DNA from: Bacillota bacterium
Lineage (GTDB): Bacteria > Bacillota > Sulfobacillia > UBA8153
Direction: 5' to 3'
NCBI GenBank assembly: GCA_007130145.1
Contig: SLSY01000012.1
Location: 1-39,550 of the forward strand
Length of the DNA: 39,550 bases
Part shown: one piece after another, positions 1 to 39,550 of the stretch
Position numbering within the stretch: position 1 is the first letter of the stretch
Layout of the letters: every line of letters begins with the position of its first letter
Program-made: the position numbers and the translations under genes
Notes under the pieces: model-generated
Seen by the model: the letters and a program-made list of their open reading frames with translations, nothing else
Told to the model about the DNA's origin: nothing
The model's database searches: none

Positions 1-393
1 CGGGTGGTCAAAGAAACGGCTCAAAGACTCCCTGGCCGCCCGGTAGGAGGGGCCCAGGACCGCTTGAAACACGGCGGCGACGCTCAACCCCGGACTGACC
101 CGTTCCTGCTTCTCTAGGCTCAGTTGCTCGTCCAACAGGGCCCGATAGACCCCTTGCTCTCGGTCCTGGTAGTAGCGGCGACGAAAGGTCACCGGTCCGA
201 GCAAGGTATCCACCGTGCGCTGGCGGCGTTCTTTGACGACAAAGCGTGTCTTATCCCGCCCCGCCCCGATCAGCTCATCCAACTGTTCCAACACTTCCAC
301 CAGCATCTGTGCGAAATACTCCTGCATCTTCTTGAAACAATAGCTCTCCAATTCCTTGAAGGAAACATCCAATGGACCCAGAAGATTGTTCAT
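1..393 (-). CDS. ISLre2-family (UPF0236) transposase, N-terminal part, cut by window edge
   Basis: Reading the minus strand from an ATG at 393-391 gives an uninterrupted frame of 131 codons that runs off the window at base 1. A GGGAGG ribosome binding site lies just upstream of the ATG on that strand. The translation begins MNNLLGPLDVSFKELE and contains TLLGPVTFRRRYYQDRE about 55 residues in, followed by LLDEQLSLEKQERVSPGLS. This resembles the N-terminal region of ISLre2-type transposases, in which a basic region with the VTFxRRYY pattern precedes the catalytic part. The catalytic part lies outside the window, so activity cannot be judged. The gene diverges from the gcv operon and marks an insertion sequence lying directly upstream of the glycine riboswitch. 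I could not identify its terminal inverted repeat or target duplication, because the other end is not present. Confidence 0.75.
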   Translation of the reverse strand, partial: MNNLLGPLDVSFKELESYCFKKMQEYFAQMLVEVLEQLDELIGAGRDKTRFVVKERRQRTVDTLLGPVTFRRRYYQDREQGVYRALLDEQLSLEKQERVSPGLSVAAVFQAVLGPSYRAARESLSRFFDHP

Positions 394-570
394 GGCGAGA
401 AGCCTCCCTTCGGTATTTTGTGCTAAAACTACCTTACGGGATCAATGGCTTCTCGTCCTCTTTTTCTTGCTAGCTCCCCACAAATACTTTACTCATACCT
501 TTTTGCTCGATGGAGAAGGAATGACGCAATCATGCATAGAAATCAAAGAGGGCCAATTGAATAGTCGGAT

Positions 571-745
571 GATGATGGCGGGAGAGATTCAGCCGAAGCT
601 GAGCGCCGAAGGAGAAAGGGATACCGAAACTCTCAGGCAAAAATACCGTCGTCGGACGAATCTCTGGAGAGTCCTGGCTACGCAGGGCACCAACGGGGTA
701 ACCCGCCGGAGGCGGGCATTCTCTCAGGTAAAAGGACAGGGACAA
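571..745 (+). promoter_or_regulatory. Tandem glycine riboswitch (two aptamers)
   Basis: Two consecutive aptamers match the gcvT-type glycine riboswitch. Aptamer 1 (about 571-653) has the core GCGCCGAAGGAG at 603-614 and CTCTCAGGCAAAA at about 630-642; its closing stem is 571-578 with 646-653, including G-U pairs. After the short linker CGAATCTCTGGAGAG, aptamer 2 (about 663-745) shows GGCACCAACGGGG near 686-698 and TCTCTCAGGTAAAAGGACAG at about 720-739; GTCCT at 671-675 can pair with AGGAC at 733-737. The order and motifs closely follow the Bacillus subtilis gcvT leader, which binds glycine and switches expression on. It precedes gcvT directly, so glycine most likely induces this operon. No convincing sigma-A promoter was seen between the transposase and the aptamers. 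Confidence 0.93.
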
Positions 746-786
746 GAAGCTGGTGTATGTGCAGCCTCTTGTCCATCGTTTTGTTC
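740..786 (+). terminator. Riboswitch expression platform, intrinsic terminator-like hairpin
   Basis: Bases 740-752 pair with 762-774 in a 13-bp stem with one A-C mismatch and a 9-base loop. A T-rich stretch (ATCGTTTTGTTC) follows at 775-786. The 5' side of the stem begins right after the 3' strand of the closing helix of aptamer 2, so glycine binding could interfere with terminator formation. That agrees with the known on-switch behaviour of tandem glycine riboswitches in Firmicutes. The T-tract is interrupted, so termination strength is uncertain. Confidence 0.7.
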
Positions 787-843
787 TGAAGGGTAAGACA
801 ACAAGTGGATTCATGTACGATCAACCGGGAGGTGAAGGATTTG

Positions 844-1947
844 GTGGAGGACTTGAAGCGAACCCCGCTTTATCAAACCCACGTTGCGCATGGAGGCAAA
901 ATCATTGACTTTGAGGGTTGGGCATTGCCGGTTCAGTTCACGAGCATTATTGACGAGCATCGCGCGGTGCGCCATGCAGCTGGTCTTTTTGATGTGTCCG
1001 ATATGGGAGAGATCATGGTAGAAGGCGCCGACAGCCTCGCGTTGTTACAGTTGGCGCTGACCAACAACATGGAAAGAGGAAGGCCCGGACAGGTCATTTA
1101 CTCTCCCATGTGCAATGAGCAAGGTGGCGTTGTTGATGACCTCTTGATATACTGCATGGGGAACGACCGGTATATGCTGGTTGTTAATGCGGGTAACATT
1201 GAAAAGGATTACCAATGGCTGCAAGGGCTCGCCGCGAGGTTTTCACACGTGTCCGTGAGCAATGAATCAGATGACGTGGGCCAGATCGCTCTTCAAGGAC
1301 CCAATTCCCAAGCCATCTTACAAGAACTGACCGACTGCAATTTGGACGTAATGAAGTACTATCACTTTGAGGACAAAGTGAACGTAGGCGGGATCGAGGG
1401 TCTTGTGTCACGTACAGGTTATACGGGAGAAGATGGATTCGAGGTCTACTGTAAGCCCAAGGACACTCCCGTGCTCTGGGAGGCGCTGATGGCGAACGCA
1501 GCTTCGTGGGATTTGGTTCCCGCCGGACTCGGCTGCCGTGATACGCTTCGCTTTGAAGCGGGGATGCCGCTGTATGGACAGGAACTGGACGATGAACGCA
1601 CCCCGGTCGAAGCCAAACTATCCAAGTTCATTGACTTCACCAAAGAGGAGTTCGTTGGACGCGAGCGCTTACTCAAGCAGAAGGAAGAGAAGCCAAAGAT
1701 TCGCTTGATAGGGTTTGAGATGCTGGGCCGGGGTATTCCTCGTACTGGCTATCCTCTACTGTCTGGTGGGGAAGAGGTCGGGTACGTCACCACAGGGTCA
1801 TTCGCACCTTCACTCAACAAGAATCTGGGGATGGGGTATGTCCCGTGGGAATTGCGGAAGATAGGCACAGACTTGGTAGTACAGATTCGTAATCGTGAGG
1901 TAGAGGCTCGTGTTGTCAAAACTCCGTTTTATCGAAAGGGGAAGTGA
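844..1947 (+). CDS. gcvT: Glycine cleavage system T protein (aminomethyltransferase)
   Basis: GcvT transfers the methylene group from aminomethyl-dihydrolipoyl-GcvH to tetrahydrofolate, releasing ammonia, in the cytoplasm. The protein starts with the usual family opening (DLKRTPLYQTHVAHGGKI) and contains the folate-binding landmarks FDVSDMGEI, ALQGPNSQ and RTGYTGEDGFEVY, then GLGCRDTLRFEAGMPLYGQE and a C-terminal beta-barrel (GYVTTGSFAPSLNKNLGMGYV). The length of about 367 residues is normal. I chose the GTG at 844 because GGAGGTGA lies 8 bases upstream and the product then begins VEDLKRTPLY, as in homologues. The in-frame TTG at 841 and the GTG at 805 are less likely. It is the first gene of the riboswitch-controlled operon, and gcvH follows after 2 bases. 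Confidence 0.96.
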   Translation: MEDLKRTPLYQTHVAHGGKIIDFEGWALPVQFTSIIDEHRAVRHAAGLFDVSDMGEIMVEGADSLALLQLALTNNMERGRPGQVIYSPMCNEQGGVVDDLLIYCMGNDRYMLVVNAGNIEKDYQWLQGLAARFSHVSVSNESDDVGQIALQGPNSQAILQELTDCNLDVMKYYHFEDKVNVGGIEGLVSRTGYTGEDGFEVYCKPKDTPVLWEALMANAASWDLVPAGLGCRDTLRFEAGMPLYGQELDDERTPVEAKLSKFIDFTKEEFVGRERLLKQKEEKPKIRLIGFEMLGRGIPRTGYPLLSGGEEVGYVTTGSFAPSLNKNLGMGYVPWELRKIGTDLVVQIRNREVEARVVKTPFYRKGK

Positions 1948-1949
1948 GA

Positions 1950-2342
1950 ATGCGTTTTCCAGCTGAATTCAAGTACACAAAGGATCATGAGTACATCAAT
2001 GTAGACGGCAATGAAGGCACCGTCGGTTTGAGTGATTATGCACAAGACCAGCTCGGTGATATCGTATTCGTGGAGTTGCCCGAAATTGGTCAGGAGTTGG
2101 CGCAAGGTGACGTGTTTGCCGTAGTCGAATCGGTCAAAGCTGTCTCCGATTCGTACTGCCCGGCTGGTGGAACAGTCGTCAAAGTAAATGAGAGATTACT
2201 GGATGAACCGGAATTAATCAACCAGGACCCTCATGGTGAAGGTTGGATCATGGTCATTGAGCTGGCCGATGTGGCTGACCTCGACAATCTCATGGATCTG
2301 GAAACCTATGAGACATTCGTGGAAGAGGTCGGTCACGGATGA
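1950..2342 (+). CDS. gcvH: Glycine cleavage system H protein (lipoyl carrier)
   Basis: GcvH carries the lipoyl arm that shuttles the aminomethyl group between P, T and L proteins. The 130-residue product has the family landmarks KYTKDHEY, VGLSDYAQDQLGDIVFVELPEIG and the lipoylation site VVESVKAVSD with Lys63. The ATG at 1950 was chosen because AGGGG lies 8 bases upstream and the product starts MRFPAEFKYT; a GTG at 1944 would add only two residues. The stop overlaps the gcvPA start (ATGA). Two downstream operon genes (lipM and lipS1/lipS2) are inferred to attach octanoate to this lysine and convert it to lipoate. Confidence 0.97.
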   Translation: MRFPAEFKYTKDHEYINVDGNEGTVGLSDYAQDQLGDIVFVELPEIGQELAQGDVFAVVESVKAVSDSYCPAGGTVVKVNERLLDEPELINQDPHGEGWIMVIELADVADLDNLMDLETYETFVEEVGHG

Positions 2343-3685
2343 TGAACTTTATTCCTAATACAGACCGAGACCGCCAGCGTATGCTGGAGGCGATTGGTGT
2401 TGACTCCATCGAGGAGCTGTTCTCGGACATTCCGGATAAAGTACGCTTGAAGGGTAAGATGGATCTACCATCAGGCATGAGCGAATCGCAATTGTTTGGT
2501 CATATGCAGAGTCTGGCCAACCGTAATACCAATATGACAGACTACATTTCCTTCCTCGGAGCAGGCGCTTATGACCATTATGTGCCGGCCGTGGTTGGTC
2601 ATGTGATGAACCGATCCGAATTCTATACCGCTTATACGCCTTATCAACCCGAGGTAAGTCAGGCTGTATTGCAATCCATCTATGAGTTTCAGACTATGAT
2701 CTGTGAGTTAACTGGCATGGAGGTGGCCAATGCATCCATGTATGATGGAGCTACCGCCATGGCAGAAGCCGCTATGATCGCATGCAGCAATACCAAGCGC
2801 AACAAGATCCTCATCAGCCGCACTGTACACCCTGAGTACCGCCAGGTTCTCTCAACCTATGCCACCGGAGCGGACTTGGAACTGGTGGAGGTCGAACTTG
2901 ACGCAGAGAAGGGTACGACAGATTTGGCCAGATTGGACGAAATGTTGAAGGACGCAGCTTGTCTGCTAATCCAGCAACCCAACTTCTTTGGCTGTTTAGA
3001 AGATGTCGATGCTCTGGCCGAGCGAACCAAAGCCAATAAAGCGCTCTTTGTGGTCGCCGTTGATCCCATTTCCCTTGGAGTGCTGCGCGCACCGAGCGAA
3101 TATGGTGCCGACATTGTAGTGGGCGAAGGCCAACCCTTGGGTATGCCGCTCTCGTATGGCGGCCCTTACCTAGGTTTCTTTGCCGTGACCAAACCCCTTA
3201 TGCGCCGTATTCCTGGTCGCGTGGTAGGAATGACCACCGATACCAAGGACCAAAGGGGTTATGTGCTCACCCTGCAGACTCGTGAGCAGCATATTCGACG
3301 CGAGAAGGCTACATCCAACATTTGCTCAAACCAGGCGCTCTGCGCACTCGGGGCCACAGTGTACCTTTCATGGCTGGGTAAGGTGGGGCTACAAAAGCTC
3401 GCTGATCTTTGTCTGCAGAAGGCAGCCTACGCTAAGGATCGTATCACCGGCTTGTCGGGCTTCGAAGCGGCATTTGGTGCTCCCAGTTTTCGTGAGTTTG
3501 CCATTCGCTGTCCGGTCCAACCCAACAGCATCATCGAGAATCTCTTGGAGCAAAAGATCATAGCCGGATACGATCTCGGGAAGGACTACCCGGAATTCAA
3601 GGACATGTTGCTGATGGCCTTCACTGAGCAACGCAGTCGCGAACACATCGACCAATTGGTTGCCGGATTGGAGGGTTTAGCGTGA
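2339..3685 (+). CDS. gcvPA: Glycine dehydrogenase (decarboxylating) subunit 1
   Basis: This is the non-catalytic alpha half of the two-subunit P protein found in Firmicutes and archaea; together with GcvPB it decarboxylates glycine and passes the aminomethyl group to lipoyl-GcvH. The 448 residues are the usual length. Recognisable segments are [74 protein letters not shown] and [20 protein letters not shown], all typical of GcvPA. ATG occurs at both 2339 and 2342; the first overlaps the gcvH stop as ATGA and is favoured by translational coupling. The gene overlaps gcvPB by four bases. Confidence 0.96.
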
Positions 3686-5142
3686 AACAGCTCGAACCCC
3701 TTATTTTCGAATTGAGTGCATCTGGCCGCAGGGCTTATTCCTTGCCAGAGGTAGACGTGCCCACGAAGCCACTCGATCAGCTGGTGCCTGCTGGCGAATT
3801 GCGAAGCACGCCAGCTGAGTTACCTGAAGTCAGCGAGATTGATTTGGTACGCCACTTCACCCGACTGTCTCAGTTGAACCACGGAGTGGACATTGGGTTC
3901 TATCCCTTGGGTTCTTGTACGATGAAGTACAACCCCAAGATCAACGAAACGGTAGCAGGCTTGCATGGCTTCACTGCTCCTCACCCGTACCTGCCCGATT
4001 CCATGGTACAGGGTTCTTTGCAGCTGATCTACGAGATTGAGAAGTATCTTTGCGAAATTGGTGGAATGTCCCGTCTGACACTGCAACCCGCAGCCGGGGC
4101 ACACGGCGAATTCACGGGCCTGCTCATCATCAAGGCCTATCACCGCTCTCGGGGTGAAAAGCGCACCAAGGTTATCATTCCTGACTCGGCCCATGGCACC
4201 AATCCGGCCACGGCCGTCATGTGTGGCATGACAACGGTGGAAGTCAAGTCTGATGAGCGCGGTGGTGTGGATGTGGATGCCCTCAGGGATGTAATGGATG
4301 ATTCGGTGGCAGCCCTCATGTTGACCAATCCCAATACACTGGGACTGTTCGATGAGAACATCCATGAGATTGCACAGATCGTCCATGAACAAGGCGGATT
4401 GCTGTATTACGATGGGGCCAATGCCAACGCCATGATGGGCTATGCACGAGCTGGTGATACTGGCTTTGATGTCGTTCACTTTAACCTGCATAAGACGTTC
4501 TCTACCCCACACGGTGGGGGTGGACCGGGTTCGGGTCCGGTAGGAGTCAAGGAATCTTTGGCACGATTCCTGCCCAGTCCGCTGGTGGACTTTGATGGGG
4601 AACGCTACTATCTCAATTACGACATGCCCGATTCCATTGGCAGAATCAAACTATTCCATGGCAATATCGGGGTGGTAATCAAGGCTTATGCTTATATTCG
4701 GGCATTGGGTCGTGAGGGCTTGGAGCAAGTCAGTAAAGATGCTGTGCTCAACGCCAATTACCTCATGCGTAAGTTGGCGGAAGATTACGATCTTCCCTAC
4801 GATCGCCACTGTAAGCACGAGTTTGTCATTCATCCCAAGCGCATCAAAGAGGAGACCGGAGTGAGGACTCTGGACATTTCCAAGCGCCTCTTAGACTATG
4901 GTGTCCATCCTCCAACAAATTACTTCCCCTTGATCGTGGATGAGTGTCTTATGGTGGAGCCCACCGAGACCGAATCCTTAGAAACGCTTGATTTTTTCAT
5001 TCAAGCTATGAAGGATATTGCCAAGGAGTCATACGAGGACCCCGATACAGTCAAGACGGCACCTCACAATACGGTTGTGGCCCGCCTCGATGAGGCAGGT
5101 GCGGCAAGGCGACCCAACGTGCGATGGAAGAAAGAAGAGTAG
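3682..5142 (+). CDS. gcvPB: Glycine dehydrogenase (decarboxylating) subunit 2
   Basis: This is the PLP-binding half of the P protein. The 486-residue product carries [19 protein letters not shown], where Lys271 is the expected Schiff-base lysine, as well as [16 protein letters not shown] and [17 protein letters not shown]. Translation starts at a GTG that overlaps the gcvPA stop (GTGA). About 10 bases after its stop lies a perfect 13-bp hairpin (5152-5183), and the next gene may start inside the gcvPB end at 5124. The domain order, length and gene pairing leave little doubt about function. Confidence 0.96.
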
Positions 5143-6065
5143 ATCAAGAGCAGAGCGGGTTTGGTACTGTCCAAACCCGCTCTACCCCTGCGCTGAATCC
5201 TGCCACTGTTGAGTTGCTAGAGCAGGCGTGGGTGGTAAGGCAACAGCGTCATTCACCGGTCCTGACCATGGTCAAGCCTCACCAGACATTGGCGGTATCG
5301 GTTACCGGTGGCCACTGTGACTTGCAGTGCCGTCATTGCGATGGGCATTATCTGCGGGCTATGACTCCAGTGGGGCAAGCTCTTGATACATATCTAAGCA
5401 GGTCTTTCAGCAGTTGTCTCATCAGTGGGGGCTGTCAGAGTAACGGCACCGTCCCGGTGGTCCAACACGAAGATGTGCTCCTCAAGCTGAGGAAGGCCGG
5501 AGCTCGACTCAATTGTCACGTGGGTGTCTGCGATGCACCCCAGGCTAAGCGGCTGTCATCCCTGGTTGATTGCGTGTCTTTCGATCTTGTGGGAGATGAC
5601 GAGACGCTGGGAGAGGTGTACGGGGTGGGTCATGCGGTGGAGAAACTATGGGAGTCATTTCTGCGCCTAAGCGATGAAATAACGACGTATCCACACATCT
5701 GCATTGGTCTAAGGGGAGGCCGCATAAGCGGCGAGTACGCCGTCTTGAAACGGCTTGAGGACATGTCGCTTCCGGCCGTCGTCTTTCTGATTCTCATTCC
5801 TACGCCAAACACGGCCTATGCTGAATGTGCGCCGCCCTCTCTAGACGAAGTCGCGCGTTTTTTGGCCCGTGCGCGTCTGCAATTGCCCAAAGTGCCCCTC
5901 TTTTTGGGGTGCATGCGTCCGGCCGGGCGCTATCGCGCCCTTGTGGATGAGCTGGCCGTGCGCGCCGGCATTCAGAAGATCGTCAAGCCCATGCCCGCAG
6001 CTGTTCGTTGGGCTCAGCGTGCTGGATTGGATGTCAGAATCCAAAAGGAGTGCTGTGTGTTATGA
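5124..6065 (+). CDS. lipS1: Radical SAM protein, lipoyl synthase subunit LipS1-like
   Basis: A 313-residue radical SAM protein with the [4Fe-4S] motif [11 protein letters not shown] at Cys65, Cys69 and Cys72, followed by GHYLRAM and [15 protein letters not shown]. Its place between gcvPB and a second radical SAM gene, followed by a LipM-like gene, matches the split lipoyl synthase LipS1/LipS2 first shown in Thermococcus and later found in bacteria. LipS1 and LipS2 together insert two sulfurs into protein-bound octanoate. The start is uncertain. ATG 5124 overlaps gcvPB by 19 bases, has no clear ribosome binding site, and makes residues 10-20 fall on a perfect inverted repeat. Similarity to the family, as I recall it, begins only around LLEQAWVVR, so the in-frame TTG at 5214 is an alternative. 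No classical lipA is seen in the window. Confidence 0.82.
5152..5183 (+). repeat. Perfect 13-bp inverted repeat (hairpin) at the gcvPB/lipS1 junction
   Basis: AGAGCGGGTTTGG (5152-5164) pairs perfectly with CCAAACCCGCTCT (5171-5183) around a 6-base loop. It begins 10 bases after the gcvPB stop. No T-tract follows, so it is not a standard intrinsic terminator. It could protect the 3' end of a gcvTHP transcript, lower expression of the downstream lipoate genes, or be processed. It overlaps the frame from ATG 5124, which argues that translation of lipS1 may begin further downstream. Confidence 0.8.
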
Positions 6066-7015
6066 AGGAGATGACCATACGACTTTCTGCGGGCACAGCT
6101 GCTGTCGCTGGCCTGAGGACTCTGCGCCAGGACATCAAGCCTACCACGGCATATCTACTGATAGGTGAGGAGTGTCAAGGCCAGTGTGCTTTTTGCCCCC
6201 AGGGTCAGGCCAGCCAGGGCACATCCGATTTCGTGTCGCGCATCATCTGGCCCCGGTTCCATCTGCCCGCGGCCACAGCCGCCTTGAAGAAGGCTGTCCA
6301 TAGGGGGAGTTTTGATCGGCTTTGCCTTCAAGTCACACAGGGTCCAAAGACCGATGAGATCTGTGAGGCTGTCTTGGAATCGCTAACAGCGTCCGGACTA
6401 GCCGTATCCATGTCGCGCTCACCTGAACGCCCCATCGAGATCGACAAGTGGCGCAATTTAGGAGTCGAACGTATGGGTCTTCCCATCGATGCCGCAACGA
6501 GGTCCATATATGATAGAGTCAAGGGTGGTAGCTGGGAGCAGGCGCAGGCAGGACTGAGGGCTGCGGCATTAGAGTTTCCCGGCTGCGTCACCACCCACCT
6601 CATTATTGGCCTGGGTGAGACGGAAGAAGAGGCAGTGGGCTTTCTTCAGGCCATGGCCGCACTGGACATCAGTGTTGGTCTCTTCGCCTTCACTCCGATA
6701 AAAGGAACCCCATTGGCTAAGGCTGCACAACCCGGAATCGGCACCTATCGCCGCATTCAGGTCGTGCGTTTCCTTTTGGCCCAGGGGTATGACAACCTTG
6801 ACGTTCGATTTCAGCGGGGAAAGATAGTGGATTTTGGAATGAGTACGTCTGCCCTCGCAAGAGTCCTAGCAAGCGGAGAAGCATTTATGACCAGTGGCTG
6901 TTCCTACTGCAACCGTCCGTACTACAATGAGAAACCCCGTGGTATTATGTACAATCACCCGTGGTCTCTGAGCAAAGAAGAGGTGAGAGAATGCCTCGAG
7001 CAGATGAACGAGTAA
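6062..7015 (+). CDS. lipS2: Radical SAM protein, lipoyl synthase subunit LipS2-like
   Basis: A 317-residue radical SAM protein with GEECQGQCAFCPQGQ (Cys38, Cys42, Cys45) and a second cysteine-bearing motif near the C-terminus, TSGCSYCNRPYYNEKPRG. I associate that C-terminal motif with LipS2, where it is expected to help bind the auxiliary cluster that supplies sulfur. The middle contains a biotin-synthase-like stretch (LIIGLGETEEEAVGFLQ). ATG 6062 was chosen because it overlaps the lipS1 stop as ATGA and AAGGAG lies 11 bases upstream. An open frame extending to 6008 has no support. It is inferred to work as a pair with LipS1 on octanoyl-GcvH made by the next gene product. The general radical SAM assignment is certain, the LipS2 role highly likely. 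Confidence 0.83.
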   Translation: MKEMTIRLSAGTAAVAGLRTLRQDIKPTTAYLLIGEECQGQCAFCPQGQASQGTSDFVSRIIWPRFHLPAATAALKKAVHRGSFDRLCLQVTQGPKTDEICEAVLESLTASGLAVSMSRSPERPIEIDKWRNLGVERMGLPIDAATRSIYDRVKGGSWEQAQAGLRAAALEFPGCVTTHLIIGLGETEEEAVGFLQAMAALDISVGLFAFTPIKGTPLAKAAQPGIGTYRRIQVVRFLLAQGYDNLDVRFQRGKIVDFGMSTSALARVLASGEAFMTSGCSYCNRPYYNEKPRGIMYNHPWSLSKEEVRECLEQMNE

Positions 7016-7833
7016 AGGATCTACACACGGTGCGTGCCAAACGGTGGCGACTGTTGCAAAGTGGGCGTGGCACGGCGCGATGGAATATGGGTGTGGACGA
7101 GGCCCTTATGGAAGAGATGGTACCCGGAAAACTCCCGGTGCTGAGGTTTTACACCTGGGAGCGCCCCACCATTTCGTTGGGTTACTTCCAAAAGAAGGCC
7201 GATGAGCTGGATAGTGCTGCTTTGCAGGCGCTGGGAGGAGAGTCGGTACATCGCCCCACTGGCGGCCGGGCTGTGTTGCATGATGACGAACTCACCTACG
7301 CTGTCGTCATACGCGAGGAAGACCTCCCGGGCAACGTAATTGAAACCTACCGGGTCCTCAGTCAAGCCTTGGTACATGGCTTACGTATACTGGGTGTCCC
7401 AGCAGAGGTGGCTCACGACACCCGCCCCACCAGACGGAGCGCTTCTGCCGCTTGTTTTGATGCCCCTTCCTGGTATGAAGTTATTGCTGGCGGGCGCAAG
7501 CTCATTGGATCGGCACAAGTGAGACGAAACGGCGTCATTTTGCAGCATGGCTCCATTCCCATCACCTTTGATGTAGAGAGATTGCTCAGTTGCTTGCGAT
7601 TCTCCCGTCCAGATCTGAGGGCACGCACCGCTCGTATTCTTGCAGTTAAGGCCGGAGCTCTCTGCGACTTTCTCGGCGAGAGACCTACGGAGGCAACCAT
7701 TGTGAAGGCATTGCGAGAAGGCTTTGCCATGACACATAACATTGAATTTGACAGCGACCAGCTCACACCGTCTGAACAGCAGCGAGCTACGGAGCTGGCG
7801 AAAACCAAGTATGGGCAGGAGGAGTTAGTATGA
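6991..7833 (+). CDS. lipM: Octanoyltransferase of the LipM type (LplA/BPL fold)
   Basis: The 280-residue protein has the lipoate ligase/biotin ligase fold: RWNMGVDEALM, FYTWERPTISLGYFQ, VHRPTGGRAVLHDDELTYAVV and the lysine motif GGRKLIGSAQVRR (Lys170), followed by ILQHGSIPI. The segment ASAACFDAPSWYEV places a cysteine (Cys155) where LipM octanoyltransferases have their catalytic cysteine. That favours transfer of octanoate from acyl-carrier protein to GcvH over ATP-dependent salvage of free lipoate. ATG 6991 follows AAGAGGTGA by about 5 bases and overlaps lipS2 by 25 bases. It supplies the octanoyl substrate for LipS1/LipS2, completing a de novo lipoylation route. A lipoate-protein ligase (LplA) role is the main alternative. 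Confidence 0.85.
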   Translation: MPRADERVKDLHTVRAKRWRLLQSGRGTARWNMGVDEALMEEMVPGKLPVLRFYTWERPTISLGYFQKKADELDSAALQALGGESVHRPTGGRAVLHDDELTYAVVIREEDLPGNVIETYRVLSQALVHGLRILGVPAEVAHDTRPTRRSASAACFDAPSWYEVIAGGRKLIGSAQVRRNGVILQHGSIPITFDVERLLSCLRFSRPDLRARTARILAVKAGALCDFLGERPTEATIVKALREGFAMTHNIEFDSDQLTPSEQQRATELAKTKYGQEELV

Positions 7834-9230
7834 ATCAGTATGATGTAGTCATTATCGGCAGTGGTCCTGGCGGCTATGTGGCCGCATTGCGCGCCGCCCA
7901 ACTCGGCGGCAAGGTTGCAGTCGTGGAAGGAGATAGATTAGGGGGCACGTGCCTCAACCGTGGATGTATTCCCACGAAGGCCCTGGTCCGCTCGGCCACT
8001 CTCTTTGCCGAGATGGAGCATGCCAGCAAATTCGGAGTCAAGGTGGATGAGTACTCTTTAGACCTCCCGAAAGTGATGGAACACAAGGAACGGACGGTAG
8101 ACCAACTGGTCGGAGGCGTGGAGAAACTGTTAAACAGTGCCGGCGTGGACGTGTATCGAGGCCGGGGACAGCTCCTGTCAGCCGATAAGGTGAGTATTTC
8201 CCACAATGGGGATACAGTGGAGATTTCGGCGCGAAACATCATTGTCGCTACAGGTGCTAAGCCCATGCTGCCACCGGTAGATCAGGCCAGTTTGGAGCAT
8301 ACCATCTCCAGCGACGATGCTTTATCTTTGGAACGTGTTCCCGAGACGATGCTGGTGATCGGGGGTGGAGTTCTCGGTGTGGAGTTTGCCTGTATTTGGA
8401 ATGCCTTTGGCGCCAAAGTAGACATGGTCAAGCGGTCGCCTCTGATTCTCCCGGCCATTGACGAGGAAATATCCCGCCGCCTCATGTCCAGTCTGCGTCG
8501 CAAGGGCATCAAGGTCAACAGCGGTATCTACGTCAAGGAGATTCAAGACATCGGTGGCAAAAAGCGCCTGGTAGCGGATAAGGATGGAAGCGAGATTAGT
8601 TTTGAAGCCGAGACCATTCTGGTAGCCATGGGCCGCATTCCGAACTTTGGCGGTTTGGACTTGGAGGGGCTAGGTGTAGAATACGATAAGAACGGCATTA
8701 AAACCGACGAGTATATGCAAACCAACATTCCTGGGATTTACGCCATCGGCGATGTGGTCGGGAGAACCTACTTAGCCTCGGTGGCTTCGGCCGAGGGCAT
8801 TGTCGCTACCGAACATATGTTTGGACAGCCCCGGAGCATGGACTACAGCGTGGTACCTGGCTGCGTCTTTTCCATCCCCGAGGTGGCTTCGGTGGGCTTG
8901 AAGGAAAGCGAAGTGAAGGCCAAGGGCTATGATTACAAGGTGTCCAAGTTCCCCTTCTCCGCCAACGGACGCGCAGTGTCCATGGGAGAGACAGAAGGTC
9001 TGGTCAAGCTAGTGGCAGAGAAGGATACCAACCGGCTGTTGGGAATGCACATTATGGGCCCACATGCCGACGATCTCATCCACGAGGGCGCCGCGGCCCT
9101 GAGCATGGGAGGGGATGCCAGTAAGCTGGCTCATCTGGTTCACGCCCATCCTACTTTGGCCGAAGCCATTATGGAAGCAGCCCATGGTTTGTTGGGACAG
9201 CCACTGCACCTTGCGCGCATGAAGCGCTAA
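7830..9230 (+). CDS. lpdA: Dihydrolipoyl dehydrogenase (L protein)
   Basis: This FAD flavoprotein reoxidises dihydrolipoyl-GcvH with NAD. The 466-residue product begins with the FAD-binding Rossmann motif VVIIGSGPGGYVAALRAAQ, then the redox-active disulfide GGTCLNRGCIPTKAL (Cys41 and Cys46), an NAD-binding motif VIGGGVLGVEFA, the second FAD motif YAIGDVVG and the C-terminal catalytic HAHPTLAEAIMEA. Its start overlaps the lipM stop (ATGA). Being in the gcv operon, it most likely serves glycine cleavage rather than a 2-oxoacid dehydrogenase. Confidence 0.97.
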   Translation: MNQYDVVIIGSGPGGYVAALRAAQLGGKVAVVEGDRLGGTCLNRGCIPTKALVRSATLFAEMEHASKFGVKVDEYSLDLPKVMEHKERTVDQLVGGVEKLLNSAGVDVYRGRGQLLSADKVSISHNGDTVEISARNIIVATGAKPMLPPVDQASLEHTISSDDALSLERVPETMLVIGGGVLGVEFACIWNAFGAKVDMVKRSPLILPAIDEEISRRLMSSLRRKGIKVNSGIYVKEIQDIGGKKRLVADKDGSEISFEAETILVAMGRIPNFGGLDLEGLGVEYDKNGIKTDEYMQTNIPGIYAIGDVVGRTYLASVASAEGIVATEHMFGQPRSMDYSVVPGCVFSIPEVASVGLKESEVKAKGYDYKVSKFPFSANGRAVSMGETEGLVKLVAEKDTNRLLGMHIMGPHADDLIHEGAAALSMGGDASKLAHLVHAHPTLAEAIMEAAHGLLGQPLHLARMKR

Positions 9231-9251
9231 AGGAGAAAGCGAGGATTCATC

Positions 9252-10490
9252 ATGGAGAATCTGAAATCGGTTGATCCAGAACTGTTTGCTCATATGCAGG
9301 CCGAGAAAAAGCGGCAGGCTGAAGTGGTCGAACTGATTGCTTCAGAAAACATTGTCAGTCAGGCTGTTATGGAGGCAGCTGGCAGCGTACTCACCAACAA
9401 GTACGCAGAAGGCTATCCGGGCAAACGTTATTATGGGGGTTGCGAGCATGTGGATGAGGTCGAAGAACTGGCCCGGCAGCGAGCCAAGAGCCTCTTTGGT
9501 GCCGAACATGCCAACGTACAGCCTCATTCTGGAACACAGGCCAATATGGCAGTCTTCTTCGCTGCTCTCAAGCCAGGTGACCGCATTCTGGGTATGAATC
9601 TCAGTCATGGTGGTCATCTCACTCATGGGAGTCCCGTGAGTATGTCGGGCAAGTGGTTTGATGTTAGTTTCTACGGGGTCGATCCGGAAGATGAGAGAAT
9701 TGACTATGACCGTGTGTATGAGCTCGCACTGAAAGCAAAGCCCCGTCTCATCATCGCGGGGGCGAGCGCCTATTCCCGCACCATAGATTTTGCCAAGTTT
9801 CGCAGCATAGCTAACGAGGTCGATGCCTATCTCATGGTAGATATGGCCCACATTGCGGGCCTGGTAGCTACAGGTTTGCATTCCAATCCCGTGCCCCATG
9901 CCCACTTTGTGACCACAACCACCCACAAGACCCTGCGTGGTCCGAGAGGCGGCATGGTCCTTTCTACCGCTGAATGGGGAAAGGCTATCGATAAGGCGTT
10001 GTTTCCTGGCATTCAGGGTGGTCCTCTCATGCATATCATAGCGGCCAAGGCTGTGGCACTGGGCGAGGCGCTGCGTCCTGAATTTGTCGATTATCAGCGT
10101 CAAGTGATGCAAAATGCTTCCCGTCTGGCACGGGAGCTTGAGGCATTGGGCTATCGCATTTGCTCGGGTGGAACCGACAATCATCTCATGTTGGTCGATC
10201 TATCCGGCAAGGAGATCACCGGACAAAGGGCTGAATCGTTGTTGGATCACTGCCACATTACCGTAAATAAGAATTCTATCCCTTACGATAAGCGCAGTCC
10301 GCGGGTTACCAGTGGGATTCGCATTGGTACTCCAGCTGTCACCACTCGTGGTATGGGCGAAGAAGAGATGGTTCTCATTGCCCAGCTCATCGACCAGGCT
10401 ATCATGGGGAGAGAAGACGAAGAGGGTCAAGAAGAGACAAGGGAACAAGCACGCCGGCTGTGTCGCGCATTTCCCTTGCCGGTAGAATAG
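9252..10490 (+). CDS. glyA: Serine hydroxymethyltransferase
   Basis: GlyA interconverts serine and glycine using tetrahydrofolate and PLP. The 412-residue product shows [41 protein letters not shown] and the PLP motif [15 protein letters not shown] with Lys226. It follows lpdA by 21 bases with an AAAGGAG/GAGGA ribosome-binding region, so it is most likely co-transcribed with the gcv operon. Combined with the cleavage system, it lets the cell turn two glycines into serine, or serine into C1 units. The last 20 residues ([18 protein letters not shown]...) are charged and family-variable. Confidence 0.97.
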
Positions 10491-10562
10491 CCTGTCGAAT
10501 GGGAGAAGCAACCAGATGAGCTACCGTCCACTCCCTGACAACATTCGCTGGTCCTCTTGTCT

Positions 10563-10568
10563 ATAATG
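10563..10568 (+). promoter_or_regulatory. Candidate -10 element (TATAAT) before the AbrB-like gene
   Basis: A perfect TATAAT lies 34 bases before the chosen GTG start. The best -35-like match, CTGACA at 10535-10540, is 22 bases away, which is too far, and nothing good sits at 17. The promoter therefore remains a weak call. Confidence 0.35.
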
Positions 10569-10601
10569 AGGAGGAATCCAGCAACGAGGGAGTGTTGTGA
10601 C

Positions 10602-10811
10602 GTGAGCAAGGGCAACGGAAAGAAGGCGGATAGGGATTCTCTCGACGACGGGGAGATGGTTTCCCAAAGCGATCGGACAGTTGTCGTGCAAGAAGGCGGA
10701 CGAATCAGGATCCCTGCTGCCTTATACAACCGCATAGGAGCTAGCATCGGCGGATATGTCAGAATTCGGAAGATCGGGAGTGCCCTGGTTATCGAGAGGA
10801 TAGAGAACTAG
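10602..10811 (+). CDS. AbrB/SpoVT-like small DNA-binding protein
   Basis: A 69-residue protein whose C-terminal half (RTVVVQEGGRIRIPAALYNRIGAS, then GGYVRIRKIGSALVIERI) matches the swapped-hairpin AbrB/MazE/SpoVT DNA-binding fold, in which GRIxIPAxLR is typical. The N-terminal 25 residues are charged and unassigned. The GTG at 10602 was chosen because CGAGGGAG lies about 8-12 bases upstream; an open frame reaching back to 10557 has no ribosome binding site. It sits alone between glyA and efp. Such proteins act as transition-state regulators or as antitoxins. No toxin gene is adjacent, so a regulatory role is more likely, but its target is unknown. Confidence 0.72.
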   Translation: MSKGNGKKADRDSLDDGEMVSQSDRTVVVQEGGRIRIPAALYNRIGASIGGYVRIRKIGSALVIERIEN

Positions 10812-10844
10812 ATCATAGTTGGTGTGCAGGCATCCCCTGTCTTG

Positions 10845-10853
10845 TGATAGAAT
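10845..10853 (+). promoter_or_regulatory. Candidate extended -10 promoter of efp
   Basis: TGATAGAAT fits an extended -10 element (TGn plus TAGAAT), about 68 bases before the efp start. There is no good -35 at 16-18 bases. The position, just after the AbrB-like gene in a 109-base gap, is suitable for an efp promoter. Confidence 0.4.
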
Positions 10854-10920
10854 CATTATGAAGCAGCGGACAAGTTACGCCCGTGAATGTTATAGCCTTA
10901 GGTAAACAAGGGGGACGCGT

Positions 10921-11481
10921 ATGATTTCCACCAACGACTTTCGCACCGGTATGACCATAGAAATAGAAGGCGAAGTCCTGTACGTCGTTGATTTCCAACA
11001 CGTCAAGCCCGGGAAGGGCGCTGCCTTTGTTCGCACCAAACTCAAGAACGTACGAACCGGGGCTGTGACGGAGCGTACCTTCAATGCCGGTGAGAAAATC
11101 CCTCGTGCTCATCTCGAGCGCCGGGAGGTACAGTATCTTTATTCGGCAGATGATCAGTATCACTTCATGGATATGGAAACCTATCACCAGCTGGCTCTGA
11201 ACCGTGAGCAACTCGGAGATGCGCTTAACTACCTCATTGACAATATGAACATCTGGATCCTGCAGCATGGGGATCGACACATTGGCATAGAGATCCCCAA
11301 TTCTGTCGAGTTGGAAGTGGTGGAAACAGATCCGGGCCTCAAAGGAGATACGGCGACCGGCGGCACAAAGCCAGCGCGGGTGGAAACGGGATTGCAGGTC
11401 CGCGTCCCATTGTTCATCAACGTGGGCGATCGTGTTCGTGTCGATACGCGGACGGGGACCTACATGGAGAGGGTGACCTAG
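10921..11481 (+). CDS. efp: Translation elongation factor P
   Basis: EF-P relieves ribosome stalling at polyproline stretches. The 186-residue product has the three-domain family pattern: an N-terminal KOW-like domain starting [38 protein letters not shown] in this order, an OB domain, and the C-terminal signature [32 protein letters not shown]. Lys32 sits at the tip of the loop that is modified in many bacteria. The ATG follows AGGGGGAC by 5 bases. The neighbourhood efp / CD1247-like / spoIIIA is common in spore-forming clostridia. Confidence 0.97.
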
Positions 11482-11560
11482 TATAGTAGACCCGCGGCGA
11501 GGATATGGTAGAAGGATGTCAGGTATTCACAAGTACGTTTCATTGTTAGGAGGCGATGAG

Positions 11561-11986
11561 GTGGATAACCTCAAGGAGAAGGTAGCATATCTACAGGGTT
11601 TAGCACAGGGAGTGCAATTAGGCGATTCCAAGGAAGCACGCGTTTTGAGCGAGGTAATCAACACATTACAGGTGATGGCGGAGGCCATTGACAACTTGCA
11701 GCTGAATCAAGCAGAGGTCGAAGAATACTTGGTCAGCATGGATGAGGATCTCGCCGATCTAGAAACGGATGTGTACGATGACGAGGACGACGATGCCGAT
11801 GCTGAATTCCTGGAGATGACCTGTCCGAATTGCAGCGAAGAACTGTATTTTGATCAACTGCTTTTGGACGATGATGAGGTGACCGAGCTCGTCTGTCCTT
11901 CTTGCGGACAAGTAATCTATGAGGATGATGACTGGTACGAGGAAGAAGAGGGCATATCACCCCCTGAGACCGAAGAGAACGACTGA
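11561..11986 (+). CDS. CD1247-like protein with acidic linker and zinc ribbon
   Basis: A 141-residue protein with an N-terminal helical domain (DNLKEKVAYLQGLAQG, as in the CD1247 N-terminal family), a strongly acidic middle (DVYDDEDDDADAEF) and a zinc ribbon formed by CPNC and CPSC. The function is unknown. The family is common in clostridia next to efp and spoIIIAA, which suggests a role in sporulation or in translation. The GTG at 11561 was chosen because AGGAGGCG lies about 5 bases upstream and homologues, as I recall them, start near this point; an ATG at 11516 would add 15 residues without a good ribosome binding site. Confidence 0.82.
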   Translation: MDNLKEKVAYLQGLAQGVQLGDSKEARVLSEVINTLQVMAEAIDNLQLNQAEVEEYLVSMDEDLADLETDVYDDEDDDADAEFLEMTCPNCSEELYFDQLLLDDDEVTELVCPSCGQVIYEDDDWYEEEEGISPPETEEND

Positions 11987-12015
11987 TCGGAAAGAGCCTC
12001 CAACTGAGACAGTTG

Positions 12016-12059
12016 GCATAATCTGGTGGCTGGACAAATAGTATACATTGTCCAGCCAC
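12016..12059 (+). promoter_or_regulatory. Hairpin with sigma-E-like promoter elements before spoIIIAA
   Basis: GTGGCTGGACA (12026-12036) pairs perfectly with TGTCCAGCCAC (12049-12059) around a 12-base loop. GCATAATC (12016-12023) resembles the sigma-E -35 consensus GHATANTT, and TATACATT (12042-12049), in the loop, resembles the -10 consensus CATACAHT, each with one mismatch. The 18-base gap is longer than the usual spacing of about 14, so the promoter call is tentative. No T-tract follows the hairpin. In Bacillus, spoIIIA is transcribed by sigma-E in the mother cell. Confidence 0.4.
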
Positions 12060-12089
12060 TATCCGATTGTGCGGGAGGAGGCACCCATT

Positions 12090-13070
12090 GTGACGCATGC
12101 ATGGTTCGATGGAGTGAAGAGCCAAGTGCTTCCCCTATTGGCACCCCGTTTGCGCCAGCCCTTGAACGACTGGATGGAACAGGCCTCGAGTCAAGCGGTG
12201 CTGGGCATGGAAGAATGGCGCTTGCGCACGGGCCAGCCCCCCCTCATCATCACTTCCCAGAGAGATTACCCCATCATGCGAGGGTCTTGCAACACGCCGT
12301 TGATGGTGGAATCCGAAGACCTTGAACTCACGTTGCAACTGATGACCCGCTACTCTCCCTATGCACACCAGGAAGAGATGCGGCATCTCTTCCTGGCTCT
12401 ACCGGGTGGACACCGGGTGGGTCTCGCCGGGCAAGTGCTATCAGAGAACGGTTCTGTCAGGCTCTTGCAGCACGTATCGTCCATGAACATCCGTTTAGCT
12501 CGTTCAGTAGCCGGATGTGCCCAAACCGTGATTGGTCGTATCCTGCAGGATAAGAGGCCGGCCAGTACGCTGATCATATCACCGCCCGGTTGTGGGAAGA
12601 CAACCTTGCTCAGAGACCTGGCCCGTCTGTCCAGCAATGGATTTGACAAAGAGGGGGTTGTCGCGAGTCGGGTTGGCATTGTTGATGAGCGCTCAGAAGT
12701 AGCAGCCTGCTTACGGGGGATTCCCCAACACGATGTGGGGATGAACACCGATGTCCTCGATGGTTGCCCCAAGCCAATTGGTATGGGTCTCATGATCCGG
12801 TGCATGAACCCTGAGATCATTGTGGTCGATGAAATCGGTTCGCCCCAGGACACCGAGGCCGTCCTCGATGCTCTCAACGCAGGTGTACGCCTCCTCACTA
12901 CAGCCCACGGCCAGGATGTAGACGATATCATGCAAAGACCTCAGCTGCGAAGACTCACGCAGACCGTGCAATTCTCACACTTTGTCATCCTGTCGCGACG
13001 GCGGGGTCCAGGAACCATCGAGAGAATACTCCCGGCAACAAGAGACGCCAGAGGGAGTAAGTCGGAGTGA
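12090..13070 (+). CDS. spoIIIAA: Stage III sporulation protein AA (ATPase)
   Basis: SpoIIIAA is the secretion-type ATPase of the SpoIIIA-SpoIIQ channel linking mother cell and forespore. The 326-residue product has EEWRLRTGQPPLI near residue 41, a Walker A motif SPPGCGKTTLLRDLARL near 164-180, GIVDERSEVAA, and a Walker B motif PEIIVVDEIG at 241-250. The GTG at 12090 follows GGGAGGAG by about 9 bases. A frame back to 12048 has no ribosome binding site and would begin inside the upstream hairpin. The stop overlaps the spoIIIAB start (GTGA). Confidence 0.95.
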   Translation: MTHAWFDGVKSQVLPLLAPRLRQPLNDWMEQASSQAVLGMEEWRLRTGQPPLIITSQRDYPIMRGSCNTPLMVESEDLELTLQLMTRYSPYAHQEEMRHLFLALPGGHRVGLAGQVLSENGSVRLLQHVSSMNIRLARSVAGCAQTVIGRILQDKRPASTLIISPPGCGKTTLLRDLARLSSNGFDKEGVVASRVGIVDERSEVAACLRGIPQHDVGMNTDVLDGCPKPIGMGLMIRCMNPEIIVVDEIGSPQDTEAVLDALNAGVRLLTTAHGQDVDDIMQRPQLRRLTQTVQFSHFVILSRRRGPGTIERILPATRDARGSKSE

Positions 13071-13591
13071 ACGCGATACGCTGGATAGGAGCAGTGCTTC
13101 TGGTAGGAGCCGGTTCACTATGGGGCTACGTCACGGCCGAAGCGCTCAAGCGCCGCCCCGAACAGCTCAGCTCCTTTCAACGCAGCTTGGAGTTGGTCAA
13201 GAGCGAAGTGGGCTACGGTCTCGTTGCTTTGAGCACAGCCTGGGAGCGAGCATCCAGACAAGAAGATGGTCCCGTGGGAGAAACCTTTCGTCAGGCCGCG
13301 CTGTTGCTGAACACGGGGGAGGTGGAGTCAGCCCAGAGGGCTTGGGAACTTGGCCTGCAGAGTCAAGTGGCAAACCTCGTGCTATGCCGTGAGGATCTCG
13401 AAGTCCTAAGAGGACTCGGCCCCGTGTTGATGCTCATGAGTTCCCAAGAGCAATGTCGTCACCTCGAATTGATATGCACGCGCCTGCGAATGCTCGAATC
13501 GGCGGCCATTAAACACGCCACGCGTTACGCGCAACTCACGTTAAACCTGGGCATACTTGGCGCCTTGGCCTTGACCATTGTATTGCTGTGA
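13067..13591 (+). CDS. spoIIIAB: Stage III sporulation protein AB
   Basis: A 174-residue membrane protein with an N-terminal hydrophobic segment (IGAVLLVGAGSLWGYVTA), the family motif RRPEQLSSFQRSLELVKSEVGYG, and a C-terminal hydrophobic helix (LNLGILGALALTIVLL). This is the GspF-like component of the SpoIIIA channel. It starts at a GTG overlapping the spoIIIAA stop and is followed 13 bases later by spoIIIAC. The length is normal. Confidence 0.93.
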   Translation: MNAIRWIGAVLLVGAGSLWGYVTAEALKRRPEQLSSFQRSLELVKSEVGYGLVALSTAWERASRQEDGPVGETFRQAALLLNTGEVESAQRAWELGLQSQVANLVLCREDLEVLRGLGPVLMLMSSQEQCRHLELICTRLRMLESAAIKHATRYAQLTLNLGILGALALTIVLL

Positions 13592-13604
13592 AGGAGGTAG
13601 GCCA

Positions 13605-13802
13605 GTGAATATCGAGCTGGTGTTCCAGATTGCTTCATTGGCCATCATCGTCTCAGTGTTTCACACTCTACTCAAGCAAGCCGGGAAAGAGGAGTTCGCC
13701 TGGTTGCTCACGCTGGTGAGTATCGCCCTGGTCTTGAGCATGGCGATCCGCGTGATTAGTGACTTCTTCGATGCCGTTCGCAGTATGTTTCACCTATATT
13801 AG
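13605..13802 (+). CDS. spoIIIAC: Stage III sporulation protein AC
   Basis: A 65-residue protein made of two hydrophobic helices (FQIASLAIIVSVFHTLLKQ and FAWLLTLVSIALVLSMAIRV), with the family motif QAGKEEFA between them. The GTG at 13605 follows AAGGAGGT by 6 bases. Both the size and the position between AB and AD are as expected for this channel subunit. Confidence 0.93.
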   Translation: MNIELVFQIASLAIIVSVFHTLLKQAGKEEFAWLLTLVSIALVLSMAIRVISDFFDAVRSMFHLY

Positions 13803-13835
13803 AAAGGTTGGATCTACCAAGAGGGGTGTGCCTAA

Positions 13836-14222
13836 TTGGAAGTAGTTCAGATCGCTGCCTTCGGCATTGTCTCCGTGGTGCTGCTGGTGTTGTTGCGCCA
13901 GCAAAGGCCCGAGCTGGCGATTCAGCTGGCCCTTGTCGCCGGTGTCGGCATCTTCGCCATGGTCGTTCCCAAGCTGTTTCTGATTCTAGAGGTGTTATCG
14001 GATCTGGCAGATCAAGCGGGCATCGCGCCTGCGTACGCCAACAGTGTACTCAAGATTGTTGGCATCGCCTACATCGCCGACTTCGGAGGGCAAATATGTC
14101 GTGATGCGGGAGAAAACGCCATCGCGTCTCGCGTGGAGCTGGCTGGGAAAGTCATTATTCTCTTGCTGGCATTGCCCATCATCAGAGGCATTCTTGACCT
14201 CATAAACTCACTCTTGCGTTGA
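13836..14222 (+). CDS. spoIIIAD: Stage III sporulation protein AD
   Basis: A 128-residue polytopic membrane protein beginning MEVVQIAAFGIVSVVLLVLLRQQRPE (written here across its first hydrophobic helix), with the conserved Y-(A)-N-S-V-L-K-I-V-G-I-A-Y segment in the middle followed by GGQICRDAGENAIASRVELAGK, typical of SpoIIIAD. It uses a TTG start with AGAGGGG about 10 bases upstream. It is part of the spoIIIA operon. Confidence 0.92.
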   Translation: MEVVQIAAFGIVSVVLLVLLRQQRPELAIQLALVAGVGIFAMVVPKLFLILEVLSDLADQAGIAPAYANSVLKIVGIAYIADFGGQICRDAGENAIASRVELAGKVIILLLALPIIRGILDLINSLLR

Positions 14223-14234
14223 CTGGGGGAAACC

Positions 14235-15356
14235 ATGCGTACTCTTATGGTTATCGTTGTAGTGGCACTGATGATCCTTTTTCGGATCCATGGTGCCAGA
14301 GCAATGCCCAACGAGGATGAGCCTTTGCACGACTGGTTGTCCGACATTGACCGACAATTGACAGACCACGTACCCGAGTTGGATTGGGGACAAATTCTTC
14401 GCAACCTAGTATCTGGGCGTAGCGGTCTCGACGTTGGTCTCCTCATGTCCCGTCTGCTTGGCCGTGTTACCGCCGAATTCTGGGCTCTAACCGGTCTTTT
14501 GGCTCAGCTTCTGGTTCTGATCATTGCCTGTTCGCTCTTGGAAAACGTGCACACAACACTGAGCAGAACGGGCAGCGGAGAAATTGCATATATGGTCTGT
14601 TACCTGGCTCTGGTTGGAGTAGCCATGGGCTCATTCACAACGACCATGGGCGTTGCTCGAGGTGCCGTCGATTCTCTTGTGAGTTTCTTGGAAGCCCTCC
14701 TTCCTGTGATGGTCACCCTACTGGCCACTTCAGGAGCACCAGCCAGCGCCGGAATGCTTCATCCGTTCATGACGCTTGCCATTTATGGCATCTCGGGCCT
14801 AGTATCTGACGTGGTATTTCCTCTGATCTATGCAGCAGCCGTAGTCGATCTGGTCGGTCACCTTTCTGAGCGGTTTGACATAAGTGGTATGGTCAGTCTG
14901 CTGAAGCAAGTGGCCGTGGGTGTGTTGGGTGTGGCCATGACCGTTTTTTGCGGGGTGATGGTAGTGCAAAGAGCGGCCAGTGGAGTAGCTGACAGCGTGT
15001 CTTTACGAACGGCAAAATACCTGGCTGGTACCTTTGTGCCCATTGTGGGCAAGATGTTCGCCGATACCATGGAGATGGTCTATGTATCATCAGCTTCGCT
15101 TCGTTCGGTCGTAGGAATTGCCGGCTCTGTCGGTGTCTTCTGTGTGGTGGCATTTCCCCTGGCCAAGGTGGTCTCTTTGATCGCCGTATACCGGATTGCT
15201 GCCGCATTGGCTCAACCAGTGGGAGGAGAAAGGGTGAGCAAATGCTTGCATAGCATTGCATCGTTCTTGACGATAGGTGCGATCTGCACGGGGACGGTGG
15301 CTCTCATGTTCATCTTCGCCTTGGCTATGATGGCCAGTGCATCACGGCCATTCTAA
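14235..15356 (+). CDS. spoIIIAE: Stage III sporulation protein AE
   Basis: A 373-residue protein with an N-terminal signal-like helix (LMVIVVVALMILF, then GARAM), a soluble segment and then several membrane helices, the usual build of SpoIIIAE. Conserved pieces include SLLENVHTTL, LEALLPVMVTLLATSGAPASAGMLHP and KYLAGTFVPIVGKMFADTMEMV. The ATG follows CTGGGGGAAA by a few bases, and spoIIIAF follows after 11 bases. Confidence 0.94.
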   Translation: MRTLMVIVVVALMILFRIHGARAMPNEDEPLHDWLSDIDRQLTDHVPELDWGQILRNLVSGRSGLDVGLLMSRLLGRVTAEFWALTGLLAQLLVLIIACSLLENVHTTLSRTGSGEIAYMVCYLALVGVAMGSFTTTMGVARGAVDSLVSFLEALLPVMVTLLATSGAPASAGMLHPFMTLAIYGISGLVSDVVFPLIYAAAVVDLVGHLSERFDISGMVSLLKQVAVGVLGVAMTVFCGVMVVQRAASGVADSVSLRTAKYLAGTFVPIVGKMFADTMEMVYVSSASLRSVVGIAGSVGVFCVVAFPLAKVVSLIAVYRIAAALAQPVGGERVSKCLHSIASFLTIGAICTGTVALMFIFALAMMASASRPF

Positions 15357-15367
15357 GGAGGACCAAC

Positions 15368-15880
15368 ATGAGTTTAATCTATGAGTGGGCTCGCGTGGTA
15401 GCACTGGCCGTGCTCTTTGCGGGATTGATCGAAATGCTCATCACATCTGAAGACATGGCACGGTTTGTCCGGCTCATTCTTGGCATGGTTGTGCTGTTGG
15501 CTATGATCAGTCCGGCCTTGACCCTGGCTGACCGTTCCTGGCTACATACTGATAGCATCATCACTCTGGGCCAGGATCCCTTAGCCGCTGGAAACCGCGC
15601 CTGGCATAAGAGCGTTTCGGGCCAGATTGGTCGCTTAATGGAGAGTATCGAAGGCCTAGGTGACATACAGGTCCGCGTATTCGGTAATGTCGGCGAGGGC
15701 ATTACCAGCATACAATTGCGGGGGAGGATCAGTGGCCAAGAGCAACATCGCACCAGCCAAATCGAGAAGGCCATCACCACAACCCTTGCAGCGTATTATG
15801 GGGTTTTAGAGAAATATGTAGAGTTGCAGCTTGAGGTAGACAGCCCAACTGAGAGAGGTGATGAGTTGCATGGTAGATAA
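15368..15880 (+). CDS. spoIIIAF: Stage III sporulation protein AF
   Basis: A 170-residue protein with two N-terminal membrane helices (VVALAVLFAGLIEMLI and FVRLILGMVVLLAMISP) and a soluble ring-building domain at the C-terminus (IQVRVFGNVGEGITSIQL), as in SpoIIIAF. AAGGAGG lies just upstream of the ATG. It overlaps spoIIIAG by 11 bases. Confidence 0.93.
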   Translation: MSLIYEWARVVALAVLFAGLIEMLITSEDMARFVRLILGMVVLLAMISPALTLADRSWLHTDSIITLGQDPLAAGNRAWHKSVSGQIGRLMESIEGLGDIQVRVFGNVGEGITSIQLRGRISGQEQHRTSQIEKAITTTLAAYYGVLEKYVELQLEVDSPTERGDELHGR

Positions 15881-16439
15881 GAGCAAAGGGCTAACCAAAT
15901 GGGGTCTTTCCTCGCGCAGCTTCCATTTAGTGGCCCTAGGGGTGCTGGGCGTAGTATTATTGGTCATCAGCAGTCTCTCTCCTGGCAGCGATTCCCACGC
16001 GCCAGCCCAGCCGGACACGGCGGATACCTATGTCGCACAGGCCGATTACCACCAAGAACTGACTGACGAATTGCAAGAGGTCTTGAGCCGCATTGCTGGC
16101 GCAGGAAAGGTACGGGTCATCCTCAAACTCTCCTCGCAACCTCTGCAAGTGCTGGCAATGAATCAAACGTCCACGACCCGTGAGACGGAAGAAAGGGACA
16201 GTCAAGGGATTACACGGCAAACAGTGGAGATCACGGAACAGCGACACCCAGTGTTGTCTCGAAATAGCACGGGAGGTGAGATGCCCATCGTCACCACCGT
16301 GAAGAAACCGGGGATTGAAGGCGTCCTGGTGGTTTGCGAGGGAGGGGCTGACTCGCGAGTGAGAAGCCACGTGGTTCGTGCTGTTTCCACCTTGCTCGAT
16401 ATACCCATGTATCGAATTCAAGTGCTGCCCATGGATTGA
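15870..16439 (+). CDS. spoIIIAG: Stage III sporulation protein AG
   Basis: SpoIIIAG forms a large ring in the mother-cell/forespore channel. The 189-residue product has one N-terminal membrane helix (HLVALGVLGVVLLVISSL), the segment ELQEVLSRIAGAGKVRVILKL and the ring-building-motif half KKPGIEGVLVVCEGGADSRVRSHVVRAVSTLLDIPMYRI, shown here in part. ATG 15870 follows GAGAGGTG by about 10 bases; in-frame GTG 15858 and ATG 15861 are possible but would place the ribosome binding site inside or next to the start. Confidence 0.94.
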   Translation: MVDKSKGLTKWGLSSRSFHLVALGVLGVVLLVISSLSPGSDSHAPAQPDTADTYVAQADYHQELTDELQEVLSRIAGAGKVRVILKLSSQPLQVLAMNQTSTTRETEERDSQGITRQTVEITEQRHPVLSRNSTGGEMPIVTTVKKPGIEGVLVVCEGGADSRVRSHVVRAVSTLLDIPMYRIQVLPMD

Positions 16440-16529
16440 ATTCCCTTGGCGAGACGATCCGACAGAATCTTGGCGATACCGGTCAGAGCCCCCATCGGGC
16501 GCCCAACCTGAAGGCAAGGAGGAAACATA

Positions 16530-17081
16530 GTGAAGAAGCAGATGCCTGCATGCCAGCGTGGCAGCTTCGTACGGTTGATCATATTCCTGATCCTAGTTGG
16601 AGTGCTACTGTCCTATATTGGTAGCCAAAGCCCTGGTAAAGATGGGGAGCCATCCCCAATGCATAGCACACTGGCGCTTTCGATCGAGCCAGCGGGGATG
16701 GCAATGCTGGCCCCCAGCTCCCAGCCGGAGATAGACTACTTCATTGATTATCGTCTCGAACGAGACAGCGCCCGACAACAGCAACTTGACCTGTTACGCG
16801 AAATGATAAACAATCCCAACAGCGGGGAGCAAGCCCGCCAAGAAGCGGATCGGCGATTCTTGTATATCGCGGATATACTAGGCAAGGAGATGGAAATTGA
16901 GGGCCTCATACGAGCCAAGGGCTTTCCCGATGCCCTCGTCCTTATCAACGAGACGACAGCTACTGCCATTGTGAATGCGGCGACGCTCGATCAACGAGAG
17001 GTTGCGCAGGTTTGCGATATCATCGTGCGTACGACGGGCCTATCACCGACGGCCATCAGTGTAATCGCTTATGCCCAGTAG
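16530..17081 (+). CDS. spoIIIAH: Stage III sporulation protein AH
   Basis: SpoIIIAH is the mother-cell partner of forespore SpoIIQ. The 183-residue product has one membrane helix (LIIFLILVGVLLSYIG), then DYRLERDSARQQQLDLLREM, and a C-terminal ring domain (GFPDALVLINETTATAIVN, then EVAQVCDIIVRTTGLSPTAISVI) typical of the family. The GTG follows CAAGGAGGAA by 7 bases. The 90-base gap before it holds no gene. Confidence 0.94.
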   Translation: MKKQMPACQRGSFVRLIIFLILVGVLLSYIGSQSPGKDGEPSPMHSTLALSIEPAGMAMLAPSSQPEIDYFIDYRLERDSARQQQLDLLREMINNPNSGEQARQEADRRFLYIADILGKEMEIEGLIRAKGFPDALVLINETTATAIVNAATLDQREVAQVCDIIVRTTGLSPTAISVIAYAQ

Positions 17082-17098
17082 CCTCCAGTCATGGTTTC

Positions 17099-17127
17099 TT
17101 GCCAAAGGGTCCGAGACTTCGTATAAT
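17099..17127 (+). promoter_or_regulatory. Sigma-A-type promoter for asp23-amaP-nusB
   Basis: TTGCCA (17099-17104) and TATAAT (17122-17127) are exactly 17 bases apart, with one mismatch in twelve to the consensus. The predicted start of transcription is near 17134, about 35 bases before the asp23 start. It would separate housekeeping expression of the downstream genes from the sporulation-specific spoIIIA operon. Confidence 0.8.
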
Positions 17128-17168
17128 GAAGATGGTTTGCTGCACGGTGCCCGACAGGAGGTCTTGCT

Positions 17169-17564
17169 TTGCAGAGTCAAGAGTCCCGCGCGATGGAGCT
17201 ACCCAAAGTAGGAAGCGTGAAGATTGCCGATGACGTGGTCGCAGTGATTGCTGGCGTGTCTGCCAGCGAAGTAGAGGGTATCGTGGGCATGTCGGGCGGC
17301 CTGGTGGGCGATCTCGGCGAAATTTTGGGTAAGAAGAGTTTGTCTAAAGGTGTTAAGGTACAGGTCGGTGAGAAGGAAGCCATTATCGATCTGTTCATCG
17401 TGGTCGAATATGGCGCACGCATACCTGATGTATCCTACCGTGCTCAGCAAAATGTGAAGAATGCCGTGGAAGTCATGACCGGGCTTAATGTAATAGAAGT
17501 TAACATCCATATTCAAGGAGTCGTGTTTCCCAGTGACGAAGAAGAGGATACCGGCAAACACTAG
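17169..17564 (+). CDS. Asp23/Gls24 family envelope stress protein
   Basis: A 131-residue Asp23-domain protein (VKIADDVVAVIAGVSASEVEGIVGMSGG, given in part, then VGEKEAIIDLFIVVEYGARIPDVS and VNIHIQGVVF). Family members are abundant cytoplasmic proteins anchored at the membrane by AmaP, which is encoded next. The TTG start at 17169 lies 7 bases after AGGAGGT; ATG 17193 is an alternative that would leave the ribosome binding site too far away. Confidence 0.93.
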   Translation: MQSQESRAMELPKVGSVKIADDVVAVIAGVSASEVEGIVGMSGGLVGDLGEILGKKSLSKGVKVQVGEKEAIIDLFIVVEYGARIPDVSYRAQQNVKNAVEVMTGLNVIEVNIHIQGVVFPSDEEEDTGKH

Positions 17565-17575
17565 GAGGGGGTATT

Positions 17576-18115
17576 GTGTCCTTTCATGATCGCGTTTTGG
17601 TGGTAGCTTACTGCATCGTTGTTGCTCTCTTCTCTTTTCTCGCCTTCCTTCTTGCTCTGGGATGGGAGGCACCGGGGGCTTTCATGGGCAACTTGCTAGG
17701 GCTTAGGAGCGCACTAGTGGGAGGTATTCTCTCATTGGTCATGCTCTTGGCCAGCTTCCGCCTATTCTATCTCTTTGCTATTCGACGACCCACAGGGGGC
17801 ACTCTGGTCTATCCTGGGGAACTAGGAGAGGTGCGCATTTCGCTTACCGCCATGGAGAATCTGGTGCGCAAAGTAGCCGGAAGCGTAAGCGGGGTGAAGG
17901 AAGTCAAATCCAGTGCTGTGCTGGCACAGGACAAGCAAATCATCGTGCGGGTTCAGGTCGGGGTGGGTGCCGATGTTAACATCCCCGAGCTATCGTCACA
18001 ACTGCAAAAGACCATTGGAGATCATCTCTTGGCGGTAGTCGGCGTGACGGTCGAAGATGTTCATATCCTGGTTGCCAACATTGCCGACTCCACCAAGCGC
18101 GGACGGGTGGAGTAA
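17576..18115 (+). CDS. amaP: AmaP-like alkaline shock membrane anchor protein
   Basis: A 179-residue protein with two N-terminal membrane helices (VLVVAYCIVVALFSFLAFLLAL and ALVGGILSLVMLLASFRLFYLFAI, in part) and a degenerate Asp23-like C-terminal domain (GEVRISLTAMENLVRKVAGSV, in part, then VTVEDVHILVANI). This is the build of AmaP, which tethers Asp23 to the membrane. The GTG follows AGGAGGGGG. It stands between asp23 and the DUF2273 gene, the standard arrangement. Confidence 0.9.
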   Translation: MSFHDRVLVVAYCIVVALFSFLAFLLALGWEAPGAFMGNLLGLRSALVGGILSLVMLLASFRLFYLFAIRRPTGGTLVYPGELGEVRISLTAMENLVRKVAGSVSGVKEVKSSAVLAQDKQIIVRVQVGVGADVNIPELSSQLQKTIGDHLLAVVGVTVEDVHILVANIADSTKRGRVE

Positions 18116-18116
18116 A

Positions 18117-18377
18117 ATGGAGGATAGACGCCCACCAGAGAGAATACCTACTTGGGGAGAATGCTTGGCTTTTCTCCATGCCCACCGGGGTAAGATGTTA
18201 GGTGCCCTGGGCGGGGTCATCCTGGCTCTGATGGTGATGCGCTATGGGCTGGGCTGGACAGGATTCATTGTTCTCTGTGGATATGTAGGTTATCGCCTGG
18301 GGAAACATGTCGATGACGAAAAGGAGAGCTTTCTGAGGGTAATTGAGAGGTATTTGCCGCCAGGAGGCAACCGATAA
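18117..18377 (+). CDS. DUF2273 family small membrane protein
   Basis: An 86-residue protein with a central pair of hydrophobic segments (MLGALGGVILALMVMRYGLGW, in part, and TGFIVLCGYVGYRLGKHVDD), typical of the DUF2273 proteins in asp23-amaP clusters. The function is unknown, probably membrane anchoring in the same complex. The ATG at 18117 lies 1 base after the amaP stop and follows GGTGGAG; a frame extending upstream to 18057 would overlap amaP and is not supported. Confidence 0.87.
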   Translation: MEDRRPPERIPTWGECLAFLHAHRGKMLGALGGVILALMVMRYGLGWTGFIVLCGYVGYRLGKHVDDEKESFLRVIERYLPPGGNR

Positions 18378-18405
18378 AAGGACATATGAAAGCGAGAATT
18401 GGTAC

Positions 18406-18819
18406 ATGCGGCGGAGACTAGCCCGGGAAATAGCACTCAAAGCTCTTTTTCAAATGGACCTAGCGCGACAATCGTTTGAGAAGGCATTGCAATTTGCCCA
18501 TGATGGGCATACGTTGGATGATGCCAGCTCGCGTTTTGCCCGTGATTTGGTGGTCGGGATATGGGAGAACCGGCCTCAGCTTGATGCGATAATCAGCCAA
18601 CACGCCGTAGGTTGGACTGTAAGACGTATGGCGGTGGTAGATCGCAATATCCTGCGTATAGGCTGTCATGAGCTGCTTTCAGGTGCCGGATTATCGCCGC
18701 GTGTAGCCATTAATGAGGCGGTAGAGATGGCCAAGAAGTACGGGACCGTGGATTCGGCTAAATTCATTAACGGAGTATTGGGCACTGTTGCCCGTCAAGC
18801 GGTCGACGCCAAAGAATGA
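18406..18819 (+). CDS. nusB: Transcription antitermination factor NusB
   Basis: NusB works with NusE (S10) at boxA sites in rRNA antitermination. The 137-residue product begins MRRRLAREIALKALFQMDLA and ends with PRVAINEAVEMAKKYGTVDSAKFINGVLG, the conserved C-terminal region (given in part). The ATG at 18406 matches the family start, although its ribosome binding site is weak. The end of the gene forms half of an intrinsic terminator. Confidence 0.95.
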   Translation: MRRRLAREIALKALFQMDLARQSFEKALQFAHDGHTLDDASSRFARDLVVGIWENRPQLDAIISQHAVGWTVRRMAVVDRNILRIGCHELLSGAGLSPRVAINEAVEMAKKYGTVDSAKFINGVLGTVARQAVDAKE

Positions 18820-18835
18820 GTCGACCGTCTTTTTT
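18800..18835 (+). terminator. Intrinsic terminator overlapping the nusB stop
   Basis: CGGTCGAC (18800-18807) pairs with GTCGACCG (18820-18827), followed by TCTTTTTT (18828-18835). The stop codon lies in the 12-base loop, so ribosomes finishing nusB would cover the hairpin and could lessen termination. It closes the asp23-nusB operon. Confidence 0.85.
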
Positions 18836-18880
18836 GCGTAAAGCTAGAGAGAGCACATGTAGAGAGGAGATGGAGGAGGC

Positions 18881-19723
18881 ATGTACAGAATCCGTAAGCG
18901 CCAGGACCTGTCGGACATCATCAAACTACTGGTTGTGGACGCACCACTTATTGCAGAAAAGGCGGAGCCAGGACAGTTTATCATCCTGCGCGTGAGGGAT
19001 CAGGGAGAAAGGATCCCCCTTACCATCGCCGATTTTGACCGGGAGAAGGGCCAGATCACACTGGTCTTTCAGATCGTAGGTCTAACCACTGAACTGTTGG
19101 CTCAACTGGAGGAAGGTGATTCGCTGTTGGATCTGGTCGGTCCGCTTGGCCAGCCCGCCCATCTACCCGAGAGTGGACGCGTGGCATGCATTGCCGGGGG
19201 CGTAGGGGTAGCTCCTCTCTATCCCAAGGCCAAGGCCCTCTACCAGGCAGGCGTGGAAGTGATCACCATTATTGGAGCCCGAGACAAGGGCCTCTTGGTC
19301 ATGACCGATATGATGGATGCTGTCAGTACGCAAATGCATCTGTGTACTGATGACGGCAGCCTAGGCTACCATGGATTCGTCTCCGGTCGCCTGCAGGAAC
19401 TGCTTGATGCCGGTGAACAGTTTGACGAGGTAGTTGCCATTGGGCCGTTGCCCATGATGCGCGCTACTGTGGAAGTGACCCGACCCTTGGGTCTGAAGAC
19501 GTGGGTTAGCCTAAACCCCATTATGGTTGACGGTACCGGTATGTGCGGAGCTTGCCGGGTATCCGTGGGTGATAAGACGCAATTTGCGTGTGTCGATGGC
19601 CCCATGTTTGATGGTCATTTGGTGGATTTTGCCGAGGCAATGCGCCGTAATCAAATGTATTTACCAGAAGAAGAGAAGTCTTTGCACCATTGTCGTTGCC
19701 GAGGAGGTATCTCACATGCCTAA
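18881..19723 (+). CDS. nfnA: NfnA-like FAD/NAD-binding [2Fe-2S] subunit (bifurcating transhydrogenase)
   Basis: A 280-residue protein of the ferredoxin-NADP reductase/dihydroorotate dehydrogenase electron-transfer family. It shows the FAD-binding RIPLTIADFD, the pyridine nucleotide motif AGGVGVAPLYPKAKAL, and a [2Fe-2S] site VDGTGMCGACRVSVG...FACVDGP, in which Asp217, Cys222, Cys225 and Cys237 sit as in the small subunit of NADH-dependent ferredoxin:NADP oxidoreductase (Nfn). The next gene encodes the large subunit, which supports electron bifurcation between ferredoxin, NADH and NADPH in the cytoplasm. AGGAGG lies 2 bases before the ATG with GAGGAG further up. A role as a glutamate synthase or sulfide dehydrogenase partner is the alternative annotation for this family. 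Confidence 0.87.
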   Translation: MYRIRKRQDLSDIIKLLVVDAPLIAEKAEPGQFIILRVRDQGERIPLTIADFDREKGQITLVFQIVGLTTELLAQLEEGDSLLDLVGPLGQPAHLPESGRVACIAGGVGVAPLYPKAKALYQAGVEVITIIGARDKGLLVMTDMMDAVSTQMHLCTDDGSLGYHGFVSGRLQELLDAGEQFDEVVAIGPLPMMRATVEVTRPLGLKTWVSLNPIMVDGTGMCGACRVSVGDKTQFACVDGPMFDGHLVDFAEAMRRNQMYLPEEEKSLHHCRCRGGISHA

Positions 19724-21101
19724 GCGAACAGAGAGACTACCCATGCCCACACAGCCAGCAGACGAACGAATTGAGAATTTTGAGGAAGTCAATCTGGGAT
19801 TTACCGCCGACTTGGCTCAAGCTGAAGCCAAGCGCTGCATTCAATGCAAGAAACCCAAGTGCGTGGAAGGCTGCCCCGTCAATGTGAAGATCCCCGAATT
19901 CATTGCACAGATTGTCGAAGGTGAATATGTCGAGGCGGGGCGCATCTTGAAGGAAACGAACAACTTGCCAGCCATCTGCGGACGCGTTTGCCCGCAGGAA
20001 GAGCAATGCGAGAAACTGTGCATCTTGGGCAAACGCGGAGAACCGGTGGCCATTGGTCGTCTCGAGCGATTTGCGGCCGATTGTGAAAGAGAACAGGGAG
20101 GAGACATGACGGTTGAGCGTCCTTCTCGTCCCGGCAAAGTCGCCATCGTGGGCTCGGGGCCCGCAGGGTTAACTTGCGCAGCTGACTTAGCCATCCGGGG
20201 TTTTGATGTGACCATGTTTGAGGCGCTCCATGCCCCCGGCGGCGTTCTCATGTATGGTATTCCCGAATTCCGCTTGCCCAAGCAGATTGTGCAAACTGAG
20301 GTCAATTACGTCCTGAGCCTGGGCGTTACATTGGAGAAGAATGTTATCATCGGCCGTACCCTCACCATCGACGATCTCTTCAAGCAAGGCTTTCAGGCGG
20401 TGTTTCTCGGTACGGGTGCGGGGTTGCCTAAATTCATGAACATTCCTGGTGAGAACCTGAACGGAGTATACTCAGCCAATGAGTGGCTTACGCGTGTCAA
20501 TCTCATGAAGGCTTACGATTTCCCCTGTTGGGATACACCCGTCAAACCCGGAAGCCGGGTTGCTGTTGTCGGAGGCGGCAACGTAGCGATGGATGCCGTA
20601 CGTTGTGCCCGTCGTCTCGGAGCCGAGAAAGCGAGCATTGTCTACCGCCGCTCACGCCAGGAGATGCCAGCTCGCGCCGAAGAGGTGGAACACGCCGAGC
20701 ATGAGGGCATTGAATTTCATATGTTGACCAATCCTTTGCGCGTACTGGGCGATGACAAGGGATGGGTGACAGGTATGGAATGCATTCGCATGGAACTGGG
20801 CGAACCTGATGCTTCAGGACGCCGTCGGCCCGTTCCCATCGAGGGTTCAGAGTTCATTATGCCTGTGGACATCGCCGTTATGGCTCTTGGCACGAGCCCT
20901 AATCCGATCGTTGCCACGACCACTACGGGCTTGGATACAGAGCGTTGGGGCGGCTTGATAGCGGATGAAACTGGCCTTACATCTCGCCCCGGGGTGTGGG
21001 CCGGTGGCGATGCTGTGACCGGAGCCGCCACGGTGATCGAGGCCATGGGAGCTGGGAAGAAAGCGGCCGAGGCCATCGCCTGTTATCTGGAGACACTGTG
21101 A
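19716..21101 (+). CDS. nfnB: NfnB-like large subunit (GltD/GltA family)
   Basis: A 461-residue flavoprotein of the glutamate synthase small-chain family, often annotated gltA. The N-terminus has the iron-sulfur cysteines CIQCKKPKCVEGCP (41, 44, 49, 53) and CGRVCPQEEQCEKLC (88, 92, 98, 102). Two Rossmann motifs follow (VAIVGSGPAGLTCAADLAIRG in part, and VAVVGGGNVAMDAVRCARRLG in part), with GGVLMYGIPEFRLPK between. ATG 19716 lies 7 bases after GAGGAGGT and overlaps the nfnA end by 8 bases. A longer open frame back to 19527 is not used. The tight pairing with nfnA favours Nfn over a true glutamate synthase; no large GOGAT subunit is present. Confidence 0.88.
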   Translation: MPKRTERLPMPTQPADERIENFEEVNLGFTADLAQAEAKRCIQCKKPKCVEGCPVNVKIPEFIAQIVEGEYVEAGRILKETNNLPAICGRVCPQEEQCEKLCILGKRGEPVAIGRLERFAADCEREQGGDMTVERPSRPGKVAIVGSGPAGLTCAADLAIRGFDVTMFEALHAPGGVLMYGIPEFRLPKQIVQTEVNYVLSLGVTLEKNVIIGRTLTIDDLFKQGFQAVFLGTGAGLPKFMNIPGENLNGVYSANEWLTRVNLMKAYDFPCWDTPVKPGSRVAVVGGGNVAMDAVRCARRLGAEKASIVYRRSRQEMPARAEEVEHAEHEGIEFHMLTNPLRVLGDDKGWVTGMECIRMELGEPDASGRRRPVPIEGSEFIMPVDIAVMALGTSPNPIVATTTTGLDTERWGGLIADETGLTSRPGVWAGGDAVTGAATVIEAMGAGKKAAEAIACYLETL

Positions 21102-21131
21102 GTTTCATGTCTATGGAAGGAGAGAAAGAGC

Positions 21132-21974
21132 ATGGCAGACATCATTGACGGCAAAGGCATAGCCAGAGCCATGGAGAAGGAACTAGCCGAGCAAGTCGAA
21201 GCGCTGGTGAAGGATAGGGATGTACGCCCGGGCTTGGCTGTGATTCTGGTGGGAGAAGATCCGGCGTCTAAGACCTATGTTCGAAACAAAGAACGAGCCT
21301 GTAAGCGGGTGGGCGTCTCATCCAAGGTCTATCGTCTACCCGTAGAGACCACGGAGAAAGAGGTTCTGGCCCTCATCGATGAGCTAAACGAGTCCCAAGA
21401 GATCCATGGTATCCTCGTGCAATTGCCGTTGCCACCACATATCAGTGACAAGGCTTGCATCCATGCCATTGAGCCTGAAAAGGACGTAGATGGATTCCAT
21501 CCCATCAGCGCAGGCAACCTTCTTATCGGCGAGAAGGGATTCTTGCCCTGCACTCCTCATGGTATCATGGTTCTCTTAGAACGCGTAGGAGTGGATCTAA
21601 AAGGCAAACACGCGGTGGTGGTAGGACGCTCCAACATTGTGGGGAAACCCGTTGCTCTCTTATTGTTGCGACAACATGCAACTGTCACCCTCTGTCACTC
21701 GCGGACGGCCGACTTGGGCGCTGTGACCCGTCAGGGGGATGTTCTGGTGGTGGCCACGGGGCGACCGGAGATGATTAGCGGAGACATGGTCAAACCCGGC
21801 GCCGTGGTGATTGACGTTGGCGTCAACAAGGTGGGAGATCGTCTGGTTGGAGACGTGGTATTCGACGAAGCCAAAGAGGTTGCTAGTGCCATTACTCCGG
21901 TTCCTGGCGGAGTTGGCCCAATGACAATCACCATGCTCATAAAGAATACCATAGAAGCCGCTCAATGGAATTAG
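21132..21974 (+). CDS. folD: Bifunctional methylene-THF dehydrogenase/cyclohydrolase
   Basis: FolD converts methylene-THF to formyl-THF in one-carbon metabolism. The 280-residue product has the catalytic VRNKERACKRVG region, GILVQLPLPPH, KDVDGFHPISAGNL, the NADP-binding VVVGRSNIVGKPVALLLL and the C-terminal PVPGGVGPMTITMLIKNT. GAAGGAGAG precedes the ATG. It uses the C1 units that the glycine cleavage operon of this same window would make. It overlaps xseA by 10 bases. Confidence 0.97.
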   Translation: MADIIDGKGIARAMEKELAEQVEALVKDRDVRPGLAVILVGEDPASKTYVRNKERACKRVGVSSKVYRLPVETTEKEVLALIDELNESQEIHGILVQLPLPPHISDKACIHAIEPEKDVDGFHPISAGNLLIGEKGFLPCTPHGIMVLLERVGVDLKGKHAVVVGRSNIVGKPVALLLLRQHATVTLCHSRTADLGAVTRQGDVLVVATGRPEMISGDMVKPGAVVIDVGVNKVGDRLVGDVVFDEAKEVASAITPVPGGVGPMTITMLIKNTIEAAQWN

Positions 21975-23176
21975 GCGACTCCATATACACTGTGGGACGG
22001 CTTACCCGCCTGATCAAGGAGCTTTTCTGGCAAACGGATGCTTTACGAGAAGTCGCGGTCAGGGGGGAGCTGTCCAGTTTTAAGCGGCATACGTCGGGAC
22101 ACTTATATTTCACCCTCAAGGACGAGACCTCGTCACTGCGGGGCGTGATGTTCCGGCAAGATGCGCGTATGCTTGGTTTTCGCCCCGAAAGCGGAATGCA
22201 GGTCTTGGCGTTTGGTCGGGTCGACTTGTATGAGCGCGATGGTGTGTATCAGCTGTATGTCCAGCGAATGGAGCCAGATGGCTTGGGATCACTTCATTTG
22301 GCTCTCGAACAGCTAAAGGCCTCTCTGGAAAAAGAGGGATGGTTTGACTCATCTCGCAAGCGCCCTTTGCCCCGGCTCCCCCGCGGAGTCGGGGTAGTGA
22401 CGGCTCTTGAGAGCGCCGCCCTGAGTGACATAGTCAAGATCGCTCGCCGCCGCTACCCAGCTATACGCTTGGTGATAGCCGGAGTCACGGTGCAGGGCCC
22501 CCGTGCGCCGCTGAGCATTGTGCACGGGATCCAAAGGATCGCTAGAGTGCCAGGCTTAGATGCGGTGATCGTTGGACGTGGTGGCGGCGCCCGTGAGGAG
22601 TTGTGGGCATTCAATGATGAGCAGGTGGTCCGGGCCATCGGCCGCTGTCCCATCCCGGTGATCAGCGCTATTGGCCACCAAACCGACGTGACCTTGTCTG
22701 ATCTAGTGGCCGATGTCAGAGCGGCCACCCCATCCCATGCTGCTGAGCTCGTCGTCCCCCAGCATGCCGATCTTGAGCTGGCTCTGGCTGAGCAAACCGT
22801 ACGGCTACACCGATCCATGCAGCGCCGGACAGCGCATGCAAGGGATCGATGGAAAGCACTGGTCGATCGCGCGCCGTTCCGGCGCCCCCTTGACATCATC
22901 AGCCAACAGCAGCAGCGCCAGGATGATCTTTTTCAGCGTGTAGAGCAAGCCATGGGGCGGCTGTTGGACGCAAAGAACAGGGAGGTCGGAGCACTTCTAG
23001 GGCGACTGGACGCTCTCAATCCTTTGGCGGTGCTCGCCCGTGGTTTCAGCGTGTGCCGTGATCAAGAGGGCCGGATCATCAAACGGGCAACGGACATAGC
23101 CGATAGGGCCCGGGTGAGTGTGCAGCTGAGCGATGGCTTGCTGCACTGTCGGGTGGAAGAACGCAACCTAGAGTAG
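21965..23176 (+). CDS. xseA: Exodeoxyribonuclease VII large subunit
   Basis: A 403-residue protein with an N-terminal OB-fold (YTVGRLTRLIKELFWQ, VRGELSSFKRHTSGHLYFTLKD in part), and a catalytic region (VIVGRGGGAREELWAFNDEQV in part, ISAIGHQTDVTLSDLVADVRA in part, TPSHAAEL). XseA and XseB together degrade single-stranded DNA. The length is within the normal range. The ATG overlaps the end of folD. Confidence 0.96.
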   Translation: MELGDSIYTVGRLTRLIKELFWQTDALREVAVRGELSSFKRHTSGHLYFTLKDETSSLRGVMFRQDARMLGFRPESGMQVLAFGRVDLYERDGVYQLYVQRMEPDGLGSLHLALEQLKASLEKEGWFDSSRKRPLPRLPRGVGVVTALESAALSDIVKIARRRYPAIRLVIAGVTVQGPRAPLSIVHGIQRIARVPGLDAVIVGRGGGAREELWAFNDEQVVRAIGRCPIPVISAIGHQTDVTLSDLVADVRAATPSHAAELVVPQHADLELALAEQTVRLHRSMQRRTAHARDRWKALVDRAPFRRPLDIISQQQQRQDDLFQRVEQAMGRLLDAKNREVGALLGRLDALNPLAVLARGFSVCRDQEGRIIKRATDIADRARVSVQLSDGLLHCRVEERNLE

Positions 23177-23208
23177 GGGCAGGCCCGTAACACAAGGAGA
23201 GGGTTCAT

Positions 23209-23448
23209 ATGACCGATGCTACCCAAGACGCACCCTTCGAAGAACGTGTGTCGCGGTTGGAGACCATTGTACGAGAACTAGAGATGGGTACCGTCTCGCT
23301 GGAAGAAGCGCTTCGGCTTTTCGAGGAAGGCATCAAATTAGCCCGCGCCCTGAAAAGCCAGCTCGACTACGCAGAAACCCGCATCGAAAAGATCCTGGAA
23401 GATGGCCGCTTGATCCCACTCGCTACCGAGACGGATGATGATGGATGA
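23209..23448 (+). CDS. xseB: Exodeoxyribonuclease VII small subunit
   Basis: A 79-residue helical protein with the family sequence FEERVSRLETIVRELEMGTVSLEEALRLFEEGIKLA (given in part). AAGGAGAGGG precedes the ATG by about 6 bases. Its stop overlaps the ispA start (ATGA), as is common in Firmicutes. Confidence 0.95.
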   Translation: MTDATQDAPFEERVSRLETIVRELEMGTVSLEEALRLFEEGIKLARALKSQLDYAETRIEKILEDGRLIPLATETDDDG

Positions 23449-24284
23449 CGAGCCAAATGTTTGACAATTTCTATTCCGACGCCAAAGCGGCTGTATCCGA
23501 GTATCTAACCAATACGTTTGCCCGGCTTTCAGCACCACCTCTCCTGAAGGAAGCGATGAGTTATGCGGCGTTGGATGGTGGTAAACTGCTTCGCCCTACC
23601 CTGGTGCTGGGCGCAGCTCTTGACAGCGGTGGAAATAGAGATGACGCTTTGCCTCTGGCTGCTGCAGCCGAGCTGATACACGTCTACTCCCTCGTGCATG
23701 ACGATCTTCCTGCCATGGACAATGATGACGTTAGGAGGGGAAAACCTTCGTGTCACCGCCAGTACGGCGAAGCCATGGCTATACTGGCAGGCAATGCTCT
23801 GATGAGCCTGGCCTTTGAACTGGCTTTAGAGGCTCGACCAACCAGTCAGGCAGCGAGTGCCGCACGAATTCTTGCCCATGCCAACGGGTGCTCCGGCATA
23901 TGTGGCGGTCAGGCCATAGATCTCGGGTTGGAAGGAGAACTCCAGGGGCCAGAGGACATCCTGAACTGCTATCGGTTAAAGACCGGTGTTCTCTTTGCTG
24001 CCTGTGCCAGTGCGGGTGCCGTCCTGGTTCGTGGGGATGCAGCTCCTGTGCGCGCTATGGAGCAATATGGATGGCATTTGGGAGAGGCCTTTCAAATCTA
24101 TGATGATCTGGGGGAACGAGCGGTAGAACCCCGCAGCCTGCTGGGAGTCATGGCGCGAAGCGAGGCTTACTCCCTGGCCAAAGAACGCATGCAGCGGGCT
24201 CGTCATCTACTGCCTCGAGCATTCGTGCGACTAAGAGAACTCACGCTATACGTTGAAGAGATAGCAGATAAGGCCCAGACATGA
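23445..24284 (+). CDS. ispA: Polyprenyl synthetase of the IspA family, with degenerate second aspartate motif
   Basis: A 279-residue trans-isoprenyl diphosphate synthase, expected to make farnesyl or geranylgeranyl diphosphate. It has GGKLLRPTLV, the first aspartate-rich motif LVHDDLPAMDNDDVRRGKPS and CGGQAIDLGLEGE. The second motif, usually DDILD followed by GD...LGKP.G.D...KxTYP, reads YDDLGERAVEPRSLLGV: the third aspartate is missing and a stretch of about 20 residues that normally includes a conserved lysine is absent. The frame stays open, so this is a real divergence or an in-frame deletion. Activity may be changed. The start overlaps the xseB stop. The gene lies just upstream of the OLE RNA locus, its usual neighbour. 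Confidence 0.88.
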   Translation: MTSQMFDNFYSDAKAAVSEYLTNTFARLSAPPLLKEAMSYAALDGGKLLRPTLVLGAALDSGGNRDDALPLAAAAELIHVYSLVHDDLPAMDNDDVRRGKPSCHRQYGEAMAILAGNALMSLAFELALEARPTSQAASAARILAHANGCSGICGGQAIDLGLEGELQGPEDILNCYRLKTGVLFAACASAGAVLVRGDAAPVRAMEQYGWHLGEAFQIYDDLGERAVEPRSLLGVMARSEAYSLAKERMQRARHLLPRAFVRLRELTLYVEEIADKAQT

Positions 24285-24325
24285 CCACGCCGCCTCGTGG
24301 CTTCTTAAGCGACGTCTTTTTGCAC
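24285..24325 (+). terminator. Weak hairpin after ispA, possible terminator
   Basis: CCACG and CGTGG (24285-24300) can form a short stem right after the ispA stop. A T-rich stretch (CGTCTTTTTG) comes only about 15 bases later, so the geometry is poor. It may reduce read-through from ispA into the OLE RNA, which has its own promoter. Confidence 0.25.
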
Positions 24326-24335
24326 TGACGGGTGT

Positions 24336-24364
24336 TTGAAATCTACGGGCAGACAATATATAAT
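24336..24364 (+). promoter_or_regulatory. Strong sigma-A-type promoter of OLE RNA
   Basis: TTGAAA (24336-24341) and TATAAT (24359-24364) are exactly 17 bases apart, with one mismatch in twelve to the consensus. Transcription should start near 24371, at the beginning of the structured non-coding stretch. It is among the best promoter matches in the window, consistent with an abundant RNA. Confidence 0.85.
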
Positions 24365-24370
24365 CAACAA

Positions 24371-25010
24371 TGCATATTCCGGTAGCCTTTGGGGGCGCAG
24401 TATTCTAGTCGTTCATGATTTCTCTGAGGACGGGCCTAAAAATCCGTCGCGGGCACATCGATGAAGTTTCTGGTGCTGGCTGGTAACGCCCAGTTGCGGG
24501 TTGGTGCTGGGAGTTAAGAGAGGTGGGGCGATCCACAATGGCATGTGGGCGTTGACCCTTCTCTCGTGGAGGCCCAAGTACGTGAAGGTGCCACCTTGGG
24601 CACACATTTACGGCTTGGAGATTAAACCTGTATGCGGTACCGATACTATGGGAGGGTGCTGTGTGCAGTGTAGCCTGTCTTGAGCGGCTTAGAAGGATGG
24701 GGCATTAGCAAGCAGCAAGGACGCGGCCGTGTCCTCGCGGTTTGGCTCCGAAATCTAGGCTGCAAAAAGGACTAGGAGAGTATCTGGACGGTGGGGAAAG
24801 CCCCTAGACTGTTCCTCGAGGGCAAGCGGGGATTAAAGTGTGGTCTCAGTGGTAATCTAGCATTGCTGCACGCCAGCAAAGCAGGGTTAATGGGAAACCG
24901 CCGCTCCGGTAACGGGCGGCCTCCTGACTGGGAAAGCCTGCTAGACCTAAGCCGCAACATTTACCCGCTTGCTCGCCCCCATTGGATTGCCGGAGTGTTC
25001 TTCTTTTTTT
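24371..25010 (+). ncRNA. ole: OLE RNA (ornate, large, extremophilic RNA)
   Basis: About 640 nt without a supported gene lie between ispA and the gene for the OLE-associated membrane protein OapA, followed by dxs. That is the classical position of OLE RNA in extremophilic and anaerobic Firmicutes. The stretch starts after a near-consensus promoter and ends with TTCTTCTTTTTTTG (24997-25010). Pairings I could find include 24485-24492 with 24546-24553 (8 bp), 24572-24578 with 24595-24601 (7 bp), 24719-24724 with 24729-24734 (GGCC loop), and 24904-24912 with 24987-24995 (9 bp, one G-U) just before the T-tract. OLE RNA is known to form a complex with OapA at the membrane and, in Bacillus halodurans, to affect tolerance to ethanol, cold and magnesium. 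The exact ends are estimates, and assignment rests on synteny, size and structure rather than a covariance search. Confidence 0.88.
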
Positions 25011-25072
25011 GCGTTTCTTGGATGCCTCCCGGGGACATCAGTCATCTCATCAGCAGGAAAGGATCGGTAAGA

Positions 25073-25624
25073 GTGCGAAACCCTAGAAGCAGACGGGGTC
25101 CCAACTGGTCAGCTGGACTGCAATTGGGCATTACTACGTTTGTGGCCGCATGTTTGGTGACATTGCTGGCACAGGAAGCCATGCGAGGACTCAGTATCCT
25201 AGGAGCCCTGATGATTCTGATGTTCATCACGTTGGCCGGCATCATTTCTGATGTTGTGGGGGTTGCGGTCACCGTGGCTGACGAGGTTCCGTTTCATGCC
25301 CGTGCTTCTAAGCGACTCCGAGGGGCTCGCCAGAGTCTATGGTTGGTGCGGAACGCAGATCGAGTGGCCGCACTGGCCAACGATGTCATCGGCGATCTGG
25401 CCGGTACCATTAGTGGAGCGGCCGTGGCTGTCCTGACCATTCGCCTGGCACTGGGGATGCCGGAAGGGTATGATCGTCTGGTGCATATCGGGGGTGTTGC
25501 CCTCTTGGCAGGTTTGACTGTGGGGGGCAAGGCCGTAGGGAAGGGTTATGCCTTGGCCCACGCCAATGAGATTGTGTCCGGAGTAGGGCGGTTACTGGCA
25601 CTTGTACAGAGGAAGGCGAGATAA
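25073..25624 (+). CDS. oapA: OLE-associated protein A (OapA), membrane protein
   Basis: A 183-residue protein with hydrophobic segments near residues 18-33, 39-60, 108-126 and 138-152, the four-helix build of OapA. Between the second and third helices is a basic stretch (HARASKRLRGARQSL, 75-89), followed by NDVIGDLAG with the DxxxD motif at Asp104 and Asp108, which I recall as conserved in OapA. The GTG at 25073 follows AAAGGA by 9 bases. An open frame continues upstream to 24791 through the 3' half of the OLE RNA, but it lacks a good start there and its extra part is not membrane-like. OapA binds OLE RNA and places it at the membrane. The dxs gene begins right after its stop. Confidence 0.9.
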   Translation: MRNPRSRRGPNWSAGLQLGITTFVAACLVTLLAQEAMRGLSILGALMILMFITLAGIISDVVGVAVTVADEVPFHARASKRLRGARQSLWLVRNADRVAALANDVIGDLAGTISGAAVAVLTIRLALGMPEGYDRLVHIGGVALLAGLTVGGKAVGKGYALAHANEIVSGVGRLLALVQRKAR

Positions 25625-27523
25625 TTGAGACTCCTGAGCATGGTTGATGATCCGAGTATTTTGAAAAAACTTTCGTCGGGGCAATTGGCCCAGCTAGCCG
25701 CCGAACTGCGGGAAGAGATTGTGCAAACCGTAGCTCGAACCGGCGGCCATTTGGCAGCCAGCCTCGGAGCTGTGGAGCTAACGGTGGCACTGCATACAGT
25801 GTTTTCCTCGCCCCGCGATAAACTCCTTTGGGACGTGGGTCATCAAAGCTATGCTCACAAACTCTTGACCGGACGCCGTGAGGTGTTTCATACTCTTCGT
25901 CAGAGGAAAGGTATCAGTGGGTTCCCTAAGCGCTCGGAGAGCCCTCACGACGTCTTTGACGTGGGTCACAGCAGCACTGCCATTTCCACCGCTTTGGGCT
26001 TTGCCGTGGCCCGTGATCTAGCAGGTGAAAATCATCGGGTGGTAGCGGTCGTAGGGGATGGAGCCTTGACAGGCGGCCTTGCCTTTGAGGGTCTTAACAA
26101 CGCAGGTCAGCTACGAAGCAACCTCATCGTAGTCATAAACGACAACGAGATGTCCATCTCATCGAATGTAGGCGCACTGTCGGCTTACCTGTCGCGGATT
26201 CGCTCGGCACCAACCTATTCCCGGGTTAAGGCCGATCTGAATCAGGCGCTGGGACGCATACCGTATGTCGGCCCCACAGTGCGTGATGCCGCGATGCGAG
26301 TGAAGGCGAGTGTGCGGCATCTGGTCGTACCAGGCGCGCTCTTTGAAGAACTGGGCTTCACTTATTTGGGCCCCATCAACGGGCACGATATTGCCCAGAT
26401 GCAGGAAATCCTGCGGGGAGCAGCCATGATACCTGGCCCAGTGATGGTGCATGTGCTCACCCGCAAAGGAAAAGGCTATGCCCCTGCTGAACGGGATCCC
26501 GATCGATATCATGGGCCAGGCCCCTTCGATCGTGAGACCGGGGCAATGCTGAGCAAGAAGAAACGCAGCTTCTCGGATGCGTTTGGTGATGCGTTGGTGC
26601 AATTGGCTGAAAAAGATGAACGCGTGTGCGCTATTACCGCTGCTATGCCTGGCGGAACCGGATTGGACGAGTTTGCTCGACGATTTCCTCAACGTTTTTA
26701 TGATGTGGGCATAGCCGAGCAACATGCCGTCACGTTCGCTGCCGGCTTGGCGGCCGGAGGCTTGCGTCCGGTAGTTGCCATATATTCTACCTTCCTACAA
26801 CGAGCCTATGATCAAATCGTCCACGACATCTGCCTCCAAAACCTCCCCGTCATTCTGGCCATCGATCGAGCTGGTCTCGTCGGTGAGGACGGAGAGACCC
26901 ACCAGGGCCAGTTTGACTTATCTTACTTGAGCCATCTGCCCAATCTGGCAGTGCTGGCTCCGGCTAATGAACGCGATATCCACGACATGTTAGCGGCCGC
27001 CACTCAGCTGGATGGCCCCTGCGCATTGCGCTATCCTCGTGGAGCAGTATGGCCAGGAACTGATCTCCCGTCGGCTTTACCATCCCATCCTCTCGGAGGG
27101 GTCATTCTCAAGAGGGGGAAGAGAGTTGCCTTGATGGCTCTGGGCAGTATGGTACCGGTTGCGCTGGGGGCGGCCCAGTTGCTGGAAGAAGCTGGCCAAA
27201 CCGTTACGGTGGTTAACGCGCGGGTGGTACGGCCACTGGATGAGCCATTGGTCCTGGAGCTAGCCCGACGGCACCAACACATATTCACCCTTGAAGAGAA
27301 TGCAGTCCACGGCGGCTTTGGGAGCTTGGTCATGGCATGTCTGACCGAACACGAGGTGGACTGTCGAGTGAAAGCACTGGGACTACCTCATCGCTTCATC
27401 GAGCACGGTAAGCAAGCTGAGTTGCGAAGCGCCTGTGGACTCAGTTCCGAAGCTGTGGCCGAGTCGGTTATGCGTAGACTGCAACGTGCTTCTTTGGGAG
27501 AGCATCATGAAGCAGCGCCTTGA
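25625..27523 (+). CDS. dxs: 1-deoxy-D-xylulose-5-phosphate synthase
   Basis: Dxs joins pyruvate and glyceraldehyde 3-phosphate in the first step of the MEP isoprenoid pathway, using thiamine diphosphate. The 632-residue product has WDVGHQSYAHKLLTGR, the ThDP motif VVGDGALTGGLAFEGLNNAG, GPINGHDI, the central IAEQHAVTFAAGLA and DRAGLVGEDGETHQG. The TTG at 25625 follows GAGGAAGGCGAG by a few bases and immediately follows the oapA stop. The product then starts MRLLSMVDDP, similar to MDLLS...DP in homologues; ATG 25640 has no ribosome binding site. Confidence 0.96.
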   Translation: MRLLSMVDDPSILKKLSSGQLAQLAAELREEIVQTVARTGGHLAASLGAVELTVALHTVFSSPRDKLLWDVGHQSYAHKLLTGRREVFHTLRQRKGISGFPKRSESPHDVFDVGHSSTAISTALGFAVARDLAGENHRVVAVVGDGALTGGLAFEGLNNAGQLRSNLIVVINDNEMSISSNVGALSAYLSRIRSAPTYSRVKADLNQALGRIPYVGPTVRDAAMRVKASVRHLVVPGALFEELGFTYLGPINGHDIAQMQEILRGAAMIPGPVMVHVLTRKGKGYAPAERDPDRYHGPGPFDRETGAMLSKKKRSFSDAFGDALVQLAEKDERVCAITAAMPGGTGLDEFARRFPQRFYDVGIAEQHAVTFAAGLAAGGLRPVVAIYSTFLQRAYDQIVHDICLQNLPVILAIDRAGLVGEDGETHQGQFDLSYLSHLPNLAVLAPANERDIHDMLAAATQLDGPCALRYPRGAVWPGTDLPSALPSHPLGGVILKRGKRVALMALGSMVPVALGAAQLLEEAGQTVTVVNARVVRPLDEPLVLELARRHQHIFTLEENAVHGGFGSLVMACLTEHEVDCRVKALGLPHRFIEHGKQAELRSACGLSSEAVAESVMRRLQRASLGEHHEAAP

Positions 27524-28337
27524 TGCTTTGCTGGTTACCAGGGGATTGTGCGAAAACCGCACCCGGGCCCAGGCCCGAATCATGGCAGGCGAGGTATACG
27601 TGAACGGAAAGAGAGTCGAGAAGGCCGGGCATCCGTATCCGGTCGATTGCCTTATCCATATCAAAGAGGACAGTAACCCCTACGTAAGCCGGGGAGGGCT
27701 GAAGGTGGCCCGAGCGCTGGAAGATTTTCGTGTATCCATCCAAGACCGGGTTTGTCTCGATGTGGGGGCATCGACCGGTGGCTTCACGCATTGTCTTTTG
27801 ACCATGGGTGCTCGGAAAGTTTATGCGCTAGACGTAGGAAAGGGACAACTCCACTGGCAGCTCCGGCAAGATCCCCGTGTCATCTGCTTGGAGGGCATCA
27901 ATGCCCGCTATCTCAGCGAGCAGCAGCTGGGCCAGAGAGTCGAATTGGTTACTATCGATGTATCTTTCATTTCCTTGCAGCTGGTATTGCCCGCCATCAA
28001 AACGGTGGTCGAGAGCCACGCTGATGTTTTGGCCCTAGTCAAACCCCAATTTGAGGCAGGACGGCATCACGCTGAACGGGGCAGCGGCGTCATCCGTGAG
28101 CCAGCTATCCATACCGATGTGCTGTGGAAGACGGTGAAATTTGCCGCGCGTCACGGATGGAAGATTAACGGTCTGACCCATTCGCCCCTGGTTGGTCCCA
28201 AAGGAAACCTCGAGTTCTGGCTGTGGCTCAAGCCCTGCGATGAAACCATGCAACAGCAGGATTGGAGCAGAGATTGCTGCGAGCAGGTGGTGCGTCGGGC
28301 TCATGCGGCTCTGGGCAGGAAGGTTCATAACATATGA
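27507..28337 (+). CDS. tlyA: TlyA family rRNA methyltransferase/hemolysin-like
   Basis: A 276-residue protein with an N-terminal S4 RNA-binding domain (RLDALLVTRGLCENRTRAQA in part, then MAGEVYVNGKRVEKAG) and an FtsJ-like methyltransferase domain with the SAM motif LDVGASTGGFTHCLL (residues 84-98), then VTIDVSFISL and ALVKPQFEAG. TlyA of mycobacteria makes 2'-O-methylations in 16S and 23S rRNA. ATG 27507 overlaps dxs by 17 bases and follows GGGAG; a frame back to 27435 is unsupported. Confidence 0.94.
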   Translation: MKQRLDALLVTRGLCENRTRAQARIMAGEVYVNGKRVEKAGHPYPVDCLIHIKEDSNPYVSRGGLKVARALEDFRVSIQDRVCLDVGASTGGFTHCLLTMGARKVYALDVGKGQLHWQLRQDPRVICLEGINARYLSEQQLGQRVELVTIDVSFISLQLVLPAIKTVVESHADVLALVKPQFEAGRHHAERGSGVIREPAIHTDVLWKTVKFAARHGWKINGLTHSPLVGPKGNLEFWLWLKPCDETMQQQDWSRDCCEQVVRRAHAALGRKVHNI

Positions 28338-29233
28338 CGAATATGAAGAAAGTCTGCATAAATCGACTCAGAAATGGGAACGGTGACTCTTTGCTAATCG
28401 GCATTTACCCCAATTTAGAGAAAGCCGCTTGCCAGGAAAGCTGCGAACTGTTGATTCAATGGTTGACCCGGCAGGGTCACCGCTGGGTGACTCCTCCCGG
28501 TCTTTGGACTTCTTGCTCTGAATCGGAAGAACTCGCTATCGAAAAGTGGCCTGAGTTCGTCCATCTTGTTATTGTGATGGGCGGAGATGGCACATTACTC
28601 AATACCGTGCGTCAACTGCCAGGAAGTGTTCCCATTCTCGGGGTGAATCTTGGTCATCTTGGCTTCTTGACCGAACTGGAAATGCCCGAGCTATTCGATG
28701 AGCTTTGTGGCATCCTCCAGGGTGAGTTCCTCATTGATGAACGTCTGATGTTAGAAGCCGTCGTCATGCGGAACAACAAACAAGTGGCCAATGTCACTGC
28801 ACTCAATGACGTCGTGGTCACCAAACGAGCCTTGGAGCGACTGGTACGCATCAATTTGTGCGTTAACGACGAATTTGTGGACCAGTATCATGCTGATGGA
28901 ATTATCGTCGCGACGCCTACCGGTTCCACCGCCTATTCGCTTTCGGCAGGCGGCCCGCTGCTTAGTCCCTCTTTGAACGCGCTGGTTGTAACGCCGATTT
29001 GTCCCCATACCCTCTACAGTCGTTCACTGGTGGTCAGTGCCTCCGACACTGTGTCGGTATCTCTGCCGGGCCCTGGTTGGCTATCGGCTGATGGACAAAC
29101 GGGCTTTGACTTGCAGGAAAACGATTGCGTATTGGTGAAGCAATGCGATTTGCGGGCGCATTTAGTCAGACGGCCCGATTGGTCTTTTTATGACGTATTA
29201 CGACGCAAACTAAAAGAAGGCAATGTGAGCTGA
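28334..29233 (+). CDS. nadK: NAD kinase
   Basis: NadK phosphorylates NAD to NADP. The 299-residue product has the GGDGTLL motif (VIVMGGDGTLLNTVRQLPG), LGVNLGHLGFLTE, ALNDVVVTKR and DGIIVATPTGSTAYSLSAGGP, as in the family. The start is at an ATG overlapping the tlyA stop, with AGGAAGG about 10 bases upstream. This gives about 20 more N-terminal residues than usual before LIGIYPNLEKAA, so a start further in, for example TTG 28391, is possible. Confidence 0.95.
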   Translation: MTNMKKVCINRLRNGNGDSLLIGIYPNLEKAACQESCELLIQWLTRQGHRWVTPPGLWTSCSESEELAIEKWPEFVHLVIVMGGDGTLLNTVRQLPGSVPILGVNLGHLGFLTELEMPELFDELCGILQGEFLIDERLMLEAVVMRNNKQVANVTALNDVVVTKRALERLVRINLCVNDEFVDQYHADGIIVATPTGSTAYSLSAGGPLLSPSLNALVVTPICPHTLYSRSLVVSASDTVSVSLPGPGWLSADGQTGFDLQENDCVLVKQCDLRAHLVRRPDWSFYDVLRRKLKEGNVS

Positions 29234-29265
29234 ACAGGATCAGCGCGACAAGGAGGAATGACGAT

Positions 29266-29718
29266 ATGAAGGCCCGCCGGCAGATGAAGATCATTGAGGC
29301 TGTGCGCAACAACCTCATTGAAACACAAGAAGAGCTGGCCCGGCATCTAAGCAAGGAAGGGATTGGGGTAACCCAGGCAACCATCTCCCGGGACATAAAG
29401 GATCTTAACCTGATCAAGACGCCCACGGGAGATGGTCGTTACCGTTACTCAATACCAGATAATCAGCAGTCTCTCTTAGCGTCGGAGAAGCTCAAACGCT
29501 TGTTTTCCAACTGTTGCTTGAGTTTGGACTACAGCGACAATATTGTAGTCATCCGCACTCTTACCGGAACCGCTCCCGGTGTCGGAGAAGCAGTGGATGC
29601 TTTACGTATCCCTGAAGTCCTCGGAACAGTGGCCGGAGACAACACCGTTATCTTGGTGGTAAGGGATGCAGACGCGGCGCTCAACGTAATGGAAGCATTG
29701 AGTTCTCTTATCCGGTAA
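29266..29718 (+). CDS. argR: Arginine repressor ArgR/AhrC
   Basis: A 150-residue regulator with an N-terminal winged helix (ETQEELARHLSKEG, then VTQATISRDIKDLNLIK) and a C-terminal hexamerisation and arginine-binding domain (LGTVAGDNTVILVVRDA). The ATG follows CAAGGAGGAA by about 7 bases. It lies between nadK and recN as in many Firmicutes, so its expression is probably tied to the operon. No clear ARG box was seen nearby. Confidence 0.95.
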   Translation: MKARRQMKIIEAVRNNLIETQEELARHLSKEGIGVTQATISRDIKDLNLIKTPTGDGRYRYSIPDNQQSLLASEKLKRLFSNCCLSLDYSDNIVVIRTLTGTAPGVGEAVDALRIPEVLGTVAGDNTVILVVRDADAALNVMEALSSLIR

Positions 29719-29732
29719 CGGGGGCATGCAGC

Positions 29733-31457
29733 GTGCTGGAGGTTCTGAGCATCCATAACCTAGCATTGATCGACCGGGTGGAGCTGCACCTGGCCGATGG
29801 GTTGAACGTGCTGACGGGAGAAACGGGAGCCGGAAAGTCCATGGTCATCGATGCGCTCAGTCTGATTCTTGGCGGAAGAGCCTCCAGTGATATGGTGCGT
29901 TCAACAGCTGATAAGGCCGTGGTCGAAGCAGCGTTTTCCGTCAATGACCGGGCGCCCTTGCACCTGCACCTGAGTAATTTGGGCATGGAAGCCTCTGAGC
30001 AATTGGTGATCAGTCGCGAAGTGACGCGCTCCGGGCGGTCGCTGGCCCGCATCAATGGACGTTTGACCACCGTAGCAGCGCTCAAGGAGCTGGGCGAGCT
30101 CTTAGTAGATATTCACGGACAGCATGAGCATCAGTCGTTGCTCAAGGCCTCCATGCAAAGAGATGCCCTGGACGCATTTGGCGGTAAGCCCTTGGCGCGG
30201 GCCAAGGATGAGTTCAATGCATGTTATCGTCACTGGCAAGACGTAATATGCCGTTTCCGACACGTTACAGGTGATGACCGAGAACGCGCGCGTGAAGTTG
30301 ACCTCTTACGTTACGAGATAGAGGAGCTGGAAGCTGCCCAGTTAGAACCCGACGAGGATGAGAATTTGGCGCAAGAAGAAGCACGTCTCACCCACGCGGT
30401 CCAGCTCACGGAATTAGTTGAAGAAGCTCTCGACCATCTCTACACGGGAAATCGGCAGCAGGCTGCCACTGCGGCCATAGGTGCGGTGAGTGATGCCTTG
30501 ACGGAAGCCTCGCAGTTTGATGCTACCCTCGAAGAGACCCTTCGCTTGGTAGAAGAGATTGGCTATCAATTGGAAGATGCGGTGGATCGGGTACGCCAAT
30601 ACAGGGATAGTCTGACCTTCGATCCTGACGAACTGCGCCAAGTGCAGGAGCGTCTGGACATCCTTTCTAAGCTAAAACGAAAATATGGAGCCAATTGCGC
30701 CGAAATGATAGAGTATGCCGAGAGGGCCCGGTGTCGGTTGCATGAACTGGAAAATGCCAGTGCTTTGGCTGAGCAGCTTGCATCGGAAGTGGAAGAAGCC
30801 AAAATGGGCGCGGTAAAAGCAGGCCATGAACTGCGCACTCTTCGCCATGAGGCAGTCAAACATTTCGAGCACGGCATCACATCAGTATTGCCCAACCTTG
30901 GTATGGCCGACGCCCGCTTCTTGGTTAAAATATCACCGACAACGAGTGGGGAAGAGGTGGCATTGCCCCAGGGACAGGCAGCTCGGCTAGGTGCTCATGG
31001 CATGGATGATGTTACCTTTCTCATCTCGACCAATCCCGGTGAACCCATGCGGCCATTGGCGCGGGTGGCATCTGGTGGCGAACTGTCCCGCATCATGCTC
31101 GCGTTGCGCAGCGTCATCGCCGTTGCGGATGATGTGCCAACTCTCGTCTTCGATGAAGTCGATGCTGGGGTTGGAGGGATGGTCAGTCAAGCGGTGGCAG
31201 AAGAGTTGGCCAACGTAGCGACCTCCCGGCAGGTTCTGTGCGTAACGCATCTGGCCACCATCGCAGCACATGCCCAAAGCCACTTGGTCGTGACAAAACA
31301 TGCCGACAATGAGCGCACGGTTACGACCGTACGACGACTGGAGGGCGCAGAACGTCCACCTGAGCTCGCCCGCATGCTGGGAGTGGAATACGCAGGTACC
31401 GGGGCCAAGCATGCCAAAGAGTTGTTCATGGAGGCGCAAAATAAATTATGTAAATAA
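29733..31457 (+). CDS. recN: DNA repair protein RecN
   Basis: RecN is an SMC-like ATPase acting early in double-strand break repair. The 574-residue product begins MLEVLSIHNLALIDRVEL and has Walker A LTGETGAGKSMVIDALSLI (near residues 28-46), LVDIHGQHEHQSLL, a coiled-coil middle, RVASGGELSRIMLAL (signature) and LVFDEVDAGVGGMVSQAV (Walker B). It uses a GTG start 14 bases after argR. A terminator-like hairpin follows. Confidence 0.96.
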   Translation: MLEVLSIHNLALIDRVELHLADGLNVLTGETGAGKSMVIDALSLILGGRASSDMVRSTADKAVVEAAFSVNDRAPLHLHLSNLGMEASEQLVISREVTRSGRSLARINGRLTTVAALKELGELLVDIHGQHEHQSLLKASMQRDALDAFGGKPLARAKDEFNACYRHWQDVICRFRHVTGDDRERAREVDLLRYEIEELEAAQLEPDEDENLAQEEARLTHAVQLTELVEEALDHLYTGNRQQAATAAIGAVSDALTEASQFDATLEETLRLVEEIGYQLEDAVDRVRQYRDSLTFDPDELRQVQERLDILSKLKRKYGANCAEMIEYAERARCRLHELENASALAEQLASEVEEAKMGAVKAGHELRTLRHEAVKHFEHGITSVLPNLGMADARFLVKISPTTSGEEVALPQGQAARLGAHGMDDVTFLISTNPGEPMRPLARVASGGELSRIMLALRSVIAVADDVPTLVFDEVDAGVGGMVSQAVAEELANVATSRQVLCVTHLATIAAHAQSHLVVTKHADNERTVTTVRRLEGAERPPELARMLGVEYAGTGAKHAKELFMEAQNKLCK

Positions 31458-31515
31458 GGCATTCTGTCAGTAGTGATGGGATTGAGTCTGTTTATGCAAT
31501 TAATTTGGTGTTTTC

Positions 31516-31556
31516 GGCTGGCTGTTCATCTAGAACATGCCAGCCTTATTATGTTA
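31516..31556 (+). terminator. Intrinsic terminator after recN
   Basis: GGCTGGC-TGTTC (31516-31527) pairs with GAACA-GCCAGCC (31533-31545, one bulged T) around the loop ATCTA, followed by TTATTATGTT. The T-tract is interrupted but the stem is strong. It lies in the 189-base gap between recN and spoIVB, which otherwise holds no gene; I did not find a convincing sigma-F/G promoter there. Confidence 0.65.
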
Positions 31557-31646
31557 ATCACAAGCATAATACTGACGAGAAATAGACAAGTTATCACCAC
31601 AGAGAACAGGAGGTGTTACGTCAAAACAGGTTAGGAGTGACAGGAC

Positions 31647-32963
31647 TTGTCGTACGACCGCAAGCGCAAGCTTGTCGGCGTCGTGCTCTCGATTTTCATC
31701 ATCAGCGCATCAACCAGTGTACCTTTTCGAACACTCATGACCATGCCGGAGTTAATCAGACTCTCATCCGGCCAAGAACATGTCCTTAATATCGACCTTC
31801 CTTTTCTTAGGGTCCAGAGCGATGAAGAGGGGCTGGTTTCGTCTGGTGAATGGCCGCTCGTAATCAGTCCGATGGGGACCGGCGAGTTCCATGTTGAGTT
31901 CCGCTTGTTCGGCATCATACCGCTACGACGCATCGCAGTGGAAGTGCTTCCTCCCATGCATGTGATGCCGGGAGGACATTCCATCGGGGTATTACTACAC
32001 AGTCATGGCGTTATTGTGACCAATATTGTCTCGGTGTCCACGCATGATGGACGAACGTACCGGCCGGCCCAGGAGGGCGGACTAGTCGTAGGAGACATCA
32101 TTCTATCGGTCAATGGCGAAACTGTGATGGGTGATGAACACCTGGCTGCTCTCGTTGAGAAGCATGGACAATCGGCAGTCCAGCTTGAAGTTCGTCAGCG
32201 GGATGGTTCCACCCGAACGCGGTCGGTTACACCACGTTTGTGCAGTCATACCAATGACTACCGTTTGGGCGTTTGGGTAAGAGACACCACGGCCGGGGTT
32301 GGCACGTTGACCTTCTATGAACCAGACAGCGGAGTGTTTGCTGCCCTGGGTCATGTCGTGAGCAATCACGATACAGGCGAGCCTGTTTCCATGGGAGCCG
32401 GACGCATCGTCGCTTCGACCGTGACCCGAGTGGAAGCAGGACGGCGGGGCCAACCCGGTGAAGTAGTCGGTGCCTTCACCCACACCGACGCTGTGCTTGG
32501 CATCATAAGGAAGAACACGGACGTTGGCATCATGGGGATGATGGAGGAGCACATTGAAAATCCCCACTTTGCTCAACCGATCCCTGTAGCTATGAGCCGT
32601 GAGGTGCAAACCGGACCGGCTGAAATTTACACGGTGATCGAAGGCCGAAGCATAGACAAATACGAGGTGAAGATTGTCGAAGTTCGACAAAACCCGCTCC
32701 CGTACGGGCGATTGGTCATAAAGATCACAGATACTGAGTTGTTGCAGCGCACAGGCGGTATAATTCAGGGAATGAGCGGAAGCCCCATTGTGCAGCAAGG
32801 GCGACTGGTGGGAGCCATAACCCATGTTCTCGTGGGCGATCCATCCAGAGGGTACGGCGTCAGCGCAGAGTGGATGATTCTCGAATCGGGTATTAGGCAT
32901 ATTGCGTCAACAAGGGTCGGATCATACGTGGTCCGGCCATTCTTTTGCAAAATTTGTGGGTAA
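31647..32963 (+). CDS. spoIVB: SpoIVB peptidase (S55 family)
   Basis: SpoIVB is a serine protease secreted by the forespore that triggers SpoIVFB-dependent activation of sigma-K. The 438-residue product has an N-terminal membrane/signal segment (LVGVVLSIFIISASTSV), a PDZ domain (about 112-195, QEGGLVVGDIILSVNGE), and the catalytic domain with DSGVFAALGHVVSNHDTG (His236) and GIIQGMSGSPIVQQGRLVGA (Ser377); Asp362 is the likely third residue. These positions closely match the Bacillus subtilis enzyme. It starts at a TTG with TAGGAGTGAC upstream and lies directly before spo0A, as in Bacillus. Confidence 0.95.
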   Translation: MSYDRKRKLVGVVLSIFIISASTSVPFRTLMTMPELIRLSSGQEHVLNIDLPFLRVQSDEEGLVSSGEWPLVISPMGTGEFHVEFRLFGIIPLRRIAVEVLPPMHVMPGGHSIGVLLHSHGVIVTNIVSVSTHDGRTYRPAQEGGLVVGDIILSVNGETVMGDEHLAALVEKHGQSAVQLEVRQRDGSTRTRSVTPRLCSHTNDYRLGVWVRDTTAGVGTLTFYEPDSGVFAALGHVVSNHDTGEPVSMGAGRIVASTVTRVEAGRRGQPGEVVGAFTHTDAVLGIIRKNTDVGIMGMMEEHIENPHFAQPIPVAMSREVQTGPAEIYTVIEGRSIDKYEVKIVEVRQNPLPYGRLVIKITDTELLQRTGGIIQGMSGSPIVQQGRLVGAITHVLVGDPSRGYGVSAEWMILESGIRHIASTRVGSYVVRPFFCKICG

Positions 32964-32979
32964 ATTTTCATTATTCAAA

Positions 32980-33007
32980 AAAGGATATACTTTCGCTCAG
33001 CACGAAG
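32980..33007 (+). promoter_or_regulatory. Sigma-H-type promoter of spo0A
   Basis: AAAGGATAT (32980-32988) fits the sigma-H -35 consensus RWAGGAXXT at every position. After exactly 14 bases comes CGAAG (33003-33007), four of five to the -10 consensus HGAAT. The spo0A start is 44 bases further on. In Bacillus subtilis spo0A has such a sigma-H promoter. A sigma-A -10-like TATACT (32986-32991) overlaps it but has no good -35. Confidence 0.65.
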
Positions 33008-33050
33008 ATACGTAGGGCGCTTTGGAGATAAATGGTAGAAAGGAGAGACT

Positions 33051-33812
33051 GTGGTGGTAAGAGTGCTTCTGGCCGACGACAATCGAGAGTTCTGTAGTAT
33101 CTTGGACGAATTTCTCAGCACCCAGCCTGACGTGGAAGTCGTGGGCATCGCCTATAATGGCAGCGAAGCGTTGGAACTGGTGGATAAGACCCAGCCTGAC
33201 ATTCTCCTCTTGGATATCATCATGCCCCACCTTGACGGCATCGGCGTGTTGGAGCAGTTGAGCAGCCGGGAAGAGCGTCCCAAGGTGGTGATGCTGACGG
33301 CTTTTGGGCAAGAGGAGTTCACACAACGAGTCGTTGAAATGGGCGCGGACTATTACGTCCTGAAACCATTCGATCTGGAAGTCCTGGTCAATCGAATCCG
33401 CCAGCTGTGCCAGCAACCGCATGTCGCTAAGCGTCCCCCCGCACGGTCCCGCAGCCTTGACCAGGAAGTCACCCGAATTATATGCGAAATTGGCATCCCG
33501 GCTCACATCAAGGGCTATGTCTACTTGCGCGAAGCCATCTTGATGGTGATTGCCCGGCAGGAACTGCTTTCAGCGGTGACAAAGGAACTGTATCCCACCA
33601 TTGCTAGTAAACATCGCACCACACCCAGTCGTGTTGAACGCGCCATTCGCCATGCCATCGAAGTGGCATGGAACCGTGGCAACTTCGACTTGATCAATCG
33701 CGTTTTCTCGCATACGGTGAGTCAAGAGCGGGGCAAACCGACCAACTCGGAATTCATAGCCATGGTAGCGGACAAGTTACGTATGGATATACGGGCCACC
33801 GTCAACCAATAG
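33051..33812 (+). CDS. spo0A: Sporulation master regulator Spo0A
   Basis: Spo0A is the phosphorelay response regulator that starts sporulation. The 253-residue product has an N-terminal receiver ([14 protein letters not shown]; Asp55 in [13 protein letters not shown] is the phosphorylation site; MLTAFG; Lys104 region YYVLKPFD) and the C-terminal DNA-binding domain with the recognition helix region [19 protein letters not shown] and the sigma-A contact region near [15 protein letters not shown] 33051 follows AAAGGAGAG by 4 bases; the second GTG (33054) is possible. Confidence 0.97.
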
Positions 33813-33871
33813 TAGGGTCCCGGTTGCATACCACGGGAGTTCAACCTCCATACTATAGAGGGGGGATCTCC

Positions 33872-34993
33872 TTGCGGGTAACGGGCAAAGCTAGGTTCGA
33901 CGTCTCCACAAAACGTTTGGTCCCCCGTCTTACGGCGGGGGATATTGCTGTCATTTCTCACCAAGACCTCGATGAGTTGGCCTCATCCGCTTTGGCAGAA
34001 CGTCGCCCGAACGCGGTAGTTAATCTAAAGACCAGCATCAGTCAACGTTATCCCCATAGAGGACCCGCATGCCTGCTCAGAGCCGGCATCCCCCTGCTTG
34101 ACTGCGTGACGGCAGATCTTTCTCAGGTGCTGGAAGAAGGCGATACCATCACAATTGAAGACAACACCATTTTCTGCAACAATCGTATGGTCGGACAAGG
34201 AAGATGGGTGGATGAGCAAATCCTGGAGGACGCCTGCGCGCAGGGGCACAAGAACTTAGAGACAGAACTCGAGCGCTTCTTGAAGAATACTCTGGACCAC
34301 GCCTGGGGGGAAAGAGAACTGATTCTGGGTGGATTTCGCATTCCCGCTGAGATTCCCTCTTTTGACAACCGCCATGCCCTGGTTGTGGTGAGAGGGCAAG
34401 GTTATCGCGAAGACCTTGAGATGATACGTCCCTACATACACGAAATCCGTCCTCTTGTCGTCGCGGTCGACGGCGGAGCCGACGCCCTCATCGAATTTGG
34501 AGTCACTCCCGATTTCATTGTGGGCGATATGGACAGTGTGAGCGACAAAGCCCTGGTTTGCGGCGCGCAGCTTGTGTTACACGCCTATCCCAACGGTCGG
34601 GCACCAGGCAGGGCGCGACTGGACCAGATGGAATTGGATTACGTCACCGTTCCCTCTCAGGGGACCAGCGAGGATGTGGCCTTGATGATGTGCTACGAGC
34701 GCCAGGCCGATCTCATCGTCGCTGTAGGCACACATTCTAACATCATTGACTTTTTGGACAAAGGACGGCCCGGCATGGCCAGTACCTTCTTGGTTCGTCT
34801 CAAGGTGGGTTCGCGTTTGGTCGATGCTCGGGGCATCAGCCGCCTCTACCGAGGAAGGCTGCATCCTAGCTATCTTTTGGCCATGATAGGGGCAGCACTG
34901 GTGCCCACTGCTGTGGTCGGCTGTCTGGGTTTGCCTACCCGAAACCTGCTCCGCCTTCTTTTGCTGCGACTTCTCCTGTGGATAGGATACTAA
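33872..34993 (+). CDS. steA: SteA-like putative cytokinetic ring protein
   Basis: A 373-residue protein of the SteA family (thiamin pyrophosphokinase-like fold plus C-terminal membrane helix). It begins LRVTGKARFDVSTKRLVPRL (the first residue a TTG start), with GDIAVISHQDLDELA, SISQRYPHRGPACLLRAGIPL in part, VVAVDGGADALIEFGVTPDFI in part, VGDMDSVSD, and a hydrophobic end (LAMIGAALVPTAVVGCLGL and LLRLLLLRLLLW). The corynebacterial SteA/SteB pair acts in cell division. The TTG at 33872 follows AGAGGGGGG by about 6 bases; a frame back to 33668 would overlap spo0A and is rejected. The next gene could be the SteB counterpart, as it also combines a helix with a coiled coil. Confidence 0.88.
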   Translation: MRVTGKARFDVSTKRLVPRLTAGDIAVISHQDLDELASSALAERRPNAVVNLKTSISQRYPHRGPACLLRAGIPLLDCVTADLSQVLEEGDTITIEDNTIFCNNRMVGQGRWVDEQILEDACAQGHKNLETELERFLKNTLDHAWGERELILGGFRIPAEIPSFDNRHALVVVRGQGYREDLEMIRPYIHEIRPLVVAVDGGADALIEFGVTPDFIVGDMDSVSDKALVCGAQLVLHAYPNGRAPGRARLDQMELDYVTVPSQGTSEDVALMMCYERQADLIVAVGTHSNIIDFLDKGRPGMASTFLVRLKVGSRLVDARGISRLYRGRLHPSYLLAMIGAALVPTAVVGCLGLPTRNLLRLLLLRLLLWIGY

Positions 34994-35005
34994 AGGGGAT
35001 AGAAC

Positions 35006-35716
35006 ATGGTTGATTTGAGATATTTCGTTGTGACGCTGGTCTCGGTCTTCCTTTCTCTGGCACTCGGCCTGTTCATTGGGGCGAATCTGCCTGCCGATGA
35101 TGGAGTGTGGTTGCGGCAGGATGCATTAATTACGGCACTAGAACGCGATTTCCAGGGCCTGAGAGAAGACAAGCAACGCCTTGTGGCCCATGCTACCGTT
35201 GCGGAAGAGCAATTGAAAAGCGAGCGGGAACTCACTCATGTTTTGCTATGGCCTTGGCTTCAGGGTCAACTGGGTGAAAGGCGAATCCTCCTCTGGGAAC
35301 TGGGAAGGTCGGACACAAAGGACATGTTGGTGGAGATGATCCTGGCTTCGGGTGCACATCTGCGCACGGTAGAAACCAACGACATAGGCGCGCTTGCACT
35401 TCAAGGCGATTTCCTGATCGTACTGGTAGGGGAGGAACACCTCCTAAGTGAGAACGCTAATCTCATTGATCAGGTACTCTCACATGATGTACTTGCTGTC
35501 TTGGCTTGCACCCATCACCTTCATGAACCGGTAGCATCCCTTGCTCAAACACATCAAATCCCTTATGTTGGTCATGCCGACAGCCCTGCCGGCCAGCTCT
35601 CGTTGCTCTACATTATGGCCGGGCTCAATGACCACGACCAGGGTTTTGGTTGGGCCAGCGACCTTACGCCCTGGCCGCATCCGGCCTTTCTTCACATGGA
35701 GGGACACAATGACTGA
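35006..35716 (+). CDS. SctB/MctB-like membrane-anchored coiled-coil protein
   Basis: A 236-residue protein with one N-terminal membrane helix (YFVVTLVSVFLSLALGLFIGA, in part), then a coiled-coil-like stretch (ITALERDFQGLREDKQRLVAH in part) and a globular C-terminal domain. This is the build of the MctB/SctB family (DUF3186), annotated as copper transporter from one mycobacterial member; in the steA context it corresponds to SteB. A division or envelope role fits this neighbourhood better than copper transport. AAAGGGGA precedes the ATG. Confidence 0.78.
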   Translation: MVDLRYFVVTLVSVFLSLALGLFIGANLPADDGVWLRQDALITALERDFQGLREDKQRLVAHATVAEEQLKSERELTHVLLWPWLQGQLGERRILLWELGRSDTKDMLVEMILASGAHLRTVETNDIGALALQGDFLIVLVGEEHLLSENANLIDQVLSHDVLAVLACTHHLHEPVASLAQTHQIPYVGHADSPAGQLSLLYIMAGLNDHDQGFGWASDLTPWPHPAFLHMEGHND

Positions 35717-36383
35717 AATAGCGTACGTCTCAGTGATCATACCGGCACGCAACGAAGCAGAGAATCTGGCCCCTACCATTGCTTCTGTCGAACCTTGGGC
35801 CGGGCAAATCATCGTGGTGGATGATGGTTCACAAGATCAAACCCCAGCCATAGCTGAGGGGCTCAGCGCAGAGGTCATGCAGCGGCGAACGGATCCGGGG
35901 AAGGGTCAGAGTCTAGCCTACGGCCTGACGCGGGCACGAGGAGATATTGTCGTCTTTCTTGACGCTGATTTGAGACATAGCGCCAAGGAAGGCGTCAAGC
36001 TAGTGGAGTGTGTGGCAGCAGGACGCGCCGATCTGGCCATCGCCCGCATTGATCAGGTAGGCGACCCCGGCTGGGGTTTGCTGTCCCAAGCCAGTCGGCG
36101 TCTCGTGGCTTGGCATGGTGTACACGTGAGCCAACCTCTCTGTGGACAACGCGCGCTTAGCCGGGTGGCCCTGGAAAAGATCCTCCCATTGGCCCGAGGC
36201 TGGGGTGTAGAAGTAGCGATGCTGGTTCAAGCGGCCCGACAACGTTTAGTCGTAGAGGAGGTCCCCACGAGCATGTATCATAGCGGCACCGGGCGCAGCG
36301 CACGGGGTGCACTTCACCGGGCGCGACAGGGTCTGGACATTGCCGTTGCGTTGAGCAACATGATGTTGGTTCCATGGCGATAA
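35709..36383 (+). CDS. Family 2 glycosyltransferase
   Basis: A 224-residue GT-A fold glycosyltransferase: VSVIIPARNEAENLAPTIAS, IIVVDDGSQDQTPAIAEGL, then DIVVFLDADLRHS (DxD) and QPLCGQRALSRVALEKILPL, a motif of dolichyl-phosphate mannose synthase-like and glucosyl-3-phosphoglycerate-like enzymes. There are no clear membrane helices. ATG 35709 follows GGAGG by about 4 bases and overlaps the previous stop; a frame back to 35541 is unsupported. It sits between the SteB-like gene and an MraY-like gene, which suggests an envelope glycan or lipid-linked sugar. The substrate is unknown. Confidence 0.87.
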   Translation: MTEIAYVSVIIPARNEAENLAPTIASVEPWAGQIIVVDDGSQDQTPAIAEGLSAEVMQRRTDPGKGQSLAYGLTRARGDIVVFLDADLRHSAKEGVKLVECVAAGRADLAIARIDQVGDPGWGLLSQASRRLVAWHGVHVSQPLCGQRALSRVALEKILPLARGWGVEVAMLVQAARQRLVVEEVPTSMYHSGTGRSARGALHRARQGLDIAVALSNMMLVPWR

Positions 36384-37153
36384 TCCTTTTGTCCATGATA
36401 CTAACGTGGCTTTACCTTCCACCCTTCCTTCGTTTGCTGGCACATTCACGCTTGTGCTGTACCAACTATGCCGGCCATGTCATTCCCACCAGTGCCGGAC
36501 TCATTCTTTCTTTCACCACGACCTTTACTGTGGCACTGGCATTGCTCTGGAACAGGTATCCACCCCATCAAGCTGCAGGGTTCATCATTGTCGTGAATGG
36601 CTTTGCACTAGTAGGCCTCTTGGACGATGTCGTGGGAGGCAAAGGTACGAAGGGGTGGCGGGGTCACTTGAGAACGTTACGTTTCGGAAGACTATCCACC
36701 GGTATGATCAAGGTTCTCTACGGCGGAGCCCTGGCCTTGGCGGTGGCTTCTGCAAAGACCGTAGCGCTGTGGGATCTAATTCTCAACGCTTCTCTTATTG
36801 CTCTGGGAGCGGCTCTTTTCAACCAGCTGGATGTAAGACCCGCCCGGGCCACTGTGACCTTTGTGAGCGCATCTTTTCTGCTGGGGTGGGGAGGAGGATG
36901 GACCCTCCTGTCTTCGATAGCCCCCCTGGTAGGAGCGGCTCTCGTCTACCTCCCCTTCGATAAGAAGGGTCACGCCATGCTCGGTGATAGTGGCGCCAAT
37001 GCCTTGGGAGCTGCCTGGGGTTGGGCAGCGGGAGGATTGCCCTACGGCCACAAGTGGTCTCTACTACTGCTTGCCCTTGCGTTTCACGTGGTGGGTGAAG
37101 GCTACTCCTTGCAAGGTCTAACAGACCGCATATTGCGACGGAAGCAGGGATGA
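36374..37153 (+). CDS. Short MraY/WecA-like glycosyltransferase (GT4 membrane family)
   Basis: A 259-residue polytopic membrane protein with motifs of the polyprenyl-phosphate N-acetylhexosamine-1-phosphate transferase superfamily: VGLLDDVVGGKGTKGWRGHL, then LSTGMIKVLYGG, FNQLDVRPARA and GHAMLGDSGANALGAAWGW. It is shorter than MraY or WecA (about 320-360 residues) and has a reduced N-terminal region, in which the pair RLLAHSRLCCTNYAGHVIPTSAGL (given in part) corresponds to the usual KGxPTMGG region without its lysine-rich loop. The reaction is probably transfer of a sugar phosphate to a lipid carrier, but the substrate is unknown. It overlaps the preceding glycosyltransferase by 10 bases. Confidence 0.8.
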   Translation: MAIILLSMILTWLYLPPFLRLLAHSRLCCTNYAGHVIPTSAGLILSFTTTFTVALALLWNRYPPHQAAGFIIVVNGFALVGLLDDVVGGKGTKGWRGHLRTLRFGRLSTGMIKVLYGGALALAVASAKTVALWDLILNASLIALGAALFNQLDVRPARATVTFVSASFLLGWGGGWTLLSSIAPLVGAALVYLPFDKKGHAMLGDSGANALGAAWGWAAGGLPYGHKWSLLLLALAFHVVGEGYSLQGLTDRILRRKQG

Positions 37154-37194
37154 CCAGTATCCATCAAGAAACAGTCCTGGTGGGGTGATCTGAA

Positions 37195-38916
37195 ATGACT
37201 ACCACGCGCCGCGAGCGAGAGCTTGAGGTGATCCTCAATTCTACCCATGATGCCATGATCGCCGTGGATCGACACGGTCGTATCACGTTGTTCAATGCCG
37301 CTGCAGAGAGACTCACACAGATTCGGGCCGTCGATGCGTTGGATCAGCCCGTAGAAGAGGTGATCTCATCCAGCCGCTTGCCTTTGGTCTTGCAAACCGG
37401 GGAAATCGAGCTCAATCGGCGCCAAAGACTTCATGATATCACCATCATCACCAACCGCATGCCGGTGCGAGATGACAAGGGAGAGATTATTGGCGCGGTA
37501 GCCGTCTTTCGCGACATCACCGATGTGCAAACACTGGCAGAAGAGATCAGTAATCTCACCGAGGTGCAGACCTGGCTTAAGGCGGTCATCAATTCCACCC
37601 AAGACGCCATATCCGTGGTGGACGCCGAGGGCAACGGTCTGCTCATCAATCCGGCTTATACGCGCCTTACGGGTCTGACCGAGGAGGATGTTATCGCAAA
37701 GCCTGCCACCGTCGATATTGCTGAAGGTGAGAGTATGCACCAGCACGTTTTGCGCACGGGTAGGCCGGTGCGTGGCGTACCCATGAAGGTGGGACCGCGC
37801 CGCAAGGAAGTACTCGTCAATGCCGCTCCCGTCATCATTGATGACTCGGTGCGCGGGTCGGTGGCTGTTGTGCACGATGTGTCGGAGATATACCGGCTGA
37901 TGGATGAGCTCGAACGAGTCAAGAGCTTGGTGCGCCGGTTGGAAGCCAAATACACCTTTGACGAAATCGTAGCTGTAAGTCCCGTCATGAACACGGCGGT
38001 GGAACAGGCCCAACGCGCTGCCATCACCCCGGTCACAGTGCTCTTGAGAGGCGAAAGCGGCACAGGCAAGGAACTGTTCGCCCACGCCATTCATCGTGCC
38101 AGCAAGAGAGAAGAAGGCCCCTTCGTACGTGTGAACTGCGCAGCCTTCTCTGATTCCCTGCTCGAGAGCCAGTTATTCGGATACGTGGAGGGAGCGTTCA
38201 CCGGAGCGCTTCGTGGAGGCAAGCGCGGCCTTTTCGAAGAAGCCAACGGAGGCACCATCTTCCTTGACGAAGTGGGTTTGATGAATACCAACCTGCAGAT
38301 GAAGCTACTGCGGGTCCTCCAAGAGAAAGAGCTGATACGTGTCGGAGATACCAAACCCGTCCCGGTGGATACCCGCATCATTGGAGCTACGAATATGCAG
38401 TTGGAGCAGGCGGTAGCCCGTGGTGAGTTTCGGGAAGACCTCTATTACCGTTTGAATGTCGTGCCCATTTTCATTCCTCCTCTACGCGAGCGCAAGGAGG
38501 ATTTCCCCCAGCTGGTGCACCACTTGATACGCAACTTCAACCAGGAGTATGGACGAAATGTAGAGCGCTGTTCACCAAAAGCCCTGGAAAAACTGATCTC
38601 CTATTCGTGGCCTGGCAATGTCCGCGAGCTGGAGAACATTCTTGGGCGAGCCATCATTCATATGAGTTATCAGGAGCATTCTATTGAACTGCATCACTTA
38701 CCACTTCTTGCCGCATGTTCCGATTCTCCTTCCCCGGCGACCGCAACTCCAACCCCGTCCACACGCTCCCTGAGGGACGCGGTAGAACACGCCGAACGCC
38801 AGGCCATTACATCAGCCCTACAGGCCTCCAAGGGCAATCGCACCCGCACAGCCCAGCTCCTGGGGATCTCGCCACGCACCCTCTACTACAAGCTGGAGAA
38901 GTTGGGACTGCAATAG
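37195..38916 (+). CDS. Sigma-54-dependent activator with two PAS domains
   Basis: A 573-residue enhancer-binding protein. PAS domains cover about 8-115 (VILNSTHDAMIAVDRHGRITLFN, in part) and 125-235 (VINSTQDAISVVDAEGNGLLI, in part); the AAA+ domain about 258-490 has Walker A GESGTGKELFAHAIHRAS, the sigma-54 contact loop GAFTGA near 334 and GGTIFLDEVG; the Fis-type helix-turn-helix is at the end (GNRTRTAQLLGISPRTLYYKLEKLG, in part). Family knowledge: such proteins sense a signal with PAS domains and remodel sigma-54 RNA polymerase. A matching -24/-12 promoter and inverted repeats lie right after it, in front of an amino-acid dehydrogenase gene. The likely role is control of branched-chain amino acid breakdown, as with BkdR. 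Confidence 0.94.
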   Translation: MTTTRRERELEVILNSTHDAMIAVDRHGRITLFNAAAERLTQIRAVDALDQPVEEVISSSRLPLVLQTGEIELNRRQRLHDITIITNRMPVRDDKGEIIGAVAVFRDITDVQTLAEEISNLTEVQTWLKAVINSTQDAISVVDAEGNGLLINPAYTRLTGLTEEDVIAKPATVDIAEGESMHQHVLRTGRPVRGVPMKVGPRRKEVLVNAAPVIIDDSVRGSVAVVHDVSEIYRLMDELERVKSLVRRLEAKYTFDEIVAVSPVMNTAVEQAQRAAITPVTVLLRGESGTGKELFAHAIHRASKREEGPFVRVNCAAFSDSLLESQLFGYVEGAFTGALRGGKRGLFEEANGGTIFLDEVGLMNTNLQMKLLRVLQEKELIRVGDTKPVPVDTRIIGATNMQLEQAVARGEFREDLYYRLNVVPIFIPPLRERKEDFPQLVHHLIRNFNQEYGRNVERCSPKALEKLISYSWPGNVRELENILGRAIIHMSYQEHSIELHHLPLLAACSDSPSPATATPTPSTRSLRDAVEHAERQAITSALQASKGNRTRTAQLLGISPRTLYYKLEKLGLQ

Positions 38917-38945
38917 CTTGCAGGCAAGAAATTGCAGACTCTGCA
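38917..38945 (+). promoter_or_regulatory. Two inverted repeats, candidate activator-binding sites
   Basis: CTTGC-AG-GCAAG (38917-38928) and TGCAGA-C-TCTGCA (38933-38945) are perfect inverted repeats just downstream of the activator gene, about 55-80 bases before the sigma-54 -24 element. Upstream activating sites are commonly placed there or a little further. They are candidate sites for the PAS-AAA-HTH protein encoded next to them. Confidence 0.5.
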
Positions 38946-38997
38946 TCTTCTTTCAGGCATGACTTGAGGTTATACAGCCTAGCGCCGGGCGAAGACA

Positions 38998-39015
38998 TTG
39001 GCACGGTTCTTGCAA
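38998..39015 (+). promoter_or_regulatory. Sigma-54 (-24/-12) promoter of the amino-acid dehydrogenase gene
   Basis: TTGGCACGGTTCTTGCAA contains TGGCACG, four bases, then TTGCA, a full match to the sigma-54 consensus with GG at 39000-39001 and GC at 39012-39013. Transcription would begin about 12 bases further on, near 39025, leaving a short leader with AAGGAGG before the dehydrogenase start. Confidence 0.9.
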
Positions 39016-39043
39016 TGTACAAGTGTAAGGAAGGAGGATGACC

Positions 39044-39550
39044 TTGAAACTCAACATATTTGAACGTATGAAGGAAGAGGGTCACGAGCAGATATTCTTC
39101 TGCCAGGACGACACAGCGAATCTTCGTATGCTCATCGGGATTCACGATACCACCTTAGGCCCCGCTCTGGGCGGTTGTCGTATGTGGCCTTATGACCACG
39201 AACACGAAGCCGTTACAGATGTGCTCCGGCTCTCCCGTGGTATGACCTCCAAGTCGGCTTCCACCGGCCAGAATTTCGGTGGTGGAAAGGCGGTTCTTTG
39301 GGGCGATGCCGCCAAGGACAAGGATGAGGCGCTTTTTCGCACTCTGGGCCGCTTTGTTGAAGGCTTGCAGGGTAATTTCATCACTGGTACAGACGTAGGG
39401 ACCACCGGAAAGGACTTCGTTTGGTCTCAACAAGAAACCAACTACTTGGTGGCGCTTCCCGAAAGTCACGGCGGAAGCGGTGACTCCTCTCTCACGACAG
39501 CCTTCGGCGTCTTCCGGGGGATGCAGGCTTGCTCACAGACCGTCTTTGGC
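39044..39550 (+). CDS. Leucine/phenylalanine/valine dehydrogenase, N-terminal part, cut by window edge
   Basis: The frame stays open through 169 codons to the window end. It has GPALGGCRMWPY, GMTSKSASTGQNFGGGKAVLWGD (given in part) and FITGTDVGTT, typical of NAD-dependent leucine, valine or phenylalanine dehydrogenases. Lys70 and Lys82 are the expected catalytic pair. These enzymes deaminate branched-chain or aromatic amino acids to 2-oxoacids. TTG 39044 follows AAGGAGG by 6 bases; ATG 39038 is in frame but too close to the ribosome binding site. Expression is expected to depend on sigma-54 and the neighbouring activator. Genes for the next steps, such as phosphotransbutyrylase, may lie beyond the edge. 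Confidence 0.9.
   Translation, partial: MKLNIFERMKEEGHEQIFFCQDDTANLRMLIGIHDTTLGPALGGCRMWPYDHEHEAVTDVLRLSRGMTSKSASTGQNFGGGKAVLWGDAAKDKDEALFRTLGRFVEGLQGNFITGTDVGTTGKDFVWSQQETNYLVALPESHGGSGDSSLTTAFGVFRGMQACSQTVFG

Follow-up and report, generated by a model that had tools for sequence, protein, structure and literature searches.

OLE RNAs rank among the largest structured RNAs of bacteria and are associated with the membrane; their biochemical role is not established and their function is debated. The locus considered here raises the question of what occupies the space between ispA, which ends at 24284, and dxs, which starts at 25625, in a 39,550-nucleotide stretch of a Bacillota bacterium genome (contig SLSY01000012.1), hereafter the window. 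The original prediction placed at this site an OLE RNA with its own strong promoter, several helices and a T-rich end, followed by a gene for a four-helix protein with the DxxxD motif of OapA. A cmscan search against all Rfam families returned an OLE match (RF01071) at 24376-24995 on the plus strand, with 453.3 bits and an E-value of 4.8e-130 (gathering score 50), which runs end to end over model positions 1-616 of 616. The covariance search through which the prediction was to be checked has thus upheld an OLE RNA between ispA and dxs over the whole model, and the sequence does show the coordinates, the promoter and the T-rich end that had been predicted. The RNA is found once in the 2.37-Mb assembly, and its score lies well inside the range of its taxonomic class. 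We regard it as practically certain that the locus is a complete, ordinary member of a known family beside its usual partner oapA. Between ispA and dxs, the plus strand holds the OLE RNA and oapA, with the following features.

23445 to 24284, plus strand: ispA-type prenyl synthase gene, the upstream neighbour (PF00348, E 1e-43; NF045485)
24336 to 24364, plus strand: predicted sigma-A type promoter, TTGAAA-17 nt-TATAAT (11 of 12 matches; start expected near 24371)
24376 to 24995, plus strand: OLE RNA, full length (RF01071 match; 144 of 151 model pairs canonical; covariation in 31 relatives)
24377 to 24396, plus strand: 5' arm of the closing stem P1 (core 24390-24396, outer part 24377-24387)
24709 to 24744, plus strand: outer part of stem P9 with its apical GGCC loop (24709-24723 pairs with 24730-24744)
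24900 to 24920, plus strand: P13-region hairpin with a GUAA tetraloop (position from the Rfam mapping; GNRA type by eye in the alignment)
24975 to 24995, plus strand: 3' arm of the closing stem P1 (core 24975-24981)
25004 to 25010, plus strand: run of seven T, a possible transcript end, shortly 3' of P1 and without a local hairpin
25073 to 25624, plus strand: oapA, 183 aa, GTG start, DVIGD motif (homology to OLE-adjoining genes)
25625 to 27523, plus strand: dxs, the downstream neighbour (PF13292, E 1e-119)

A full-length match could still belong to a degenerate, non-functional remnant, and the pairing of the RNA bears directly on this reading. The Rfam structure maps 151 pairs on the window, 144 of them canonical, and, together with compensatory change among the relatives, this bears out the several helices expected in the region; the seven non-canonical pairs are what speaks for a remnant. 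When 31 sequences are aligned with MAFFT, 86.1% of the cells are paired, against 40-48% when the partners are slid by 1-3 columns; changes on both sides are found in 108 of the 165 pairs and amount to 571 cells, where shuffling gives 221. The covariation score reaches 0.348, compared with 0.184 when shuffled and at most 0.141 when slid. The nearest relative, G001, is 71% identical over the RNA; between this sequence and the window, 21 pairs have changed on both sides and another 21 on one side while still pairing, and 17 are not canonical in both. The pairs kept despite such changes point to selection on the structure, and the paired changes are strong evidence that the region is neither a decayed remnant nor coding sequence that extends oapA. 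With the 453-bit match running over the full length, well inside the class range, a remnant is scarcely credible. An apparently broken OLE in another relative (G012) was rejected as such, as the RNA there runs off the contig end.

Published OLE models name a P1. This closing stem is unpaired in the Rfam model and was added here (24390-24396 with 24975-24981). Among the 31 sequences, 99.1% of the cells of its core are paired, with both-side changes in six of the seven pairs. The stem extends outward in the window to 24377/24995, and these outermost pairs align poorly in the relatives (160 of 341 cells paired). At the core pair 24393-24978, G-C replaces U-A, a change that among the 31 aligned sequences is common to the window and G001 only. 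Judged by eye from the alignment rows, the loop of the P13 region, the OapB site in Halalkalibacterium halodurans, also stays of GNRA type.

The P9 stem connects this RNA with the clostridial OLE RNAs, for which cryo-EM has described dimers in which the P9 loops of the two copies form a kissing contact (PMC12286853, PMC12265935). At its apex, the P9 stem of the window carries the self-complementary loop GGCC, as do most relatives whose P9 is complete and also the OLE of Clostridium acetobutylicum and C. botulinum. The loop core reads AGCT and GCGC in the sequences L028 and L029, respectively, still self-complementary in each, and the stem is shortened and has no self-complementary loop in L006, L011 and L012. 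The loop letters of P5.1 and P6.1 are near constant across sequences. The P9 replacements, two in number, fit the kissing dimer and are suggestive, and by analogy with the cryo-EM structures the RNA of the window would probably dimerise through P9. The further dimer contacts, P4 and P5.1-P6.1, belong to the clostridial structures.

The gene downstream of the RNA has 183 codons, with a GTG start at 25073, a stop at 25622-25624 and AGGAAAGG upstream at 25055-25062. The window's protein has no match in the Pfam or NCBIfam models, nor was any credible similarity found to the sequences of the PDB. However, homologues of this protein adjoin the RNA in 25 of an initial set of 29 further OLE loci, with identities of 33-61% in alignment A5, which includes G001. 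The DxxxD motif reads D-V-I-G-D at residues 104-108, and both aspartates are invariant in 27 OapA sequences (D103 and D107 in A5 numbering, 104 and 108 in the full protein). The AlphaFold model (pLDDT 87.6) consists of four long helices followed by one more at the C-terminus, in agreement with the four-helix protein with a DxxxD motif that had been proposed. The C-terminus in the window and in L038 (G001) is about 10-25 residues shorter than in most class members.

A Foldseek search of the PDB with this model gives membrane domains of CNNM/CorB/CorC proteins at ranks 1-3, 5 and 6 by E-value (probability 0.8-1.0, E above 0.1). Against the CNNM model (PF01595), the OapA proteins of the class reach weak scores of about 20-28 bits, the window's protein falling below the Pfam threshold. 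OapA and MpfA have been proposed to be related (PMC11332333), and the weak CNNM matches and the modelled fold would agree with this kinship. Contrary to MpfA, CorB and CorC, the OapA of the window, at 183 aa, is too short for CBS and CorC_HlyC domains, and the combination of these domains with a PF01595 match above the cut-off, which characterizes CNNM/MpfA proteins, is not found in it. The identification as OapA, for which a family match had been hoped, is instead provided by homology to the OLE-adjoining gene, an exact co-occurrence with OLE and the resemblance to the CNNM fold. On these grounds, 25073-25624 encodes a true OapA.

The start of this gene could be questioned, since a GTG-started open frame begins at 24791, in phase with oapA, and ends at the stop of that gene; the region upstream would then be a leader or coding extension of oapA, and 24791-25624 a single 277-aa protein over the 3' half of OLE. 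Upstream of oapA, the relatives have anywhere between 0 and 120 open codons, the longer protein has no family match, and the DNA changes in this region are compensatory base-pair substitutions. The 277-aa frame was therefore rejected as a chance in-frame extension of oapA, and we give this reading next to no weight. The full-length OLE RNA followed by a 183-codon oapA remains our reading of the locus.

How this RNA is transcribed is the next question. For the H. halodurans cluster, a review reports transcription as one polycistronic RNA (PMC12265935), and here the flanking genes on both sides are co-directional; OLE could accordingly be made only by processing of an ispA-OLE-oapA-dxs transcript, with the promoter match upstream of it due to chance. 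This match consists of TTGAAA at 24336-24341 and TATAAT at 24359-24364, separated by 17 nt, with 11 of 12 consensus positions, and the RNA start predicted from it, near 24371, lies a few bases ahead of P1. The region contains three promoter-like sites in total, against 1.1 expected. For 70 loci of the class, the search covered roughly 120 nt ahead of the conserved AGTAT, and the best site was taken from each. A site with at least 9 of 12 matches precedes OLE in 40 of the 70, compared with 3.3 after shuffling (7 at most) and with 4 of 68 loci in a control stretch further upstream, mostly ispA; for at least 10 of 12 matches, the counts are 22 of 70, 0.42 shuffled and 1 of 68 in the control. G001, from the same family, keeps the site as TTGCCA-18-TACAAT amid diverged surroundings. 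These counts and the retained site make production by processing alone improbable. They lend class-wide support to the strong promoter that had been claimed: the promoter of the window belongs to a pattern in which the OLE RNAs of its relatives would usually have their own, and a transcription start belonging to OLE itself is very probable. In the openly accessible papers, we found no report of a dedicated ole promoter; subscription papers lay mostly outside this search, and such a promoter may already be known.

The 3' end of the transcript is less sharply marked. The seven T at 25004-25010 closely follow the 3' arm of the long closing stem and correspond to the T-rich end that had been predicted, but no local intrinsic terminator hairpin was found after OLE in the window. 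A local terminator follows OLE in 5 of 31 loci, against 1.2 expected, and, as many class members are without a clear one, transcription would be likely to read through into oapA. For the class as a whole, we lean towards a view in which OLE would form a separate transcription unit inside the isoprenoid/recN/spo0A cluster, started by a promoter of its own and ended, in some lineages, by its own terminator, rather than being a processed polycistronic piece, and in which the P9 loop would evolve only among the self-complementary GGCC, AGCT and GCGC.

A profile of ten OapA proteins, searched against 81 genomes of the same class, matched once and only once in 72 of them, which are the same 72 genomes that carry OLE; the other nine (G007, G014, G021, G032, G048, G061, G070, G078 and G080) are without both. 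In six genomes (G009, G027, G034, G045, G058 and G063, of families f9, f27 and f30), OapA is present but away from OLE, and an apparent loss of OapA from these six was rejected on finding the gene encoded elsewhere in the genome. In G027, the unlinked oapA has an Fe-S oxidoreductase-like frame on one side and an ABC transporter ATPase pair on the other (frames read by eye), and no Rfam RNA was found beside it.

OLE hosts and MpfA/CNNM proteins have been described as anticorrelated (PMC11332333). The genome of the window has no match to a CNNM/MpfA protein, and in the class a full CNNM protein is found in 7 of the 9 OLE-less genomes versus 15 of the 72 OLE genomes (Fisher p = 0.001 by genome, 0.09 by family). 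The direction matches the published anticorrelation; the difference is significant when genomes are counted but not when families are, a weak test. All sampled members of family f7 (G007, G032, G048, G061 and G070) are without OLE and OapA and have one strong CNNM protein each, which makes this family a possible natural case of replacement. As a separate observation, the OLE of families f6 and f40 (G006, G031, G047, G069, G060 and G077) scores only 272-308 bits, with model matches of 515-540 bases and one of 635, and these genomes also carry a full CNNM protein, unlike most OLE genomes.

The remaining known partners are encoded elsewhere in the genome. OapB lies between map and infA, with 7k9b, 'OLE-associated protein B', as best PDB match (E 1.2e-9); OapC/YbxF is flanked by rpoC and rpsL, with a match to the YbxF structure 4lck (E 2.5e-15); and bS21 is also present. 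OapB and OapC are common, although not universal, in OLE-bearing genomes. Judged by its gene content, the genome carries the full set of known OLE partners and is without MpfA/CNNM, as published for OLE hosts.

The gene order around the RNA is amaP, DUF2273, nusB, an Nfn-type pair, folD, xseA, xseB, ispA, OLE, oapA, dxs, tlyA, nadK, argR, recN, spoIVB, spo0A and steA, where nusB and xseA are assigned from position and a reading of the sequence only. The published OLE neighbourhood comprises isoprenoid, DNA repair, sporulation and cell-wall genes (PMC12265935), and the isoprenoid and spore neighbours found here are this published context, as had been foreseen. The Nfn-type pair mentioned in the original prediction is indeed present at 18881-21098, between nusB and folD, and consists of a sulfide/dihydroorotate dehydrogenase-like FAD/NAD-binding protein and gltA; the agreement concerns its presence only. 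Near the start of the window, a tandem glycine riboswitch (67.5 and 41.7 bits) is found at 569-742, upstream of ORFs starting at 805.

With H. halodurans and other Bacillota, the OLE of the window shares the full model length (RF01071), the conserved blocks, the multi-stem architecture and an oapA directly downstream, within the same isoprenoid, DNA repair, sporulation and cell-wall cluster, in a genome with OapB, OapC and bS21 and without MpfA. It differs from them by a near-consensus promoter directly before the RNA and by a long G+C-rich P1 with G-C for U-A at 24393-24978. The window contains no new kind of element, and the additions are a promoter pattern seen across the class, the covariation in stem P1 and the changes in the P9 loop. 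Overall, we hold with high confidence that a spore-forming Bacillota bacterium carries here a standard OLE ribonucleoprotein locus of full length. Following the work on H. halodurans and the cryo-EM structures, OLE would be transcribed from its own promoter and dimerise via loop contacts including P9, and OapA, as a CNNM-like membrane protein, would tie it to the membrane, where the complex would be stress-responsive and probably Mg2+-related. By analogy, we narrowly favour the possibility that OapA and OLE together do the work of MpfA in Mg2+ and stress homeostasis.

As the biochemical role of OLE is not established, each well-documented lineage is useful. In this class, OLE is near-universal (72 of the 81 sampled genomes) and diverged enough for covariation, and natural variants exist in the form of OapA unlinked in six genomes, shortened P9 stems and OLE-less families with MpfA. 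These properties make the class useful for comparisons that bear on the dimer and on the Mg2+ hypothesis. If P9 does evolve only among self-complementary loops, this would be evolutionary evidence for the cryo-EM dimer in living cells.

Follow-up and report, generated by a model that had tools for sequence, protein, structure and literature searches.

The last 2.4 kb of the analysed DNA very probably carry a BkdR-type sigma-54 switch (37195-39550) that controls the breakdown of branched-chain amino acids. The window, 39,550 nucleotides long, is the whole of contig C31 of a 2.37-Mb draft genome in 258 contigs (G000), and its end comprises an activator gene and, after an intergenic region, the first part of an amino-acid dehydrogenase gene. 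The initial annotation had predicted a local sigma-54 switch for branched-chain amino acid use at this place. The switch itself is strongly supported by the presence of rpoN, a conserved promoter, the co-occurrence of that promoter with the activator and a tandem operator found once in the genome, and the substrate agrees with the leucine-dehydrogenase-type neighbour and with what orthologues of the activator precede, namely bkd, ptb, buk and vor genes. The proposed placement of the operators, on the other hand, has to be given up, and on the probable continuation contig genes for a 2-oxoacid:ferredoxin oxidoreductase take the place of the expected bkd genes. A switch of this kind is already known; what distinguishes the present one is the exchange of its enzyme module, and it appears to serve fermentative rather than respiratory breakdown.

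Table 1. Features of the switch locus and of its conserved upstream neighbour, in window coordinates
Feature	Position	Strand	Basis
spo0A, neighbour upstream of the locus, conserved in the class	33051..33812	+	matches and gene order in relatives
BkdR-type sigma-54 activator, PAS1-PAS2-AAA+-Fis HTH, 573 aa	37195..38916	+	domain matches, relatives, tree
Candidate operator 1, TGCAATAGCTTGCA	38909..38922	.	16.8 bits, best 14-mer of the window; begins inside the activator gene and covers its last codons and stop
Candidate operator 2, GGCAAGAAATTGCA	38923..38936	.	14.4 bits, second-best 14-mer of the window; abuts operator 1
Possible weak operator 3, TGCATCTTCTTTCA	38942..38955	.	6.25 bits; recurrent 14/19-bp spacing
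Predicted sigma-54 -24/-12 promoter, TGGCACGGTTCTTGCA	38999..39014	+	consensus match, conservation in related loci
Ribosome binding site, AAGGAGG	39031..39037	+	sequence
Leucine-dehydrogenase-type amino-acid dehydrogenase, cut by the contig end	39044..39550	+	profile and structure-sequence matches

The activator and its relatives

The domain matches of the activator comprise two PAS domains, a sigma-54 interaction domain, an AAA lid and a Fis-type helix-turn-helix, and its GAFTGA motif can be read from the sequence at 38191-38208, which bears out the initial description of a PAS-PAS-AAA+-Fis activator adjacent to the promoter. The rpoN gene, for which that annotation had recommended a search, is present once in the genome, on contig C69. 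In the nearest relative found (G001, of the same family) the layout is identical to that of the window locus. Ahead of the activator, the stretch 33051-37153 holds spo0A followed by MctB-like, glycosyltransferase and MraY-like open reading frames, and these neighbours recur in relatives.

Orthologues of the activator occur in 18 of 81 genomes (its own and 80 relatives of the class), 59-70% identical over the matched part with E <= 1e-180; no further match in those 81 genomes passed the limit of 1e-130. A search of named genomes gave 41 loci, and among 299 genomes sampled from the phylum 92 have a match at 1e-120, a count that includes weaker paralogues and single-PAS forms. Full-length relatives, 57-65% identical, precede lpdV-bkdAA-AB-B in L112, L123, L141 and L198-L202, and the activator forms one clade with the relatives that precede bkd operons (98/97 in the tree). 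Because single-PAS relatives nest within this BkdR clade, BkdR and RocR-like proteins cannot be told apart by sequence alone; the window protein has two PAS domains and so lacks the single-PAS feature of RocR. On this combined evidence we classify it as a BkdR-type enhancer-binding protein.

Most full-length matches in Bacilli are open frames of about 690-740 aa, compared with 573 aa here, and the window protein is without the N-terminal extension of the Bacilli BkdR proteins, seen in L112, L123 and other Bacilli loci. In L123 the extension weakly matches a model of NAD-binding acetaldehyde dehydrogenase (E 7.6e-6), and it could provide a redox input, absent from the window protein.

What might the PAS domains sense? 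The predicted structure of the PAS pair is of moderate quality (mean pLDDT 79.6, pTM 0.45) and resembles many PAS proteins and the cytoplasmic PAS of CitA/DcuS; no ligand follows from the model or its structural matches. The signal had been left unnamed at the outset; the BkdR family has been studied in Bacillus for isoleucine/valine use, as the available text of PMC4428206 describes.

A conserved sigma-54 promoter

All 12 consensus positions are matched by TGGCACG-GTTC-TTGCA (38999-39014), the full match claimed in the initial annotation, and neither strand of the window has another 12/12 match. GG at -24 and GC at -12 stand at the fixed spacing, and the genome has rpoN, as expected of a sigma-54 promoter. 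Transcription would start near 39025, a position that we presume from the -12 GC at 39012-39013 and that agrees with the one first proposed. For the gene itself, TTG at 39044 is a more likely start codon than ATG at 39038, because of its spacing and because relatives begin M-x-x-F. The genome's other perfect promoter match, C214:1779, was considered as a co-target and rejected, as it falls inside a tryptophanase-like open reading frame; a tyrosine phenol-lyase above the curated cut-off (L063, G000:C214, 2347-3726) adjoins that frame.

The promoter survey started from 87 loci (L083-L169). Removal of two duplicates left 85, and 84 of these have 500 bp or more of sequence downstream. A promoter matching 11-12/12 lies downstream of the activator, on the coding strand and within 500 bp, in 68 of the 84 loci, while 11/12 was reached by 0/84 on the opposite strand and by 22/1680 dinucleotide shuffles, although the locus counts are not independent because the loci are related. 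Among the 16 failures, the region of L093 carries a run of N, L096 and L097 have the activator apart from the dehydrogenase, the gap of L099 is widened and its promoter lies at a greater distance, at the dehydrogenase, the promoter of L126 lies more than 1 kb away, and L132, L133 and L135 have no gap at all. L142-L145 show no strong promoter directly downstream of the activator; two of these genomes, examined at length, have a 12/12 promoter with operators on the divergent side, towards buk.

A dehydrogenase match was found in 72 of the 81 genomes, and the best 30 dehydrogenase loci of the class were compared according to whether their genome has the activator. With the activator (n=10), a promoter of at least 11/12 is present in 10/10 and operators in 9/10; without it (n=20), neither is present in any (0/20). 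In G064 activator and dehydrogenase lie on different contigs, and promoter and operators are still kept at the dehydrogenase. Taken with its placement in related loci, the consensus match indicates that the promoter at 38999-39014 is real.

The operator array

An operator motif was built from 122 sites of other loci, none of them from the window, and it picks out the two strong sites of the window, which are abutting 14-bp dyads of the form TGCAA-N4-TTGCA. Upstream of the promoter, GCAA-N4-TTGC is present in 45 of 68 related regions, compared with about 1.1 expected, and TGCA-N6-TGCA in 53 of 68; within the 68 regions GCAA/TTGC pairs number 70 at a spacing of 4 and 0-2 at each other spacing from 0 to 15. 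Three operators were counted in 34 regions, two in 15, one in 11, four in five and none in three. Successive operators most commonly start 14 bp apart (42 pairs), and the exact arrays include 14-19 in six regions and 14-18, 14-20 and 14-21 in two each; the site at 38942, if counted, gives the window a 14-19 array.

The tandem operator, with up to 3 mismatches allowed, occurs once in the 2.37-Mb genome. Of 18 other genomes searched with up to 2 mismatches, 13 contain it: 12 at a single place and G213 at two. The second tandem operator of G213 (L206, 4396-4487) has its own sigma-54 promoter and faces an alanine dehydrogenase, which suggests that the regulon has been enlarged to that gene in G213. 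In L085, L086 and L092 (G077, G060 and G047) the promoter is kept and the operators are absent or weak, with half-sites of TTTCA type in place of TGCA, perhaps reflecting a recognition helix that changed with them.

The two perfect inverted repeats reported earlier upstream of the promoter (CTTGC-AG-GCAAG, 38917-38928, and TGCAGA-C-TCTGCA, 38933-38945) are present to the letter, but are out of register, because both strong sites given by the motif built outside the window lie about 8 bp further upstream. As an operator the first repeat was rejected as the junction of the two abutting dyads, and the second for its N5 in place of N6 spacing, the nearest register, at 38932, scoring -9.4 bits. The literature searched, which left out most subscription papers, yielded no description of this operator motif, and the comparison of loci thus far reads as a new resolution of the operator code of this switch.

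The probable target operon

Contig C64 begins at a second dehydrogenase, followed by butyrate kinase (the only such match in the assembly), a ferredoxin-like protein, VorB, and beta and gamma subunits. By synteny only, C64 is the probable continuation of C31. A search of the whole assembly for a separate ptb gave no match, which leaves the C31-C64 join at probable. No bkd genes were found on C64. The bkd/buk operon anticipated beyond 39550 would therefore, if C64 continues C31, be correct as to buk and have vorBAC in place of bkd.

Gene orders behind the orthologues vary. Class relatives G060 and G077 have spo0A-activator-aadh-buk-ptb-aadh-buk-fd-vorBAC, and in most Clostridia loci the orthologue precedes buk-ptb-buk-fd-vorB-vorA-vorC. 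In the Bacilli loci L112, L123, L141, L198, L199, L200 and L202 it precedes aadh-lpdV-bkdAA-bkdAB-bkdB, and in L201 ptb-aadh-buk-lpdV-bkdAA-AB-B, the gene order known from the bkd operon of B. subtilis. In L203 (G403:C28) one activator stands before ptb-aadh-buk-fd-vorBAC, followed by lpdV-bkdAA-AB-B.

The genome's only other strong sigma-54 activator (L172, G000:C90) precedes a gene for L-erythro-3,5-diaminohexanoate dehydrogenase, an enzyme of lysine fermentation, which scores above the NCBIfam cut-off; TGGCACGCATCTTGCG lies between activator and gene. Sigma-54 may serve amino-acid fermentation only in this genome.

Alternative explanations

Could the -24/-12 match and the repeats be products of chance, with the dehydrogenase transcribed by read-through or from some other promoter? 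By chance the whole genome should hold about 2.3 perfect matches, and it holds two; the promoter is also missing within 500 bp in the 16 loci described above. In the 121 bp that contain the match, however, the expectation on this strand falls to about 6e-5, and the conserved placement in 68 of 84 loci, the perfect split of the 30 class loci by presence of the activator and the uniqueness of the tandem operator make such a coincidence highly improbable. We give equally little credence to a RocR-type regulator of arginine or ornithine use that sits here by happenstance. The nesting of single-PAS relatives in the same clade would allow it, as would a published tree in which RocR arises from BkdR's second PAS region (in the part of PMC3734008 available), but the protein has two PAS domains, no arginine genes were seen, leucine dehydrogenase lies behind the adjacent promoter, and the genome has a single tandem operator.

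A more serious contender, though still an unlikely one, is a BkdR-like switch for aromatic or other 2-oxoacids, acting on a tryptophan or phenylalanine dehydrogenase and an indolepyruvate-type oxidoreductase. The ZypR group known from Clostridiales controls tyrB-iorAB-butK (PMC6615313, as far as available), and the NCBIfam match of the dehydrogenase is tryptophan dehydrogenase ScyB, below the cut-off. Among solved enzymes compared with the fragment in the window, however, leucine dehydrogenase (1leh, 9e-55) scores well above tryptophan (1e-38) and phenylalanine dehydrogenase (1e-16), VorB on C64 reaches its curated cut-off while the indolepyruvate model does not, and the orthologues in Bacilli precede bkd. 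A switch for branched-chain amino acids accordingly remains our preferred reading.

Proposed mechanism and significance

Activators of sigma-54 bind dyads as dimers, are released by a signal, assemble into a hexamer and open the promoter. Here, activator dimers would bind the two abutting 14-bp dyads, and perhaps the weak third, 44-90 bp upstream of the -24/-12 promoter. A signal of branched-chain amino acid breakdown, read through the PAS domains, would lead to assembly of the AAA+ ring, which would open the promoter that sigma-54 RNA polymerase keeps closed. The leucine-dehydrogenase gene would thereby be turned on and with it, judging by synteny, an operon whose last genes encode leucine dehydrogenase, butyrate kinase, ferredoxin and VorBAC. 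Leucine dehydrogenase would convert the amino acid to the 2-oxoacid, Vor would convert this to acyl-CoA and reduced ferredoxin, and the acyl-CoA would pass through acyl phosphate (ptb) to the acid and ATP (buk); valine, leucine and isoleucine would end as branched acids with a yield of ATP and reduced ferredoxin.

It is possible, though on balance slightly doubtful, that one ancient BkdR and its TGCAA-N4-TTGCA array have remained fixed across Firmicutes while the enzymes were exchanged, NAD-linked bkd for ferredoxin-linked Vor, with a hybrid intermediate. The array, often of three dyads at 14/19 or 28-29/14 bp, would then be a scaffold on which three dimers are brought together into a single AAA+ hexamer. 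If this is true, the shared signal would have to lie upstream of the exchanged step and would therefore be an amino acid or 2-oxoacid; the comparison of bkd and vor settings narrows the PAS signal because the decarboxylating enzyme alone differs between them. The analysis offers a testable operator code for the BkdR family, places a switch known from aerobic Bacillus also before ferredoxin-linked fermentation clusters of anaerobes, and points to a branched-chain amino acid fermentation operon in this uncultured lineage.

Comparison with known systems

We found no account of sigma-54 control of a buk-ptb-vor cluster in the literature searched, again mostly without subscription papers. In the available part of PMC6615313, Table 1 lists 39 activator groups of Clostridiales, of which ZypR is nearest; a buk-ptb-vor target is absent from them, though Geosporobacter ferrireducens, which carries such a cluster (L102), was analysed. 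The Clostridia sigma-54 regulon of PMC12316311 includes butyrate kinase, and the available text makes no mention of this system.

The closest known system is BkdR/SigL of B. subtilis and B. thuringiensis (ptb-bcd-buk-lpdV-bkdAA-bkdAB-bkdB). Both have an activator with two PAS domains, as BkdR is described in the text available of PMC4428206 and PMC3734008, directly upstream of and co-directional with its target. The promoters are near-identical: that of B. thuringiensis ptb, TTGGCACGGTATTTGCT, needs sigL and bkdR, and a sigL mutant of that species does not grow when leucine, isoleucine or valine supplies the nitrogen (PMC4428206, as far as available). L201 has a 12/12 promoter and the same operators, and its activator is 62% identical to the window's. 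The window system differs in the missing N-terminal extension, in a first gene of leucine-dehydrogenase type in place of ptb and, on the probable continuation, in vorBAC replacing bkd. RocR is a sister sigma-54 activator of amino-acid catabolism with a related second PAS (PMC3734008, in part), but it has one PAS domain and arginine/ornithine targets.

ZypR likewise is a sigma-54 activator of an amino-acid oxidation cluster (PMC6615313, in part). The enzymes there are others, ior and tyrB. We take ior to be a ferredoxin-linked oxidoreductase and butK a gene of the butyrate-kinase family, which would be a likeness to the present cluster. Several operator dyads clustered upstream of a sigma-54 promoter are also familiar from NorR, where they are thought to build one hexamer; NorR differs from the window switch in sensor domain, signal and operator sequence.
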